From Planctomicrobium piriforme (GTDB lineage: Bacteria > Planctomycetota > Planctomycetia > Planctomycetales > Planctomycetaceae): a DNA stretch of 64,000 bases. Both the position numbers and the translations under genes were made by a program. A model generated the notes under the pieces. The model was not told the origin of the DNA, searched no databases, and saw only the letters and a list, made by a program, of their open reading frames with translations. Location of the stretch: positions 1 to 64,000 of the forward strand of contig CAMATH010000012.1 of assembly GCA_945860955.1 (NCBI GenBank). The letters run 5' to 3'. Positions within the stretch are counted from its first letter, which is position 1. Every line of letters begins with the position of its first letter. This document shows, in pieces, positions 1 through 64,000 of the stretch.

Positions 1-1
1 A

Positions 2-166
2 TCGCTGGTCGACCCACCGCCTCCACCCCGAAAAACAGAAGCCGAACTGCGGCAGTCACCGGAATGGAAACGGGCCTCCCGCCAAGAGCGAAAGCGGCTG
101 TTACAAACCGCGCGGGCGTCTCCCGTAGCGGAGGCGGTTCCAAGCCGAGACACTGGCATTCGTTAA
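2..166 (+). CDS. C-terminal tail of an unidentified protein (partial at left edge)
   Basis: Frame 2 is open from the window edge to a TAA at 164-166 and gives about 54 residues. The tail is proline-rich at first and then strongly charged (EWKRASRQERKRLL), which looks like a soluble helical C-terminus rather than random translation. Frame 1 is also open here, up to position 369, so the choice of frame is uncertain. No family is recognised. About 155 bases without a clear gene separate it from the ECF sigma gene. Confidence 0.35.
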   Translation, partial: SLVDPPPPPRKTEAELRQSPEWKRASRQERKRLLQTARASPVAEAVPSRDTGIR

Positions 167-322
167 CTGGCTGTCTCGGTTCAAATGATCACATCCCACC
201 ACCAAGATCCACGGTCCACGGCGTCAATTTCGCCAACTCGGCGACTATGATACAGGGGGTGGCCGCCTGGATGATTTCGGGCGATTTCGCCGCCCGCTGT
301 CAATTTCCTCGTTGCTTCCACA

Positions 323-928
323 ATGCCGACTTCGCCGATCGATCTGCTCCGGCAGGCCAAACGGGGTGACGAGAGCGCCAAAGGGGCGCTGCTCGAGAGC
401 TTCCGTCCGTACCTGGAGCTGCTCGCCCGAGTCGAGATCGGCAAGCGGTTGCAGGCCAAGGTCGACACTGCCGACGTCGTCCAGGAGACGTTTCTGGAAG
501 CGTACCGCAATTTCTCGCATTTCCGGGGTGACAGCGAGGCGGAGTTCGCCGCCTGGTTGAGAAGCATTCTGTCGGCCCGGGTTTCGAACCTGGTGCGACA
601 CTACATCACGACGCAGGGACGCGACCTGAGGCGGGAACAACCGCTGGAAATCAATGTCGATCAGTCGTCGGTGCTGCTCGACCGGGGGTTGTGGTCGCAA
701 CAAAGTTCCCCCAGCCAGTCGGCCCAGCGTCGGGAACGGGGAGTGATTCTGGCCGAGGCGCTGGATCGGCTGCCGCGTGATTATCGCGAAGTTGTCATTC
801 TGCGGCATCTTGAGGAATTGACCTTTCCCCAGGTAGCCGAGCGGATGGAACGGTCAGTCGACAGCGTGCAAAAACTCTGGGTCCGGGCGTTGGCGAGTCT
901 GAGGCGGATGATGGAGGAAGTATCATGA
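323..928 (+). CDS. ECF-type RNA polymerase sigma factor linked to a Ser/Thr kinase
   Basis: This 201-residue protein is a sigma-70 family member with only regions 2 and 4. Region 2 spans roughly residues 15-85 and includes DTADVVQETFLEAYRNF, the core-binding and -10 recognition part. Region 4 lies at about 140-200, with the helix-turn-helix LTFPQVAERMERSVDSVQKL. Its stop codon overlaps the ATG of the kinase gene (ATGA at 925-928), so the two are translationally coupled. Planctomycetes are known to have ECF groups that are genetically linked to Ser/Thr kinases, and this pair fits that pattern. No anti-sigma factor is seen nearby, so the kinase is the likely regulator. There is no convincing Shine-Dalgarno before the chosen ATG, and the promoter specificity is unknown. 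Confidence 0.9.
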   Translation: MPTSPIDLLRQAKRGDESAKGALLESFRPYLELLARVEIGKRLQAKVDTADVVQETFLEAYRNFSHFRGDSEAEFAAWLRSILSARVSNLVRHYITTQGRDLRREQPLEINVDQSSVLLDRGLWSQQSSPSQSAQRRERGVILAEALDRLPRDYREVVILRHLEELTFPQVAERMERSVDSVQKLWVRALASLRRMMEEVS

Positions 929-3276
929 AGGGGATTGACGACAGTCGAACGACGATCGACCCGGCGAGTGAAATTCACTCGTTCGGGGAGCCGCTGGATG
1001 ATCCGCGGGTGCTGGAGGTGGTGCAGGAATATCTCACCGAACTGGAACAGGGACGCGCACCGTCACGGGAGCGGTTTTTGGCGCGGTATCCAGAACTCGC
1101 AACCGCCGTGCGCGACTGTCTCGACGGGCTGGAAATGGTTCGAGGGGGATTGTCGGGGACGCAGAGCCGGTCGTTTCCCTCTCTGACCGCGCCGGGTCCG
1201 CGGAGTCCGGAAGCCCCCCCGCGGGCGCTGGGGGACTTCCTCATTGTCCGGGAGATCGCCCGAGGGGGGATGGGGGTGGTGTATGAGGCGGTGCAGCAAT
1301 CACTGGGGCGGCGCGTGGCGCTCAAAGTGTTGCCGTTCGCGGCGACATTTGACGCGCGGCAGCTTCAACGGTTCAAGAACGAGGCACAGGCGGCGGCGCT
1401 GCTGCATCACACGAACATCGTTCCGATTTACGCTGTCGGGTGCGATCGCGGGGTGCATTTCTACGCGATGCAGCTCATTGAGGGGCAATCGCTGGCGGTG
1501 GTGATCCGTCAGTTGCGGGAACAGGCTGGTCTGGCCGGGCCGGCGGCGCCAGCGGGACCGACCCGCGAAATCGCGAAGGCTCCCGCGTCGGACCAGCAGT
1601 TGGGGGAACCGCTGGAGCAACCTGTGGAGTCGTTCGCCGAGACGAATCTGTTCACGGGAGGGCACGCCTCGGGGGACGTTTCGGTCCGCAGTACGCACCG
1701 CCCGGAAAGCAAGATGACTGTGGCGACGGCAACCACCGGGTCGCAGACGCGGTCGAGTTTCTATCGCAAAGCGGCGCGGCTGATGATCCAGGCGGCTGAC
1801 GCGCTGGAACACGCGCATCAGTTGGGTGTTGTGCATCGCGACATCAAGCCGGGCAACCTGATGATGAACTCCGCCGGCGAGTTGTGGATCACCGACTTCG
1901 GGCTGGCGATGTTTCAGACCGAGACCGGTCTGACCCGTTCGGGCGACTTGCTGGGGACGTTTCGGTACATGAGTCCCGAACAGGCGTCGGGCAAGCGGGC
2001 GGTTCTCGATCACCGGACCGACATTTACTCGCTGGGAGCGACGTTTTACGAACTGCTGACTCTCGAACCGGTGTTCGCGGGCGAAACGCGGGCCGAACTG
2101 CTGTTTCAGATTTTGCATGAGGAACCGCGTCGATTGCGGGTGGGCAATAAATCCATACCACCTGAACTCGAAACGATTGTCCTGAAGGCGCTCGCCAAGA
2201 ATCCGGAAGAGCGCTACGCGTCGGCGGGAGAGTTTTCGGCGGACGTGCGACGGTTTCTCGATCACCAGCCGATTCATGCCAAGAAGCCGACCTTGTGGGA
2301 CCGGCTGAAGAAATGGTCGCGGCGGCACCCGGGGGCGGTTTCGACGGCGGTGGTGTTGCTGGGGGTTCTCTTCGTCGGACTGCTCGCCTCGACGGCGATG
2401 ATCGCACGGGCGCAGCAGAATACGGTCGCAGCCCTCGATCGCGAGCGGCTGCGGGCGAATGAAGCCGAGGAGCAGTTTCACCGCGCCCGGGCCGCGGTTG
2501 ACGTGTTGATTGAGGTGAGCGAGGAGGAATTGATCGACAAGCCGACGACGCGAAAGCGCCTGCTGCGTACCGCCCTGGACTACTACCAGGAGTTCATTGA
2601 GAATCGCGAGGGGGACCAGGCTTCACAGGCTTCATTGGCAGCCGTTCAGGTTCGGGTCCGGGGGATTCTAAATGATCTGGCGGTTTTGCAGCGCGATGTG
2701 CAGGTGAATCTGCTGGCAAACCCGGCGATCTGCGAGGATCTGGAACTCACCGATGCGCAGGAGCAGAAACTGGCCGAGCTGCTCCCCCGCTGGTTTGGCG
2801 AAAAGATGAAGGTGTTCGAGCAGATCCGCAATGACAAGGAAGGGGATCGGCGACGTCGGCTGGTGGATCTGGCCGCCGAGCATGACCGGGTTCTCAATGA
2901 ACTGCTGCTTCCGACACAGCGGGAGCGATTGAATCAGGTCGCGATTCAGTCGGCGGGGGTCGCGGCGTTTCGCGAACCCGACATCGTTCGTGAGCTGGAA
3001 CTGACATCGGAACAACGGGCCGCCGTGCGGGAGATTGAGTTCCAGGCGATGATTTCCGGGATTGGACGCCGGCCGATGGGTGGATGGGACCGGGAAGAGC
3101 GTCGCCGCAACCAGGAATCGCAGGCGCGCGAGTTCGTGGCCCGTGTCGTCGCCATTCTGACACCGCTTCAGCAGGCGCGGTGGCAAACACTGGTTGGCCC
3201 TCCCTGCGATGGGTTGTCCAACCCGCCCCGACCGCCGACGGGACGTGGGAACGGCAATCAGCGCGGTGGGGGATAG
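925..3276 (+). CDS. Transmembrane Ser/Thr protein kinase with extracytoplasmic LTxxQ helices
   Basis: The protein has 783 residues. Residues 20-75 form the short helical segment often found before planctomycete kinases. The kinase domain begins near 103: a glycine loop (ARGGMGVVYEA), K134 in VALK, catalytic D306 in HRDIKPGN, D324 in DFG and the SPEQA segment. About 90 Pro/Ala/Thr-rich residues are inserted between the hinge and the catalytic loop. One membrane segment lies at about 472-494. Behind it is a helical part with LTxxQ-type motifs at about 608-612 (LTDAQ), 693-697 (LTSEQ) and 745-749 (LTPLQ), resembling CpxP/Spy-family periplasmic proteins. The C-terminus is Pro/Gly/Asn-rich. The gene overlaps the ECF gene by 4 bases and is followed after 2 bases by a lipoprotein gene. 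The inferred role is sensing envelope state outside the membrane and phosphorylating targets, perhaps the sigma factor, inside. Confidence 0.9.
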   Translation: MKGIDDSRTTIDPASEIHSFGEPLDDPRVLEVVQEYLTELEQGRAPSRERFLARYPELATAVRDCLDGLEMVRGGLSGTQSRSFPSLTAPGPRSPEAPPRALGDFLIVREIARGGMGVVYEAVQQSLGRRVALKVLPFAATFDARQLQRFKNEAQAAALLHHTNIVPIYAVGCDRGVHFYAMQLIEGQSLAVVIRQLREQAGLAGPAAPAGPTREIAKAPASDQQLGEPLEQPVESFAETNLFTGGHASGDVSVRSTHRPESKMTVATATTGSQTRSSFYRKAARLMIQAADALEHAHQLGVVHRDIKPGNLMMNSAGELWITDFGLAMFQTETGLTRSGDLLGTFRYMSPEQASGKRAVLDHRTDIYSLGATFYELLTLEPVFAGETRAELLFQILHEEPRRLRVGNKSIPPELETIVLKALAKNPEERYASAGEFSADVRRFLDHQPIHAKKPTLWDRLKKWSRRHPGAVSTAVVLLGVLFVGLLASTAMIARAQQNTVAALDRERLRANEAEEQFHRARAAVDVLIEVSEEELIDKPTTRKRLLRTALDYYQEFIENREGDQASQASLAAVQVRVRGILNDLAVLQRDVQVNLLANPAICEDLELTDAQEQKLAELLPRWFGEKMKVFEQIRNDKEGDRRRRLVDLAAEHDRVLNELLLPTQRERLNQVAIQSAGVAAFREPDIVRELELTSEQRAAVREIEFQAMISGIGRRPMGGWDREERRRNQESQAREFVARVVAILTPLQQARWQTLVGPPCDGLSNPPRPPTGRGNGNQRGGG

Positions 3277-3278
3277 TC

Positions 3279-3824
3279 GTGCGACCAGACGCGCGGGGGG
3301 AGTGTCGCGGACAATGGGGGATCGCTTCGCTGCTCTTGGCGACCGTGGTGGGATGCGCGCCCGCTGTCGAATCGACGCCCGAACCGGTCGATACAGATCC
3401 GGTCGCGCAGTTCGCGTCGGCTGATGGTGAGACTCCGTACGAGATCGCGATCACTGGCAGTGAGGACCGTTGGCAGGTGCGCTATCCCGGAATGGAGCAG
3501 CCTTTGGTCACCACGGGGGACGCGATGACCGGCTTGCAGCTTCACGTGCCCGCCGCCCGGCCGATCGTGCTGATTCTCAACAGCACCGATTACGTTTACA
3601 CTCTGGAACTGCCCGATTGGAAGATCAAGGAGATCGCCGTTCCGAAGCTGGAGTTTCGCATGGAGTTCCGTGCCGACGTCACCGGTCGGTTTGAGCTGGT
3701 GGGAGACCACTTGTGTGGAGCCGAGGTTCAGGAACTGCGGGGAACGCTGGTGGTTGAGAGTCCGAGCGAGCTCATTCGCTGGTTACGGGAGCGACCGTCA
3801 CCGACAGCGCCCCGTGGTGAATGA
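3279..3824 (+). CDS. Lipoprotein with COX2-like cupredoxin domain lacking most CuA ligands
   Basis: The GTG at 3279 is chosen because it lies 2 bases after the kinase stop and gives a proper lipoprotein signal (SLLLATVVGC lipobox), 181 residues in all. An ATG far upstream in this frame would run through the kinase gene. The C-terminal half resembles the CuA domain of cytochrome c oxidase subunit II in order and spacing (HVPAARPIVL, STDYVYTLELP, FRADVTGRFEL, LCG, a final strand and amphipathic tail). Aligned to that family, the first His is Y107, the first Cys is G142, the second Cys is kept as C146, the second His is V150 and the Met is L153. It is therefore unlikely to bind CuA. It sits between a sensor kinase and a SCO1 gene, which suggests an envelope copper or redox context. 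The function is unknown. Confidence 0.7.
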   Translation: MRPDARGECRGQWGIASLLLATVVGCAPAVESTPEPVDTDPVAQFASADGETPYEIAITGSEDRWQVRYPGMEQPLVTTGDAMTGLQLHVPAARPIVLILNSTDYVYTLELPDWKIKEIAVPKLEFRMEFRADVTGRFELVGDHLCGAEVQELRGTLVVESPSELIRWLRERPSPTAPRGE

Positions 3825-3861
3825 CCTGTCTCCACCGTGCCGCTCCTTCCCGCCCGAGTCT

Positions 3862-3905
3862 CGCCTGTCAGGAAGCGGTCGACGGTTACCGCTTCCTGAC
3901 GGGCG
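3862..3905 (+). terminator. 17-bp stem hairpin between the cupredoxin lipoprotein and SCO1 genes
   Basis: The arms at 3862-3878 and 3889-3905 pair over 17 positions with one G-T wobble, around a 10-base loop. It lies 37 bases after the lipoprotein stop, where a terminator would be expected. No T-run follows, so it may be a Rho-independent terminator lacking its U-tract, an mRNA-stabilising structure or a palindromic repeat. Confidence 0.4.
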
Positions 3906-3989
3906 CGGCTCTGCGACAACACCTGCCGTTGGTCCGCGTGGTGGACAAGAAATCGAAACCGTGTTCCGTGCGATGTGAAAGCAGCTCCG

Positions 3990-4709
3990 ATGCGTTGCCT
4001 GTCGAGTACCCGGTGTTCAGTCGCCCGGGGGAAGTTATTCTGGGTGGCACTTTTTCTGCTCTCCCTGGTGAGTTCCGGCTGCGACCCCGCGAAACCTACC
4101 ACCGGGAGTAACACCCCGGGTTCGTCGCCGGTCACTCAGTCGGCGACCAATCGGAGTTCGACCGGGACCACGGGAGCGTCTTCCTCGAAATCGGGGGGGC
4201 CGCGGGTGTTGTTTCCGGTTCCCGAGTTTGAACTGGTCGACCAGACGGGTGGGGCGTTCCACTCGACCGATCTACGGGGCAAGGTGTGGATCGCGAATTT
4301 CATATTCACACGCTGCAAGGCGACATGTCCTATCCAGACCGCGAAACTCGCCGAGTTCCAGCGGCAGGCCCAGCGCTGGTCCGATTGGGACCGAGTGCGA
4401 CTGGTCAGCATTTCAGTCGATCCCGAGAACGACACTCCCGAAGTCCTTGCCCAATACGCCGACTCGTATCGAGTCGCCGGGAATTGGAAGTTTCTCACCG
4501 GTCCGCGTGAAGCGATCTGGAAACTCAGTAAAGAAGGCTTCAAGCTGGCGGTGGCGGAAGATCCCGCGGAGCCCGGCCCGATCACTCACAGCCCCCGCTT
4601 CGTTCTCGTCGATGGGGAGGGCCAGATTCGCGGGTTTTACGACAGTCAGCGGGATGACGAGATTCGGCAGATGACGATTGACCTGCGGCAGGTTCTGGAT
4701 GGGAAATAA
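3990..4709 (+). CDS. SCO1/SenC family copper chaperone / thioredoxin-like lipoprotein
   Basis: The protein has 239 residues from the ATG at 3990; an in-frame GTG at 3975 would add 5. A lipoprotein signal ends in LVSSGC. A Ser/Thr/Gly linker of about 50 residues leads to a thioredoxin fold starting near PVPEFELVDQ. The metal/redox ligands of the SCO family are intact: CKATC (CxxxC) and the distal His in ITHSPRF. SCO proteins deliver copper to, or reduce, the CuA site of cytochrome oxidase outside the membrane. Here the neighbouring CuA-like lipoprotein has lost its ligands, so the usual partner relationship cannot be assumed. The gene follows the kinase-lipoprotein unit on the same strand after 165 bases that contain a hairpin. 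No oxidase subunit gene is in the window. Confidence 0.88.
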   Translation: MRCLSSTRCSVARGKLFWVALFLLSLVSSGCDPAKPTTGSNTPGSSPVTQSATNRSSTGTTGASSSKSGGPRVLFPVPEFELVDQTGGAFHSTDLRGKVWIANFIFTRCKATCPIQTAKLAEFQRQAQRWSDWDRVRLVSISVDPENDTPEVLAQYADSYRVAGNWKFLTGPREAIWKLSKEGFKLAVAEDPAEPGPITHSPRFVLVDGEGQIRGFYDSQRDDEIRQMTIDLRQVLDGK

Positions 4710-4791
4710 CGGCTCATGACGAGCGCAGCTCGGCGGAATCACCTCGTCTCTGGCCGCGCAGAATTTGGGTGAAAGGATCTGGTGTCGGAAC

Positions 4792-5420
4792 ATGGCGAAA
4801 CGTTATGACGCGGTTCTCAAGCATCTGCCGGAGCAGTATCCGCACAAGTGAACTGGAAACTGCCCGGCGGTAAACAATACCTCGCATTCGAATACGAAGT
4901 CATGCGGCTCTGGCAAATATCGCCCGAGACTTTGTTGAAAGGCGGAATCGGCACACTTCCGTTGTTGCCATTGACGCATGTCACAGAGCCCGAGTTGCCA
5001 GGGCTGATCGATGACATGTCACTCCGGTTTCAGCGCGAAGCGCCGCAAGGCGATGTCGCTTCGCTTTGGACTGCCACCTTCGTTCTGATGGGGTTAGAAT
5101 ACCGTCAGGCAATCACCAATCAACTGTTGCAGGGAGTTCGTTCGATGAGAGAATCGGTCACCTACCAGGCGATTCTGAAAGAAGGTCGTGACGCAGGACG
5201 CGCAGAGGGACGCAAAGAGGGACGCGAGGAAGGATTGGAGAAGGGACGTGAAGAGTTCCGCCGGATCCTGCTGGCCCAGGGAGCAAAGCGCTTCGGCAAA
5301 CCGCCCCTGAAAATTCGCAAGACCATCGAGACAATCAACGATCCCGTGGTCTTCGAACGCCTCGCCGTGCGGCTGCTTGACGTCAATTCGTGGACTGACC
5401 TACTTGCCGAGTTGGATTGA
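4792..5420 (+). pseudogene. Remnant of a planctomycete Rpn-like transposase/nuclease gene with internal deletion
   Basis: An ATG at 4792 opens MAKRYDAVLKHLPEQYPHK and then stops at 4849-4851. The frame starting with GTG at 4848 continues for 190 residues into the middle and end of the same family: the FEYEVMRLWQ segment, a helical region, the repetitive charged stretch GRAEGRKEGREEG, and the closing FGKPP domain. From recall of the planctomycete family, intact members have roughly 80 further residues between these two parts, carrying most of the PD-(D/E)xK-type core. The simplest reading is a deletion joined out of frame. A downstream fragment could still be made from the GTG. No terminal inverted repeats are seen. 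Confidence 0.65.
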
Positions 5421-5453
5421 CGGCACTCAGCAATTTTCTCCACGGAATTCACC

Positions 5454-6212
5454 ATGTCGGACTCTCCGTTTTCCGGTCGCATCGCGCTTGTCACCGGCGG
5501 TTCCCGCGGCATTGGCAGGGCGTGCGTCGAGCGGCTCGCCCGGGGCGGGGCCGATGTCGCGATCAACTATCGCAGTAATGACGCGGCGGCCGCCGAGGCG
5601 GTCGAAGCGGTCAAACAGCTCGGCCGTCGGGCGATCGCCGTTCGGGCAGACGTCTCCCAGGCAGACGCCGTCACCACAATGATCGCCACCGTCGAGCGCG
5701 ACCTGGGTCCGATTGACCTGTTGGTGAACAACGCCGGCGTCTTCGACTACGCACCGCATACCGAGATGACACTCGATGTCTGGCAGCGAACTCTGAACAT
5801 CAATCTCACCGGTCTGTTTCTCGTGACCTGGGGAGTGAAAGACGGGATGATCGCTCGTAATTTCGGGCGGATTGTCAACATGGCATCCATCTCGGCGTTG
5901 CAGCCCCGTCCACTCTCCATCGCCTATTCGGCGAGCAAGGCAGGCGTGGTGGGTTTCACCCGCAGCATCGCGTCGGCGTTCGCCGCTCATAACATTCGGG
6001 TCAACGCCGTCGCTCCCGGCTTGATCGAGACCGAGATTCTGGAAGGAGTCAGCCAGCAGGCGATCGACAAAATCGTCGACGCGACACCGATGAAACGCAT
6101 CGGGCAGCCGGACGAAGTCGCGGCTCTCGTGCAGTTTCTGCTGTCTGACGAGTCGAGTTTTATGACCGGACAGACGTTGGTGACGTGCGGCGGACGGGTG
6201 ATGGTGCCGTAG
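5454..6212 (+). CDS. SDR family oxidoreductase (3-oxoacyl-ACP reductase-like)
   Basis: This 252-residue classical short-chain dehydrogenase has a cofactor loop TGGSRGIG near residue 15, NNAG near 90, a catalytic Ser in NMASISA and the YSASK catalytic Tyr-Lys. Its length and the C-terminal TGQTLVTCGG segment fit FabG-like reductases, which use NADPH to reduce a keto group. The Arg and Asn after the second strand (NYRSN) favour NADPH. It stands between the Rpn remnant and a glycosyltransferase, so the context does not tell its substrate. A paralogue with the same C-terminal CGGRV ending lies at 30216-30971. The true FabG of fatty-acid synthesis usually sits with fab genes, so this is probably an accessory reductase. 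Confidence 0.88.
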   Translation: MSDSPFSGRIALVTGGSRGIGRACVERLARGGADVAINYRSNDAAAAEAVEAVKQLGRRAIAVRADVSQADAVTTMIATVERDLGPIDLLVNNAGVFDYAPHTEMTLDVWQRTLNINLTGLFLVTWGVKDGMIARNFGRIVNMASISALQPRPLSIAYSASKAGVVGFTRSIASAFAAHNIRVNAVAPGLIETEILEGVSQQAIDKIVDATPMKRIGQPDEVAALVQFLLSDESSFMTGQTLVTCGGRVMVP

Positions 6213-6339
6213 GTCGGTGGAGAGCGAATAACCGCTCTTTCCGCGATTTGCGGTTTGCTGCTAGACTCCGCCGCGCTTCCCATTGCGGGAACTGGTTGGA
6301 AAGTCCGTACGCCTCGCGCGATCTCTGGAGACATTGTCC

Positions 6340-7704
6340 GTGGCCGACGCAGCCTCACGAACCAAACGCACGATTTACCTCGACTGTACTCGCACGTTTC
6401 TGACGAATGTGCATACGGGAATCGAGCGGATGGTGAGCGGTCTGGTTCACGCGGGGCCGACGCTGGGGGCCGACTTCGACGCCGACTGCCAGCCAATCCT
6501 GTTCAAAACCTCGACCGGATTTGAGACGCTGGACTCGCGGGTGGTCACACAGCGATTCCGGCCCCGGGATCCTCAGGCGGTTGGCAAAATCACCTGGCGA
6601 CATCGACTGCGAAGAGAACTCGACCGCACCCGGTTGATCGAATTCGCCCGGGGCACTCGGAATGCGTTGGATGTTGTCGCCGAGACGGCGCTCTCCCCGG
6701 TTCGGCGGTTTCTTCCGTCTAAAATCCCGTTTGGCAAGGGGGATATCATCGTCCTGCTGGATGTGAATGTTCGTTCCCGTTATTGGGGTGATCTCCAGCG
6801 GGCGAGAGAGGCCGGCGCGGAAGTGTGTTTGTGCGTCCACGATCTCATTCCGCTCAGTCATCCGTCGACGGTCGACCGGGGGGTCATCTCCGATTTCAGC
6901 CGGTGGTGGCGTGACGCGTCGCAAACGGTCGACTACTTCATCTGCAATTCCCAGTCCACTTGGCGCGAGGTGCAATCCCACTTGCCGGCGGAACGAGGGC
7001 AAAGCGCCAACCCCGTCCAGGGGCGCTGGTTCCGACTGGGAGTCGGACTCGACAAAATGCGCGACGGTGGCGCGCCAAGGGAAGAGATCCGCCTGGCGTT
7101 TGAGAAACAACAGGGCCGCCCCACGTACGTGCAGGTCGGCATGATGTCTCCCCGGAAGAATCACGCCCTCGCGCTCGACGCCCTCGACCATTTGTGGCTG
7201 GATCCCGCCGCCCCGGCGCTGGTGATCGTCGGAAAATATGGTTGGCGCTGCGAGGAGGTCGCCCACCGAATCCGCCAGCACCGCGAGTTTGGCAAACGGC
7301 TCTTCTGGTTCGAATCGGTCAACGATGACGAACTCGATTTCTGTTACCGACAGTCGACCGCCATGCTGACGACTTCGTTCGCGGAAGGGTTCAACCTGCC
7401 CATCGTCGAGTCCCTCAGTCGCCGAACCCCGGTGATTGCGACCGACATTCCCACGCATCGTGAAGTCGGTGGCCGATTCGCGGCGTATTTCCCGGCGACC
7501 GACGCACTGGCACTCAGTCGGATTTTGATGTACCCGGAAGTCGCATTTCGTCAACAATCGCTGGTTCCCCCGGAGAGTTTCACCTGGCCCGACTGGAACG
7601 AAAGCTGCCGGGAGTTTCTGCACAACGTGTTGGAAATGAGTGAGATTCAACACTGGCGTTCGGAACCAGCCCCAGGGGCGGTACCGCTGCGCCGCGCGGC
7701 GTGA
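6340..7704 (+). CDS. GT4-type (GT-B fold) glycosyltransferase
   Basis: The GTG at 6340 is preferred because GGAG stands 9 bases upstream and the protein then begins with a conserved-looking strand, TIYLDCTRTF. This gives 454 residues. The N-terminal half holds LCVHDLIPLSHP and NSQSTWREV, typical of GT4 acceptor domains. The C-terminal half holds the donor-binding elements SPRKNHALALDAL, the FAEGFNLPIVESLS motif with its conserved Glu pair, and a following TDIPTHREV. Such enzymes transfer a sugar from a nucleotide donor, often for surface polysaccharide. There is no signal peptide, so it acts in the cytoplasm. No other polysaccharide genes adjoin it. Confidence 0.85.
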   Translation: MADAASRTKRTIYLDCTRTFLTNVHTGIERMVSGLVHAGPTLGADFDADCQPILFKTSTGFETLDSRVVTQRFRPRDPQAVGKITWRHRLRRELDRTRLIEFARGTRNALDVVAETALSPVRRFLPSKIPFGKGDIIVLLDVNVRSRYWGDLQRAREAGAEVCLCVHDLIPLSHPSTVDRGVISDFSRWWRDASQTVDYFICNSQSTWREVQSHLPAERGQSANPVQGRWFRLGVGLDKMRDGGAPREEIRLAFEKQQGRPTYVQVGMMSPRKNHALALDALDHLWLDPAAPALVIVGKYGWRCEEVAHRIRQHREFGKRLFWFESVNDDELDFCYRQSTAMLTTSFAEGFNLPIVESLSRRTPVIATDIPTHREVGGRFAAYFPATDALALSRILMYPEVAFRQQSLVPPESFTWPDWNESCREFLHNVLEMSEIQHWRSEPAPGAVPLRRAA

Positions 7705-8045
7705 CGCACTGAGGGAGTTGAGGGGCGGGCAACGCGTCGGCGGGAGCGACCGGCACGGCTTGGGCAGACCGCCGACTGAGGGATGGACCGGGGTGGTAGT
7801 GACGGGGCGACCCGTGACGATTGGGAATTCCCAGTTCCGCCTGACCCCGCTTGAGCGAATGGCGGGTGACCGTTGCGGCAGGGTCGCGGACTTGCGGGCT
7901 TCCGTCGCGAAAAAATAGGGTTTTAAGAATTCTCTGATATTTTTGGCGTGATTTTGGAATTCCGTCGGATTGAGTGTGTCGGGGGTTGCAACTGACCTCC
8001 GCGAAACAACCGATCGTGACCTCAATCCAACTTACGGAGTGTACC
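7705..8045. other. Intergenic region upstream of the small LESRQLL protein
   Basis: There is no supported gene in these 341 bases. The first part is GC-rich. Bases from about 7905 to 7965 are clearly AT-rich, which suits a promoter for the gene at 8046, but no clear -35/-10 pair can be named. A CGGAG sequence stands just before the ATG. The long minus-strand open frame that covers this stretch is an antisense shadow of the glycosyltransferase gene. Confidence 0.5.
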
Positions 8046-8480
8046 ATGTCTCGTTCTCACTGGCTGACGACTCTGCGGAACTGTTTCCAAACGGTGGTGT
8101 CGGGTTCCTCGAAAGGCAAACGACGCCGAACTTTCGCCGAGTTTCCGGCGGTCGCCGCCCAGGTTCTCGAATCGCGGCAACTGCTCTCAGGTGTGGTGGC
8201 TTCCGCCGCAGCTTCCACCGACAGTAAGCAAACGGTTGTCGACACAGGATCGCCCAGCACGCCAGCCACAACACAGAATGAAACCCCACAACCTTCGCCG
8301 GCAGCTCCATCGTCAACTCCGGACGCAACCCAGAAGGCCCCCACAAGTCCAGCCGAGTCCCCCAGCCAGAAGAACCAGTCCGGCAAGGACGCAACTCAAA
8401 AGCCTGCCGTGGTCTGGAACCTGGAACTGACGGCACCGAAATCGAGCGCGGGAACGACCAACGTCAAAGGTTCCCCCTGA
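8046..8480 (+). CDS. Small protein with basic N-terminus and LESRQLL (LEPR-XLL-like) motif
   Basis: The start at ATG 8046 is supported by CGGAG about 6 bases upstream. The protein has 144 residues. Residues 20-30 are basic (KGKRRRTF), followed by the hydrophobic-acidic-basic motif VLESRQLLSG at 40-49. The rest, about 90 residues, is low-complexity Ser/Thr/Pro/Gln-rich with no fold recognised. The same basic stretch plus VLESRQLL begins the giant protein at 53004, with different codons, so the likeness is at the protein level. The LEPR-XLL type motif is known near the N-terminus of large secreted planctomycete proteins. It is the only recognisable element here, which suggests an export or envelope-sorting role for it. 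A strong terminator follows. Confidence 0.75.
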   Translation: MSRSHWLTTLRNCFQTVVSGSSKGKRRRTFAEFPAVAAQVLESRQLLSGVVASAAASTDSKQTVVDTGSPSTPATTQNETPQPSPAAPSSTPDATQKAPTSPAESPSQKNQSGKDATQKPAVVWNLELTAPKSSAGTTNVKGSP

Positions 8481-8530
8481 TCGCAGTCAGTGGCAATACG
8501 CACGCGGGAACCATGGATTTCTAAACACCA

Positions 8531-8567
8531 CACGCCCGGGCCAAATTCGGCCCGGGCGTGCGTTTTT
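8531..8567 (+). terminator. Rho-independent terminator after the small LESRQLL gene
   Basis: A perfect 12-bp GC-rich stem (8531-8542 with 8549-8560) closes a 6-base loop and is followed by CG and five Ts. It stands 50 bases after the stop codon at 8480 and marks the end of that transcript. Confidence 0.9.
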
Positions 8568-8686
8568 GACGATCCTCTTCAGAGCAAGAATCACCCGATT
8601 TCTAGCCGACTTGCTCGAAGCCGTTTTCAGGGAATGAACAAAATCGACAGTTCGGAATTAGGTGCGGATCCCGACAGTGCTCCGGC

Positions 8687-9568
8687 TCACTCCGGCGTCG
8701 CCACCGGTTCCGGACGCTCGGCTTCCACCCCGGCGTTCCCGTCGTCAGTGGGCTTCTCGCCGGGCGTCGGTTCCGCTTCGGCGGGCGGAGTCGATTCCGG
8801 CGTCGGTTTGATTTCCGGCTTAGGCTCTACGGGTTCGGTACCTCCCTCGCCGTGCGACACTTCCGCCCCATCGGGATTGGGAACTTCCGTCGGCACGGGA
8901 AGCTCCGGCAATTGGTCCGTCTTGGGCTGGGGTTCCCGGATCGATTCGAGCATCGCGACGATTTCGTCTTCATCATACAGCTCTTCCGGGAGCATGATCA
9001 TGATCAACACCGCGCCCGATTTCAGCGGGACCAGTCCCATCACCTGCTTCATTTTCTGTCCATTCTGGTCCAACGTGTTGAACTGGAATGGAACCTTTTC
9101 GCCGTCGATGTCGACTTCACGTGTTTCGGAATTCGTCGCGGCCCCTCCCTGCATCCCCATCTGCATTCGCATCTGGTCCAGCATCCGCTTGCGGGACTGT
9201 TCGTCGTTCGCGTTAAAACCGGCACGGTTCTGCATGACGATCAGCACCCCGCGCGGATCGTCCTTCCGCGCGTAGTTCGACATCTTCATGCCGAACATTT
9301 CCATCGTCATCGAGGTTTTCGGCTCGTAACTTTCGGGAATGTCGATCGAGACGATCTGCTCGGTCATCTCCTGAACTTGCACCGGGTTCGTGGTCATCGA
9401 ATTCTGGACCTGGCGGGCGGCGTACCAGGTGAATGCGATCGCGCCGCCGCAGCACAGCAGCAACATCCCTCCTCCGACCGTCAGCATCACCAGCACGACT
9501 TTGGTAGTGGTCGACATGCCGGTCTTTTTCGGCAGGGAACTGTCAATATCGTCTTGAGGATGCGACAT
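8687..9568 (-). CDS. Membrane-anchored protein of unknown function with acidic proline-rich tail
   Basis: This 293-residue protein begins with a short cytoplasmic part (to about residue 22) and one strong membrane helix at about 22-48 (VVLVMLTVGGGMLLLCCGGA). A Met-rich globular domain follows at about 55-215, with VSIDIPESYEP near its start and GAVLIMIMLPEELYDEDEIV near its end. The last 80 residues are Pro/Glu/Thr-rich and probably disordered. No enzyme motif is seen. The layout, a single anchor with an exported domain, resembles other planctomycete envelope proteins, but the family is not recognised. It lies 91 bases downstream of hpt on the same strand and may be co-transcribed with it. 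Confidence 0.75.
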   Translation of the reverse strand: MSHPQDDIDSSLPKKTGMSTTTKVVLVMLTVGGGMLLLCCGGAIAFTWYAARQVQNSMTTNPVQVQEMTEQIVSIDIPESYEPKTSMTMEMFGMKMSNYARKDDPRGVLIVMQNRAGFNANDEQSRKRMLDQMRMQMGMQGGAATNSETREVDIDGEKVPFQFNTLDQNGQKMKQVMGLVPLKSGAVLIMIMLPEELYDEDEIVAMLESIREPQPKTDQLPELPVPTEVPNPDGAEVSHGEGGTEPVEPKPEIKPTPESTPPAEAEPTPGEKPTDDGNAGVEAERPEPVATPE

Positions 9569-9659
9569 CGGGGCTTCTTTCGGAGTCCGGGAGGATGAGG
9601 GGCGGTGTCAATTCGCCGCGGCGAACGGTTTATTGAGCTGCCGGGGTATGAACGTGAAT

Positions 9660-10223
9660 TCAGGTGGTGTGGTTCACAGAACCTGGCTGGTCTGTCAGGG
9701 CGGCGGTCGCGTCGGACGCGTCGAGGACCGCGATCATCGGCAACTGGCGATAGGCTCCATTGTAGTCGAGTCCGAAACCAACAACGAACAGGTCGGGAAT
9801 CTCGAACAGAAATTCGTCGGGAGCCGCCCCGTCGACGCTGCGTGACCGTTTCCACAATAGGGCGGCGGTCCGCACGCTGGCGGCCCCCCAACCCTCGGCG
9901 AGCGATTTTACTTTTGTCAGCGTCTGTCCAGTGTCAAAAATGTCGTCAATGAGCAGCACGTGCCGGCCCGCGACCGCCGGTTGGGCCTGCCGATCGACCC
10001 ACAACTCACCCGGCGAAGTGGTGGCGTGCCGATAGCTCGACGTGCGGATGGTTTCGAACTGGATCGGAATTTTGACCTGCCGAATGAGGTCGGCCAGAAA
10101 GACCACTCCGCCGTTGAGCAGCGCCACGAGTGTCAGGGGTCGGCCGGCGTATTCGCGGTCGATCCGCCGGGCGAATTTCGTGATTCCTTCGCGCAACTGG
10201 TCTTCGGAAATAAGGGTCTGCAT
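9660..10223 (-). CDS. hpt: Hypoxanthine phosphoribosyltransferase
   Basis: The ATG at 10223 gives 187 residues, the usual size; an upstream in-frame start would add a tail with no family match. The PRPP-binding loop LLIDDIFDTGQTL, the early substrate loop LLNGGVVFLADLIR and the late purine-binding part FVVGFGLDY all fit HPRT. The enzyme salvages hypoxanthine and guanine into IMP and GMP in the cytoplasm using PRPP. The PRPP synthase gene lies in the same window at 27385 but is not linked. The SSS transporter gene is divergent and 151 bases away. The C-terminus after the purine loop is about 25 residues longer than the core needs. Confidence 0.92.
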   Translation of the reverse strand: MQTLISEDQLREGITKFARRIDREYAGRPLTLVALLNGGVVFLADLIRQVKIPIQFETIRTSSYRHATTSPGELWVDRQAQPAVAGRHVLLIDDIFDTGQTLTKVKSLAEGWGAASVRTAALLWKRSRSVDGAAPDEFLFEIPDLFVVGFGLDYNGAYRQLPMIAVLDASDATAALTDQPGSVNHTT

Positions 10224-10374
10224 GACGGCACGTTCGACGGAATCGTTACAACAGGAACCAGAGAGGAGCATATCCCGCGGTACTCCCCCTGCCAAACGGC
10301 CAAGCCGCTTTCCCGCCGGGGGGGAACCGCGTTAACATCAGCCGATTCCGATTCCTTCGTCTGGAGACTGAAGC

Positions 10375-11976
10375 GTGACCTTTCTACTGGCCGCCAGTGA
10401 AGCAGTTTCCCGACAGGTCGGCCTGCACCCGCTCGACTACGCGATGGTGCTGGCCTATTTGATCGCGACAGCGGCGATTGTTGTCTGGTCAGCCCGCCGA
10501 CAGACGGGAACCGACACGTTTTTTCTGGGCAACCGCCGAATGCCGTGGCTCGCCGTCGGGCTGAGCATCATGGCCACGCTGCTCTCGTCGATCACCTATC
10601 TGGGGCTGACCGGGGAGATGATCAAGAACGGGGCGAGCGTGTTCAGCATGTACCTGGCGTGGCCGCTGGCGATGATGGTGGTCGTGCCGTTGTTCATCCC
10701 GTTTTATATGCGGTTGCGGTTGACCAGTGCCTACGGCTACCTCGAACAGCGATTCAATCGGTCGGCACGAATCGTGGGGAGTACGCTGTTCCTATTGCTG
10801 CGGCTCGGCTGGATTTCGATGGTGATGTACACCGGGTCGCTGGCGCTGGCGAGCATGGCGGGCTGGAACATTTATTGCGTGATCGTGATTCTGGGACTGG
10901 CGGCGACACTGTACGCGTTTTATGGCGGTTTCGAAGCGGTCATCTGGACCGATGTGTTGCAGGCGATCATGCTGTTCGGCGGGGCGTTTGTGATCGTCGC
11001 GTTCATTTGGTGGACGACAGGCGAGGGGCCGCTCGGCTGGTGGGAAACGGCGGGAACCGTCGCGAAAGATCACACCCGACCGCCGTTGTTCAGTCTCGAC
11101 CCGCGGGTGCGCATGACGATCGGAACCGTGATGATCAACGCGTTCTTCTGGCAAATCTGCACACACGCTTCGGATCAGGTGGTCTTGCAGCGGTATTCGT
11201 CGACTCCAACGGTCAAAGCCGCATTGCAGAGCTATCTCGTCAACATGGCGTCGGCATTGGCGATTGGCGTTCTGTTGGGACTCTCGGGGTTGGCGCTCTT
11301 GCACTACTACACCAAGCGTCCCGAGAGGCTCGCTCCCGACATGACCGCCCGGTCGATGGGAGACAAGCTGATGCCGTTTTTCTATTCGCACGAACTCCCG
11401 ATCGGATTCGCCGGCCTGATTCTCGCCAACTTTTTGTGCGACGCGATGCAGACGCTGGTCGCGGGGGTGAACAGCATCGCCGCCGTCGCCACGACCGATC
11501 TGGTGATGGTCGATCCGGCGGCGGGTGAACGTCGGCAATTGCGAATCGCACGCTGGCTGACCGTGGCTCTGGGGACAGTCTGCATGGGCTTTGCCCTTGG
11601 GATCTCGTATGTTTCGCAGGAATTCGAGATGAACATCGTGGACCTGATGCCAAAAGCGTTCAATCTCTTCCTGGGACCACTGGCAGCGCTGTTCTTCATC
11701 GGGATGTTCATCCCACGGGCGACGGCGCGGTCGGCTTTGACGGCGGTCGGTGTCGCCATCGTCGTATCGGTCATCTGGAGCTACTGGAAACCGCTCACCC
11801 GGTCCGATTACGACCTCTCCCCGAATTGGGCGATCGCGCTCCCGTGCCTCACCGGCGTCCTGCTCGCCGGTCTGTTGTCCCTGGTCATCGAACGGGGTGG
11901 CGACCACGCCGGCCGACAGTTCACCTGGGCCGCAGTGATGAGGCGTGATGTGGATCCAGACGACCGGCCGCTGTGA
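10375..11976 (+). CDS. Sodium:solute symporter (SSS family)
   Basis: This 533-residue polytopic protein has about 13 predicted membrane helices. The first helix region (YAMVLAYLIATAAIVVWSARR), the segment TFFLGNRRMPWLAVGLSIMA and SYISL-like core glycines match the SSS family, which includes SglT, PutP and the planctomycete sialic-acid/sugar types. The family couples inward sodium flux to uptake of sugars, amino acids or similar solutes. The start is a GTG at 10375. The substrate cannot be read from the sequence, and no catabolic genes adjoin it. The gene is divergent from hpt. Confidence 0.88.
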   Translation: MTFLLAASEAVSRQVGLHPLDYAMVLAYLIATAAIVVWSARRQTGTDTFFLGNRRMPWLAVGLSIMATLLSSITYLGLTGEMIKNGASVFSMYLAWPLAMMVVVPLFIPFYMRLRLTSAYGYLEQRFNRSARIVGSTLFLLLRLGWISMVMYTGSLALASMAGWNIYCVIVILGLAATLYAFYGGFEAVIWTDVLQAIMLFGGAFVIVAFIWWTTGEGPLGWWETAGTVAKDHTRPPLFSLDPRVRMTIGTVMINAFFWQICTHASDQVVLQRYSSTPTVKAALQSYLVNMASALAIGVLLGLSGLALLHYYTKRPERLAPDMTARSMGDKLMPFFYSHELPIGFAGLILANFLCDAMQTLVAGVNSIAAVATTDLVMVDPAAGERRQLRIARWLTVALGTVCMGFALGISYVSQEFEMNIVDLMPKAFNLFLGPLAALFFIGMFIPRATARSALTAVGVAIVVSVIWSYWKPLTRSDYDLSPNWAIALPCLTGVLLAGLLSLVIERGGDHAGRQFTWAAVMRRDVDPDDRPL

Positions 11977-12153
11977 TATTTCGAGGGGCTGTGCAGCGCG
12001 CGCCCGAAAACAAGTCGTCCGCTCGCCATGTCCGGTCTCTCTGGCACCCGAAAAATGGTGGAGCGTGTCCCGTTTCCGCTACAGGCTCCGCACTGTTGGT
12101 GTCTTTGGTTGTATTCGCGGGTACGAGGCTCGATTATGTGGGCTGGCGTTCCC

Positions 12154-14541
12154 ATGAACCGTCTCCTGATCGGGTTCCCCTCCATCATGTCGCGCTGTTT
12201 CAGCCTTCTCGCGGGCGTGCTGTTCCTGATGATTCCGACACTTGTTGCCGCTCAGGGAGACACCGCGAAGTCCCCCGACGATGCTGCAGTGATCGAACGC
12301 CTCTCGGCGGCGATCCGCCACGAATTGGGGCAGAAGCAGCTTCCCGGGTTTTCGATCGCGGTGGTTGATGGCGAGCGAGTGGTTTGGGCCGAGGGGTTTG
12401 GATTCCAAGACGCGGCGAAGAAGATCCCGGCGACCGCCGACACAATCTACCGGGTCGGTTCGGTTTCCAAGCTGTTCACCGACATGGCGATCATGCAGCA
12501 GGTTGAACAGGGACAACTCGATCTCGATCTCCCCGTGACCAAATACCTTCACGGATTCCAACCGGGGAATCCGTTCGAAACTCCTATCACATTACGGCAA
12601 TTGATGTCGCACCGCTCTGGACTGGTTCGGGAATCTCCCGTGGGACATTACTTCGATCCGACGGAACCAACGTTGGCCGCCACGGTCGACAGTCTCAATG
12701 CGACCACGCTCGTGTATCCGCCCACGACACGAACCAAGTACTCGAACGCGGGAATCGCAGTCCTGGGGGAAGTGCTGGAGAAACACCTGGGCCAGAGTTA
12801 CTCGCAACAGATCGACGCGACGCTGCTCAAACCGCTGGGGATGAACCAGAGCAGTTTCGTGCTGACTCGGGAAGTCGAGTCGCGGTTGGCGGCGGGCTGG
12901 ATGTGGACCTACGACGGCCAGCGGTTCATCGCTCCCAAATTCGCGCTCGGGACCGCGCCCGCCGGCAATATGTACTCCAGCGTCCGCGATCTCTCGCTGT
13001 TCCTGTCGTGTCTCTTTCGTGACGGAAAAACGAACACGGGAGCGATTCTGAAACCGGAAACACTCCGGACGATGATGACTCCTCTGCCCGACGCCGATGG
13101 CCGTCCGCAGGGGTTTGGACTGGGCTTCCATGTGCAGTCGCTCGATGGACACACCAAGATCGGGCACGGGGGGGCGGTGTATGGCTTTGCGACACAGGTG
13201 GAAGCGCTCCCCGAAAAAAAGCTGGGAGTGGCGGCCGTCGCGGCGCTGGACGGAAGCAACGGCGTTGTCGCCCGGCTGGCGAATTACGCATTGCGTCTGA
13301 TGCTCGCTCAAAAGGAGGGAAAGCCATTGCCCGCCTATCCGGTGACGCAACCTGTCCCCGCCGAGCGCGTGCGGGAATTCGTCGGTGACTATCGGCTCGA
13401 CCGGCAAGTCTTGAAAGTGACCGAATTGGCCGGGCGTCTTTACCTGCATGACGGAACGTTTCGATACGAGGTCCGCGCGTCGGCCGACGACGGAACTCTC
13501 ATCATCGACGATGTGGAGGGGTTTGGAGCGAAGGTCGCCTTGAACGACGCGGGGGGACTATCGTTTGGTGGACGGGACTTCGCGCGGTTGCCCGACGTGC
13601 CACCCGCCGACTGCCCGGAAGAACTGCGTGGCCTCATTGGCGAATATGGCTGGGATCACAATGTCCTGTACATTCACGAAGAGCGTGGCCAACTTTGGGC
13701 GCTGATCGAATGGTTTTACGATTATCCGCTTACGAAACTCTCGGAGAATGTCTTCGCCTTCCCCGATTATGGCCTGTATCACGGGGAGAAACTGATTTTT
13801 ACCCGTGACGCGCACGGCTCGGGGACGCGGGTTGTGGCGGCGGAGGTCGAATTTGTGAGGCGAGAAACGGGAACGCGCGACGGCGAGACGTTTCGAATCA
13901 ACCCCTTGCGGCCGATTGACGAACTGCGCGCTGCCGCCTTGGCAGCTGTTCCCCCGGTCGAAGCGGGCGAATTTCGCGAGTCGGAACTGGTGGAGCTGAC
14001 GTCACTCGACCCGACAATTCGGCTCGACATTCGCTATGCGTCGACAGACAACTTCACCGGGGCGGTGTTCTACAAACAGCCCCGCGCCTTTTTGCAGCGT
14101 CCCGCCGCCGAGGCGGTGGTCCGCGCGCACCGACGGCTCAAAGAACGGGGGCTCGGGTTGCTGATTCACGACGGTTATCGACCGTGGCACGTCACCAAGA
14201 TGTTCTGGGAGGCGACTCCGCCCGCGCTCCGTCACTTTGTCGCCAACCCGGCGAACGGCTCCCGGCATAACCGGGGCTGCGCGGTGGATCTCACGCTCTA
14301 CGACCTGGCGACCGGAGAGCCGATTCCCATGGTCTCGGGCTATGATGAATTCTCAACCCGCGCGTATCCGATGTACCCCGGCGGGACGTCCCGGCAGCAG
14401 TGGCATCGCGACTTGTTACGGCGGACAATGGAAGCCGAGGGGTTCGCGGTGTATGAGTTCGAATGGTGGCACTTCGATCACCGCGACTGGAAGAGCTACC
14501 GGATTGGCAACCGGACGTTTGAGGAGTTAGGAGAACGGTAG
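12154..14541 (+). CDS. Exported serine hydrolase (beta-lactamase-like) fused to VanX-type D-Ala-D-Ala dipeptidase
   Basis: The protein has 795 residues from ATG 12154; ATG 12187 would give a shorter and equally good signal peptide (LLAGVLFLMIPTLVAAQ). The first catalytic domain is a class C beta-lactamase/DD-peptidase fold with S103-V-S-K106, Y196-S-N198 and H338-G-G. A middle region of beta strands (about 400-600) matches the C-terminal extension of such hydrolases. The last about 190 residues form an M15D peptidase: the zinc and catalytic set S703-R-H705 to D712 (SxHxxGxAxD) and E770-W-W-H773. VanX-type enzymes cut D-Ala-D-Ala dipeptide. All key residues of both domains are present. The joint role is probably periplasmic turnover of peptidoglycan stem peptides, which is an inference. 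A SUMF1-domain gene follows. Confidence 0.88.
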   Translation: MNRLLIGFPSIMSRCFSLLAGVLFLMIPTLVAAQGDTAKSPDDAAVIERLSAAIRHELGQKQLPGFSIAVVDGERVVWAEGFGFQDAAKKIPATADTIYRVGSVSKLFTDMAIMQQVEQGQLDLDLPVTKYLHGFQPGNPFETPITLRQLMSHRSGLVRESPVGHYFDPTEPTLAATVDSLNATTLVYPPTTRTKYSNAGIAVLGEVLEKHLGQSYSQQIDATLLKPLGMNQSSFVLTREVESRLAAGWMWTYDGQRFIAPKFALGTAPAGNMYSSVRDLSLFLSCLFRDGKTNTGAILKPETLRTMMTPLPDADGRPQGFGLGFHVQSLDGHTKIGHGGAVYGFATQVEALPEKKLGVAAVAALDGSNGVVARLANYALRLMLAQKEGKPLPAYPVTQPVPAERVREFVGDYRLDRQVLKVTELAGRLYLHDGTFRYEVRASADDGTLIIDDVEGFGAKVALNDAGGLSFGGRDFARLPDVPPADCPEELRGLIGEYGWDHNVLYIHEERGQLWALIEWFYDYPLTKLSENVFAFPDYGLYHGEKLIFTRDAHGSGTRVVAAEVEFVRRETGTRDGETFRINPLRPIDELRAAALAAVPPVEAGEFRESELVELTSLDPTIRLDIRYASTDNFTGAVFYKQPRAFLQRPAAEAVVRAHRRLKERGLGLLIHDGYRPWHVTKMFWEATPPALRHFVANPANGSRHNRGCAVDLTLYDLATGEPIPMVSGYDEFSTRAYPMYPGGTSRQQWHRDLLRRTMEAEGFAVYEFEWWHFDHRDWKSYRIGNRTFEELGER

Positions 14542-14737
14542 AAACGAAGGATGAACCAGAGCCGTTGCAACCCTTCAAGCAAGCCGTCCGTCGCGAAAAG
14601 AATTCGACGCCACACGGTCTCGGCGAGTAATATAGACAAGCCGGCGACCTCACGATCCACCGATGCGTTACGATTCGCATGCGAAACGCCGTTCGTCTCG
14701 GTGTCCCGAGATTGCCCACGGAATTCCGAGGACTTCC

Positions 14738-15721
14738 ATGACTCGCCTGATTCGACTCTTATTCATCGTTGGGATTCTGTTCGCCGGCGATAGGGCGTTC
14801 GCGCAAAATTCCCTGACCGATGACCCTCTGCGGAAAAACGCCCTGCCGGCTGGTCAGCGCGCGAATACGTTAAAGATGGAGTTCGCGCTGATTCCTGCTG
14901 GATCGTTTAACATGGGATCGCCCAAAAACGAAGCCGGCCGAATGGAATGCGAATTGCAGCACGGGGTGCGCATTTCGAGGGACTTCCACTTGGGGGTTTA
15001 CGAGGTGACCCAGGAGCAATTCGAGGCGGTGCTAGGGCGAAATCCGAGCAATTTATCGAATACCCGCGGCATCACAATTGAGGTCGACGGGAAGCCAACC
15101 AAGAAAATCCCGGTGGAACAGGTCAGTTGGTTCGATGCGATCGAGTTCTTGAATGAAATGAGCGCTCGAGACAGTGTGCCACCGCATTATCGAGTGGCGA
15201 ATATCGAACGGAACAGCGATCGTTCGATCAAGTCGGCGACGGTGACCGTTTTGGGGGGCAACGGCTATCGGTTGCCGACCGAAGCGGAGTGGGAATACGC
15301 CTGCCGCGCGGGAACGAATACGCCATTTCATTTTGGAACGAAACTCAGCGGCTTCGAGGCGAACGTGTGGGAGCAATCCCCGAACGGCGGCGCCGCGGGA
15401 CGGCCTATTATTCGATGTATATCGGTCGTCGGGAGTTACGCGACCGACAAGAACGCGTTCGGCCTGTTCGACATGCACGGCAACGTAAAAGAGTGGTGTG
15501 GTGACTGGTACGACGATAGGACTTACGCCCAGTCGTCGCGGACGGATCCGACTGGCCCTTCCGAGGGCTCGGCCCGAGTGTTCCGGGGCGGGAGTTGGGG
15601 CTCTTCCGATTGGTGCTGCCGATCGGCGTACCGCAACTGGCGGTTGCCCGATTTCCGGGACAAACACCTGGGCTTCCGCGTGGCCTGGAGCCCGACTGGC
15701 ACCGGTGAGCGGAGCCCGTAG
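14738..15721 (+). CDS. Exported SUMF1 / formylglycine-generating-enzyme-like domain protein
   Basis: The ATG at 14738 has GAGGA just upstream and opens a signal peptide (LLFIVGILFAGDRAFAQ), 327 residues in total. The FGE-sulfatase fold is clear: IPAGSFNMGS, YEVTQEQFEAVLG, PVEQVSWFDAIEF, YRLPTEAEWEYACRAG, DMHGNVKEWCGDWY and FRGGSWG near the end. True FGEs carry a pair of active-site Cys after RGGS (FLCxxxYC type). Here the stretch reads SSDWCC, so the pair is not in its usual place and real sulfatase activation is doubtful. Such proteins are abundant and exported in planctomycetes, with mostly unknown roles. It is the last gene before a convergent operon. Confidence 0.85.
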   Translation: MTRLIRLLFIVGILFAGDRAFAQNSLTDDPLRKNALPAGQRANTLKMEFALIPAGSFNMGSPKNEAGRMECELQHGVRISRDFHLGVYEVTQEQFEAVLGRNPSNLSNTRGITIEVDGKPTKKIPVEQVSWFDAIEFLNEMSARDSVPPHYRVANIERNSDRSIKSATVTVLGGNGYRLPTEAEWEYACRAGTNTPFHFGTKLSGFEANVWEQSPNGGAAGRPIIRCISVVGSYATDKNAFGLFDMHGNVKEWCGDWYDDRTYAQSSRTDPTGPSEGSARVFRGGSWGSSDWCCRSAYRNWRLPDFRDKHLGFRVAWSPTGTGERSP

Positions 15722-16120
15722 CGGAGGGCGGTCTTGGAGTGCGGGGCCTTGTCCCCGCCATTCCTTCATCCGACATCGACAATCAGAAGGCAACGACGAC
15801 GTTCGGCCGAGCCTCTTGATCGACAGTTGCGTTGTCTCTGAACTCAACCAAGCACCGGATCTTCCGTGAACTTTGGTGTAGACATCAAGCCACGGTAAGC
15901 CGCGACCTGTTTTCGTGTGCCACCTCGGCAGTAAGTTCACTCTGCCTGCCGCGAGGTATTGTGAGGAAGAACGAAAAGCGGGGATTCATCCCCGGCACTC
16001 CACATTTGGAGTGCCTCCGATGGATCGGAGCTTTTTGTTCTGCCTCCGACGACTCCCGGCTTTCCGAGGGGACAATGCGGTATGTATCTCGCGGTGACGC
16101 GGCTCACCGTCCCCGGTTCC
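15722..16120. other. Convergent intergenic region with hairpins at both sides
   Basis: No supported gene is present in these 399 bases. A 6-bp GC stem at 15741-15758 (loop CCTTGT), followed by a pyrimidine-rich stretch, stands 20 bases after the SUMF1-like stop and may be its terminator. A second pair of hairpins near 15979-16015 is oriented to end the minus-strand operon and is listed separately. The plus-strand open frame covering 15832-16182 has no family features and runs into the cysteine desulfurase gene antisense. Confidence 0.5.
15970..16015 (-). terminator. Double hairpin, likely terminator of the moa/desulfurase operon
   Basis: Read on the minus strand, a perfect 9-bp stem (arms 15994-16002 and 16007-16015, loop of 4) is followed at once by a 6-bp stem (15979-15994) and then CTTTTCGTTCTT. 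It lies about 105 bases past the desulfurase stop, so it is the best candidate end of the transcript. Confidence 0.55.
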
Positions 16121-17281
16121 TCACCCACCAGTCAGTTGAGAAAACGCCTCCAGCGTCTCATCAATCTCTTGATGGGTGGTGAACGGACCAACCGAGAGGC
16201 GCAGGGTGCCACCCATGGAAAAAGTCCCGAGGGCGCGATGCGCCCCGGGAGCGCAGTGCAGGCCAGCCCGGGTTTCGATGCCGAAGCTCTGGTCGAGAAT
16301 GGCGGCGAGGTCGTGTGCGTCGTAACCGTCGACCGAGACGCTCAACACGCCGACCCGGTCGTGATCGAGCGGCGCGCCCCACAATGTCACGCCCGGTAGC
16401 CGCCGTAGCCCTTCCCCCAGTCGACGGATCAACTCCAGCTCGTGGTCATGCAGCTCGGCGGGCGTTCGCTTCAACACCCAACTGACCCCCGCCTCCAGTC
16501 CACACAATCCCGGAGCGTTGTGATTCCCCGATTCATATTTGTCGGGCAGCGAGGTTGGCTGACGATCGTCTTCGCTGGCACTTCCCGTCCCCCCCTGACG
16601 GATCGAACGCAACGGATCCTCCAGGCCGGGACAAATGTAAAGCACGCCGGTCCCCAATGGTCCCAGCAGTCCTTTGTGCCCCGAACAGGCCAGAAGATCG
16701 ATCGGGAGCTGACGGAGATCAATGGCCACATGGCCGGCGGACTGCGCGGCATCGGCCAGAACGAGTGCCCCCGCCTCCCGCGCGACGGTCGCCAGGTCAG
16801 AGATCGGCAGAATCGCCCCGCTGACATTGGACGCGTGCGAAAAAACTGCCAGCCGAGTTTGCTGCTGTGTCAGCGTTCGGCGAAAAGAGTCGACCGTTAC
16901 CGTTCCATCACACGTCGCGGGGACAATCTCGACATCCAGACCGAACCGATCCTGCATATCGCGCAAGGGGCGCACCACCGAGTTGTGTTCCAGTTGGGTT
17001 GTCACCACCCGGTCCCCCGGTTTCAACAGCCCGTGCAGTGCCAGATTCAATACGTCGGTGCCGTTGAAGCCGAAGACGATCCGCTCGGGACTGTCGGCGC
17101 GAAACAGCTCCGCCAGGCGAGCCCGGCAACGCGCGACCGTCGCCGACGCCGCGACCGAACTGCCATACCCGCCCCGACCGACCGCCGCCCCCACGGTGCG
17201 CTGATAGCGGTCAACCGCGTCGTAAACCGCGTCGGGCTTGGGAAAGCTGGTGGCGGCGTTGTCGAGATAGATGCGGGTCAC
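16121..17281 (-). CDS. Cysteine desulfurase family protein (class V aminotransferase fold)
   Basis: The GTG at 17281 lies 4 bases after the moaA stop and makes the protein start at the conserved IYLDNAATSFPKP, giving 386 residues. Upstream residues in this frame would lie inside moaA. The PLP enzyme features are present: TQLEHNSVVRPL, ADAAQSAGH with the PLP Asp, and the Schiff-base Lys in SGHKGLLGP. The catalytic Cys is probably the one in GLHCAPGAHRALGT. The closest named relatives appear to be the NifS/SufS-like 'cysteine desulfurase family protein' group. It closes the moa block, so a role in supplying sulfur for the MoaD thiocarboxylate is plausible but inferred. In E. coli, IscS does this job. 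Confidence 0.85.
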   Translation of the reverse strand: MTRIYLDNAATSFPKPDAVYDAVDRYQRTVGAAVGRGGYGSSVAASATVARCRARLAELFRADSPERIVFGFNGTDVLNLALHGLLKPGDRVVTTQLEHNSVVRPLRDMQDRFGLDVEIVPATCDGTVTVDSFRRTLTQQQTRLAVFSHASNVSGAILPISDLATVAREAGALVLADAAQSAGHVAIDLRQLPIDLLACSGHKGLLGPLGTGVLYICPGLEDPLRSIRQGGTGSASEDDRQPTSLPDKYESGNHNAPGLCGLEAGVSWVLKRTPAELHDHELELIRRLGEGLRRLPGVTLWGAPLDHDRVGVLSVSVDGYDAHDLAAILDQSFGIETRAGLHCAPGAHRALGTFSMGGTLRLSVGPFTTHQEIDETLEAFSQLTGG

Positions 17282-17285
17282 GCGG

Positions 17286-18275
17286 TCATCCGCCGATCGA
17301 GTGCATCGGCCGGTCGGGCTGCACAAACCGGGCCGTGTTGATTTCGTGCCCCTCTTTCTTGACGGCGATGCTCTCACGAATCGCCCGGGCGATCTCGGCG
17401 TCGGCCGCGTTGTCCCGCAGCATCGCCTTCACATCGGTCTCCTCAAGACTGAAGAGACAGTTCCGCAATTTCCCATCCGCGGTGATCCGGAACCGATCGC
17501 AACTCATACAGAACGGTTCACTCACCGAGGCGATGATGCCAATGCGACCCACGCCGTCGACGAACTGAAACTCCGACGCGGGAGCGTGTGGATCCTGTTC
17601 ACTCATCGGAACGAGCGGCATGATCTCGCGCGTCAGAATCTCAAGAATCTCATGCTTGAACAGCACCTTGTCCCGACCCCAGTTGTTGTCGGCATCGAGC
17701 GGCATGAACTCAATGAAACGGATCTCGACCCCGGTCTCCCGTGCGAATCGACCGAACGGGGCGACTTCGTCTTCTGTCAGTCCCCGGACCGCGACCGCAT
17801 TCACCTTCACCGGGTCAAACCCCACCCGCTGCGCCGACTGGATCCCTTCGATCACCTTCTCGTACCCGGTCCGCCGGGTGATCTTCTCGAACTTCACCGG
17901 GTCGAGCGCGTCGAGGCTGACGTTGATACGGCGCAGGCCGGCGTCGAACAACTCCTGCGCCTGCTCGGCGAGCAAAATGCCATTCGTCGTCAGGCCAATG
18001 TCTTCGATTTCAGGAATCGCCGCCAGTTTTTCGACGAGTCGGTGCAAATCCCGCCTCACGAGCGGCTCCCCTCCCGTAAGTCGGATCTTTCGCAAACCCA
18101 GCGGGACGGAGATCCGCACGAACCGTTCAATCTCTTCGAACGTCAGCAGCTCCCGCCGATTCATGAACTGTACATTGTCGGCGGGCATGCAGTAGAAACA
18201 GCGGATGTTGCAGCGATCGGTGACGCTGATCCGCAGATTCGTATGCACGCGGCCGAAACTGTCGAGGAGGGGCAT
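17286..18275 (-). CDS. moaA: GTP 3',8-cyclase MoaA
   Basis: This 329-residue radical SAM enzyme catalyses the first step of molybdenum cofactor synthesis, GTP to 3',8-cyclo-7,8-dihydro-GTP. The N-terminal cluster motif is CNIRCFYC (CxxxCxxC), followed by RLTGGEPLVRRDL. The C-terminal second cluster is CMSC with a further Cys in KLRNC, about 14 residues later. The protein ends in Gly-Gly (HSIGG), the conserved MoaA tail needed for activity in the family. moaE lies upstream across a purine-rich spacer, and the desulfurase gene follows after 4 bases. MoaC, which carries out the next step, is not in the window. Confidence 0.96.
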   Translation of the reverse strand: MPLLDSFGRVHTNLRISVTDRCNIRCFYCMPADNVQFMNRRELLTFEEIERFVRISVPLGLRKIRLTGGEPLVRRDLHRLVEKLAAIPEIEDIGLTTNGILLAEQAQELFDAGLRRINVSLDALDPVKFEKITRRTGYEKVIEGIQSAQRVGFDPVKVNAVAVRGLTEDEVAPFGRFARETGVEIRFIEFMPLDADNNWGRDKVLFKHEILEILTREIMPLVPMSEQDPHAPASEFQFVDGVGRIGIIASVSEPFCMSCDRFRITADGKLRNCLFSLEETDVKAMLRDNAADAEIARAIRESIAVKKEGHEINTARFVQPDRPMHSIGG

Positions 18276-18332
18276 GGGGGGGAAGGATGAGGGATGAAGG
18301 CGGAAGGATGAAGAAGGGAGAAAGGGCGGGGG
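18276..18332. repeat. Purine-rich low-complexity spacer between moaE and moaA
   Basis: The plus strand is almost all G and A over 57 bases, with short imperfect repeats of the GGATGA/GGAAGGATGA type. It holds no gene. In the operon mRNA this is a pyrimidine-rich (C/U) spacer. No hairpin is evident. It may be a slippage-prone tract. Confidence 0.6.
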
Positions 18333-18758
18333 TTAGGGGGATTTTTTGAGGCCGGGGTGGATCCATTCTTTGGTGCCGTCGTCCCAGTTTTCTTGTTTCC
18401 AGATCGGGACGACTTCTTTGAGGGTGTCGATCAGCCATCGGCCCGCTTCAAATGCCTGGTCGCGGTGTGGGGTGCTGACTGCGACTGCGACGCTGATGTC
18501 TCCCAGTTCCATGGTTCCCAGGCGATGCACGATCGCCGCTTTGACGATCGGCCACCGCGCGCGGGCTTGTTCCAGCAGCTCGGCCATCTTCGACTCAGCC
18601 ATCTGCGAATAGGCTTCATAGTCAAGTCGCAGTGTCTGTCGGCCGTGGGTGAATTCTCGCACCGTTCCCAGGAACAGCACGACCGCGCCAGCGGCGTTCG
18701 AACGAACCTGTTCGGTCAGTGCAGCGAAATCGATCGGGTCGTTGGTCAGTTGAATCAT
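18333..18758 (-). CDS. moaE: Molybdopterin synthase catalytic subunit MoaE
   Basis: This 141-residue protein has the MoaE core: GAVVLFLGTVREFTHGR, LDYEAYSQMAESKM, the loop VHRLGTMELGD, and the active-site stretch with the catalytic Lys in KEVVPIWKQE. MoaE, with the thiocarboxylated MoaD tail inserted in its active site, turns cyclic pyranopterin monophosphate into molybdopterin. Length and motifs are normal. The gene follows moaD after 27 bases. Confidence 0.95.
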   Translation of the reverse strand: MIQLTNDPIDFAALTEQVRSNAAGAVVLFLGTVREFTHGRQTLRLDYEAYSQMAESKMAELLEQARARWPIVKAAIVHRLGTMELGDISVAVAVSTPHRDQAFEAGRWLIDTLKEVVPIWKQENWDDGTKEWIHPGLKKSP

Positions 18759-18785
18759 GCGAGATCGGAGAAGAACCGGTAAACG

Positions 18786-19031
18786 TCAGCCGCCACTCAC
18801 AGGGGGAAAACAGGCGACTTCGAGCCCCTCCGCCAGGGATTGCGCATCCCCCGCGTATTCCTGACCGACCGCGACCAGCAAATGAGGAGAGAGCGGGGCG
18901 AGAGCCGGGCAGGCGCGGGCGAGCGCCTGTTTCAGCTCAAGCACGGTCGCCGGCTCGCTGACATCGACTTCGAGCTGCGACGTCCCCGCGAGGTCGCGGG
19001 CGCGGGCGAACAGTTTGACGGCGAGTTTCAT
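18786..19031 (-). CDS. moaD: Molybdopterin synthase sulfur carrier subunit MoaD
   Basis: This 81-residue ubiquitin-like protein starts at ATG 19031, which overlaps the stop of the upstream dehydrogenase gene by 4 bases (ATGA). The start MKLAVKLFARARDLAG and the C-terminal PPVSGG are typical. The Gly-Gly end is adenylated and thiocarboxylated to carry sulfur into molybdopterin. The adenylating enzyme (MoeB type) is not in the window. The first half of the longer open frame here lies inside the dehydrogenase gene and was left out. Confidence 0.92.
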   Translation of the reverse strand: MKLAVKLFARARDLAGTSQLEVDVSEPATVLELKQALARACPALAPLSPHLLVAVGQEYAGDAQSLAEGLEVACFPPVSGG

Positions 19032-22015
19032 GTCACCAGGAGTTTCTTCCGCGAGGGACGCAGCTTGTGTTTCAATTCGGGCATCAACCCGTACGCGAGC
19101 GCCAGCAGCTTGAGCGGATGCAGCGTCGGGGTGGCGGTCCCCTGTTCCATCTGCATCTTGCAGCCGCTGCATTCCGTGGTTCCAACCACCAAGTCGGTCT
19201 GACGCATCCTCGAAATCAACCCCCAGCCGATCCGTATCGACTGAGCGAAGTTGGCCTGCGTCATACCCCAGGTGCCGGCCATTCCGGAACAGCCGTGTTC
19301 CATCCTATGAATCTTAAGGCCCGGGATCAAACCGAGCAGATCCGCCAGCGGCGTTCCCGCCCCCAGAGATCGCAGGTGGCACGGGGTGTGATACCCGATC
19401 ACCAGATCCAGCCGTTGCATGTCGGTCCGCAACAGCTTCTCACCATGCAGTCGCGCGAGGTACGCTCCCGCCTCAATCGTCTGCCGGGCGACAATCTCAA
19501 CATCCGGGTGATCGACCAGCAGCGGATACTCCTGTTTGAGGCACAATGCCGCCGACGGTTCCGTACAGACAATCTCACACCCTTCCCGGGCGAAGTCGGC
19601 CAGTTCCCTCAGATTTCGCACCGCCAGTTCCCGCGCCCCTTCCAGATCACCCGCCGAGATCAGCGCCATCCCCGATGTCGTCTGCAGCGGCGGAACATAA
19701 ACCGGAATGCGATGATGCTTCAAAATCGCGACGAACGCCCGGGCCAGTTCCGGATCGTGGTAGTTCGCGTAATGATCGACAAAGAACACCACCGGCCGGT
19801 TCGCCCCCCGCAGTCCCGGACGGGTGAGCAATTCGCGCTGTGCCAGCCGCAGAAAATTGCGCCGGGCGAATGGCGGCAGCTTCCGCAACCTCGAAACACC
19901 GGTCGCCTTCTCGATCAGCCACCGCATCGCGGGGTTTTCGAGCGCCCAGTTGATCGCGACCGAGGCCGCGCTGCCAATCGTCCCCAGGGTGTACATCCGC
20001 GATAACACCCAGTCGGCCCGACCCAACCCCTCTTCGACCACAAATCCCGCCTTCGCCTCAATCATCAGGTGCGGAATATCGACGTTGGAAGGACATTCGG
20101 GAACGCACTGCTTGCAGTTGTAACACAGGTCGGCCAACCGCTTGAATTCGGGGGTCTTCAGCGAGTCGGCCGGCAAATCGCCCGACAGCAGTTGCCGCAT
20201 CAGGTTCGCCTTCGCGCGAGGACTCGCTTCCTCGGTCGGCTCCACCCGAAACAACGGGCACATCCGCAACTCGGGTTCACGCGTGCGACATTGGCCGCAA
20301 CCGTTGCAGCGGGAAGCCGCCAGCAAGACTTCGGGTGCGGTCCACTTCAACTGCAATTCGACCGTCGCCGTCGGCTCCACCGGAGCGGGTCGCAGGTTCT
20401 TTGTCGCCAGTTCGCGATCATCGGTGATCACTTTCCCCGGGTTGAACAGCCCCGCCGGGTCAAACAGCCGCTTGATCTCGCGAAAGACTTCGTACAATGG
20501 ACCGTACTGATCCTGGATATAGGCCGACCGCGACAGGCCGGCACCATGCTCACCGCTGATCGTCCCCCCCACCTGGTACACCACGTCGTACAAATCGCGG
20601 GCGATCTCGTCGAGCTGCCGGGCGGTCTCCGGCCCGGGTGGGGGCAGAAACGGTCGCAGGTGAACCTGTCCCGCCGCCGCATGCGCGTACAACGACGCGA
20701 TCACCCGATGTTTGCGAAACACCCCCTGCGCCCGCACCAGAAACTCGTTCAGCGCCGCCGGTGGAACCGCGACGTCCTCCACAAACGGCAGCGGCCGCAC
20801 CACTCCCGGCATCCGCGCCAACAGGGGAACCACCGTTTCTGGAAGCGACCACAGAAAATCGACTTCTTCGGGGGTCTCCGCCAAGTGCGCCACCAGATCA
20901 CCACCGACGGTCGCCTCGGCCGCCGCGACCACCAGTCGCAACCGCCGCGAGACCTCGGCTGCCGAATAGCCAGTCTGTTCCACAATCAGCGCCGTCTCGG
21001 CGGTCGCCGGGATCAGCGTGCGAAATCGGGCGTCACCATCGCACGCCAGACTGAGAACGCGCCGGTCCAGTAGATCACACGCCGACGGATCGTGCGGAAT
21101 CAACACTTGAACCGTCCGTACGGCAGCCTCCAGATGCGGAAAAAGCAACAAGGCGACTCCCCGATGTTTGGGGAGCGGCATCGTATGCAGCGTCGCCGAG
21201 GTGGTCAGCGCCAACGTTCCTTCCGACCCCACCAGAAATCGAGCCGCGTCGAGCGTCTCCCCTGTCAGAATCCCCCGCAGGTAATAACCGCAGCGGTTGC
21301 GTGGCAGCGACGGTTGATGCCGAGCGATCAAGTCCCGGCTGCGCTCGAGAATATCGGCGAGTTTCGCGATCAGAGACTGGTCGAGCGCGAGATCGGTTGG
21401 CGTGACTTCTCCCGCCCGCAATCGCGCTTCGAAGTCAGTGCGAATCTGGCGGGCGGCGTCGACGTTCTCCCGTCCAACGGTCATTTGCGACCCGTTCGCG
21501 AGTACCAGGTCCAGCGAGGCGACATGGTCGCGGGTGGAACCGACCCGGATGGAATGCGAACCGGCGGCGTCCACCGCCAACATGCTGCCAATCGTCGTCA
21601 CGCTGGAATTCGACGGGTCGGGAGGAAAGTACCGTCCGTAGGGACGCAGCACGCGGTTCAACTGACTGTAGACAATTCCCGGTTGCACTCGCACGGTCTT
21701 GTCGTCGATCGCTTCGACGTGCCGCATGAACCGGGAGAAATCGAGAACCAGTCCTTCACCCAGCGAATCGCCAGCGATCCCTGTGCCGGAACCCCGGGCG
21801 AATACGGGAATTTGTTCGGCGGCCGCAAATTTGACCACCGCCACCACATCGGCCGCGTCGCGGGGGGCGATCACTGCCAGCGGGGGAATCTGGTACAGGC
21901 TGCCGTCGGTGGCGTACAGCGAAATCGTCAGCGGATCGGTGCGGACTTCGCCACGAATCTGGGGAGAAAGATCCTCCCGGATGCGTGCGCGATGTTCGTC
22001 GACCTCAGAGAGCAT
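19028..22015 (-). CDS. FAD-linked oxidase with 4Fe-4S and CCG domains (YdiJ / D-2-hydroxyacid dehydrogenase-like)
   Basis: This large 995-residue protein has a GlcD-type FAD domain first: VFARGSGTGIAGDSLGEGLVLDFSRF, DPSNSSVTTIGSMLAVDAAG and a long C-terminal cap with the conserved SGEHGAG. Two ferredoxin-like clusters follow at about 575-660 (CNGCGQC with a later Cys, and CYNCKQCVPEC). A cysteine-rich heterodisulfide-reductase/GlpC-type domain ends it (YHTPCHLRSLGAG, HGCSGMAGTWG, TTECSGCKMQM). Domain order and length match E. coli YdiJ, reported as a D-2-hydroxyglutarate dehydrogenase, and other fused D-lactate dehydrogenases. Its 4-base overlap with moaD is unexpected, because this enzyme uses FAD and Fe-S rather than Moco. 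The substrate is unproven. Confidence 0.9.
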   Translation of the reverse strand: MLSEVDEHRARIREDLSPQIRGEVRTDPLTISLYATDGSLYQIPPLAVIAPRDAADVVAVVKFAAAEQIPVFARGSGTGIAGDSLGEGLVLDFSRFMRHVEAIDDKTVRVQPGIVYSQLNRVLRPYGRYFPPDPSNSSVTTIGSMLAVDAAGSHSIRVGSTRDHVASLDLVLANGSQMTVGRENVDAARQIRTDFEARLRAGEVTPTDLALDQSLIAKLADILERSRDLIARHQPSLPRNRCGYYLRGILTGETLDAARFLVGSEGTLALTTSATLHTMPLPKHRGVALLLFPHLEAAVRTVQVLIPHDPSACDLLDRRVLSLACDGDARFRTLIPATAETALIVEQTGYSAAEVSRRLRLVVAAAEATVGGDLVAHLAETPEEVDFLWSLPETVVPLLARMPGVVRPLPFVEDVAVPPAALNEFLVRAQGVFRKHRVIASLYAHAAAGQVHLRPFLPPPGPETARQLDEIARDLYDVVYQVGGTISGEHGAGLSRSAYIQDQYGPLYEVFREIKRLFDPAGLFNPGKVITDDRELATKNLRPAPVEPTATVELQLKWTAPEVLLAASRCNGCGQCRTREPELRMCPLFRVEPTEEASPRAKANLMRQLLSGDLPADSLKTPEFKRLADLCYNCKQCVPECPSNVDIPHLMIEAKAGFVVEEGLGRADWVLSRMYTLGTIGSAASVAINWALENPAMRWLIEKATGVSRLRKLPPFARRNFLRLAQRELLTRPGLRGANRPVVFFVDHYANYHDPELARAFVAILKHHRIPVYVPPLQTTSGMALISAGDLEGARELAVRNLRELADFAREGCEIVCTEPSAALCLKQEYPLLVDHPDVEIVARQTIEAGAYLARLHGEKLLRTDMQRLDLVIGYHTPCHLRSLGAGTPLADLLGLIPGLKIHRMEHGCSGMAGTWGMTQANFAQSIRIGWGLISRMRQTDLVVGTTECSGCKMQMEQGTATPTLHPLKLLALAYGLMPELKHKLRPSRKKLLVT

Positions 22016-22091
22016 GACGGCGGTGGATGGGAGTAGAGGAAACCACTTTGGACCGAATCAGACGGACGTTTGTCGGCACGTCACCCGGGAA

Positions 22092-22571
22092 TCATCCCTC
22101 GGCTCGGGGGGCGCTGGAACGGGCCTCGGCGACGCGGGCCGCTTCCTGGCGATAGCGTTCGGCGGTCTCCAGATTAAACGCCGGGAACTCGCTTCCGGGG
22201 GTTGGATCGCGATACCGTGCAGAACAGCGGTAGCAGACCAGGACGTCGGGCATCAAAGTGTACAGCAGCAGGTCGGTGAACGCGAAGAAAAGCAGCACGG
22301 CCATGGCCGTTCCCGGCATGTAGAAGGCGATGGCAAGGGTGCTGCCGATCGCACCGAGGGCGACCATCGCGACCCCCAGCTTTTGTGGGAAATCTTTCTG
22401 CCGCCAGAGATCTTCGCAACCGCAGACCAGGCATTTGGCGGGCCGTTCGGGGGCGGTTTGCGCGGGAGTGGGGCGCGACCACTGGCAGTGCGGGCAGGTG
22501 AGCGGATCACCCGCCGACGCGAGCTGGCGAAGTTGCGCCTCACAGTGCGGACAGCGAAAACGGACGAGCAT
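22092..22571 (-). CDS. Zinc-ribbon membrane protein of unknown function
   Basis: This 159-residue protein opens with a zinc ribbon (FRCPHC and LTCPHC). A second Cys group follows (KCLVCGCEDLW). Two membrane helices lie at about 65-110, and a last CxxC (VCYRC) near 118 sits ahead of a charged tail. The pattern of a short cytoplasmic zinc ribbon with two helices is common in planctomycetes under no gene name. It is 76 bases upstream of the dehydrogenase on the same strand and may be the first gene of that operon. It is divergent from the transporter gene at 22724. Confidence 0.8.
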   Translation of the reverse strand: MLVRFRCPHCEAQLRQLASAGDPLTCPHCQWSRPTPAQTAPERPAKCLVCGCEDLWRQKDFPQKLGVAMVALGAIGSTLAIAFYMPGTAMAVLLFFAFTDLLLYTLMPDVLVCYRCSARYRDPTPGSEFPAFNLETAERYRQEAARVAEARSSAPRAEG

Positions 22572-22723
22572 GGAGAAAGGTCGTGATCAACAAGGGGGGA
22601 ATGGTCCCGGGTTCTCGCCAGTATACACAACCGGCGGCTCAAAATGAGACTTTTGACACCGGTTCCAACGACGGATCGGCCGACTCAATTGCATTCCCTC
22701 CCCCCGACCGCTATCCAGGGACC

Positions 22724-23920
22724 ATGCCGAATTTCCTCAAACAACACTGGTTCTTGACCACCCTGGCAATGTTGATTGTCAGCGGGCTGTCTATCGGCCT
22801 GACAGAAGCCGGGCCGACCGTCAAACAGTACTCCGACCACCTCGACCCTCGCTGGGTGACGGCCGGTGTTCTGTTGTTAATGTCGTTCAGTCTCGACAGC
22901 GGCAAACTGTGGGCGGCCTTCAAGGCTCCAGGGCCTGTTCTGCTGGGGTTCCTGCTGAATTACGGACTGGTCCCGGTTGTGGCGTGGATACTCATGCCAT
23001 TGCAGCAAATGGCGGACTTTCGCTACGGCCTGATGGTCGCGGCGACCGTTCCTTGTACGACTGCCGCCGCCTCGGTGATGACGCGCAAAGCGGGGGGAAA
23101 TGACGCGATCTCTCTGCTGACTACTCTTTCCACAAATCTGAGCTGCTTTGTTCTGACACCGCTCTGGCTCCGGGGAACGACCGGGGCGAGTGCCGAGTAT
23201 GACACTTGGAAACTGGTCTCCGATCTCATCCAGGCGGTTCTGGTACCGACCTTGATCGGTCAGGGTCTGCGACTGATTCCGTCCCCCAAAGCGTTCGCGA
23301 ACCGGTACAAAACGCAAATCAGTATCGCGGCTCAGGTGCTGATTGAAGTGATGGTCTTCTCGGCGGCGCTCAAAGCGGGAATGACGCTCTACACGATGAA
23401 CCAGCCAGTCACCCCGCCGGCCGTCTCGGGCGCAGTCTCCGCCGACCCGCGGGCCGCGACCCCGCCCGCCACGCAGGATCGCGAGGCCGAAGGCGGCGGC
23501 AAAATTCCTTCAGACAAACCGAACGCCCCGGCTGGATCGGATACGGACGCTGTGGTACCGCAACAGCCAGCCGTTCCCGCAGCCAGTCCCCGTGAAAAGG
23601 TGACACCGCAGGCACTGCTCGTTGCGCTCGCGAGCTGTGCCGGCACGCACCTGCTGGTTTTAACGATCGGCTGGTACGCGTCGCGCGCGCTCGGGTTCAC
23701 GGATGGAGAGGCGTCGGCGGTCGCGTTTTCCGGCAGTCAAAAGACGTTGCCGATCGGACTCTACATCGCCACCGCGACCTTTGGTGCGACCTACCCGTTC
23801 GCGATGTTTCCCATGCTGCTGTATCACACCTCGCAGCTCTTTCTCGACACAGCGATTGCCAGCCGACTGGCCGCGCGAGAGAATCCGGCTCCCCCCGCCC
23901 CCCCGCCAATGTCTGGTTGA
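22724..23920 (+). CDS. Bile acid:sodium symporter (BASS) family transporter with central low-complexity insertion
   Basis: The ATG at 22724 has CAGGGACC just before it and gives 398 residues. The family core is visible: SFSLDSGKLWAAF, the first transport-site loop VPCTTAAASVMTRKAGGND, LTTLSTNLSCF, and near the end the second crossing region AFSGSQKTLPIGLYIAT. The topology is about 9-10 helices. Between the two halves, at about residues 225-305, lies a hydrophilic Pro/Ala/Gly/Asp stretch unlike standard BASS proteins, possibly a long periplasmic or cytoplasmic loop. Relatives carry bile acids, pyruvate or sulfate-linked solutes with sodium. The PQQ-propeller gene follows after 13 bases, so the two may be co-transcribed. 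Confidence 0.82.
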   Translation: MPNFLKQHWFLTTLAMLIVSGLSIGLTEAGPTVKQYSDHLDPRWVTAGVLLLMSFSLDSGKLWAAFKAPGPVLLGFLLNYGLVPVVAWILMPLQQMADFRYGLMVAATVPCTTAAASVMTRKAGGNDAISLLTTLSTNLSCFVLTPLWLRGTTGASAEYDTWKLVSDLIQAVLVPTLIGQGLRLIPSPKAFANRYKTQISIAAQVLIEVMVFSAALKAGMTLYTMNQPVTPPAVSGAVSADPRAATPPATQDREAEGGGKIPSDKPNAPAGSDTDAVVPQQPAVPAASPREKVTPQALLVALASCAGTHLLVLTIGWYASRALGFTDGEASAVAFSGSQKTLPIGLYIATATFGATYPFAMFPMLLYHTSQLFLDTAIASRLAARENPAPPAPPPMSG

Positions 23921-23933
23921 TCGAGGTCGCGTC

Positions 23934-25235
23934 ATGAATCAGATGAACCACCTGAACACATCCGCTCGTCCGTTCCTGGGGCTGTTTCTGGCGACGCTGT
24001 GTCTTGGCGTCTGGGCCGCTCCCTCGCAGGGCGAGGACTGGCCACGCTGGGGCGGCCCGCGTGGCGACGAAACCTGGCGCGGCCCCACGCTCCCCGCGAT
24101 GTGGCCGAAGCAGGGTTTGAAACGGGTCTGGCAACGCGAATTGGGAGGCGGGTACGGGGGAGTGGCTGTCGTCGTGGGAAAGGTCTACGTCATGGATCGA
24201 CAGACGGAGCCTGTCGAACGGGAACGGCTGGTCTGCCGGGACGCCGAGACGGGGGCCGACATCTGGGTCCACGAATACCCGGTGGAATACGGCAAACTCG
24301 ACTACGGCAACGGACCAAGGGGAACTCCCACAATCGCCGACGGGCGGGTGTACACGCTCGGTGCGCTCGGCGGTCTGGCATGCGTCGACGCGAAGACCGG
24401 CAAGTCGGTCTGGCACCACGATCTCAAGGCGACGCACGGAGCGCGCATTCCCGCCTGGGGATTGGCTGCTTCTCCCCTCTTGTGGAACGAACTGGTGATC
24501 GTGCATCCCGGCGGAGCGGAGGGGGCCTGTCTGATCGCGTTTGACCGGCTGACGGGGGCGGAACGCTGGCGTTGCGGTGACGACCCCGCCGGCTACGCCA
24601 CGCCAATCGTGGTAGAGTCTCCCGCCGGCCCGCAGTTGATCTGCTGGACTCCCGAAAACATATTGGGGGTCGACCCCGCGACCGGCAAACTGAACTGGAA
24701 GATTCCTTACAAAGTCACCTATGGCGTCTCGATCGCCACCCCCATCTATTATGAGAACCTGGTTCTAGTCTCGGGGTATTGGGAGGGATCGAAGGCGGTT
24801 CGGCTGGGAAAGAGCGCCAAGTTCGCGGAAATCGCCTGGGAGGAGAACAAATTCCTGCGGGGACTGATGGCGCAGCCGATTTATCGCGACAAGCATGTCT
24901 ACACCATCGACAAGCAATTCGGTTTGACCTGTTTCGAATTGGCGACCGGCAAAAAGCGGTGGGACTGCGGCAACACCGTGGTGGAGCGCGGCCGCAATCC
25001 GCAGGCGACGCTGACCTGGATTGGCGATGAAGACCGGGCACTCATCCTGAACGAGAACGGCGACCTGATTCTGGCGCGACTCAATCCCAAGCAATACCAG
25101 GAACAGGGCCGAACCCACATTATCGATCGCAAAGAGAACTCCCCAATCTGGGCCCACCCGGCCTACGCGGGCAAACGGGTGTATGTTCGGAGCGACACGG
25201 AACTGGTCTGTGTGGAATTGCCGGCGGAGCGGTAG
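23934..25235 (+). CDS. Exported PQQ-binding-like beta-propeller protein
   Basis: The ATG at 23934 gives 433 residues with a signal peptide (PFLGLFLATLCLGVWAAPSQG). The body repeats about seven propeller blades, each with the pattern GKVY or GRVYTL, then an acid-Ala-x-Thr-Gly-x turn (CRDAETGADIW, CVDAKTGKSVW, AFDRLTGAERW, GVDPATGKLNW), the mark of PQQ-like repeats. It starts with EDWPRWGGPRGD, typical of the abundant exported planctomycete family. There are no residues that show real PQQ binding. The function is unknown, perhaps scaffold or ligand binding in the periplasm. It overlaps neither neighbour and follows the transporter closely. Confidence 0.88.
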   Translation: MNQMNHLNTSARPFLGLFLATLCLGVWAAPSQGEDWPRWGGPRGDETWRGPTLPAMWPKQGLKRVWQRELGGGYGGVAVVVGKVYVMDRQTEPVERERLVCRDAETGADIWVHEYPVEYGKLDYGNGPRGTPTIADGRVYTLGALGGLACVDAKTGKSVWHHDLKATHGARIPAWGLAASPLLWNELVIVHPGGAEGACLIAFDRLTGAERWRCGDDPAGYATPIVVESPAGPQLICWTPENILGVDPATGKLNWKIPYKVTYGVSIATPIYYENLVLVSGYWEGSKAVRLGKSAKFAEIAWEENKFLRGLMAQPIYRDKHVYTIDKQFGLTCFELATGKKRWDCGNTVVERGRNPQATLTWIGDEDRALILNENGDLILARLNPKQYQEQGRTHIIDRKENSPIWAHPAYAGKRVYVRSDTELVCVELPAER

Positions 25236-25287
25236 GAAATAGCGTCTTCCTCGGGACCAATACGATCGCGGCGGTTCTGACAGCGGC

Positions 25288-25437
25288 TTACTGATCCCAG
25301 ATCTGTTCTGGAGTCACTCCAAGCGCTTTGGCAGTTTTCTCAACCGTCTTGCGTTGTGGACGCGATTGCCGGGAGAGCAGCATCGAGATCGCGGGCTGGC
25401 CAACTCCAATTTCGAACGCGAGCCGCTCTTGCGTCAT
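25288..25437 (-). CDS. 49-residue XRE-type helix-turn-helix protein
   Basis: A minus-strand frame of 49 residues, starting at ATG 25437 (or GTG 25440), reads as a whole HTH domain: MTQERLAFEIGVGQPAIS, then LLSRQSRPQRKTVEKTAKAL and the end GVTPEQIWDQ. The turn and recognition helix positions (GVGQPAISMLL) and the closing ALGVTPEQIW fit the XRE/Cro family. It binds DNA if expressed. It is shorter than usual, and the upstream codons in frame do not add a recognisable helix, so it may be an antitoxin-like minimal regulator or the trimmed end of a longer one. No toxin is next to it. Confidence 0.6.
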   Translation of the reverse strand: MTQERLAFEIGVGQPAISMLLSRQSRPQRKTVEKTAKALGVTPEQIWDQ

Positions 25438-25659
25438 CACTTGAAGTTTGAAGCCGGAAATGGAGGCGATTGTATCGCATTACAAGGTTGCCGACCCGCA
25501 GTCTGATGGGAAGGAAGAGTCGGCCAAGCGGGAGTAGTCAAGCTATCGACATTTGGGAATCACACGAAATTGAATCGCGGACCGTCATGAATAACGATTG
25601 GAAAGTGGAAAGGGGTTATGACTCTCATCCATGGGACAATCACGGTTCGTCGCTCGGTT

Positions 25660-26505
25660 TTAGGTCGGAGACACCAGCTTCGCACCACATCGTGAACAAC
25701 AGTCGGAATCCTTGACCAACGTCGGGGCAACGGGAGTCGTCCCGGACGCTGGGGGCGTTTGCAACAGCAGTCGGTTGATGCGACGAACCAGCCACTCTCG
25801 TTCTGCGATGGAAACAGGCGATCGAATTCGAATCTCAGGCGTGGCGCTAATCACGACCGACACCACGGAATACCCTTTAACCGACGCCACGGGATACCCT
25901 ATATGAGGCCCCTGCCAAGGGTATTCAACTACCAGTTCGGCTCGCGTTCCTGAGCTCACCGTGGCACGCCGGCTGCGTTTGAACCCAAACACCCTTGACT
26001 GGGCCACCACCTGTGTCGAATCGACATAAAGAAACAACACTTCAAATCGCCGCCAGACAGCCGCGCCGATGCACATCAGACCGATCATTACCATCACTGC
26101 CACCACAAAGAGAGTCGCGACTGGATGCTTGATGACTCGACTTCTATCAATCCCGTCTCCGACGAACCCCAGAGCCACAATCGCCGCAAGGAATGCGATG
26201 TAGAACAACGGAAATAATGAAAACTCACCGTCCCTTGGCAGCAACTTCAGAATCAGCTTGTCTTCGGCAGTCGAAAGTAGCCGAATTCTTTTCTGCTTCT
26301 GTAGCGAATCCGATTCGAAAGCCGTCTGTATCTCGTCATCTGAAATCCGAATTCCGTCGAGATTGACGAATTCTGCGTCCGGCAAACCGACGCGATCCTC
26401 TCCAGCACGAGTCGGCTGAACTTCACCAGCAATTTGGGGAACGCCAACTGAAGTCAACGGCAAAAGACAATTCGAACAAACATTGCCGTTTTCGCTGTTG
26501 CTCAC
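25660..26505 (-). CDS. Membrane protein with CxxC pairs at both termini, unknown function
   Basis: This 281-residue protein opens with CSNC at about residues 10-13 and closes with CSRCG about ten residues from the end, so one zinc ribbon could be built from both ends. Between them lie an acidic segment, two membrane helices at about 97-115 and 130-150, and a beta-rich domain with YVDSTQVVAQSRVFGFKRSRR that looks like a PH-like or DUF-type fold. No function is known. Codon and base use seem less GC-rich than in the neighbours. The start MSNSENGNVCSNC is the only sensible one. Confidence 0.65.
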   Translation of the reverse strand: MSNSENGNVCSNCLLPLTSVGVPQIAGEVQPTRAGEDRVGLPDAEFVNLDGIRISDDEIQTAFESDSLQKQKRIRLLSTAEDKLILKLLPRDGEFSLFPLFYIAFLAAIVALGFVGDGIDRSRVIKHPVATLFVVAVMVMIGLMCIGAAVWRRFEVLFLYVDSTQVVAQSRVFGFKRSRRATVSSGTRAELVVEYPWQGPHIGYPVASVKGYSVVSVVISATPEIRIRSPVSIAEREWLVRRINRLLLQTPPASGTTPVAPTLVKDSDCCSRCGAKLVSPT

Positions 26506-26909
26506 GCGTTAGTCCTTCAGGCTTTGACAAACCAATGTCTTCGCCCGCTCCCTCGACTGACCGGACGACTTCATCGGCAAAGTGGATTCTGTTGAGCATC
26601 GAATTGCAGGCAGAACCAGATTTGGTATTTTACTCGGCGGGAGATCTTTCGTCAATTGTCATCATCAAACACACTTTTTGAGATGTGACGGCGAAACAGC
26701 CGGTGTCCACAATCCCCCGATAATCCCACTGTTGGGTCGATGCCGCTTGCCGGACCGTCATGCGCGGCATCACGAGCAAAGTTTTCCCAGTTATGGCGTT
26801 ATTGAAGAACCAAAGAAAGCAAAGTACCGCATCGCAATCGATTCGCATTGGTTTCGCGCCGCGAGAACCTCACCTTTGGGACGGTGATTGGAGGGCCTCC
26901 ATCCCAAAA
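26506..26909. other. Low-GC gap with no recognised gene
   Basis: This 404-base stretch lies between the zinc-ribbon membrane protein and the Nramp-like tail. It is visibly more AT-rich than the rest. Short frames exist on both strands, including a 72-codon minus-strand one at 26630-26848 with an amphipathic pattern, but none matches a family I know. It may hold the decayed remains of a gene. Confidence 0.4.
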
Positions 26910-27227
26910 CTACGCCTTCCCATTCATCCACTCCAAAAATTGCGGGATCTGCTGTGTGATCAACACCAGCAGAGACATTCCACAGTAGAAAACACCGCAG
27001 CTTAGAATTCCGACCTGCTGGTACCAGCGGGGCCGGAGCGGTTTTGGCAGCAGCGTGGTGTTGATCCGCCAGACGTGGAACGCCGTGATACCAATCGCCA
27101 CGTTGTTCAAGTTGGCGATCACAATTGTCATCAGTCGCGGACTGCCGTACGAGTTGAAAATGTACGTCCAGAACAGCGACCACAACACGGAGAAGGTGAG
27201 AATCGAGTAGTCAATCCACGACAGTGT
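26910..27227 (-). pseudogene. Truncated membrane transporter tail, possibly Nramp-like
   Basis: The minus-strand frame is open from just after a stop at 27228-27230 down to the stop at 26910. It has no ATG at its beginning; the only early start is GTG 27188 inside a hydrophobic stretch. The roughly 105 residues form three membrane helices, with a loop INTTLLPKPLRPRW between them. That loop (NxxLLPxxLRP) and the helix IVIANLNNVAIGITAFHV resemble the last helices of Nramp-type divalent-metal transporters. The large N-terminal part is absent, and the prs gene begins on the opposite strand 160 bases away. This looks like the 3' remnant of a transporter gene. The family call is tentative. Confidence 0.4.
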
Positions 27228-27384
27228 CTAGGAAGGATCTGAATGAGTCCAAAAGCCGGCGTCGTTTCGGCTGCGACTCCGACAACGAGGGGCCGCGTCG
27301 GAGGAGTTCACTGGCCGTTGCGCCCCGAAACGGACTATCATCCCGTTTCACCCCACGTTCCCTCCAAAACGGCCCTTCCCGAGA

Positions 27385-28410
27385 ATGTCGCAGCCCGACC
27401 CCAGCCGGACCTCTGATCTTGGTCCGCGCCCCATGTCCTTCCAGGCTCCTCAGGGGGATCTGGCGATGATGGCCGGGTCGGCCAGTCCGCAGTTGGCGCA
27501 GGCGATCGCTCGCGAACTGGGCCTCCCGCTGACCCCCGGCCAGGCACAGTATTTCAGTGAAGGGAACGTGTTTGTCCGGGTGCTGGAGAACGTGCGCGGA
27601 CGAGATGTCTTTGTGATTCAGGGCGTGCATTACCCCGTCAACGACAACTTCATGGAGTTGCTCTTCTGGATCGACGCGCTCAAACGAGCGAGCGCTCAGC
27701 AGGTCACCGCGGTGATTCCGTTCTTCAGCTACGCCAAGGGGGATAAGAAGGACGAACCGCGCGTTTCGATTCGAGCCCGGGTCTGCGCCGACGCGATCGA
27801 GGCGGCGGGTTGCGATCGCGTGCTGACCATGGATCTGCACAGCCCGCAGATCCAGGGGTTCTTCCACATCCCGGTCGACCACTTGTACAGCCGGCATGTG
27901 CTGTGTGAACACGTTCGCAAACTGGCGATTCCCGATCTGGCGGTATGCAGTCCCGACATCGGGTTCGCGAAGGACGCCGTCGCGTTCGCGAATCTGCTTG
28001 GGGTTCCCATGGCGATTGGCCACAAGGTACGCCCGGCCCACGATGAAAAGGCTGTGGTCCTCGAATTGATTGGCGATGTGCGCGACAAGAACGTGTTGCT
28101 TGTGGACGATTTCACCATCACCGGGGGAACGTTGATCGCGATGGCCGACGTGTTGAAAGCGCGGGGCGCGAAGGACATTTACGCCGCCGTCACTCACGCC
28201 GTTCTCTCACGTGGAGCGGCGGCCCGCATCGGAGCGAGCTCCATCAAGCAGATGTTCGTCACCGACACGATCGAATACCGGATGGAGCCGTTCCCGCCCA
28301 ACATTTCGGTCGTCAGTATCGCGCCCCTCTTCGCGCAGGCGATTCGTTCCATCCACGACCGAACCAGTATCAGCGGCCTGTTCCCTGAACGCCCTGTGCC
28401 TCGCAAATAG
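27385..28410 (+). CDS. prs: Ribose-phosphate pyrophosphokinase (PRPP synthase), divergent
   Basis: This 341-residue protein has the PRPP synthase order: FSEGNVFVRVLENVRGRDVFVIQ, IDALKRASAQQVTAVIPFF, the ATP-site region YAKGDKKDEPR, TMDLHSPQIQGFF, and the PRPP loop VDDFTITGGTLIAMADVL. It joins ATP and ribose 5-phosphate to give PRPP for nucleotide, His and Trp synthesis and for hpt. Two sites differ from the common enzyme: the loop after CSPDIG reads FAKDAVAFA instead of GVxRA, and the PRPP loop has FTITGG where the usual text is MIDTAG. It may be a planctomycete-specific branch or a paralogue. The metallohydrolase gene follows after 17 bases. Confidence 0.85.
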   Translation: MSQPDPSRTSDLGPRPMSFQAPQGDLAMMAGSASPQLAQAIARELGLPLTPGQAQYFSEGNVFVRVLENVRGRDVFVIQGVHYPVNDNFMELLFWIDALKRASAQQVTAVIPFFSYAKGDKKDEPRVSIRARVCADAIEAAGCDRVLTMDLHSPQIQGFFHIPVDHLYSRHVLCEHVRKLAIPDLAVCSPDIGFAKDAVAFANLLGVPMAIGHKVRPAHDEKAVVLELIGDVRDKNVLLVDDFTITGGTLIAMADVLKARGAKDIYAAVTHAVLSRGAAARIGASSIKQMFVTDTIEYRMEPFPPNISVVSIAPLFAQAIRSIHDRTSISGLFPERPVPRK

Positions 28411-28427
28411 TCCTCAGGATTCGCACC

Positions 28428-30119
28428 ATGTCCCGCGCTCTTTCCTTCGGCCGATTGCCTCGTCGGCTGATCGTCGTCGCGTTGTTCCTGCTGAGTCTGG
28501 CCAACCGGAACGTGGCTCACGCGGGCGAGAAAACTTCCGCGAACGTCCGGAATTCCTGCGCGGATGAGCGAACCCGGGTGGTGGTGACCGTCCGCGACGC
28601 GGCCAGGAAATCACCGCTGGGCTGTCGGGTCTATTTGAAGGGGAACGACGGGAATCACTACTTCGCGAAGTCGACCTCGACCGAGGGGTCGGCCTTGATC
28701 TACAACGTCGAGCGATCTCCGACGACTCTCGAAAAGCACACCACGGTCTCCGCGCATCCGTTCGAATTTGACGTTCCCCAGGGAATCCAGTTCACGCTCA
28801 GCGTGGAGCGCGGCAAAGAGTACGTCCCCCACGTGCAGGAGTTCCTCAGCGACGTGAAGGAACTGCAGCTCGAAGTCGCGCTGCGGCGCTGGGTCGATAT
28901 GCCGGCGCGTGGCTGGTATTCGGGGGACACCCATGTTCATCGAAAACTCGAAGACTGTCCGAATCTGGTTGAGGCCGAGGATCTGCACGTCGCGTTTCCG
29001 CTCACCTACTGGGTGCGCGACGCGTACCTGCCGGCTGACCGCGGTCCCCAGGCCGAGGGGGTGAAGCCCGAGCTGATCCGCGTGGGCGAAAACCGCTTTT
29101 TGTGGCCGGTGAACACCGAATACGAACTGTTCACCGTCAACGGCAAGGCCCACACGCAGGGGGCGGTGTTTGTGTTGAACCACAAACGGCCGTTGTCACT
29201 GGCGGCTCCGCCGGTCGCTCCGATCGCCCAAGAGGCACACGAGACCGGGGCGCTTTTGGACCTCGACAAGCATTCTTGGAACTGGACGGTGATGATCGTC
29301 CCACTGATGCAGGCCGACCTGTTCGAACTCGCGAACAACCACGTCTGGCGGACGAATTTCCTGTTTCGCAAGTGGACGATCGAGATGACTCCGACCGATT
29401 GGGGTCTGAAGATCGGTCCCGAAGGAGTCGACGAAGAAGGTTGGATCGACTGGGGCTTCCAAACGTATTACGCGTTCCTCAATTGCGGTTTCCGGTTGCG
29501 TCCGACTGGTGGCACGGGGAGCGGCGTCCATCCGGTGCCGCTCGGTTTCAGTCGGGTCTACGTGCATGTCGACGGTGAACTGACTTACGAGAAGTGGATC
29601 GCTGGACTGAACGCGGGGCACAGCTTCGTGACGACCGGACCGATGCTGCTGGCCGACTTCAATGGACAGCGTCCCGGGACGGTGTTCAAGAACGTCGCGG
29701 GAGCGGATCGCACGGTGCGCGTGAAAGGGACTGCGGAAAGCCGGTCGAAAATCGAGCGGCTGGAAGTGATCGTGAACGGAGAAGTCGCCCGGTCGATCGA
29801 ACCGACGAACAAACGGCTCGGGTCAGACGCGTATGCCAGTGCGTTTGACGTGGAGATTCCCCTGAATCACTCGGCGTGGGTCGCGGTCCGGTGTCACGAA
29901 AGGGACGCCGAGGGACGGATGCGTTATGCGCACACCGCCCCCGTCCATTTAGAAATCGACGGACCGGTGCGGCCCAGGCGGCGCGAGGTGAACCACTTCA
30001 TCGAGCGCATGCAGCATGAAATCGCCCGCAACCGGGGTGTCCTGGCGGATTCGGAAGTCGCGGAATACGAACAGGCGCTCTCCATATACCAAGAGATCGC
30101 GAAAAGGGCTCGCGACTGA
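28428..30119 (+). CDS. Exported CehA/McbA-type metallohydrolase
   Basis: This 563-residue protein starts with a signal peptide (LIVVALFLLSLANRNVAHAG). An Ig-like beta domain at about 45-150 comes before the catalytic part, which begins at GWYSGDTHVHRKLED, the PHP-like metal site (DxHxH). Further on are the distal GHSFVTTGPM segment, which holds a conserved late His, and a C-terminal beta domain with RSKIERLEVIVNGEV. CehA/McbA proteins are PHP-related metal hydrolases; the named ones act on carbamate insecticides, while planctomycete homologues have no known substrate. The gene follows prs after 17 bases, with no functional link visible. Confidence 0.82.
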   Translation: MSRALSFGRLPRRLIVVALFLLSLANRNVAHAGEKTSANVRNSCADERTRVVVTVRDAARKSPLGCRVYLKGNDGNHYFAKSTSTEGSALIYNVERSPTTLEKHTTVSAHPFEFDVPQGIQFTLSVERGKEYVPHVQEFLSDVKELQLEVALRRWVDMPARGWYSGDTHVHRKLEDCPNLVEAEDLHVAFPLTYWVRDAYLPADRGPQAEGVKPELIRVGENRFLWPVNTEYELFTVNGKAHTQGAVFVLNHKRPLSLAAPPVAPIAQEAHETGALLDLDKHSWNWTVMIVPLMQADLFELANNHVWRTNFLFRKWTIEMTPTDWGLKIGPEGVDEEGWIDWGFQTYYAFLNCGFRLRPTGGTGSGVHPVPLGFSRVYVHVDGELTYEKWIAGLNAGHSFVTTGPMLLADFNGQRPGTVFKNVAGADRTVRVKGTAESRSKIERLEVIVNGEVARSIEPTNKRLGSDAYASAFDVEIPLNHSAWVAVRCHERDAEGRMRYAHTAPVHLEIDGPVRPRRREVNHFIERMQHEIARNRGVLADSEVAEYEQALSIYQEIAKRARD

Positions 30120-30215
30120 TCACGCCCCATGGGGACTTGAACGAATCGAGTCAGCCGGTAGCATCACCGGTTCCGTTCCGACCAACCTGATTACCCACCC
30201 TTCATCAAGGCTGCC

Positions 30216-30971
30216 ATGTCACAGGAATTCGCATCCAGAGTCGCGCTCGTCACCGGAGGATCACGCGGAATCGGGCGGGCGATCGCCCTGCAACTTGCGG
30301 CGGGTGGGGCCGACGTGGCGATCAGTTACGCCAGTCGCCCGGGGCCGGCGGACGAAACCGTGGCGGCGATCAGGGCGCTGGGCCGCAAAGGGGCGGCGTT
30401 TCGTTGCGACGTCCGCAGTCAGGAAGATGTTGACGCGCTGGTCGCGGGAACCCGGGCCACGCTCGGGCCGATTGATCTGCTGGCCCATTGCGGCGCCATC
30501 AGCAACACCAGTTCGCATGAAGACCTGACGTTCGACCGTTGGGCCGAGACAATCGACGCCAACCTGCACGGCGCGTTTCGCGCGGTGTTCGCGGTCAAAG
30601 ATGAGATGATCGCCCGCAAATTTGGTCGCATCGTACTGCTTTCTTCGGTGGCCGCCCTGCGTCCCCGGGCGAAGCAGATTCACTACTCGGCGGCCAAAGC
30701 GGGTGTCATCGCCCTGGCCCGCTGCTGTGCCGAGGCGTTCGCCCCCAGCAATGTGCGGGTCAACTGCATCGCCCCCGGCCTCATCGACACCGAAATGGCG
30801 CGGGTGCTGACTCCGGAAACGATCGCGTCGGTCATTCAGCAGACCCCCCTGGGAAGGCTCGGCAAGCCCGAGGAAATCGCGGAGCTCGCCTGCTTTCTTT
30901 TGAGCGAACGGGCCGGGTTCATTGTCGGGCAGACAATCTCGGCGTGCGGCGGGCGGGTCACCCTACCGTAG
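30216..30971 (+). CDS. SDR family oxidoreductase, paralogue of the gene at 5454
   Basis: This 251-residue classical SDR has TGGSRGIG at about 14-21, a catalytic Ser in LSSVAAL and the YSAAK Tyr-Lys pair. The usual NNAG after the fourth strand reads HCGA here (LLAHCGAIS), a change at a structural position rather than a catalytic one. It shares with the gene at 5454 the strand order, the phrase VKDEMIARKFGRIV and the C-terminal SACGGRVTLP ending, so the two are paralogues. Ser at the site after the second strand (SYAS) again fits NADPH. The last 9 bases overlap the convergent membrane-protein gene. Confidence 0.85.
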   Translation: MSQEFASRVALVTGGSRGIGRAIALQLAAGGADVAISYASRPGPADETVAAIRALGRKGAAFRCDVRSQEDVDALVAGTRATLGPIDLLAHCGAISNTSSHEDLTFDRWAETIDANLHGAFRAVFAVKDEMIARKFGRIVLLSSVAALRPRAKQIHYSAAKAGVIALARCCAEAFAPSNVRVNCIAPGLIDTEMARVLTPETIASVIQQTPLGRLGKPEEIAELACFLLSERAGFIVGQTISACGGRVTLP

Positions 30972-31226
30972 TCTCAGCCAAACCCCCAACGTCCCCAGCG
31001 AACATCCCGCCACGATGTAGACGACTCCCAACAGTTCGGCCGACGCTCCGTGCGCGAAGCTCCCCAGTTCGTTGTAGAGCCTGCGATTGGTCATCGCGCC
31101 GATTCCGCGCGTCAGCACGACCGCACCCAAGAGCAGTAGAACTGCCACAATGGAGTCGCGCAGCGGCGGATTCCGGTCGATCTGGTCCAATAGCGGACCG
31201 AATGAGAAACGATTCCAGAAGTTCAT
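30963..31226 (-). CDS. Small two-helix membrane protein, unknown function
   Basis: The ATG at 31226 gives 87 residues. A short amphipathic start (MNFWNRFSFGPLLDQ) leads to a membrane helix at about 24-40 (SIVAVLLLLGAVVLTRGIG), a polar loop, and a second helix at about 60-82 (LLGVVYIVAGCSLGTLGVW). No family is recognised. The gene converges on the SDR gene and overlaps its end by 9 bases. An upstream in-frame codon would add 18 residues with no better signal. Confidence 0.55.
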   Translation of the reverse strand: MNFWNRFSFGPLLDQIDRNPPLRDSIVAVLLLLGAVVLTRGIGAMTNRRLYNELGSFAHGASAELLGVVYIVAGCSLGTLGVWLRLR

Positions 31227-31293
31227 CGCGAGGGATGACTGAAGGAGAATGCGAGCGCATTCCAAGAGGCCGGGATTCACCCACGCTGGCGAA

Positions 31294-32712
31294 TCAGTCC
31301 CACCACCAGTGGGAACCGGTGACCGCGTCGACCCTCTCAGCGTCAGGCTGAGAACCGTCGGCGATCGATGTGGAGGCTTGCTTCACGAGCGAGTCCGGGC
31401 GGAATTCGACACCGCCGCTCGCCGCGAAGACCCACGCTCCGCCTCGTCCGCGTCGCACGTTGACCATCGCGGGAGTTGTCTGGGGGACGGTGCCTGTGAC
31501 ACAAGGACACCGGACCTCGTCGAGCAAGAACGTCGGTCGCCAGCTTGTCGCATCGCTGGTCACCGTCGCGGCCTGGTGAACGATCTCCGCCGTCAGGCTG
31601 AGCGTGATCAAATTGCTCAGGCTGGCGAACACGGGAATTCCCCGGGCGAGTTCCGGAAAGGCGCGGGTCGCCTGGTCGGCGAACAGTTGCGCGTCTTTGC
31701 TGGCAGGTGCTGACTTCACCGGTACCGACTTCGCGCCGCGAGGCGATTCGCCGCGAGCGGTCGCGACAGCGACCGCGTCCACTTCAAATTTCCAGACCAA
31801 CCGGTCGGCACTCGTGCAAACCGCGTTCTTCCCGGGAGTGAACCACCAGCGATGCTGTGGCACCCGGCCAGAGACCGGATTGCGGGCGGCGAGGTCGATG
31901 AAACTGGTGAGCGCCTTGACCGGTGACGGGTCGTGCCCCAGCGCGAGGCGTTTGAGCCGATAGTCCGCCGACACCAGTTTCAGAGCGAACCGACTGTTCG
32001 AAGGGACGCCAAAAACCGTGATCTTCTGCGAGCCGAGAGCCTGTTCCATCGCGTGCGCGAGCGGCTCAACCCGCGAGGCATCCGACGTCTTCTGGGTGCG
32101 CATCAACTTGTCAAACGCCCCCACACCCTCGGGGGTCGGGTCGATCGAACAACCGATGAAATCGTCGGTATCGCCAGTCGGAAAGGCGTACCGCAGCGCG
32201 ATGATCAAGTCATCCAGCTCCAGCACCGGACGACGCGACTTCACTCCGACCACATCGCCGAACGCGTCCGGTTCCCACGCTTCCGCCGGGCCGGCGACAA
32301 TCACGTCCCGCGAGTCCTGATCGATCGTAACGCCATCAATGCGGACCAGACCGGCGAGGAACCGGATCTCGGCCGGCAGCGGCTGACCCGAAGTCAGGCA
32401 CGATTCCACCGCCGACTCGAGGCGACGCAACGACACCCGTCTACGATCGCTCGGTCGGGAGACATCACCAGCGCAGCGTTGATCTTCGTCCCGCAATTTG
32501 CGCAGTTCCGCTGGCGTAATCTCACCGGCACGTCGCAGTGCGCCCGCAGGATCAATCGCCACACCGCCAACCGTCTGAGCAAAAACCGATGAGGCGCACA
32601 GCAGAACCACGCCCAAACTGACCACGTATCCCATCGAACGGATCAGCCAAATCCCGCGGCGCACCAGCGCACATCGTCTGTCGCGCGAATGATGGAGCGA
32701 GAATCCGGGCAT
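31294..32712 (-). CDS. DUF1598 domain protein, exported
   Basis: This 472-residue protein has a signal peptide near residues 17-46 (YVVSLGVVLLCASSVFAQ). The true start may be GTG 32664 or ATG 32634, since the first 16 residues look poor. It matches my recall of the planctomycete DUF1598 family along its length: ITPAELRKLRDED, RVSLRRLESAVES, PAEIRFLAGLVRIDGV, VIVAGPAEAWEPDA, RPVLELDDLIIALRY, FIGCSIDPTPEGV, YRLKRLALG, and AWVFAASGGVEFRPD near the end. The family is exported and its function is unknown. It sits between unrelated genes. Confidence 0.85.
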   Translation of the reverse strand: MPGFSLHHSRDRRCALVRRGIWLIRSMGYVVSLGVVLLCASSVFAQTVGGVAIDPAGALRRAGEITPAELRKLRDEDQRCAGDVSRPSDRRRVSLRRLESAVESCLTSGQPLPAEIRFLAGLVRIDGVTIDQDSRDVIVAGPAEAWEPDAFGDVVGVKSRRPVLELDDLIIALRYAFPTGDTDDFIGCSIDPTPEGVGAFDKLMRTQKTSDASRVEPLAHAMEQALGSQKITVFGVPSNSRFALKLVSADYRLKRLALGHDPSPVKALTSFIDLAARNPVSGRVPQHRWWFTPGKNAVCTSADRLVWKFEVDAVAVATARGESPRGAKSVPVKSAPASKDAQLFADQATRAFPELARGIPVFASLSNLITLSLTAEIVHQAATVTSDATSWRPTFLLDEVRCPCVTGTVPQTTPAMVNVRRGRGGAWVFAASGGVEFRPDSLVKQASTSIADGSQPDAERVDAVTGSHWWWD

Positions 32713-32815
32713 GCGGGAGGGAACCGATGGACCAATGGGGATTGCCGACAGACGGCGTGGATTGGATTATGCCGGCCCGTCGACAAAAAGACAAGTCGCT
32801 TTGGTTAAATAGAGT

Positions 32816-33217
32816 TCAGCCATTCTGCGAAAGGCGGCCGAGCAGTTCGGGCAGGGTGGCGTTGAACCGGCTGCGGGGCATCACATCCTGACAGCCCGCC
32901 GCGCCGGCCCCCTCGAGCAACGCCGTCGCGACGTGCGAGCCAAACGCGATGACCGGGATCTTCCGCTGAGATTGAAACTCCTCGACCAATGCCGGCAATC
33001 CTTCCAGGCCCAGCGAGAGATCAAACAACACCGCGCGACAGTTGGGAGCAGCGACTCGCCCGGCGGAACCTGCGTCCATGGCGCAGACAACATGAATTCC
33101 CCAGGGGACCGCCGCCCCGGTGACCTTGCTTTCAAACATCAGATCGCGCGACACAAACAGCACCGACGGCGGGGACGCGACGGTTTCGGAATTGAAGTGG
33201 GGATCGTGGCCGGACAT
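32816..33217 (-). CDS. Stand-alone degenerate receiver-like protein
   Basis: The ATG at 33217 gives 133 residues; an upstream TTG at 33331 would add 38 residues without family likeness. The fold follows a CheY-type receiver: strand VLFVSRD, then CRAVLFDLSLGLEGL with the possible phospho-acceptor Asp, strand KIPVIAFGSHV, and AGAAGCQDVMPRSRFNATLPELL. The usual acidic pair after strand 1 is reduced to a single Asp (SRD), and the conserved Lys-Pro after strand 5 is Pro-Arg. It may therefore work as a pseudo-receiver. No output domain and no kinase gene are nearby. It is on the same strand as the DUF1598 gene, which lies 104 bases downstream of it. Confidence 0.6.
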   Translation of the reverse strand: MSGHDPHFNSETVASPPSVLFVSRDLMFESKVTGAAVPWGIHVVCAMDAGSAGRVAAPNCRAVLFDLSLGLEGLPALVEEFQSQRKIPVIAFGSHVATALLEGAGAAGCQDVMPRSRFNATLPELLGRLSQNG

Positions 33218-33561
33218 GGGACTCGGTTCCAGTGGAGTACTCGTGGAGAGGGGGACCGAAGCGAATTGGGGTCCATGGGGATCCTGCTGTCGGTGCGGTG
33301 ATAATACTCCAACCGGCTTCGAATGAGACAATTGAGAATGGCGCTGTAGGACGAGTCACTGACCCGAGTACTCCCCACATTTCCCGCTGGTGAACCCAGA
33401 CACTCTCTGGACGCACAACATTCTCTCGTTGCATGCGCTGCACCGATCGGCCCTTCCGTAGTAGAATGGGATGGTGCGCTCGTGTTCCGTGGCCCTCGCA
33501 CTGGATCGAATTCGGAGCCACCCGCAGGCGCGCCATCCTTCCTTCACCAACGAGAGTCGCC

Positions 33562-35133
33562 ATGTCTCACAGTCGGTTCGTCTTCTTGGGGGTGTTGCTT
33601 GCCGGGCTGGTACGACTCGAAGATTTCTGTCTGGCAGCCGAGCCACAGCGACCGAACATTGTGTTTATCTTCGCCGATGATCTCACCTGCCAGGCGATCA
33701 GTTCGTACGGCGAGAAGCGGCGCTTGCTGCAAACACCGCACATGGATCGAATCGCCCGCGAAGGGATGCGCTTCGACCGCTGTCTCGTGACGAATTCGAT
33801 CTGCGGGCCGAGCCGGGCGACGATTCTCACCGGAAAATACTCGCACCTGAACGGGTTCTACAACAACAGCAACGGCCGTTTTGACGGGACGCAGACAACG
33901 TTTCCCAAATTGCTGCGACAGGTCGGCTATTCGACAGCCCTGATTGGCAAATGGCATCTGGTGAGTGACCCGACCGGCTTCGATCATTGGCACATCCTGC
34001 CTGGGCAAGGGGTCTATTACAACCCGCCGATGATTCGCAACGGCGAAAAAGTCGACCACACCGGCTACGTGACCGATCTGATCACCGACTTGTCGCTCGA
34101 CTGGCTGAAGCAGCGAGACCGTTCGAAACCGTTTCTCCTGATGTGCCAGCACAAAGCGCCACATCGCGAGTGGGCTCCGGCGCTGAGACATCTGGGATGG
34201 GACGGCGACCGGAAGCATCCAGAACCCGAAACTCTGTTCGACGACTTCGCCGGTCGGAGTCGGGCTGTTCTCGAACACGACATGGGACTGGACCGAACGT
34301 TCACCGACCTGGACGCAAAGTTCCGGCGACCGGCGAACCTCAACGAACTGCAGTTGGAATCGTGGAACAAGTACTACGCACCGCGCAACGCCGAGTTCCG
34401 AGAGACCGCGCCGACCGGCAAAGACCTGGTGCGGTGGCGCTACAACCGGTACATGCACGACTATCTGGCCTGCGTGAAAGGTGTTGACGAGAGCGTCGGC
34501 CGGCTGCTTGAGTTCCTGGAAACCGAGGGGCTGGCCGAAAACACATTGGTAGTCTGCTCATCGGATCAGGGCTTTTTTCTGGGGGAACACGGTTGGTTCG
34601 ACAAACGGTGGATCTTCGAAGAGTCAGTTCGGACGCCGCTCTTGGTCCGCTGGCCAAAGGTCGTGAAACCGGGGGGCGTCGAGAACCGAATTGTCTCATT
34701 GATGGATTTCGCCGAGACATTCCTCGACGTCGCGGGGGCGGAGATTCCACCCGACATGCAGGGACGCAGTCTGCTGCCGCTCTTGAAGAATCAGGCGCCG
34801 GACGACTGGAGAACGAGTCTCTATTACCACTACTACGAATTTCCCGTTCCGCATCACGTGCGGCCACACTACGGTGTGGTCACCGATCGCTACAAGTTGG
34901 TGCATTACTACAAGCCCGACATTGATGAATGGGAATTGCTCGACCGCGAACGAGACCCGCTGGAAGTCCGGAATTTTTATGATGACCCGGCGTACGCCCA
35001 GACGGTCGCCGACCTGAGCGACGAACTCGCTCGGTTGCGACGCGAAGTGAAAGAGACCGATCCGCCGCCTCGATCGGCATACGGAAACGAGCGGTTTGAA
35101 GGCGAGGCGACGCCTGAATCGAAGAAACGATAG
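33562..35133 (+). CDS. Exported type I sulfatase
   Basis: The ATG at 33562 starts a signal peptide (FVFLGVLLAGLVRLEDFCLAAE) and gives 523 residues; further upstream codons add only arginine-rich text. The mature part begins with RPNIVFIFADDLTCQAIS, the metal-binding start of arylsulfatases. The active-site motif ICGPSRATILTGKY (CxPSR) holds the Cys that becomes formylglycine. SSDQGFFLGEHGWFDKRW and the late YKLVHYY segment also fit. Such enzymes remove sulfate from polysaccharides outside the cell, and planctomycetes carry many. No FGE with the full Cys pair was seen in this window. Confidence 0.92.
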   Translation: MSHSRFVFLGVLLAGLVRLEDFCLAAEPQRPNIVFIFADDLTCQAISSYGEKRRLLQTPHMDRIAREGMRFDRCLVTNSICGPSRATILTGKYSHLNGFYNNSNGRFDGTQTTFPKLLRQVGYSTALIGKWHLVSDPTGFDHWHILPGQGVYYNPPMIRNGEKVDHTGYVTDLITDLSLDWLKQRDRSKPFLLMCQHKAPHREWAPALRHLGWDGDRKHPEPETLFDDFAGRSRAVLEHDMGLDRTFTDLDAKFRRPANLNELQLESWNKYYAPRNAEFRETAPTGKDLVRWRYNRYMHDYLACVKGVDESVGRLLEFLETEGLAENTLVVCSSDQGFFLGEHGWFDKRWIFEESVRTPLLVRWPKVVKPGGVENRIVSLMDFAETFLDVAGAEIPPDMQGRSLLPLLKNQAPDDWRTSLYYHYYEFPVPHHVRPHYGVVTDRYKLVHYYKPDIDEWELLDRERDPLEVRNFYDDPAYAQTVADLSDELARLRREVKETDPPPRSAYGNERFEGEATPESKKR

Positions 35134-35151
35134 GAACAGGGGCCACCCTGT

Positions 35152-35322
35152 GAATTGACGGCCGATAACCGATCGCCGATCGACGACACGTCTCTTTCGG
35201 ATCTGCGGGTCATGACCGGAATCAGTGAATTGCGCGTTCGCGGCACTCGAATCAGCGAAGAGGGAGTCGGGGAACTCAAGAAGTCATTGCGAAACCTTCC
35301 GCCGTGGTGGTTTGGTCGCTGA
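35152..35322 (+). pseudogene. Leucine-rich-repeat remnant
   Basis: Right after the sulfatase stop, a frame with no usual start reads SLSDLRVMTGISELRVRGTR and then ISEEGVGELKKSLRNLPPW before a TGA at 35320-35322. This is one and a half leucine-rich repeats of the kind common in planctomycete proteins (LxxLxxxGTxIxxxGVxxL). Only the C-terminal end is left, so it is probably a decayed gene. Confidence 0.45.
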
Positions 35323-35787
35323 CAACGTTTGAGATGATCCGCCAACAGTTTCGATTCGCGGCGACGTGGCTTTGCGTTCGTCGTGAACTCCGGTAAGAAT
35401 AGCGGAACCTCGTGCAGGCGATTGAACAACCGAAATACGCGGGCCACCCACAAGGGATGTGAACTTTAGCCCCGGAAACCGTTTTTTGCCAATTTTCCCA
35501 GTTCTTCACAGTTGATCGAGACTGCCGCGGGACGACCAGTGAGGCGATCCGTGATGACGTCTGGACACGAGGCCGGCAGACTTTGGCTGGCCCCGGTTGC
35601 CCGCCGGCTGTCCTGGCCCCGACTGCCGCTGCGATCGGGATCGCGAATGCACTAGCTGCTGAAGTGCGGCTGCGGTATGCTTTCCGGCACATCACCGCTG
35701 CACAGAACCCGCGGCTTCGCATGGTCAGCCGTCGCCGTGGGTTAGTGTCGCTATCCACCATACTCAGGCGAAGAACAGCAGAAGATC
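35323..35787. other. Intergenic region, no supported gene
   Basis: This 465-base gap lies between the LRR remnant and the small Lys-rich gene. Two long frames exist on the minus strand and one on the plus strand, but none has a family motif, a sensible start or a domain. The composition is mixed, with no hairpin that stands out. I see nothing functional in it. Confidence 0.4.
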
Positions 35788-35877
35788 ATGGGAAAAGGCA
35801 ACAACAGCCAGAAGAAAGAAGCCAAGAAGCCCAAGAAGGATTCGTCGAAAAAGGCCGTGAAAGAACCCAAGAAATAG
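35788..35877 (+). CDS. 29-residue lysine-rich protein
   Basis: A small ATG frame gives 29 residues: MGKGNNSQKKEAKKPKK followed by DSSKKAVKEPKK. Twelve are lysines, and aromatic, Cys and hydrophobic residues are almost absent. I recall similar very short proteins beginning MGKGNNSQ in several bacterial phyla, annotated only as hypothetical. The gene stands alone between a gap and the convergent birA gene, whose stop lies 15 bases away. It is probably a nucleic-acid-associated or disordered peptide, but no role is known. There is only a weak purine stretch as a ribosome site. Confidence 0.6.
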   Translation: MGKGNNSQKKEAKKPKKDSSKKAVKEPKK

Positions 35878-35891
35878 TTCGCGACCGATTT

Positions 35892-36725
35892 TCAACCGAT
35901 CGCGGAGTTTCGCTCCGGCGACGGTTGAACGCGAACCAGAACACCCCCGAAACAGCGTTCGGTCCCCGCTGGCGTGTCGATCAACAGCGCCCCCTGGTCG
36001 TCGATTCCGAGACACAGGCCCGCGACGGTGCGCTCCCCGGCTCGGAGCGAGACGGTTTGGCCCGCCAAAAGGCAGAAGGCCCGCCAGGCGTTCGCCAGTT
36101 CCGGATCCTCCTGCGCCAGTAACCGCGCGTGATCTCGAAACCGCCGCATCCAGTCGCACAACAGCTCGCTGCGATCTGTCGGCTTTCCCAGCGCGTCGAT
36201 CAACGCGATCGCCGAGTTTCGGATTTCCTCCGGTGCATCAGCCAGTGAGTTGTTGACGTTCACGCCCATTCCCAACACCAGGCGACGCGCCGTGTTTCCC
36301 GCCGCGGGGGGGGCTTCCATCAAAATTCCCGCGACTTTGCGTCCTTCCAGGTGGACGTCATTGGGCCACTTCAGGCGGGGACGGCCGCGGGGCGCGCGGT
36401 CTGCCAGCACTTCACACAGCGCCACCGCCGCCGCCAGCGACAATCGGGGCCACTGCGTGGCTTCCAACGGAGGAATCGTTGTCGAGACAAAATCGGTCGC
36501 CGGGTCCAGGACCAGGGAAAACGTCAGCGATCCCGCTCCCGACCACCAACGGTTGTTCCCCCGTCCCCGACCGGCCGACTGGCGTTCCGCTCCGATCAGA
36601 CACGGCGTCGTGACACCCGCGTCTCCCGCGAGCGCGATCGCCCTGGTATTGGTCGAATCAATCTCCGCGTGCCACTCGATCTGAGCAAACAGGTTGGAAT
36701 CGTTCAGGAACCCGAGATCGATCAC
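35892..36725 (-). CDS. birA: Biotin--[acetyl-CoA-carboxylase] ligase
   Basis: This 277-residue enzyme activates biotin with ATP and attaches it to the biotin carrier protein of acetyl-CoA carboxylase. The family motifs are present: IDSTNTRAIAL, the biotin-binding ERQSAGRGRGNNRW, RLKWPNDVHLEGRKVAGILMEA, and GMGVNVNN. The C-terminal SH3-like part closes with GIDDQGALLI. There is no N-terminal DNA-binding domain, so it is a class I enzyme and not a repressor. Its start overlaps the stop of dedA by 4 bases (ATGA), so the two are co-expressed. Confidence 0.92.
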   Translation of the reverse strand: MIDLGFLNDSNLFAQIEWHAEIDSTNTRAIALAGDAGVTTPCLIGAERQSAGRGRGNNRWWSGAGSLTFSLVLDPATDFVSTTIPPLEATQWPRLSLAAAVALCEVLADRAPRGRPRLKWPNDVHLEGRKVAGILMEAPPAAGNTARRLVLGMGVNVNNSLADAPEEIRNSAIALIDALGKPTDRSELLCDWMRRFRDHARLLAQEDPELANAWRAFCLLAGQTVSLRAGERTVAGLCLGIDDQGALLIDTPAGTERCFGGVLVRVQPSPERNSAIG

Positions 36726-37429
36726 CGTTTGCCCTGCTGGTCCGAAGTGACCGATCCCGCTTCCAGCGCCTTGAGCCTGCGGCGTTCACGCCAGTATTCA
36801 AACACACCCGGAAGGATTGACACCACAATGATTCCCATGATGACCAGCGTGAAATTCTTGCGGACCGACTCCAGATTGCCGAAGAGATATCCTCCCACGA
36901 GAAACATCGCGATCCACAGAACCCCGCCAATGACGTTGTAGGCCATGAACCGCCGGTAGGTCATCTGGCCCATGCCGGCGACAAATGGCGCGAACGTTCG
37001 CACAATCGGAGCGAACCGGGCGATGATGATCGTCTTCCCGCCGTAGCGCTCAAAGAACTCGTGAGTTTTTTCGAGGTGTTTGGGATTGAGGAACCGGAAT
37101 TTTTCCCCCTGGAACAGACGCGGGCCGAGCCGCGATCCAATCCAGTAGTTGACGGTGTCTCCCAGAATCGCGGCAACCGTCAACGAAACGAGCAGGATCG
37201 GCAGGCTGAGCATCGGCTCGTTCGTTTCCTCATTGATCCGCGCGGCGAACGCCCCCAGCGCGAACAACAATGAGTCCCCTGGCAGAAACGGAGTGACCAC
37301 CAACCCGGTCTCGCAAAAGATCACCGTGAACATCAGCACGTAGATCCAGGGTCCCCATTGCACGATCAGATCATCGAGATGTCGGTCGACGTGCAGAATG
37401 AGATCCTTGAATTCCAGCAGCAATTCCAT
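36722..37429 (-). CDS. DedA family membrane protein
   Basis: This 235-residue polytopic protein has the DedA/SNARE-associated core: FCETGLVVTPFLPGDSLLFALGA, GDTVNYWIGSRLGPRLF, FFERYGGKTIIIARFAPIVRTFAPFVAGMGQM and the following RRFMAYNVIGGVLW. The conserved acidic and basic membrane residues (E and PGD; RFAPIVRTF) are kept. DedA proteins keep membrane energy and lipid balance, and some are lipid flippases; the exact substrate is unknown here. birA overlaps its end. The polytopic glycosyltransferase-like gene is 65 bases upstream on the same strand. Confidence 0.9.
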   Translation of the reverse strand: MELLLEFKDLILHVDRHLDDLIVQWGPWIYVLMFTVIFCETGLVVTPFLPGDSLLFALGAFAARINEETNEPMLSLPILLVSLTVAAILGDTVNYWIGSRLGPRLFQGEKFRFLNPKHLEKTHEFFERYGGKTIIIARFAPIVRTFAPFVAGMGQMTYRRFMAYNVIGGVLWIAMFLVGGYLFGNLESVRKNFTLVIMGIIVVSILPGVFEYWRERRRLKALEAGSVTSDQQGKR

Positions 37430-37494
37430 GGCGTCGGTCGGGGGTGAATGGGAACGATTCGCGCCAGTTCGAGACTCGCGCGGTTGTTGTCCGA

Positions 37495-39231
37495 TCAGCG
37501 ACGGGAACTCTCAGATTCCGCCCCGGCGAGAGGAACCTCAGACGGTGTCTGACTCGGATCGTAAGAACGGGGAACAAACTCGTAGACGTCGTAGCACAAA
37601 CGTCTGAAAGCGGCCGCCGGATGCCCGGGGTCGGCCAATTCGACCTGGTACTGGTTCCGGCGGGCCACAGTGTAACGAGTTTCCATCTCCTCCATCCATT
37701 GTGAAAACGCGGCTTCGTCCCTTGGTGCCGAATCGGAATGAAACAGCACGCACCGGACCGGCGAATCGCCACGCCGGACCACCTCGCGGGCCTTTTCCGG
37801 CGTCAGAGGCGATTTCTGGAGGATCCGCCGATAGCAGCGGTACGGTGTCCGCAGGGAATGGCCATACAGCCGAAGTCCCAGGTCGTCTTCGACACACACC
37901 GTCGGAACCGTTTCAGCCGAACCCCAGAACCACCGCGCAAATCCCTGGTGGACGAGGTCGGCGGGCGTTTTATAGGGAGCGGCAAGATCGCGGACCGTTG
38001 TGCCCAGCGCCAACAGTAGACACGCCGCACAGGCGAGTCGCCACGCGTGTCTGCGCCATTCGAGTGACTTCATCGATTCAATCAGCGCCCCTCCACCGGC
38101 CGCGAAGGCCAGGATGATGAACGGGGCCAGATGCTGTGCCAACCGGGCATGTCCTCCGTAGGGATATCGGTGCAGAGCGGCGGCCAGCAGCGTCAGCGCG
38201 AAAGCGGCTCCTCCCGAGATCAACAGCCATCGTGGTCCCCGCCGATACAGGCAGACCACGCCCACCAGACATCCGAGTGCAGTGAATCCGCTCCCCCCAT
38301 TCTCGGCACCAATCGGATACGCGAAGATCACACCGGTATGGGCATCGAGCAGCCAGAGCGCCAATGCGGGGGGACTCGAAACGGGGGGGAACGAGTCGGC
38401 CCAGCAACGCACCATGTCGTTGGCGGTGGCGCGGTACTGCTGCGCGGCGTTCATCCAGACGATCGCTCCGAACACCCCCACCAAAAGCAGGTTGTAAACC
38501 ACGAACGGAATAACGATTCGTCGGGCGGGGAGTTTTCCCAACCGCCAGTCGGCGGCGAAAATCGCCGCCAAAGTCAGACTCGCCGCTCCGCCAACAAAGA
38601 CCGACGGAAACGAAATCGTCAGGATCGGCGCGATCACCGCCGTCAAGACCCACAACCACAGCGTTCGTCCGCGATCACGCTGCCATTCCACAACGCACGC
38701 GAGAATCACGAGCGCGCACATCAGATCTCCCGCATACGGCTTCACCTCGGCCCCCAGGCGGATCGGGTAATAGGCGACCGCCAGTGTCGCGACCGCCAGT
38801 ACCTGCGAAACCCCCGAAAGCAGCCGGCGGGCTACCTGCCGCATCAGCAGCATGCTCGCCAGTCCACACAGACAGGGGAACAGCCGCAGCGACCATTCGT
38901 GGAAGCCCAGGAAGCCAGTCGCCGCGAGTTCGGCCCAAAGAAATCCAACCGGAGCAACCTGATTGTTGTTGAGCGGCTCGGTCAGGCCACGATAGTCGCG
39001 GTCGAGAAAATTGTCGGCGAGTTGAAACTCATCGCACCACAAAGGAAAGGGGAGCGCGAAACGACACAACCGCAGCGCGATTCCCAACCCCACGAAAAGC
39101 CAGGTCCACTGTTCGACCGTCCCCGACATCCCAAACCATCCAGGAAGGGACAGGCGCGGCGACTCGGCTGGCGCGAGCCAGGAGGGAGCAGAAAGCCCCG
39201 GCATGGGGGCGGGACTGGAAACCTCATCCAT
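37495..39231 (-). CDS. Polytopic glycosyltransferase-like membrane protein (GT39/ArnT-like)
   Basis: The ATG at 39231 gives 578 residues; the longer frame adds 71 Arg/Pro-rich residues with no family likeness. About 11 membrane helices are visible. Near the start, LPFPLWCDEFQLADNFL holds the acidic pair (DE) usual in the first loop of GT-C enzymes, and LAVAYYPIRLGAEVKPYAGDL matches a typical second motif. GT-C enzymes take sugar from a lipid carrier and act on the outer face of the membrane. The last 150 residues are soluble and contain an unusual RCYRRIL stretch. The substrate is unknown. The divergent flhA gene starts 359 bases away. Confidence 0.75.
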   Translation of the reverse strand: MDEVSSPAPMPGLSAPSWLAPAESPRLSLPGWFGMSGTVEQWTWLFVGLGIALRLCRFALPFPLWCDEFQLADNFLDRDYRGLTEPLNNNQVAPVGFLWAELAATGFLGFHEWSLRLFPCLCGLASMLLMRQVARRLLSGVSQVLAVATLAVAYYPIRLGAEVKPYAGDLMCALVILACVVEWQRDRGRTLWLWVLTAVIAPILTISFPSVFVGGAASLTLAAIFAADWRLGKLPARRIVIPFVVYNLLLVGVFGAIVWMNAAQQYRATANDMVRCWADSFPPVSSPPALALWLLDAHTGVIFAYPIGAENGGSGFTALGCLVGVVCLYRRGPRWLLISGGAAFALTLLAAALHRYPYGGHARLAQHLAPFIILAFAAGGGALIESMKSLEWRRHAWRLACAACLLLALGTTVRDLAAPYKTPADLVHQGFARWFWGSAETVPTVCVEDDLGLRLYGHSLRTPYRCYRRILQKSPLTPEKAREVVRRGDSPVRCVLFHSDSAPRDEAAFSQWMEEMETRYTVARRNQYQVELADPGHPAAAFRRLCYDVYEFVPRSYDPSQTPSEVPLAGAESESSRR

Positions 39232-39338
39232 GAGCGAATTCCAAACGATTGAGTCGGCAGAGCCCCAGTGTGAACCACGGGCGGCCGCGGGGGCTGGGGG
39301 AAGTCGTGTGCCGCGATCCGGTCGCGTGTTTGCCACAG

Positions 39339-39374
39339 CCGGTTGTGGTTCCGCTTCGCGGGAACCGCAACCGG
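39339..39374. repeat. Strong hairpin (14-bp arms) in the flhA upstream region
   Basis: The arms at 39339-39352 and 39361-39374 pair over 14 bp with one G-T wobble, around an 8-base centre (GCTTCGCG) that can pair further. There is no T-run on either side, so it is not a standard terminator. A second short stem (39378-39393) follows after 3 bases, which suggests a REP-like unit. Confidence 0.65.
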
Positions 39375-39562
39375 AGCGACGCCGCGGAGCGTCGTCGCTA
39401 CTCAACCGACAGCCCCCCTGGGGGGGAACGGCGGACTTTAGCACCCGACGCGAATTCGCAGAAAGAGCAGTTTTTCATCCACCTTTCGATCTGGACACAT
39501 CACTCCATTTGCGATATCACCCGCAACCTTGTCCCCCAGTTTTCCTTTCCCGTTTTCCACGC

Positions 39563-39579
39563 CCGGTTTTCAAAACCGG
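39563..39579. promoter_or_regulatory. Perfect 8-bp palindrome just upstream of the flhA ribosome binding site
   Basis: The arms CCGGTTTT (39563-39570) and AAAACCGG (39572-39579) surround one base. The palindrome ends one base before the GGAGG of flhA. Its place and symmetry suit an operator or a translational control hairpin; which one cannot be told from the sequence. Confidence 0.4.
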
Positions 39580-39590
39580 CGGAGGCATGG

Positions 39591-41729
39591 ATGCCTTCAG
39601 CGGTCCCCGACACGCTGCGCGACCCCGCCACTTCAGCCCGGTACGGCTTGCTCGTTCCCGTGCTGATGGTGTTGTCGATCGTTGTCATCGTCGTGCCGCT
39701 CCCGGCGTCGATTCTCGATCTGCTTCTCTCCGCCAACATCACGGCGGCCGTGGTCATTCTGCTGACCACGCTCTATGTGCGCAAGCCGCTCGATTTCAGC
39801 GCGTTCCCCGCGCTGCTCCTGGGGACCACACTGCTGCGGCTGGTCCTCAATATCGCCTCGACCCGGCTGATTCTCACCAAGGCGGCGACCGACGGTCCCG
39901 CAGCGGCCGGGCGCGTGATCGAGACGTTCGGTGAATTCGTTGCGGGCGGGCAACTGGCAGTCGGCTTCATTCTGTTTCTCATTCTGCTGGTGGTGCAGTT
40001 CCTGGTGATCAACCAGGGGGCGTCCCGCATCAGTGAGGTCGCGGCACGGTTCGCGCTCGATGGGCTTCCCGGAAGACAAATGGCGATTGACGCCGACTTG
40101 CAGGCGGGGGCAATTTCCGCCGACGTCGCCCGGCAACGTCGCGAACAACTCACGATGCAGGCCGACTTCTACGGGGCGATGGATGGTGCCGGCAAGTTCG
40201 TTCGTGGCGACGCCATGGCGAGCCTGGCGATCACGGTGATCAACATCGCTGGCGGGATGTACGTGGGGGTCATCGACCAGGGCTTGCCAGTCGGTGAAGC
40301 GGTTCAGATCTTCACCCGCCTGACCATTGGTGACGGACTGGTGACACAGCTCCCCGCGTTTCTGATCTCTCTGGCGGCGGGGCTTTTGACGACACGAACC
40401 TCGGTCGACTCCGATCTCCCGGGTCAGATGGTCGGGCAACTTTTTGTGCGGACGGAAGCGCTGATCGCGGCAGCCGTGCTGCTGTGTGGCTTGTCGTTCA
40501 CGGGGCTGCCGCGACTGCCCCTGTTGACCATTGCCGGCGTCCTGGCGGTTGTCTCGTGGACAATTCGGCGTGCCGCGCCACAACCCGCCGTCGTTGACGC
40601 GACTCTCGCGCCTGCCTTCAGCGCGCCGGCTCCACGTTCTGCCGGCCCCGAGGACCGCCTGTTTGTCGAACCGCTGGAGCTGGAATTGGGATACGCCCTG
40701 ATTCGGCTCGCGGATGCGACCGCCGGGGGGGATCTGCTCGACCGGGTGACGCGAGTCCGTACCGAATTCGCACAAGACATGGGGACACTGCTCCCCCGGG
40801 TCAAGGTGCGCGACAATCTGCGTCTGGACGCCCGGCGTTACCAGATCCGGATTCATGACGTTCCTGTCGCGTGGGGAGAAATCCAACCGGAGGCGGTCCT
40901 CGCGATTGAAACCCCAAATGTTCTCGCCCCCCTCCCGGGGATGCGAACGTTTGACCCCGTCGAAGGCCGCCCCGCGCTGTGGATCGAGCCGGCGATTCGT
41001 GATCGCGCGACGGTTCTGGGCTACCAGACACTCGACCCCGCTGGCGTTGTCGCGATGCATCTGGCCGACGTGGTGCGGGGACATTGCGACGAACTGCTTT
41101 CGCGGCAACAGGTGTATCAGTTGCTCGAAGCGTTGAAACAGCGTTCCCCCCGCCTGGTCGACGAACTGATCCCTGCGGTCGTGACCGCCGGTCAGTTGCA
41201 CCAGGTTCTCTGCCGGCTGTTGCACGAACGCCTGCCGATCCGCAACCTGGAAACGATTCTGGAGACGCTGGGAGACAACGCGGGGCGCGGGGAGGAACTG
41301 TGGCGACTGACGGAACGTGTGCGGCAGGCTCTGGCCCGCGCGATCTGCCAGCAGTACCGCGACACCGATCGACTGCTCAAGGTGGTGACGATCGATCCGG
41401 AGTTCGAAGCCGCCCTCGCTCGCGGGTTGAATTATTCCGACCAGGGGCTGGAGGTGAAGCTGTCCCCCACGATTGTCGAATCGTTGCTGTCGGCGATCGC
41501 GGAACAGATCGACGCGCTGACCGAAGTGGGCCGACCCGCCGTCCTGTTGACGACGTCGGAACTGCGGGCTCCCCTGAAGCAACTGACGGAATCAACCCTG
41601 CCGACCCTGGTTGTGATCAGCACGCCGGAAGTCACCCGGGACACCCGCGTGGAAGCGTTTGGAAGAATCTTCGGTGACCGGCCGCTCGCGACGGCTGGTG
41701 CCCCACTCGCGCTGGCGACGCGAGCCTGA
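39591..41729 (+). CDS. flhA: Flagellar biosynthesis protein FlhA
   Basis: The ATG at 39591 is fixed by a perfect GGAGG 5 bases before it and gives 712 residues. The N-terminal half has about 8 membrane helices and the FHIPEP signature region (RKPLDFSAFPALLLGTTLLR). The cytoplasmic half (about 330-712) forms the export gate ring, with LELGYALIRLAD, RVKVRDNLRLD and LPIRNLETILETL. FlhA is the central gate of the flagellar type III export apparatus and binds chaperone-substrate complexes. An in-frame upstream ATG would add 114 residues without family likeness. flhF follows after 11 bases. flhB and the other fli genes are not here. Confidence 0.96.
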   Translation: MPSAVPDTLRDPATSARYGLLVPVLMVLSIVVIVVPLPASILDLLLSANITAAVVILLTTLYVRKPLDFSAFPALLLGTTLLRLVLNIASTRLILTKAATDGPAAAGRVIETFGEFVAGGQLAVGFILFLILLVVQFLVINQGASRISEVAARFALDGLPGRQMAIDADLQAGAISADVARQRREQLTMQADFYGAMDGAGKFVRGDAMASLAITVINIAGGMYVGVIDQGLPVGEAVQIFTRLTIGDGLVTQLPAFLISLAAGLLTTRTSVDSDLPGQMVGQLFVRTEALIAAAVLLCGLSFTGLPRLPLLTIAGVLAVVSWTIRRAAPQPAVVDATLAPAFSAPAPRSAGPEDRLFVEPLELELGYALIRLADATAGGDLLDRVTRVRTEFAQDMGTLLPRVKVRDNLRLDARRYQIRIHDVPVAWGEIQPEAVLAIETPNVLAPLPGMRTFDPVEGRPALWIEPAIRDRATVLGYQTLDPAGVVAMHLADVVRGHCDELLSRQQVYQLLEALKQRSPRLVDELIPAVVTAGQLHQVLCRLLHERLPIRNLETILETLGDNAGRGEELWRLTERVRQALARAICQQYRDTDRLLKVVTIDPEFEAALARGLNYSDQGLEVKLSPTIVESLLSAIAEQIDALTEVGRPAVLLTTSELRAPLKQLTESTLPTLVVISTPEVTRDTRVEAFGRIFGDRPLATAGAPLALATRA

Positions 41730-41740
41730 GCCCACAATCC

Positions 41741-43054
41741 ATGCCCGAGAAGCGACCTATGCCGGAATCGAGTCCCACACCCAACGACGTTCGCACGTTC
41801 TCCGCCCAAAGTCTGGCGGAAGCGCTGGAGCTGGTCCGCAACGCGTTGGGGCCGGATGCGGTGATTCTCGAAACGCGGGAAATTCAGCGACCGCGCTGGC
41901 AGTTCTGGAAGCGCGAAGAGCGTTGGATCGAAGTGTCGGCGGGAACCGGGATACAAGCACCCTCGAGGTTTTTGCGCGGACCGTCCAGCCGGCCATCGGT
42001 GATCCCGCAAACAACCCCTGCCCCGACTGAGGGGGCCACCCAACCGCCCAATCCCACCTCAATTCGCCTGCACGAGCCGTCAGCTTTGGGTGCGGTGTCC
42101 CGACCCGCACTGCCCCCTGTGGTTGTACCCCCGGTCGCCGCCGAACTCGCCGCTGGTCAGGTCGCCATGTCGCGCCAATTGCTGTCGATTCAACAAATGG
42201 TCGCCCAACTCTCTCAACAGTCGGCCGCCCGGGCCGACGAACTTCCGCTGGACCAGTTCGAAGTTTTCACCCGGCTGATCGATGCCGAGGTGGACGAGAG
42301 CCTCGCGCGGGAACTGGTGGCCAAACTCCACCAGCAGTCTCCCGCGGAGAGTTCGTTCGAAGTCCTCCGTCCCAAACTTCAGTCCCTGCTGGAAGCGGGC
42401 ATCCGGTGCGCTCCGCCGATCGCGGTGACTCCCGGCCGCCGCCGGGTTGTGGCGCTGGTCGGTCCGACCGGCGTGGGCAAGACGACAACCATCGCCAAAC
42501 TGGCGGCCAATCTGCGGATCCGTGACGGTGTGAAGATGGGGCTGGTCACCGTCGACACCTTTCGCATCGCCGCCGTTGAACAATTGCGGACCTATGCCGA
42601 GATCATTGATCTGCCCATGAAAGTCGTCACCACGGCGCTGGAAATGCGGCGGGCGCTCGACGAACTCGCGGGTCTAGACCTAATCCTGATCGACACAGCC
42701 GGTCGCAGCCCGCGGGATGATCTCAAGATTCAGGAATTGCGTCTTTTGCTCGAAGAGGCCCAGGTCGACGAGGTGCATCTGGTCCTGTCGCTGGTGGCGA
42801 GTCTGAAGAGTTTGCAAACAACCGCGGCGCAATTCACTCAGGCGGGGGCGACCAGCCTGGTTCTCACGAAACTCGACGAAGCCCTCGGGATGGGAGCGCT
42901 GGCTTCCGTCGCCCGCAGGATTCCTCTGCCGATCAGCTACCTGACGACGGGCCAGGACGTGCCCGACGATATTGAACCCGCTTCCGCGCGACGCGTCGCC
43001 CGACTGGTGTTGGGTGACGAACACGTAGGCTCCCGTTTGCGGAACGCCGCATGA
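41741..43054 (+). CDS. flhF: Flagellar SRP-like GTPase FlhF
   Basis: This 437-residue SRP-family GTPase controls the position and number of flagella. The N-terminal B domain (DVRTFSAQSLAEALELVRNA) is followed by a variable proline-rich linker. The N and G domains start near 215, with the P-loop GPTGVGKTTTIAKLAA at about 241-256, DTFRIAAVEQLRTYAEI, and D318 in DTAGR. LTKLDEALGMGALASVA and ISYLTTGQDVPDDIEPA complete the family set. A second ATG at 41759 is also possible. The stop overlaps the start of flhG by 4 bases (ATGA), so the partners are translationally coupled. Confidence 0.95.
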   Translation: MPEKRPMPESSPTPNDVRTFSAQSLAEALELVRNALGPDAVILETREIQRPRWQFWKREERWIEVSAGTGIQAPSRFLRGPSSRPSVIPQTTPAPTEGATQPPNPTSIRLHEPSALGAVSRPALPPVVVPPVAAELAAGQVAMSRQLLSIQQMVAQLSQQSAARADELPLDQFEVFTRLIDAEVDESLARELVAKLHQQSPAESSFEVLRPKLQSLLEAGIRCAPPIAVTPGRRRVVALVGPTGVGKTTTIAKLAANLRIRDGVKMGLVTVDTFRIAAVEQLRTYAEIIDLPMKVVTTALEMRRALDELAGLDLILIDTAGRSPRDDLKIQELRLLLEEAQVDEVHLVLSLVASLKSLQTTAAQFTQAGATSLVLTKLDEALGMGALASVARRIPLPISYLTTGQDVPDDIEPASARRVARLVLGDEHVGSRLRNAA

Positions 43055-43950
43055 TGTTAGAAACCACCTTGCCCGACCAGGCGCAGATCCTGCGCGGAAT
43101 GATGCAGCGCCACGGATTGCCCTCCGACCCGCCAGCGGGACCGCGGGCGCGCACCGTCGCGCTGACGAGCGGCAAAGGAGGGGTCGGGAAGAGCGTGTTG
43201 TCGCTCAATCTGGCGATCGCCCTGCGAAAAATGGGGCATTCGGTCTGCCTCCTGGATGCCTGCCTGGGACTGGGAAGTCTCGATCTGTTGTGCGATCGGC
43301 AGTCGTACTGGAATCTGTCGCATGTCGTCAGCGGGGCGCGCACCGTGGCTGACATTGTGATCGACGGCCCCGCCGGGATCTCGCTGGTGCCCGGTGCCAG
43401 TGGCCTTCTCGATCTCGCCGACTGTTCGACAATGGCTCAGCGGGCGATTCTCGATCAGCTCGCCGACCTGGAACAAAATCACGACTACCTGGTGATCGAC
43501 ACCGGGCCGGGAATTCATGAGCAGGTCCGCCGGTTCGCTCTGGCCGCCGAATTGGTCTGCGTGGTCGCCACGCCCGAACCGACCGCCGTCGCGGATGCCT
43601 ACGCGTCGGTGCGGGCGCTGACCGCCAACAATCCAGAACTGGAACCCCGGCTCATCGTCAACGAAGTCGATTCCCCCGAGCAGGCTCACGAGATTCTCTC
43701 GCGGGTGCAGCGGACGGCGCGATCGTTTCTGAACGTTTCGGTCGCCGGCGTTGGCTATGTCCCGTACGACCAGGCGGTTCCACGCGCCGTCGCCCGCAGA
43801 TCACCTGTGCTTGTCGATTCCGCCCGGACGCCAGCGTCGCGGGCGATTGAGCAAATCGCCCTCAAGCTGGCCGAAACCCTCTCTCCCCGTTCCGAATCGC
43901 GTCCGTTTTTCGCGCGATTCGCCCCCCCTTTGTCCCGTCACGTCGCGTAA
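43051..43950 (+). CDS. flhG: Flagellar number regulator FlhG/FleN (MinD/ParA family) with Cys at the Walker A' Asp
   Basis: This 299-residue ATPase has the deviant Walker A at residues 41-48 (GKGGVGKS), with signature K42 and K47. An N-terminal helix holds D9-Q10-A11-x-x-L14-R15, the DQAxxLR motif known to stimulate the FlhF GTPase. The Walker A' stretch reads D69-A70-C71-L-G-L, where MinD and FlhG proteins have DxD; position 71 corresponds to Asp40 of E. coli MinD, needed for ATP hydrolysis. Walker B is IDTGPG. The C-terminus (SRPFFARFAPP) is short. FlhG counts flagella, antagonising or pairing with FlhF. The exchange may make it slow in hydrolysis. The sequence context around it is clean, so a sequencing error is not obvious. 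Confidence 0.92.
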   Translation: MMLETTLPDQAQILRGMMQRHGLPSDPPAGPRARTVALTSGKGGVGKSVLSLNLAIALRKMGHSVCLLDACLGLGSLDLLCDRQSYWNLSHVVSGARTVADIVIDGPAGISLVPGASGLLDLADCSTMAQRAILDQLADLEQNHDYLVIDTGPGIHEQVRRFALAAELVCVVATPEPTAVADAYASVRALTANNPELEPRLIVNEVDSPEQAHEILSRVQRTARSFLNVSVAGVGYVPYDQAVPRAVARRSPVLVDSARTPASRAIEQIALKLAETLSPRSESRPFFARFAPPLSRHVA

Positions 43951-44169
43951 CTTCCCCCCCTGTGCGTCGTCGCAATTGGGTGAGTTTGCCGGTTGCGATG
44001 GATTTTCTCAACTTCCCGAGCTCAACGATCGATACTAATTCCGGTAGCTGGTGCGAGTGGAACGGCACGACGCGGTTTCCTCTCACCCGCCCCCCCGGCC
44101 TGTTGCGGCGATTCTCGCCGGGACGCGCCGCGTGGGCATCGCGGCCACCGGAACATCATGGAGGATTCA

Positions 44170-44949
44170 ATGGTCACGAAGGTCGAACGCGACATCGCCG
44201 ATGTTTGGCGCGAATTCAAGCAGGATCAATCCAACAAGGATTTGCGGAACCTGCTGATTGAACGATTCCTGCCGCTGGTGCGATTCAACGCCGAGCGAGT
44301 CTGGTCAAAACTCCCCGACGGTGTCGATCTGAACGACCTGATCTCGGCCGGGGTCTTCGGGCTGATGGACGCCATCGAGGCGTTCGACCTGACCCGCGGT
44401 GTGAAATTCGAAACCTACTGCGTCCCGCGAATTCGTGGGGCAATGCTCGACGAACTGCGGACGATGGACTGGGTGCCGCGGCTTGTACGCAGCAAGGCCA
44501 GCAAAGTCGAAGCCGCCCGCAAGTCGGCGGAAGTCGACGTGGGACGCCCTCCCACCAACGCCGAGGTTGCCGCCAAGATGCAGATTCCCACCGAGGAATT
44601 TGAAAAACTCAAGGCCGAGGCGGCCGCCGTCGGACTCGTGTCACTCAATAAGAAGTGGTACGAAACCGACAGCTCGAAGGATGTGCGCGAAGTCGACATC
44701 CTGGAGGACAGCAAGGGGATCGATCCCACGAACGGGATCCAAAAGCGGGACATCATGAAGCTCGTGACGAAAGGGCTGAACCGGAACGAGCGGCTCATCA
44801 TCATTCTGTACTACTACGAAGAACTGACGATGAAAGAGATCGGCGCGACGCTCGGCCTGTCGGAAAGCCGCGTCAGCCAGATGCACTCCAGCATCGTCGC
44901 CCGGCTGAAGGAACAGCTCCGTCAGCGGAAGCCCGAGTTCTCGTCGTAA
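44170..44949 (+). CDS. fliA: FliA/WhiG-type sigma factor (sigma-28 family)
   Basis: The ATG at 44170 has a perfect GGAGGA 5 bases upstream and gives 259 residues. An ATG at 44158 in the same frame is possible but lacks such a site. Region 2 (LLIERFLPLVRFNAERV, DLNDLISAGVFGLMDAIEAFD, VKFETYCVPRIRGAMLDELR) is that of FliA. Region 3 lies at about 115-165 and region 4 ends with LTMKEIGATLGLSESRVSQM. The place right after flhA-flhF-flhG is the standard one for the sigma factor that reads late flagellar promoters. No FlgM anti-sigma gene lies in the window. A strong terminator follows. Confidence 0.93.
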   Translation: MVTKVERDIADVWREFKQDQSNKDLRNLLIERFLPLVRFNAERVWSKLPDGVDLNDLISAGVFGLMDAIEAFDLTRGVKFETYCVPRIRGAMLDELRTMDWVPRLVRSKASKVEAARKSAEVDVGRPPTNAEVAAKMQIPTEEFEKLKAEAAAVGLVSLNKKWYETDSSKDVREVDILEDSKGIDPTNGIQKRDIMKLVTKGLNRNERLIIILYYYEELTMKEIGATLGLSESRVSQMHSSIVARLKEQLRQRKPEFSS

Positions 44950-44986
44950 TCCTACCGACCCGTTTGGGGTCGCCTTGGAATTCATC

Positions 44987-45025
44987 AAGGCCGGTGACGA
45001 CTTGTCGTCACCGGCCTTTTGCTTT
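44987..45025 (+). terminator. Rho-independent terminator after the flagellar cluster
   Basis: A perfect 14-bp stem (44987-45000 with 45005-45018) and a 4-base loop are followed by TTGCTTTTT. It lies 37 bases past the sigma gene stop and closes the flhA-flhF-flhG-fliA unit, ahead of the convergent pseudouridine synthase gene. Confidence 0.92.
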
Positions 45026-45061
45026 TTGGAAACTCATACGAGTTTGGTCTCGCCCAGCGGC

Positions 45062-46351
45062 TCACGCCTCGGGAAGATCATCGTCTTCATTGCGGCGCGG
45101 AGGCCGGGACTTGCGTCCTGCCGGTGGGTTCTTGCTGAAGGGACGTTTGACCGCCGGAGGTCCGGAGTCGGCCGATCCCGTCTGGCCCGGTCGACCACGT
45201 CCGACCGGCCTTCCCGGCCGCTCGGCGGGCTTGCGTTCCCGATTCGAACGAGGAGCCGCTTCGCCGTCGTCGCTGTCCCGTTTCCGCGAGCGCGGAGGGG
45301 CCATGTCGTCCGTCGCTGGCGATCGCTGGAATCCCTTTCGCAAGACGATGAATTCGTCTTCCTTTTTGGGTTCAGGACGTCGCGCCCCTCCTTCCGCGGG
45401 TCGGCGCGCCGCTGTCGGCTTGCCACGCCGGGCGGCACCTGAATAGCGCCCCTCTCCCGACGTTCGACCACCCGAGGCAGAACGACCAGAGGAAGAAGTC
45501 CGGGCTCCTCCTGTGGCACGACCCCGCCCTGCCGCCGCTCCGCGTGTCGGTCGACGGCCCGGCTTGCCGCCCGCCTTTTCCCCCGGCTTCTTCCTGCCTT
45601 CGGGGCGTGTTCGACCCGAAGCCAATTTGTGCAGATCGCGGATTTCTTCCCCCGAAAGCCGCCGATGCTCACCCAGCGGCAATTCGCCCAGCCGCAACGG
45701 CCCCAGTCCGACGCGCGTCAACCGCTGCACCTTGTGACCCACCTTGGCGAGCAGGCGGCGGATTTCGCGGTTCTGCCCTTCCGTGAGTACGATCTCCAGC
45801 ATTGCGCTGTGCCCTTTGGCCTTTACCAGTCGCGCGGCCTTGGCGGCGAACCGCCCTTCGCTGAAGTACATCCCCTCCTGCAATTGCTCAACGATTTCCT
45901 TCGAGGGGACGCCGGCGACCTGCACGCGGTAAATCTTCTCGACTCGGAATTTCGGGTGCGCCATCCGATGAGCAAGATCGCCATCGTTGGTGACCAGCAA
46001 CAACCCCTCGCTGTTTTCATCCAGCCTTCCGACGGTGAACAACCGCTCGCTCGACTTGGGAAACAGATCGGTCACCCGCGCCCGCCCCTCGGGATCCCGG
46101 TTTGTACACAGGATCCCGGTCGGCTTGTTGAGCATGTAGTACACCTTGCGGGCGATCTTCACACGCTCGCCATCCAGGCGCACGTCCTGCGTCTCGGGGT
46201 TCACTTTCGCCCCCAGTTCCGTCACGGTTTTCCCGTCGACCGTCACCCGCCCGGTGGTGATGTACTCTTCGGAGTGGCGCCGGGAACTGATCCCCGCCAT
46301 CGCCAGCAGTCGTTGCAACCGCACCAGCTCATTATTTTCGTCGTCGCTCAT
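45062..46351 (-). CDS. RluB-type 23S rRNA pseudouridine synthase with long basic Gly/Arg tail
   Basis: The ATG at 46351 gives 429 residues; codons upstream add 22 residues of no likeness. The S4 domain comes first (VRLQRLLAMAGISSRRHSEE), then the RsuA/RluB catalytic core with Asp in VGRLDENSEGLLLVTNDGDL and the RNA-binding NREIRRLLAKVGHKVQRL. These enzymes turn a uridine near the peptidyl-transferase centre into pseudouridine. The core ends near residue 245. The remaining about 180 residues are Arg/Gly/Pro/Lys-rich with RGG- and GRP-type repeats, not present in E. coli RluB, and probably form an RNA-binding disordered tail. Confidence 0.9.
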   Translation of the reverse strand: MSDDENNELVRLQRLLAMAGISSRRHSEEYITTGRVTVDGKTVTELGAKVNPETQDVRLDGERVKIARKVYYMLNKPTGILCTNRDPEGRARVTDLFPKSSERLFTVGRLDENSEGLLLVTNDGDLAHRMAHPKFRVEKIYRVQVAGVPSKEIVEQLQEGMYFSEGRFAAKAARLVKAKGHSAMLEIVLTEGQNREIRRLLAKVGHKVQRLTRVGLGPLRLGELPLGEHRRLSGEEIRDLHKLASGRTRPEGRKKPGEKAGGKPGRRPTRGAAAGRGRATGGARTSSSGRSASGGRTSGEGRYSGAARRGKPTAARRPAEGGARRPEPKKEDEFIVLRKGFQRSPATDDMAPPRSRKRDSDDGEAAPRSNRERKPAERPGRPVGRGRPGQTGSADSGPPAVKRPFSKNPPAGRKSRPPRRNEDDDLPEA

Positions 46352-46454
46352 GCCATTATCGTCGCATGTTCCCGGCGGATTGAACAGTGTTTCGTAAGAA
46401 TTAGGATTGCATTGCACACAAATTCCCCGTGAATCGCGTCCACGGGACCGCGTC

Positions 46455-46488
46455 GAGGGTAACGTGGATCAAAATCCACGTTACCCTC
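46455..46488. terminator. 15-bp perfect hairpin between aquaporin and pseudouridine synthase genes
   Basis: Arms 46455-46469 and 46474-46488 pair without mismatch around a 4-base loop. It is placed 41 bases past the aquaporin stop (minus strand), where a terminator would be, but no T-run follows on that strand. It could also shape the leader of the pseudouridine synthase mRNA. Confidence 0.5.
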
Positions 46489-46529
46489 CTTAGAATCTCA
46501 ACGAATTCACGAATGCTCTGGGGGCGACG

Positions 46530-47261
46530 TTAGTTCTTCTTGCTGAAGAACGTGTTCGTCACAAAACCGGCGAGGGCGGCACCCAGGATCGGCGCGAGCC
46601 AGAACAGCCAGAGTTGGGGAATCGTGTCACCGCCGACAAACAGCGCCGGCCCGGTGCTGCGTGCGGGGTTCACCGACAGGTTGGTGACCGGAATCCCGAT
46701 CAGGTGAATCAGCGTCAGTCCCAGACCGATCGGAATCGGAGCAAAGCCGGCCGGTGCGCGGGAATCGGTCGCACCCAAAATGATCAGCAGGAAGAAGAAC
46801 GTCAGCACCACCTCGGCGACGAAACACTGCACCATGCCGTATCCGCCGGGGGAGAGATCGCCGTACCCGTTCGTGGCGAAGGCACCCGCCCCTTCACCCA
46901 CCGACCAGCCCGCTTTTCCGCTGGCGATGAAGTACAGAACCGCCGAGCCGGCGATCGCTCCCGCCACCTGGGCGACGATGTACGGCAACAGTTCCTTCGC
47001 GGGAAACCGGCCACCCACACACAAACCGACCGAAACCGCGGGGTTCAGATGGCACCCCGAAATGTGGCCGACCGTATACGCCATGCTGAGAACCGTCAGC
47101 CCGAACGCCAGCGAAACTCCGACGAACGCGATTCCCAGGTTGATGGGAGTCGAACCGTTTGTTGTGATGAAATTCGCCGCGAGGACGGCGCTGCCGCATC
47201 CTCCGAAGACCAGCCAGAATGTTCCCAGAACTTCGGCGGCAATCCGATTCGGTAACTGCAT
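46530..47261 (-). CDS. aqpZ: Aquaporin Z-like MIP channel
   Basis: This 243-residue protein has six membrane helices and the two NPA boxes: [10 protein letters not shown] after HISGC, and SVNPARSTG after GIPVTN. The Phe/His/Arg pattern of the water filter is largely kept: the His in [11 protein letters not shown] and the Arg in NPAR. The residue three before the second NPA, Thr183 in E. coli AqpZ, is Leu here. The protein conducts water, and a change in that filter position may alter side permeability. It stands alone between genes of the same strand and has a hairpin after its stop. Confidence 0.9.
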
Positions 47262-47475
47262 TTGTAGAACTCCATGATTGAGTGGATGGAAGCGGGGGCA
47301 ACGGGGTGAGCAACCACCCTGCGATTACTTTAGAACACCAATCCAGTGTTGGTCGCCAAAGTATCATTCCGCACCAGGAAATCCCGGCTGCGGAGACGGT
47401 CGTTGCCGTCGAGGGCCTGACGACCGCGAAATACTACCACGCCCCCAAACTTCCCTCAACCTGCCGAGTCAAATT

Positions 47476-48849
47476 CTACAGCAATTCACGAATCGGCTCC
47501 CCTTCCGACAACGGTGTCGGTCTCCCGTCGACCGTGTGGAAGGTGATTTCCCGGGAGTTGTACCCCAGGGCGGCGAACACCGTCGCATGGATATCCGCCG
47601 GAGTCACGGGCCGGTCTTTCGGCACGCCCCCGATACTGTCGGACGCCCCCACAATCTGACCGCCGCGAATTCCACCACCCGCCAGCACCACGGAGTAACA
47701 CTGGGGCCAATGGTCGCGCCCCGCCTTTTTGTTGATCATCGGCGTGCGGCCAAAATCCCCCATCCAGACCACCAGGGTCGTATCGAGCAGGCCCCGCTCC
47801 TCGAGATCGTCAAGCAGCGCGACATAGGCCTTCTGCATCGGCGGCACCAGATTCTTTTTCATCCGGTTGAAGTTGTCTTCGTGGGTGTCCCAGATAATGC
47901 TGCGGCCGTTGACCGTGGTCACAAACGGCACTCCCGCCTCCACCAGCCGACGGGCCAGCAGGTGCGATTGTCCCCAGGAATGCCGACCGTACCGCTCACG
48001 CACCTCGGCGGGCTCTTGCGAAAGATCAAACGCGCGGGCGGCGTCGCCCGAGTACACCATCGAAGCGGCTCGGGCATGGAAGACATCATGCGAGGCGGCC
48101 AGGCTCGCGACAATGGGCTGCCCCCGTTCGGTGAATCGCTGGTTCAACGACTGCCGTTCTTCAAAGCGGTCGCGCGTCAGACCGTCGACCAAACCCAGAT
48201 TGCGGACCTTGAAATCCGCCGCGTTGGGGTCGGCATCCAACACAAACGGGTCATAGCGCACACCAAGACAACCGCCATATTGCCCGGGGGTGATGTAAAC
48301 CGTGCTGTCGCAGTGAGGGTAAGGGGTGATCACATAGGGAGGGACGCTTCCCGAGTAGCCATCCCGCTGCGCCAGCCAGCCGACGAGCGTTCCAAAACTG
48401 GGGTAATCGCTGGGAGCCGGGTTGATGAGCGTGCTGTCCATTTTGTACGGCCGCCCGACAATCGACCACGCCATGCCGGAATTGTGACCGCCATGCGTGT
48501 GATGCACGGTCCGCACGACCGCCAGCTTGCCCGCCCGTTGGGCGAGGTCGGGAATCAGTTCGGTGAACTGCATTCCCGGAACGGCGGTCTCGATGGTCGC
48601 GAATTCGCCCCGGACGGTGTCGGTCGCCAGTGGCTTCGGGTCGAACAGGTCGAGATGACTCGGCGCGCCGCAATTGAAAATCAAAATCACCGACTTCGCC
48701 TTACCCGCCCGAGGAGCCGCCAGGACTTTGGCCCCGCTTCCCAGCCCCAGTGACGCCGCCCCCGCCATGGTCCCTCGCAACAGCGACCGCCGGGAAAATG
48801 GCGACTCGGTTGACTCAGGACGGAAAGACGACGGAACTGAAATCGACAT
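47476..48849 (-). CDS. Tat-exported DUF1501 protein
   Basis: This 457-residue protein has a twin-arginine signal (SRRSLLRGTMAGAASLGLG). The DUF1501 fold, related to sulfatase/alkaline phosphatase-type enzymes, follows: KSVILIFNCGAPSHLDLFDPKP, HHTHGGHNSGMAWSIVGRPY, TTVNGRSIIWDTHEDNFNRM, TTLVVWMGDFGRTPMINKKAGRDHWPQCYSV in two parts, and a closing DIHATVFAALGYNSREITF. These proteins are numerous in planctomycetes, often beside DUF1549/DUF1553 cytochrome-like genes; none is seen here. The role is unknown and the location is periplasmic. Confidence 0.9.
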   Translation of the reverse strand: MSISVPSSFRPESTESPFSRRSLLRGTMAGAASLGLGSGAKVLAAPRAGKAKSVILIFNCGAPSHLDLFDPKPLATDTVRGEFATIETAVPGMQFTELIPDLAQRAGKLAVVRTVHHTHGGHNSGMAWSIVGRPYKMDSTLINPAPSDYPSFGTLVGWLAQRDGYSGSVPPYVITPYPHCDSTVYITPGQYGGCLGVRYDPFVLDADPNAADFKVRNLGLVDGLTRDRFEERQSLNQRFTERGQPIVASLAASHDVFHARAASMVYSGDAARAFDLSQEPAEVRERYGRHSWGQSHLLARRLVEAGVPFVTTVNGRSIIWDTHEDNFNRMKKNLVPPMQKAYVALLDDLEERGLLDTTLVVWMGDFGRTPMINKKAGRDHWPQCYSVVLAGGGIRGGQIVGASDSIGGVPKDRPVTPADIHATVFAALGYNSREITFHTVDGRPTPLSEGEPIRELL

Positions 48850-49083
48850 CGCAACACCCTTCCACGCTCTGCATCAACAATGGTTGATCTGAAACCATCG
48901 TAGCGGGAGAGTGGGGGGAACACAAACCCAATTGAACGCACAGCCTCGCCCGGCAGGAACTGGTCAGAACCTGTCGAAAGGGGATTCCGTCGTTTTGGGG
49001 AGTTCCTCGCGGCGTAGCCGCCATTTCACCCCAAGCCGGAAGGGGTCTTGCGAAAGCCGTATGGCGGCTGGTGTTGGCGACGG

Positions 49084-49108
49084 CCCCATCCGCCTTGAGC
49101 GGATGGGG
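49084..49108. repeat. REP-like hairpin unit 1
   Basis: A perfect 10-bp stem, CCCCATCCGC with GCGGATGGGG, closes a 5-base loop CTTGA. The same core CCCCATCC-x-CCTTG recurs in units 2 and 3. Confidence 0.7.
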
Positions 49109-49151
49109 AGAAAGATCGATGGCTAGCTCCAAAACCATATTGCGCAGTCCA

Positions 49152-49188
49152 GACCCCATCCACCTTGTGTGGATCGGTGAATCAGATC
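49152..49188 (+). repeat. REP-like unit 2 (37 bp)
   Basis: Its reverse complement matches unit 3 at 35 of 37 positions, so the two form a long inverted repeat 172 bases apart. The inner part can fold as a hairpin (ATCCAC with GTGGAT around CTTGT). Confidence 0.75.
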
Positions 49189-49360
49189 TTCGCTCTGTCT
49201 GCCGCACACGACGTCGGTCACCAAGTCAACCGACCCACAGGCGATGTCGCGCGTTTTGCGAGGCATGAATGCGATCCGCGTTCCCAGCGACGATTGGCGA
49301 TCAATCTCATTGCGATCCGGACGGGTCCAATTTGACGCCAATCTTGCCTGGCCGAGCGAG

Positions 49361-49397
49361 GATCTCATTCACCAATCCACACAAGGTGGATGGGGTC
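49361..49397 (-). repeat. REP-like unit 3 (37 bp, inverted to unit 2)
   Basis: It reads GATCTCATTCACC, then a short hairpin, then GGATGGGGTC. It is inverted relative to unit 2 with two mismatches, and direct relative to unit 4. Confidence 0.75.
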
Positions 49398-49433
49398 TTG
49401 CTCGGTAGAGAGGGGGGCATTTTTCTAGCTGCC

Positions 49434-49469
49434 GATCTCATTCACCATCCGGGCGAGTCGGATGGGGTC
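49434..49469 (-). repeat. REP-like unit 4 (36 bp)
   Basis: It shares with unit 3 the 5' GATCTCATTCACC and the 3' GGATGGGGTC, while the middle differs (CCATCCG GGCGAGT CGGATGG). The stem is kept although its bases changed, a sign of paired change. Confidence 0.7.
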
Positions 49470-49538
49470 TGGGGACGCGAATCGTCTGATTTGACGCTGT
49501 ACGCTGTATACGTTTGCCGCGTAGAGCCCTCCCGCGGT

Positions 49539-51455
49539 TCATCCCTCCGGATCGTCAATCAACTCCAGAAACGGATCCAACCCCATCCCCACATGGTTCT
49601 TGAACCGCTGGTCTTCCTGCTTCAGCATCAGTTTACGATTCTTCAGGTGCAGTTTTTCGAGCCGTCGTTGAGAGCGTTCAAAGATCTTCAGGAAGTCGGC
49701 GGGAAGTTCTCCACGTCCCAGGGCGGCGGCCCGGGATTGGTGTTTCTTCAGCTCGGAGGGAGTCAGGCCGGCGAGCAGCTCGTCCTCGAGTGAGACGAAG
49801 AACTGAAAACTGCCGGGGTCTCCCTGGCGGGCCGACCGCCCCACGAGCTGGCGGTCGATTCGGGCCGAGCTGTGCATTTCGGTCGCGATCACATGCAGAC
49901 CGCCGTTCGCCTTCACATCGTCATCCAACAGAATGTCCGTTCCGCGTCCCGCCATGTTGGTGGCGATGGTCACTTTCCCCGCGCGGCCCGCGTGTGAGAC
50001 GATCGCCGCCTCTTCGCTCAGTTTACGAGCATTGAGCAACTGGTGGATGACGTTGCGGTCATGAAGCTGCGCGCTCAGACTCTCGGACGCCGCCACCGAC
50101 GGGGTGCCAATCAAAATCGCGCGGCCTTGGGCGACGAGCCGTTCGATTTCTTCAACCACCGCCTGGGTCTTCTCGCGCCAGGTGGTGAAGACCCGCGACG
50201 GAAACCCCTTTCGAATGCACGGCTTGTGAGTCGGGACGATCGAGACCCGCAAGCGATATGTCTTTTTCACTTCCTTCCGCACCGACCAGCCGGTTCCGGT
50301 CATCCCTCCCAGGAAGGTGTACTGTCGAAAGAAGCGCTGGACGGTCACCTGGGCCGCCGCCATGGTCCGATCGGTGATCGGAATCACCTCTTTGGCTTCA
50401 ATCGCCTGGTGCAGCCCTTGCTGCCACTTGCGGCCTTCCATCATCCGGCCAGTCGACTCATCAATGATCTGAACTTCTTCGTCTTCATTGATGACGTAAT
50501 CGCGGTCGCGGACAAAACCAAACTGCGCCGTCAGCGCCCGCTCCACCTGTCGATACATCTGTTCCGGTTCATGCCGGCCGACCAGTGCGGGCCGGGGGGA
50601 GAGCAGCACCTTCCGGCAACCCGACTCAGTCAGCACCGCGTCCCGTTTGTGCGGGTCGTACTGGAAATGTTCTTCGGAAACGAGAGTGGGGGCGATGGCG
50701 GCACCCCATTTGTAAAGGGCCAGAAACGCCGGGGGGGTTGCTTCTTCGGTGGAGATGATCAGCGGGGTTCGGGCGTCGTCGATCAGCACGCTGTCGGCTT
50801 CGTCGACCAGGGCGAAGTAGTGGCCGCGCTGGACGGGGCGCTCGGCGGTCGCCGCCCGTTCGGGAGAGGCGGCGTCGTCCATCCGCAGACGGTCACGCAG
50901 AAAGTCGAAGCCGAGTTCTTTGGCGGTGCCGTAGGTGACATCCCGGCTGTAATGGGCCCGCCGTTCGTCGGTCGATTGCGGTGTCTGGATGCAGCCGACC
51001 GTCATGGACAAGAGTTCGAATGCGGGACGATTGAGGTCGGCGTCACGAAAGGCGAGGTAGTCGTTGACCGTGATGACGTGGCAACCTCGACCGGGAAGTG
51101 CCCGCAGGTAGGCGGGAAGGACGGCGGTGAGGGTTTTTCCCTCGCCCGTCTGCATCTCAGCGAGACCCGCGTCGAAAATGGCGATGGCGCCGGCGATTTG
51201 GACGGGGTAGTGGGCCATCTTCAAGGATCGGCGACACGCTTCCCGCATCAGAGCGTAGGCTTTGGGCAACAGCTCCTTGAGTTCGGCTCCGGATCGGGCG
51301 AGCCATTTGAGGTCGATCCCGCGCAGTCGGAGTTCTTCGTCCGACACCGAGGTCAACGCATCGGAGTCGGCGATGATTTGCGAGACCAGTTGGTCGCGCC
51401 GGGCGGCGGAACCCGGGAGGTATCGGCCGGCGATGTTTCGAATTCGCGAAAACAT
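49539..51455 (-). CDS. SecA-like preprotein translocase ATPase, C-terminally shortened
   Basis: The ATG at 51455 gives 638 residues. The DEAD motor is complete: the Walker A region MQTGEGKT, DEAD-type VDEADSVLIDDARTPLI, the long peptide-crosslinking region with DEEVQIIDESTGRMM, MTGTGWSVRKEV, and the second motor half with IATNMAGRGTDILLDD and QLVGRSARQGDPGS. It ends soon after the second motor domain, in a lysine-rich helix (LEKLHLKNRKLMLKQ). Most of the scaffold, wing and C-terminal zinc-finger region of the normal about 900-residue SecA is absent. It is therefore an accessory SecA-type ATPase, not the housekeeping one. A partner or substrate is not evident; the next genes are DUF3467 and a small exported protein. 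Confidence 0.85.
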   Translation of the reverse strand: MFSRIRNIAGRYLPGSAARRDQLVSQIIADSDALTSVSDEELRLRGIDLKWLARSGAELKELLPKAYALMREACRRSLKMAHYPVQIAGAIAIFDAGLAEMQTGEGKTLTAVLPAYLRALPGRGCHVITVNDYLAFRDADLNRPAFELLSMTVGCIQTPQSTDERRAHYSRDVTYGTAKELGFDFLRDRLRMDDAASPERAATAERPVQRGHYFALVDEADSVLIDDARTPLIISTEEATPPAFLALYKWGAAIAPTLVSEEHFQYDPHKRDAVLTESGCRKVLLSPRPALVGRHEPEQMYRQVERALTAQFGFVRDRDYVINEDEEVQIIDESTGRMMEGRKWQQGLHQAIEAKEVIPITDRTMAAAQVTVQRFFRQYTFLGGMTGTGWSVRKEVKKTYRLRVSIVPTHKPCIRKGFPSRVFTTWREKTQAVVEEIERLVAQGRAILIGTPSVAASESLSAQLHDRNVIHQLLNARKLSEEAAIVSHAGRAGKVTIATNMAGRGTDILLDDDVKANGGLHVIATEMHSSARIDRQLVGRSARQGDPGSFQFFVSLEDELLAGLTPSELKKHQSRAAALGRGELPADFLKIFERSQRRLEKLHLKNRKLMLKQEDQRFKNHVGMGLDPFLELIDDPEG

Positions 51456-51470
51456 GTTTTTGACCCCTAC

Positions 51471-51502
51471 ACAAAGAGCCGCCCTCACGGCGAGGGCGGC
51501 TC
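51471..51502 (-). terminator. Hairpin between the DUF3467 and SecA-like genes
   Basis: On the minus strand a perfect 10-bp stem (51493-51502 with 51476-51485, loop of 7) is followed by TTTGT. It lies 29 bases after the DUF3467 stop and 20 bases before the SecA-like ATG, so it can act as terminator or attenuator of read-through. Confidence 0.6.
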
Positions 51503-51531
51503 TGGAATTCTCTGTGCATCGAGCGAACCGC

Positions 51532-51885
51532 TTAGCGGCTCGTCGTTCCGCCAGCGGGGGTTTGGACGACCCGCTTCATGATGTCGATCTGGAGTTCGCC
51601 AAACGCCGTTTCGTGACGTTTCAGCGAGGCCCCCAGTGTGAGGAACAGGCGCTTGGCGGTGTAGTAATTCATGACCAGGCGCTGATCGACTTTGACGGGA
51701 TGGGTGGGATTTCCCATCGGTTCGGTGTTGAGCCCGAAATCGAGGATCAATTCCTCGGGCGATCCGGTCACCCGCGCGAAATTCGTGTAGATCGGCTCCA
51801 GGTTGGCTGGTTCGATCGTCGGCTGAATCGGTGGGTTGCCTTGTTGGGGGGCGGGACGCTGTTCGGGGCTCGGTTCGGTCGCCAT
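51532..51885 (-). CDS. DUF3467 domain protein
   Basis: This 117-residue protein has a proline/glutamine-rich start followed by the DUF3467 core: IYTNFARVTGSPEELILDFG, VKVDQRLVMNYYTAKRLFLT and HETAFGELQIDIMKRV. The family is widespread in planctomycetes and some other bacteria and its function is unknown. It has no signal peptide and is cytoplasmic. It lies between a small exported protein and the SecA-like gene on the same strand, with a hairpin after it. Confidence 0.88.
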   Translation of the reverse strand: MATEPSPEQRPAPQQGNPPIQPTIEPANLEPIYTNFARVTGSPEELILDFGLNTEPMGNPTHPVKVDQRLVMNYYTAKRLFLTLGASLKRHETAFGELQIDIMKRVVQTPAGGTTSR

Positions 51886-51912
51886 CGAGGGCTCTCCTTC
51901 TTTGTCGAAACT

Positions 51913-52347
51913 TTAACGATACTGAATGACAGCGGGTCCAGGACTGACCGCTGACGGCCCATAGTTATACCGAATTGCGCCACCAGCGGGAGGGTACCCG
52001 TAGGGAGAACCAAAACTCTCCCCCGGCCCACCCTGGGGCGAACCGCCGAAGGGATTGGTGTAGGCGTTGGGAGCCGCTCCTGGGCCGGCGTACTGCTCAA
52101 GTTCCGGCGGAATGGTCGCAATGCGGCGATAAGGGCGCGTCACCTTGCGCCAGGTGTACACGCTTTGCAGTTTCAGATGCCTGCAAATCGCGTAACCCAG
52201 CGGAGGCTTGGTGGCGCACGCCTGACAGTCGTCATCACAGTCGACTTCAGTGTAGCGCTGTCCAGCGAACGCGGGAACCCCCAGGGCCAGGAAAGCGGCG
52301 AAAGCGGCACCCGCAAGCCCGCGACGTAAAACCGAATGAGTGAACAT
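51913..52347 (-). CDS. Small exported Cys- and Gly/Pro-rich protein, unknown
   Basis: This 144-residue protein has a clear signal peptide (RRGLAGAAFAAFLALGVPAFAGQ). The mature part starts with a four-Cys stretch (VDCDDDCQACATKPPLGYAIC) and a basic segment (TWRKVTRPYRRI). A Gly/Pro/Tyr-rich tail of about 60 residues ends it. No family name is known to me; the pattern occurs in planctomycete exported proteins. It lies 27 bases upstream of the DUF3467 gene and could be transcribed with it. Confidence 0.7.
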   Translation of the reverse strand: MFTHSVLRRGLAGAAFAAFLALGVPAFAGQRYTEVDCDDDCQACATKPPLGYAICRHLKLQSVYTWRKVTRPYRRIATIPPELEQYAGPGAAPNAYTNPFGGSPQGGPGESFGSPYGYPPAGGAIRYNYGPSAVSPGPAVIQYR

Positions 52348-53003
52348 TGTTCAGTGTCTCCCCTTCCGTGAGGAATGTCTGAAACGCGTGGAACGGTTAG
52401 GAATGAAATTCGGAAAAATCCACCCTTCTGGCATAGCCGAAGCGGTGGTATTGTCGGAATTCCTGGACAATTCCACCCCACATCGCCGCTACAGCCAGAA
52501 CAGGCGTCAGGGTCAACCAATCCCGGCATTGCCGAACCGGTCGCTCCGGATCTGCGGCGCGAAGGAATTACAGCGAGGGGCGACGATTCGGTGAGTTTGA
52601 ACGCTTGCGGGGGTCGATCGAATGAGGCGACTGGATGGAGTCCACCCAATCTGGGAGGTTCTCCAGGCGGTGTGGGAAAACACCGCTCACAATCGAGGGA
52701 TCGAGACGCCGGTCGGGCCAGGATGCCAAGCTTGAGAAAATCATGAACTTGAGGGGGTATTCCCTTTCTGGACTCCCTCATAGTATTGCCGTCTCTCCCT
52801 GCAATTGCCTGAATTGCCGCGCAAATCCCCTCGCTGGCGCAGTCAAACCGGTCTCATCACGCAGAATTTGCGTGATGATTCCGCAACCGTGACTGGCCAA
52901 AATGGGTAATGTGGGCAGATTTCGCAACGGCGTCGGCGGAGCGGTGTTTGTACTTCTGGCGTTGCGTCCTGCCTTCCTCTGTTTGTGTCCGGAGTCCTGC
53001 GTC
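52348..53003. other. Divergent intergenic region before the giant gene
   Basis: These 656 bases separate the small exported protein (minus) from the giant gene (plus). No coding frame has support. One 7-bp hairpin lies at 52857-52875. A CCGGAG sequence stands about 12 bases before the giant gene ATG. The promoter must lie here, but no clear -35/-10 pair can be named. Confidence 0.5.
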
Positions 53004-56000
53004 ATGCGTCTCGCCCCATTCGCGGATTTCATTAAGAACGTCGTTCTCAGCACAGGCCGGCCCGGCTGGTTGCGAGCGGCCACCCGCCTGGAGTTGAAGG
53101 CCCAAGCGCAAGATCGACGGAAGTCGCGGCGCGTGAGCTTCACGTCATCCGCCGAGGTTCTGGAAAGCCGGCAGTTACTCGCCGGTCCCCAGTTGGTGAA
53201 CATCGCCCCAAACACCGGGGGATTTCTCGCGAACGGGCAGATCCGCAACGAAGCCCCCCGGGAATTGGTGTTCACGTTCAGCCCGGGGGCGACGATCGAC
53301 GCCTCGACGGTCGACGCCGGGATCACCGTGACGCGAGCCGGGACCGACGGCATCGTCGGCTCGGGCGACGACATTCAGATCCCCAAGGGTTACGTCGGTG
53401 TCGGCCCGCTCCCCAATCAGGTGACGCTGCGGTTCGCCGACTCGCTGGTGGATGACCAGTACCGGGTTTCGATCAACGGAAACCTGCAGAACTCGCTGGG
53501 GCAGGCGTTCAATAACGGTACCACGCAGAACACCGATTTCCGGGTCGACTTCGGTGGTCAAGTAGTCTCGGTCGTTCCTCAGCCGGTGTTGCGGGCGTCG
53601 GTTCTCACGGTTGCTGACGCGTCGGCGATCACCGATGGTGACCGAGTGAGTGTTTCGGCGGGATCCAGCGCCGTCACGTTCCAGTTCCACTTGATTGGCG
53701 GAACCGGAGTCGTCGCCGCCGGCAACATCGCCATCAATTACAACCTGGGCGATTCCGCGACGACGCTGGCGAGCCGGCTGTCGAGCGCGATTCAGAGCGC
53801 TTCAGACGATGTCGCTTCGCCGCTCTACAAGCGCATCTTCCCGAGCGCCTCGTCGAACCAGGTGACACTCTCGGGTGCCGAGTTCTCCCCGGTGGTGGGA
53901 CGCACGCTGACCAACGCCACGTTCCTCACGGCGGCCGATGGCGGCTTGACCCAGGCGGCCGACACGGTGGTTGTCTATTTCAACCAGAACCCGCTGGTTC
54001 AGGCGCTGGCTGAAAACCCGGCGTATTATCAGGTGTTCGACGTCGCGACGGGCAAGATGTACCTCCCGCAGACGGTGCGGTACGACGCGGTGGGGAACAC
54101 CGCGGTGCTGCAATTCTCGGCGGACCTTCCACAGTCGACGTTCCACATTCAGATCGGTGCCCCCGCCGTCGCGAACGACACGTTGGGGAACGCCGTGAAT
54201 CTGGGAACGTTGTATGTGGACGGCGGAATCAACACGGTGGTCGGCTTTATTGGCGACCGCGGGGGGATCAGTTCCGATGTCCGCGATTTCGATCTCTACG
54301 CGTTCCGGACCGGACCCAATGGGACTTCGGGGAACGCGTCGGTCTTCGATTTCGATTCTTCGTTCACGAACGGAGTGCGATTGCGGCTGTTCTCCGCGAA
54401 CGGGAAGCAGATCAACTCCACCACCAATTCGATCCAATTCAACGGTCTGACCCCGAATACCCAGTATTACATCGGGGTTTCGGGAATGGGCAACAATTCC
54501 TATAGCCCGATCAGTGGCATCGCCAGCCAGAATGGCGTGGGAACCGGATCCTACAAGCTGCAAGTGGTTCTCGACAATTCGATCGTTCAGAACAACGACA
54601 CTTCCAGCTTCGACACGGCGACTCAGCTTGGGGTGTTGGGGGCCAACGGGTTCCAGGTCGAAGGGGAGATCAAGGCCCCGGGGAACCAGGCGTATCCGCC
54701 GATGCCCGGTGGGAGTGATGAACCCGGGCACCGCGAGATTCCTGTCGACGGGGAATCCAATGACGCCGGTACCGGGACGACGCCGACGATTCCCGCGGGA
54801 ATTCCCAGGTATTTCTACAACTTCCAATCGATTTACGGGACCGATCCGCAAGGCAATACGCTGCTGAATGGGATCACAGACACCCAGAAACTGCGGGCGC
54901 GCGAAATTCTGGAAATCTATTCGCGATACCTGGGGATCGAGTTTGTCGAAACGGACGAGCAGGGACTGACCATCGTGACCGGTGATCCCCGCGCTGTGGA
55001 CCCGACAATTCCTGTCGGGTCGGTGGGGGGCATCGCCGGCGGTGGTCTGGCGATTATGAATGGCAACACCGATTGGGGAGCGAGCGAATTCGGCGGAGCC
55101 TGGTTCGGAGTCGCCTTCCATGAAATCGGGCACTCGTTGGGTTTGGCGCACAGTTACGACGCGCCGAGCGTCATGGGATCGGGTTTCGAAACACCGGCCC
55201 CGCCGACTGGCGGCTCGACGCCAACCGAGCTGGTTCTCCCGGGCGATGTGAACCTGGTGGCAGCGCAAAGACTGATTCCCGCCTCCAGCACCGATGTCAA
55301 TCTTTACCAGTTTGATCTGACACAAAACGGCTCGATCAATGCCCGAGCGGTCGCCCAACAGTTGCGCGATTCCGATGGCAATCCGGCCCCGAGCCTGCTG
55401 GACCCCGTTCTGTCGATCTTCAGCGAGACCTACGTCACCGCAAAACTGTCGTCCGACTTTGGGACACTGAACGCGGTCAAACTGGGGTTTGTCGCCAAAC
55501 AATCCGGCGTTGGCGGCAACGCGATTCGGCTGGTCGTCACCAAGGCCGCTTTGGGAGCCGGGGTCGCGCCGCAAGTGTCGGTGAACGGCACGACAATCAA
55601 CATCGTTCTCAACACCGCCGGGACAACCGCCCAGACACTCGTCAACACCCTGAACGCCAACGCGGCTGCGTCGGCGCTCGTGACGGCTTCCGTCGATTCG
55701 GGAGTCGCGACGACCAACATCTCGGCCCCCAACACCACCTATTCACCGCTTTCGTTGACCGGCGGGGCGACGAATCGCACCCTGGTCGCCCGCAACGACG
55801 ACTACTTCGGGCGGGATTCGCTCGTCAATTTGCATCTCGACAAGGGACGTTACTACGCGGCGATTTCCAGCACCGGTAACACCGCCTTCAACCCGGTGGT
55901 CCCCGGGACAGGCTTCGGTGGGCGTACGGACGGGATCTATCAACTCGCCCTCAATTTCACGGCCGACCCGCAACCCAGTGAAACACTCAACGACATTCGT

Positions 56001-59000
56001 GGAGTGGCGCTCGATGGCGATCTCGACAATCGGACCGGTGGCGCGTTTGATTTCTGGTTCAAGACCGGCGACACGATTTTCGTCGACAAGGCGAATTTCA
56101 ACGACGTCGCCCCCGATGGCACCACCGCGCATCCCTACAGCACCATCTCCCAGGCTCTGGCTCTCGCCCAGCCCGGGCAGATTGTGCGCATTGTGGGGAA
56201 TGGCGGGCTGGACGGTGACGCGGCCACGATCGACGACAATCGCCCCTACCTGATCGGCTTCGATTCGCAGGGAGCGAATGCCGAGGATGGCGCGGACTTC
56301 ATTGTCCCCCAAGGGGTCACCGTGATGATCGACGCCGGCGCGATCATCAAGCTCAAGGGAGCGATCATCGACGTCGGCAAGACACTCCCCAACATCGATC
56401 GCAGCGGGGCCGCCCTGCAGGTTCTGGGGACACCCAAACAACAGGTCCAGTTCACGTCGCTGGGGAATGATTCGATCGGCGGTCGGAGCGACTCGAATGA
56501 CTTCGTCGGTCCTGCAGCGGGCAACTGGGGCGGAATCGTCTTTCGGCAGTCTTCCGACTTTCTGGGAATCAACGGCAAGCTCGACGGTCAGGATTTCCAG
56601 AACAAGGGAGTCTTCCTGAACTCGGTGAATCAGGCCTCCTTCAGCTTCGGCGGTGGTCAGGTCTTCGACGACTCGGTACTCCAGGTGTTCAACCCGGTGC
56701 ACGTCGAAAACCTGAATTCGCAGTCGCTCCGTTACGCCCGGCCGAACATTTGGTTCAACAATATCACCGCCAGCGCCGACGCGGCGATGTCGGCGGACCC
56801 CAACAGTTTCGCCAACACAGTCGACCGGTCGGGACCGTTCATTCGCGGCAACAAGGTCTCCGGGAACAGCGTCAACGGCATGTTCATCCGGGTGCGCACG
56901 AACTTCGGGCAGCCGATCGACAGCCTGCAGGTTCCCGCCCGCATTGACGACATCGACATCACCTACGTTCTCCCCGAAAACCTGTTCATTGATGGGGGTG
57001 CGGGTGGGCCCTATCTGCCCGATCCCAGCGATATTACCCATGCCGGCTGGCAGGCACGGGTCGCGGGGAGTCTGGTACTCGACCCCGGTGTGATTTTGAA
57101 ACTGTCGGGTTCGCGCATTCAGATGAACGTCGGGGGATCGCAGTTCCTGGCGGAAGGGACCGCGGCGCTGCCGATCGTAATGACCTCGCTGCGTGACGAC
57201 ACATTCGGTGCCGGCGGTTCTTTTGACACCGGTTCCGACGGAACCGCCCCCGTGACGAGGGGGGACTGGGCCGGGTTGTTCTTCACCGCCAATTCTTCGG
57301 GCAGCATCGATCACGCGATCGTCCAGTACGCGGGGGGAACGGCGGCCGTCGCCGGGCAGTTCGACGGTTTCAATCCGATCGCGATCCAGCAGGCGGACGT
57401 TCGCGTTGCGAACACGCTGTTCGAGAACAACGCCGGGGGCCTCGCCTCAACCAACCGCGACGGTTTGCAGTCCAATCAGTCCGCGACCGTTTTCGTTCGC
57501 GGGGCGCAACCGGTGATCGTGAACAACACGTTCATCAACAACGGTGGCAACGTCATCAGCGTCAATGCCAACGCCCTGAATTCGCTGGAGGTTTCGGACT
57601 GGGGCCGCAGCACCGGAACTCTCTCCGCCGCCACCCAGTACAAGAACAACACCGGCCCGCTGGTCGCCGGCAACCGCATGCTGGGGAACGAGACGAACGG
57701 CATGGAAGTCCGTGGCGAAGGGATCACCACCGAAACGATCTGGGATGATTCCGATATCGTCCACGTGCTGCGGGGTCAGGTGATCGAAGACATCAATCGA
57801 CATACTTTTGGCGGCATCCGACTCGCCTCGGGGAATGAATCGAGTCTGGTGGTCAAACTCGACGGCCCCAACGCCGGCTTCACGGTCACTGGTATTCCCC
57901 TTGACATCAACGACCGCATCGGGGGCACGTTGCAAGTCATTGGCTCGGCCCAATACCCGGTGATCTTCACCTCACTGAGAGACGACACGGCGGGGGCTGG
58001 CTTCCAACCCAACGGGCTGCCACTCCTCGACACCAACAACGATGGCAACCTCAGCGTCCCGACACCGGGAGATTGGCGAAGCCTGCGGTTGCAGCAACTC
58101 AGCAACGACCGCAATGCGGCGGTCGCGCTGGAAACCGAAGTCGCGTCGAATTCCGCCGAGCAGAACGGAACCCCCGGAACCGCCCAGTTCCTGGGGAGCC
58201 TGGCCCCGCAAATGGCCAGCGACAACGTCAACGAAAAGAAGGGGGGGAACGACTACCAGCCGTACGCGTACGAAGTGCATGGGATCCTTTCCGCCCCGTC
58301 CGATGTCGACGTTTACAGCTTCACCGCGAACAAGGGGACGGAAGTCTGGTTCGACATCTCCCGGACGACGTCTTCGCTCGACACCGTGCTGGAAGTGATC
58401 GACGCGAACGGGACCGTGCTGGCGACGTCGAACGATTCGCAGTTGCTCGACCAAGCGGGCCAGGCGATTCCCCGCCCGCTGATGAAAGACGCGAATGTGG
58501 GGGGTGACTTCTACACCACCAATCCGCGGGACGCCGGGATGCGGGTGGTGCTGCCGGGGTCGGCAGCGGTCAACACCTACTTCGTTCGAGTGAAGAGCAA
58601 CCAGGGATTGACCGCCGGTCAGTACAACCTGCAGGTCCGCATCCGGCAGTTGTACGAAGCCCCGGGTTCGACGGTTCGTTTTGCCGACATACGTTACGCG
58701 ACCAACGGTGTGGAAGTCCTGGGTCTGCCGGGCCGTTCGCCCCTCACGGGAGAAGGGACCGAGATCCCGGGAAACAATTCGTTCGGCTCGGCCACGAATC
58801 TGGGGAACCTGCTCCAGACCGACATGGCGACTCTGAGCGTTTCGGGGACCCTGTCGACAGCCAGCCAGGTCGACTGGTACCAGTTCCGGATGCAGTATGA
58901 CCTGCTCCAGGTGATTTCCGGGTCGAGCGACGGCAACAAAACGTTGGCCGCGATTTTCGATATCGATTACGCCGACGGACTGGTTCGTCCCGACGCGATC

Positions 59001-62000
59001 ATCTCGGTCTTCGATTCGGCGGGCCGACTGATTCTGGTCAGTCGCGATTCGAATATCACCGACGATCAGCCCGGGCCGCTGCAGAACAATGGTCTAAGTG
59101 ACATGTCCCGCGGCAGCGTGGGCAAACTCGATCCGTACATTGGTTCCGTGCAGTTGCCGACCGGCAATCCGGGTGCGACTGCGACCGCCGGCTTCACCTA
59201 CTTTGTCGCGGTCTCGTCGAATGCCCAGCTTCCGCAAGCGATGAATGGGACGTTCCAGAGCGGTGCCGCCAATGGGCTGGTGCGTCTGGAGCCAATCAAT
59301 TCCGTGAAGCGGATCGTGGAAGACCACATTGGTTTCACCGGCCATACGACGGGCGATCCCACCTCGGGTGTGACAGCCACGGTCGATCCGGTGAACACCA
59401 CCGGACTGTTCCCGATCAACACGATCGCCCAGCTCCAGACCGAAGTCACACCCTGGACCTTGCGCGACGTCACGCTCTATGGCCTGGCGGGTGATCAGCT
59501 TGTGGGGATCAATCCCTCGACGGGTGCCTCGCTGTACAATGCGGGGACAACGGTGGGCGGGTTCCAGGGGAGCATCAAGATGCGCTCCGATGGTGTGCTG
59601 TTCGGTTTCCGCGGGCTTCCTGGGACACCCAACACGGTGGGTGCTTTGGTTCGCATCGATCCCGCGACCGGAGCGACCACCCAGATTGGCGTCGACAACA
59701 TCCCCGATTTCAACGCGGGCACCAACCCGGCAGACCCCAACCAGCTCACTTCAGACACGGTCAATTCGTTCGCGTTTGTGCGAATCGGAACCGGCAACTA
59801 CAACCTGTTCTACGCCGTCGACGACACGACCGGCCTGTATAACGGTGGAGTTCGCGCTTCGCGTCTGTACCAGGCTGATCCAGCCAGTGGAAACGCGAAT
59901 GGCAATGTCCGTGGCGAAATCACGGCTGCCGGTTCGAACATCGGCACGACCACGGGGATGGCCGAGATCAATGGAACGTTGTTTGGAGTCAGCTCGAACG
60001 GCTTCTTCTACAGCATTAACCAGGGTTCCGGCACGGCGTCGGTCATCAGGAATTTCGGAACGCCGTTCCGCAGCCTGACGGAAGGGCCCAAGAACCTCAA
60101 CAATGGTGCGATGGCGGGGCTGTTGTTCGCGACAACCGCGGCGGGCAATCTGGTCTGCTTCAACACCTCGGGTGTGCTGCAGCCCGTGTTCGCCGGAAAC
60201 GCGTCACAGGTTCCCGTCGCCGCTGGCGGGATCCAGGGGATTTCGTTCTCGCCGCTCGACTGGAACCTGTGGCATCCGACGATGTCGCGAGGGGCCGATG
60301 CGGGTCACGGCATCAATGCAGCGTTCGATGAGTCGCGCGACTTCTCGAACGCGTCGATTCAACCGGCTCCAGCCTTTCCTCCCACAGTCACGCTTCTTCC
60401 GACCACCAACGAGCGCGCGGGCGGTGCCAGCTTCTACTTCGGCCTGGATGGTGGTTCGCCGATCGCGACGACAACCGCGCAGTACGGCGTGTCGAATGAC
60501 TCCCGGAACGACCTGCTGTCGAACCCCGCGCTCCCGAATTCCTACAACCTGCCTGGAGGTGCGTTTGGCAGCCTGGTGTCAAATACCAGTTTCAGCCTCG
60601 CGACGTACCAGGCGATCGATAAGCCGACCCTGTACTTCAACTACTTCCTGGCGACCGACGGAACCAACAGCGCCATCGGCATGCGGGACAGTGCCCGGGT
60701 CCTCGCCTCGACAGACGGCGGAACCACCTGGACGCTGCTGGCGACGAACAACAGCGTGAGGTCTCCCGCCGGGACCGCCACCCGGGAATTGCCAGCGTTC
60801 ACATCCGCATCCAAGGCGATTTCGGCGCAGTCCAACCAGGCGGTCCAGGAACTGTTCGACAACACCGGGGGATGGCGCCAGGCCCGCGTCGACCTGGCCG
60901 AGTATGCCGGCCAGGCGAATATCCGATTGCGGTTTGATTTCAGCACCGCCGGTGCCGCTCTCGCCGGCAGCCAGACCCAGGGTCTACCCGGTGACACGTT
61001 TGGTGTCGGGCCGAACAACTCCGGCCGCGCCGCGAACAACGCGTTTGAAGGGTTCTATATCGACGACATCATCGTCGGTTTGGCGGAGCGGGGCGAAATG
61101 GTGACCGGCGCGGTCGCCGACACCAACTTCTTCGCCGTCCCCACCAACCCCGATCCCCAGGCTCCCACCCAATCCCTCGTCGGTCCCTACCAGTTGGAGA
61201 TCCGCCGTGGTGAGCAGTATGGTACCCTGGTCAGCAAGGGGAACAGTGAAATCACGATTGATCGGCAGTTCGACTCCAACGATCGGCTGACATCGGGATT
61301 CACGATCACGGCGGTTGCGGGCAATGCCCTGTTGGACGGACAGGCCTTCACGATCAGCGATGGCGTCAACACGCTGACCTTTGAGTACGACAGCAACAGT
61401 TCGGTTCTTCCGGGCCGGGAACGGCTCGCGTTCACGAACGTCTCAACCGCCGCCCAGGTGGCCCAAACGATTCGCGACACGATCAACGCCGCGGCCGCCG
61501 CTGGCAAGTTTGTCGTCACCGCCACGCTGACCGACGACAACATCACCGCTGTCAACAACAACGGGAACTTCAAGGTCGACTTGTTCAAGGCGACCTCGAT
61601 TTCCGGCGCGATTGCTCCCGACGTGATCGCGACAGTCAACAAGACGACCATTTCTGAAGTCGGGTCGACCTCGGCCGGCCAGGCGACTGTCACGGTCCGC
61701 CGGACCAATTCGACCGCCGCAGCCCTGACCGTCAACCTGCAGGCGATCGATCCGACCACCGGTGCGGTTTCGAACGCGATCACGCTCCCCGCCAGCGTGT
61801 CAATTCCGAGCGGTCTATCTTCGGTGACCTTCACCGTGTCCGGTCTGAACAACACCCTGCTCGACTTCACCCGGTCTGTGCTGATCAGGCCGACGGTCGC
61901 CCGTTACAACTCGGTGTCGGCCCCGCTGGACGTCACCGATGACGAAACCGCGACCCTGACGTTGTCCGCCGCCGGCGCGATCACGGAGGGCGAGTCGGCG

Positions 62001-64000
62001 ATGGGCACGGTCACCATCAGCCGGGCCCCCAGCGTCCCTTTGACGATTCGCCTCAATTCGCTCGACACGTCCGAATTGGCCGTCCCGGCGACTGTCACGA
62101 TTCTCGCGAACCAGACGTCGGCGACCTTCACGATCAACGCCCTCCAGGACAACTTGAGGGATGGAAACATCGTGACGGGCGTGGTCGCGTCCGCGACCGG
62201 CGTGGCGTCGGGGATCGCTCCGATCACGGTCGTCGATACCAACACCGGTTCGACTTCGATCCGTCAGACCCTCACCGTTGCCATCACCCCAACCAGCCTC
62301 GCCGACGGAGGTTCTGTCGGTGCCGCCACCGTCACCCGCACCGGACCGACCACATCTCCCCTCACGGTCACACTGACTTCCACCAATCCGACGTTTCTGT
62401 CGGTCCCGGCGAGCGTCGTGATCCCCGCGAATTCAGCCTCCGTGAGCTTCAACGTCACGCCGCGCAACAGCCGCTTGGCACTGTCACGCGAAATGGTTCT
62501 GGTTGCAGCGACGAATTCCAACTTCGACACTGTCGCCGACTTTGTTGACATCACCGACGCGGATGTTCGCGCCTTGAGCGTCACGCTCAACGCGTCGTCC
62601 GTGGCCGAGGGGGGTACCGTCACCGGAACAGTCACCCGCAACAGCCTCACCACCCAGGCGCTGGTTGTGACACTGTTCACCACCGATTCCTCGGAAGCGA
62701 CAGTGCCGACCACGGTCACGATCCTCGCGGGGCAATCGTCAGCCACGTTCACCGTGACGGCGACCGCCGACGGCGGAGAGGACGGCACTCAGTCGGTGCA
62801 GGTTGGAGCCACCGCCCGTGGATTCGCCACCGGCCTGACCGCGCTCTCGGTTCAAGATTCCCCTGTGGAAAACGGAACTCAATACAACCGGATGGGGGAC
62901 ACCAATACGGTTCGCGACCAGGGTCAGATTCAGATCTACGGCAACGCGATCTCGAATGTCTCTCAGTTCGGGATCGTCTCGAACAATACGCTGCGGGACC
63001 CGGTCACCGGGCTCCCCCGTCCCGGTTCCGCGATCAATACCCCGACACTCAACAGCCAGCGGCTGGTCCCCGGGATCAATATCTCGAACAACCTGGTCTA
63101 CAACTTTGGCCAGGGTGGAATCAACTTTGTGGGGACCGGCGCTGCCAATCCCACGGGCGTGGTGTCGTTCGGTCGGATCGTCAACAACACGATCTTTGGC
63201 GATGTGGTTCCGGTCGGTGTCGGTATCTCTGTCTCGAACGGTGCCGGCCCGACCGTCATGAACAACATCATCGCCAACACCCGCACCGGTGTGGCGGTGG
63301 ACGCCAGTTCGATCGGCACCACGGTGGTCGACGCCTCGGTGTTCAAACAGAACATCGCGAATCTCTCCGGCGGCGTCAGCGCCACCAACACGATCAACCT
63401 CACTCTGTTGACCGATCCGCTGTTCGTCAATCCGCTCACGGGCAACTTCTACCTGGCCCCCGGGAGCCAGGCGATCGACAGTTCCCGCAACTCGTTGTCG
63501 GAACGGGCGGGGATCAGTTCGGTCAAGTCGCCGCTCGACATTCCGGTGTCGCCAATCATCGCTCCCGCCAACGACCGCTTCGGCCAGTTGCGGCTCGACG
63601 ATCCCGCCGTCCCGAATGCGATCGGTCTCGGTGCCAACATCTTCATCGATCGCGGCGCGATTGAACGGGCCGACTTTTCGAAGCCGAAAGCCCGGCTCAC
63701 CACGCCGCTCGATAACGGCGTTGGTGTGGATGGCGACTCGACGCTCGACACCGTGTTCATCACCGCTCCCACCGATCTCACGCAGATTGTGCTGCAACTG
63801 ACCGATCTGGGGGTTGGGATCGACAACGCCACGGTGATTTCGTCCAACTTCATCTTCGCGCAAGACGGGATCGTGCTGGTCGACGGCGTCGACTACCAGT
63901 TCGTCTACAACCAGAACACCCGACAGGTCTTCTTCCAGTCGATCTCGGTCTTCCCGCCCCAGAACAGTTACACCATCACGATCCCGGCCAACGCTGTGGC
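53004..64000 (+). CDS. Giant secreted multidomain protein with matrixin-type zinc signature (3' partial)
   Basis: One plus-strand frame stays open from ATG 53004 to the right edge, at least 3665 codons; the stop lies outside the window. The start has a basic stretch and VLESRQLLAG (motif at 53-61), shared with the 8046 protein. Modules in order: a PPC-like domain at about 391-523; a peptidase-like part with H706-E-x-x-H710-x-x-G-x-x-H716 and Met724, exactly the matrixin spacing; a second PPC split by an inserted module at about 763-990; a parallel beta-helix at about 1015-1650; PPC-like domains at about 1756-1886 and from 1924; a propeller-like part at about 2150-2420; Calx-beta-like repeats at about 2880-3285; and a second beta-helix region at about 3290-3490. 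It is presumably exported or surface-bound. The long minus-strand frames inside it are shadows. Confidence 0.9.
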   Translation, partial: MRLAPFADFIKNVVLSTGRPGWLRAATRLELKAQAQDRRKSRRVSFTSSAEVLESRQLLAGPQLVNIAPNTGGFLANGQIRNEAPRELVFTFSPGATIDASTVDAGITVTRAGTDGIVGSGDDIQIPKGYVGVGPLPNQVTLRFADSLVDDQYRVSINGNLQNSLGQAFNNGTTQNTDFRVDFGGQVVSVVPQPVLRASVLTVADASAITDGDRVSVSAGSSAVTFQFHLIGGTGVVAAGNIAINYNLGDSATTLASRLSSAIQSASDDVASPLYKRIFPSASSNQVTLSGAEFSPVVGRTLTNATFLTAADGGLTQAADTVVVYFNQNPLVQALAENPAYYQVFDVATGKMYLPQTVRYDAVGNTAVLQFSADLPQSTFHIQIGAPAVANDTLGNAVNLGTLYVDGGINTVVGFIGDRGGISSDVRDFDLYAFRTGPNGTSGNASVFDFDSSFTNGVRLRLFSANGKQINSTTNSIQFNGLTPNTQYYIGVSGMGNNSYSPISGIASQNGVGTGSYKLQVVLDNSIVQNNDTSSFDTATQLGVLGANGFQVEGEIKAPGNQAYPPMPGGSDEPGHREIPVDGESNDAGTGTTPTIPAGIPRYFYNFQSIYGTDPQGNTLLNGITDTQKLRAREILEIYSRYLGIEFVETDEQGLTIVTGDPRAVDPTIPVGSVGGIAGGGLAIMNGNTDWGASEFGGAWFGVAFHEIGHSLGLAHSYDAPSVMGSGFETPAPPTGGSTPTELVLPGDVNLVAAQRLIPASSTDVNLYQFDLTQNGSINARAVAQQLRDSDGNPAPSLLDPVLSIFSETYVTAKLSSDFGTLNAVKLGFVAKQSGVGGNAIRLVVTKAALGAGVAPQVSVNGTTINIVLNTAGTTAQTLVNTLNANAAASALVTASVDSGVATTNISAPNTTYSPLSLTGGATNRTLVARNDDYFGRDSLVNLHLDKGRYYAAISSTGNTAFNPVVPGTGFGGRTDGIYQLALNFTADPQPSETLNDIRGVALDGDLDNRTGGAFDFWFKTGDTIFVDKANFNDVAPDGTTAHPYSTISQALALAQPGQIVRIVGNGGLDGDAATIDDNRPYLIGFDSQGANAEDGADFIVPQGVTVMIDAGAIIKLKGAIIDVGKTLPNIDRSGAALQVLGTPKQQVQFTSLGNDSIGGRSDSNDFVGPAAGNWGGIVFRQSSDFLGINGKLDGQDFQNKGVFLNSVNQASFSFGGGQVFDDSVLQVFNPVHVENLNSQSLRYARPNIWFNNITASADAAMSADPNSFANTVDRSGPFIRGNKVSGNSVNGMFIRVRTNFGQPIDSLQVPARIDDIDITYVLPENLFIDGGAGGPYLPDPSDITHAGWQARVAGSLVLDPGVILKLSGSRIQMNVGGSQFLAEGTAALPIVMTSLRDDTFGAGGSFDTGSDGTAPVTRGDWAGLFFTANSSGSIDHAIVQYAGGTAAVAGQFDGFNPIAIQQADVRVANTLFENNAGGLASTNRDGLQSNQSATVFVRGAQPVIVNNTFINNGGNVISVNANALNSLEVSDWGRSTGTLSAATQYKNNTGPLVAGNRMLGNETNGMEVRGEGITTETIWDDSDIVHVLRGQVIEDINRHTFGGIRLASGNESSLVVKLDGPNAGFTVTGIPLDINDRIGGTLQVIGSAQYPVIFTSLRDDTAGAGFQPNGLPLLDTNNDGNLSVPTPGDWRSLRLQQLSNDRNAAVALETEVASNSAEQNGTPGTAQFLGSLAPQMASDNVNEKKGGNDYQPYAYEVHGILSAPSDVDVYSFTANKGTEVWFDISRTTSSLDTVLEVIDANGTVLATSNDSQLLDQAGQAIPRPLMKDANVGGDFYTTNPRDAGMRVVLPGSAAVNTYFVRVKSNQGLTAGQYNLQVRIRQLYEAPGSTVRFADIRYATNGVEVLGLPGRSPLTGEGTEIPGNNSFGSATNLGNLLQTDMATLSVSGTLSTASQVDWYQFRMQYDLLQVISGSSDGNKTLAAIFDIDYADGLVRPDAIISVFDSAGRLILVSRDSNITDDQPGPLQNNGLSDMSRGSVGKLDPYIGSVQLPTGNPGATATAGFTYFVAVSSNAQLPQAMNGTFQSGAANGLVRLEPINSVKRIVEDHIGFTGHTTGDPTSGVTATVDPVNTTGLFPINTIAQLQTEVTPWTLRDVTLYGLAGDQLVGINPSTGASLYNAGTTVGGFQGSIKMRSDGVLFGFRGLPGTPNTVGALVRIDPATGATTQIGVDNIPDFNAGTNPADPNQLTSDTVNSFAFVRIGTGNYNLFYAVDDTTGLYNGGVRASRLYQADPASGNANGNVRGEITAAGSNIGTTTGMAEINGTLFGVSSNGFFYSINQGSGTASVIRNFGTPFRSLTEGPKNLNNGAMAGLLFATTAAGNLVCFNTSGVLQPVFAGNASQVPVAAGGIQGISFSPLDWNLWHPTMSRGADAGHGINAAFDESRDFSNASIQPAPAFPPTVTLLPTTNERAGGASFYFGLDGGSPIATTTAQYGVSNDSRNDLLSNPALPNSYNLPGGAFGSLVSNTSFSLATYQAIDKPTLYFNYFLATDGTNSAIGMRDSARVLASTDGGTTWTLLATNNSVRSPAGTATRELPAFTSASKAISAQSNQAVQELFDNTGGWRQARVDLAEYAGQANIRLRFDFSTAGAALAGSQTQGLPGDTFGVGPNNSGRAANNAFEGFYIDDIIVGLAERGEMVTGAVADTNFFAVPTNPDPQAPTQSLVGPYQLEIRRGEQYGTLVSKGNSEITIDRQFDSNDRLTSGFTITAVAGNALLDGQAFTISDGVNTLTFEYDSNSSVLPGRERLAFTNVSTAAQVAQTIRDTINAAAAAGKFVVTATLTDDNITAVNNNGNFKVDLFKATSISGAIAPDVIATVNKTTISEVGSTSAGQATVTVRRTNSTAAALTVNLQAIDPTTGAVSNAITLPASVSIPSGLSSVTFTVSGLNNTLLDFTRSVLIRPTVARYNSVSAPLDVTDDETATLTLSAAGAITEGESAMGTVTISRAPSVPLTIRLNSLDTSELAVPATVTILANQTSATFTINALQDNLRDGNIVTGVVASATGVASGIAPITVVDTNTGSTSIRQTLTVAITPTSLADGGSVGAATVTRTGPTTSPLTVTLTSTNPTFLSVPASVVIPANSASVSFNVTPRNSRLALSREMVLVAATNSNFDTVADFVDITDADVRALSVTLNASSVAEGGTVTGTVTRNSLTTQALVVTLFTTDSSEATVPTTVTILAGQSSATFTVTATADGGEDGTQSVQVGATARGFATGLTALSVQDSPVENGTQYNRMGDTNTVRDQGQIQIYGNAISNVSQFGIVSNNTLRDPVTGLPRPGSAINTPTLNSQRLVPGINISNNLVYNFGQGGINFVGTGAANPTGVVSFGRIVNNTIFGDVVPVGVGISVSNGAGPTVMNNIIANTRTGVAVDASSIGTTVVDASVFKQNIANLSGGVSATNTINLTLLTDPLFVNPLTGNFYLAPGSQAIDSSRNSLSERAGISSVKSPLDIPVSPIIAPANDRFGQLRLDDPAVPNAIGLGANIFIDRGAIERADFSKPKARLTTPLDNGVGVDGDSTLDTVFITAPTDLTQIVLQLTDLGVGIDNATVISSNFIFAQDGIVLVDGVDYQFVYNQNTRQVFFQSISVFPPQNSYTITIPANAV

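Follow-up and report, generated by a model that had tools for sequence, protein, structure and literature searches.

The window, by which we mean the whole 64,000-nucleotide stretch that we analysed, comes from an 8.4 Mb planctomycete draft genome and ends inside the gene for a giant protein (Table 1). A preliminary description of this DNA had seen at least 3665 codons without a stop. The frame does indeed run on: open from position 52902 to the end of the window, it was extended on the full contig to its stop codon at 66860. There are in-frame ATGs at both 52902 and 53004. The second is the likely start, because in a close relative (G164) an in-frame stop lies upstream of the position matching 53004, and in the G165 orthologue the matching start reads MRFSPFRDFI. 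Counted from 53004, the protein is likely to be 4,618 amino acids long. Residue numbers in this article are those of the 52902 reading (protein P0002), in which residues 740-750 are the 706-716 of a count from 53004.

Table 1. Features of the giant gene (window positions) and the tandem giants found in other genomes.
Feature	Position	Strand	Extent and evidence
Giant protein gene	53004..64000	+	Codons 1-3,665 of 4,618; stop codon beyond the window, at contig position 66860
LESRQLLAG, N-terminal LExRxLL motif	53154..53189	+	Similar to planctomycete extracellular motif PF07595, which scores below its cut-off here
First two strands of host PPC beta-sandwich (SSFDTATQLGVLGANGFQVEGEI)	54597..54701	+	AlphaFold2 models and ColG structural alignment across both sides of the peptidase
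DEPGHR motif	54717..54734	+	Some 130 residues ahead of the zinc motif; 60 of 70 family copies read exactly xEPGHR
Matrixin (M10) domain, residues 634-795 of P0002	54801..55286	+	Pfam, profile, AlphaFold2 models, structural alignment, dN/dS 0.08
Zinc-binding motif HEIGHSLGLAH, residues 740-750	55119..55151	+	Motif reading and family alignment
Met758, Met-turn residue, +8 after third His	55173..55175	+	Sequence and comparison of relatives
Remainder of host PPC domain, residues 797-1045, with second insertion	55290..56036	+	AlphaFold2 model and structural alignment
Second insertion in host PPC, residues ~860-960	55479..55781	+	Lacking in orthologues such as L108; dN/dS 0.047
Conserved core of giant, residues ~1050-2800	56049..61301	+	Aligned in 17 of 17 giants compared; start beta-helix-like by eye
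Separate PPC domain, residues 1801-1853	58302..58460	+	Pfam PF04151, 27.6 bits (cut-off 25.9)
Tandem giants, G282:C57			5,709 + 5,797 aa
Tandem giants, G199:C2			6,473 + 8,010 aa
Tandem giants, G346:C1			6,627 + 6,659 + 8,487 aa
Tandem giants, G400:C1			7,353 + at least 7,342 aa (still open at the end of the region read)

Upstream of the giant and divergent from it, on the minus strand (49542-51488), is a gene for a SecA-like ATPase of 649 amino acids, shorter than a typical SecA. Between the two are small genes for a DUF3467 protein and a 144-residue hypothetical protein. The two stand side by side in the window's genus; by genome, a homologue of the SecA-like gene adjoins the orthologous giant in G164, G166, G126 and G133 and is near it in G102. 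A general link between the two genes is ruled out by the complete g10 genomes, where the homologue lies far from the giant, and by its presence in 147 of 170 genomes irrespective of whether they have a giant. The PolX and phosphotransferase neighbours gave no matches near orthologous giants.

Near the N-terminus of the giant is a small peptidase domain. Nucleotides 55119-55175, from the zinc motif through to the methionine, encode HEIGHSLGLAHSYDAPSVM. The preliminary description had placed HExxHxxGxxH at residues 706-716 with Met724 eight residues past the last histidine, had seen a small peptidase domain before the motif and had read the whole as a matrixin (M10). Each of these points is borne out in the window protein, where the methionine becomes Met758. 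Peptidase_M10 (PF00413) matches at 28.3 bits against a Pfam cut-off of 24, and 24 of 25 relatives have an M10 match at E <= 0.01. A profile from ten relatives matches MMP-12 with an E value of 2e-9; the alignment covers 94 profile positions, beginning at the first helix (RAREI...), taking in the zinc motif and ending at the methionine, and it pairs the helix ITDTQKLRAREILEIY with helix one of the MMP catalytic domain. Comparison of predicted structures with M10 peptidases, which had been proposed at the outset, agrees. We used two AlphaFold2 models, one of residues 560-1045 of the window protein (mean pLDDT 65.6) and the other of the corresponding module in the orthologue L108, which is without the second insertion (mean pLDDT 77.2; blocks of the peptidase core mostly 85-96), and ran Foldseek on both as well as the alignments that gave the Z-scores. 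The window-protein model aligns with MMP-9 (Z 11.1, 134 residues) and the L108 model with MMP-12 (Z 12.5, 2.8 A, 139 residues). The domain is thus predicted to have a metzincin fold, and the structural alignments imply that the three histidines meet at one site.

Could the motif simply be a chance occurrence in a low-complexity adhesin? Nothing speaks for this except that the protein is long. Given its amino-acid composition, HExxHxxGxxH would be expected 9e-7 times by chance, that is about 1e-6, and 6e-9 times with the methionine included; profile, fold and conservation all concur, and we have ruled out what is in any case an extremely remote explanation. The Met-turn methionine itself varies among relatives whose zinc ligands are intact. 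Across 132 of them it stands at +8 in 47, at +10 in 40 and at +9 in 2, with none at the expected place in 43. Structures of Met mutants of PrtC are among the structural matches, so this variation alone does not exclude the fold.

The preliminary description had noted a PPC module near the peptidase. There is one, and the peptidase sits inside it, not merely beside it. Against the collagen-binding domain of ColG, the window model scores Z 13.2 over 110 residues and the L108 model Z 12.9 over 104 residues (2.3 A), with the peptidase lying within the aligned span, residues 5-325, of the latter. The ColG stretch is contiguous; the aligned range of the models extends from residue 1 to 460 in the window model and from 5 to 325 in L108. 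The sequences of relatives are arranged likewise, the start of the PPC domain (NSSF.TAT.LG.LG....I...I) standing before DEPGHR and the remainder (D.DLY.F ... GTYFIGVSSTGN) following the peptidase. Because both the ColG alignment and these sequences straddle the peptidase, we read it as an insertion between the second strand of the PPC domain and the later ones. The models therefore describe a matrixin built into a PPC/collagen-binding-type beta-sandwich that is discontinuous around it. In the orthologue L108, PF04151 is recognised in the host domain at 30.4 bits (cut-off 25.9); the Pfam scan did not report it for the host domain of the window protein, which holds the second insertion. That insertion, of about 100 residues, is common to only some relatives, is highly conserved between this genome (G000) and G164, and is unrelated to the peptidase insertion.

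How does this arrangement compare with known systems? The predicted host domain shares its beta-sandwich fold with the s3b PPC/collagen-binding domain of ColG (Z ~13 over 104-110 residues), and differs from it in that an inserted peptidase of about 190 residues divides it, as the second insertion does too in the window protein. Likeness to the catalytic domains of MMP-12, MMP-9 and MMP-13 lies in the predicted fold, HExxHxxGxxH, the first helix and, in the window protein, Met at +8. Here the peptidase is inserted in a PPC domain of a 4,618-residue protein and the methionine varies among relatives, the cysteine-switch pro-domain of MMPs is missing and Pfam finds no hemopexin domain, a domain that is not universal in MMPs either. 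The serralysins (PrtC and alkaline protease) are bacterial metzincins too, with structural scores comparable to those of MMPs. They are two-domain secreted enzymes of about 460 residues, whereas the peptidase here is a small insert in a giant, and its best profile and Pfam matches are matrixins.

Directly before the peptidase stands DEPGHR, which is nearly invariant in the nested module that marks this family of giants. Its position recalls a pro-segment, and residues 440-1060 contain no cysteine, so one could imagine DEPGHR as a latency switch that blocks the zinc in place of the cysteine switch of animal MMPs. We think this very improbable. Many degenerate copies that lack the zinc site retain DEPGHR together with the xGLG core, the linker is of low confidence in both AlphaFold2 models, and on the tree changes in the DEPGHR histidine do not track those in the zinc site (median p 1 in a sign test, from few informative pairs), which leaves the switch without support from co-change.

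The window's family is widespread. The domain occurs in 69 of 170 genomes, mostly as one copy each, in open frames that are mostly 4,000-9,000 residues long, the shorter ones often lying on short contigs. A search for the same architecture in other planctomycetes, suggested in the preliminary description, found the module in 122 of 397 genomes of the class Planctomycetia (MAGs of Gimesia, Blastopirellula and Rhodopirellula are among the named contigs), and a phylum-wide draw of genomes added only one matching genome from outside the class. Of 69 aligned family copies, 67 have preserved the zinc ligands and the catalytic glutamate, further evidence for the matrixin reading. By column of the 69 aligned rows, His740 and Glu741 are invariant, His744 is present in 68, Gly747 in 67 and His750 in 66. 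Comparison of the window gene with that of G164 gives a dN/dS of 0.08 for the peptidase: purifying selection on it is strong.

The conservation of the zinc residues, firm within the family, gives way many times outside it. A sample of 175 distinct copies holds 132 with the zinc ligands and 43 without, a proportion that is no rate of loss, since the sample was enriched for weaker matches. On trees built with the motif columns left out, the zinc site has changed at least 13-14 times, four of the changes being forced by well-supported branches. Such losses suggest that the module can serve without catalysis, which would then not be universal to it. Might the nested domain of the window protein, too, now be a binding or structural pseudopeptidase, its intact site a relic or a structural zinc? 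The degenerate copies hold on to the rest of the domain, often with DEPGHR, and in some genomes the copies that we read are all degenerate. The reading is nonetheless improbable for the window's family, given the 67 of 69 copies with ligands and catalytic glutamate, the purifying selection on the domain and, in particular, Glu741, which is dispensable for zinc binding yet invariant in family copies. For the degenerate copies we think a role in binding alone likely; for the window protein we think it unlikely.

Intact and degenerate sites also occur side by side. In four regions of Pirellulaceae, giants follow one another on the same strand, separated by some 110-390 bases (Table 1); the first, upstream giant has a degenerate nested site and the last an intact one, while the middle giant of G346 has no HExxH motif at its nested domain. 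Among same-strand pairs the order is degenerate first and intact second in seven of eight, the exception (G425) having both degenerate. These arrays are operon-like. The last giants of the arrays have a second HExxHxxGxxH nearer the N-terminus.

Homology among the giants extends far beyond the peptidase, through residues ~1000-2800 in all 17 compared. Among the modules that the preliminary description saw around the peptidase, PPC stands, with a separate domain at residues 1801-1853 above the Pfam cut-off; Calx-beta/LapA and cadherin signals are below theirs. That the giant is an adhesin is something we infer. The window protein has no recognised signal peptide or anchor, and we base export on two features of its relatives: each of the 16 orthologues whose N-terminus is complete has LExRxxL, and in one subgroup (L088, L092, L094, L095, L096, L102 and L104) the C-terminus is a short hydrophobic stretch followed by RRRRR/KK, resembling a membrane-anchor-sorting signal. 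The giant is thus probably exported, to the surface or the extracellular matrix. The window protein and other orthologues lack such a tail. At its own C-terminus P0002 has about four copies of a repeat of some 70 residues (W..NGK...I.Q....L.F.N..G..S.G; residues ~4340-4652, contig 65920-66857), for which we found no solved structural relatives and which most orthologues lack.

What, then, might the giant do? The reading we favour, with some confidence, is that of a probably exported giant that carries a catalytically competent matrixin in a loop of a PPC domain near its N-terminus and most likely trims or remodels proteins of the cell itself, in its surface coat or holdfast matrix. The protein would sit outside the cell, the PPC sandwich would hold the peptidase beside a bound protein or glycan, and the zinc site would hydrolyse peptide bonds in proteins of the coat or matrix, other giants included. 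In related families, degenerate copies may have been kept for binding only. The main rival makes the giant a tethered digestive enzyme, its peptidase serving nutrition or attachment by acting chiefly on outside protein (detritus, or the matrix of algae or animals). The resemblance of the host PPC domain to the collagen-binding domains of clostridial collagenases points this way, as does the fact that, among enzymes of known structure, MMPs come closest, and published planctomycete giants have been interpreted as adhesion or carbohydrate-active proteins (PMC7717043). PPC domains, however, occur on many secreted proteins and a common fold is no proof of collagen binding, and a role in structure or maturation accounts at least equally well for the single copy per genome in the family and for the tandem giants in Pirellulaceae. 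We consider action on outside protein possible, and clearly less probable than work on the cell's own coat. A bolder extension, and a doubtful one, is that Planctomycetia share a surface machine of giants, in which a PPC-nested matrixin, active in one giant and degenerate in its tandem partners, processes or assembles the giants, active and dead copies being paired in operon-like runs of up to 66 kb.

Giant genes are a published hallmark of Planctomycetes whose function is open (PMC5177795). The giant family described here, found in about one third of the sampled genomes of the class, has near its N-terminus a conserved enzyme whose active site can be predicted, which makes the role of these giants testable through one small domain and one change of a catalytic residue, and a matrixin inserted in a PPC domain, with repeated loss of the zinc site in tandem partners, should be useful for the study of pseudopeptidases. 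A giant 'Matrixin' is not itself new: Stieleria varia has one, Pla52n_17500, of 6,858 residues, adjoining the giants Pla52n_17480 and 17490 (PMC7717043). As the last of three consecutive giants it resembles the tandem arrays described here, a likeness drawn from its description only; it was published as a table row, with no description there of nested architecture, conservation or degenerate copies. In the limited open-access literature that we searched, we found no account of a matrixin nested in this way, of DEPGHR as a signature, of a family spanning the class or of tandems that combine intact and degenerate copies, nor any pairing of matrixin with pre-peptidase C-terminal, and a recent paper on MMP transfer does not mention planctomycetes. 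What we take to be new here is the nested matrixin, the family marked by this module with its DEPGHR motif, the repeated loss of the zinc site and the tandems of intact and degenerate copies.

The genome of the window has two more giants, on G000:C127 (L100) and G000:C53 (L099), of at least 3,681 and 4,723 residues respectively, whose matrixin matches lie deep in the protein and are of another type (HEIGHAxGLGHTDF), with two M10 matches on C127. The nested matrixin of G050:C21 (L079) lies within an open frame of 18,985 codons.
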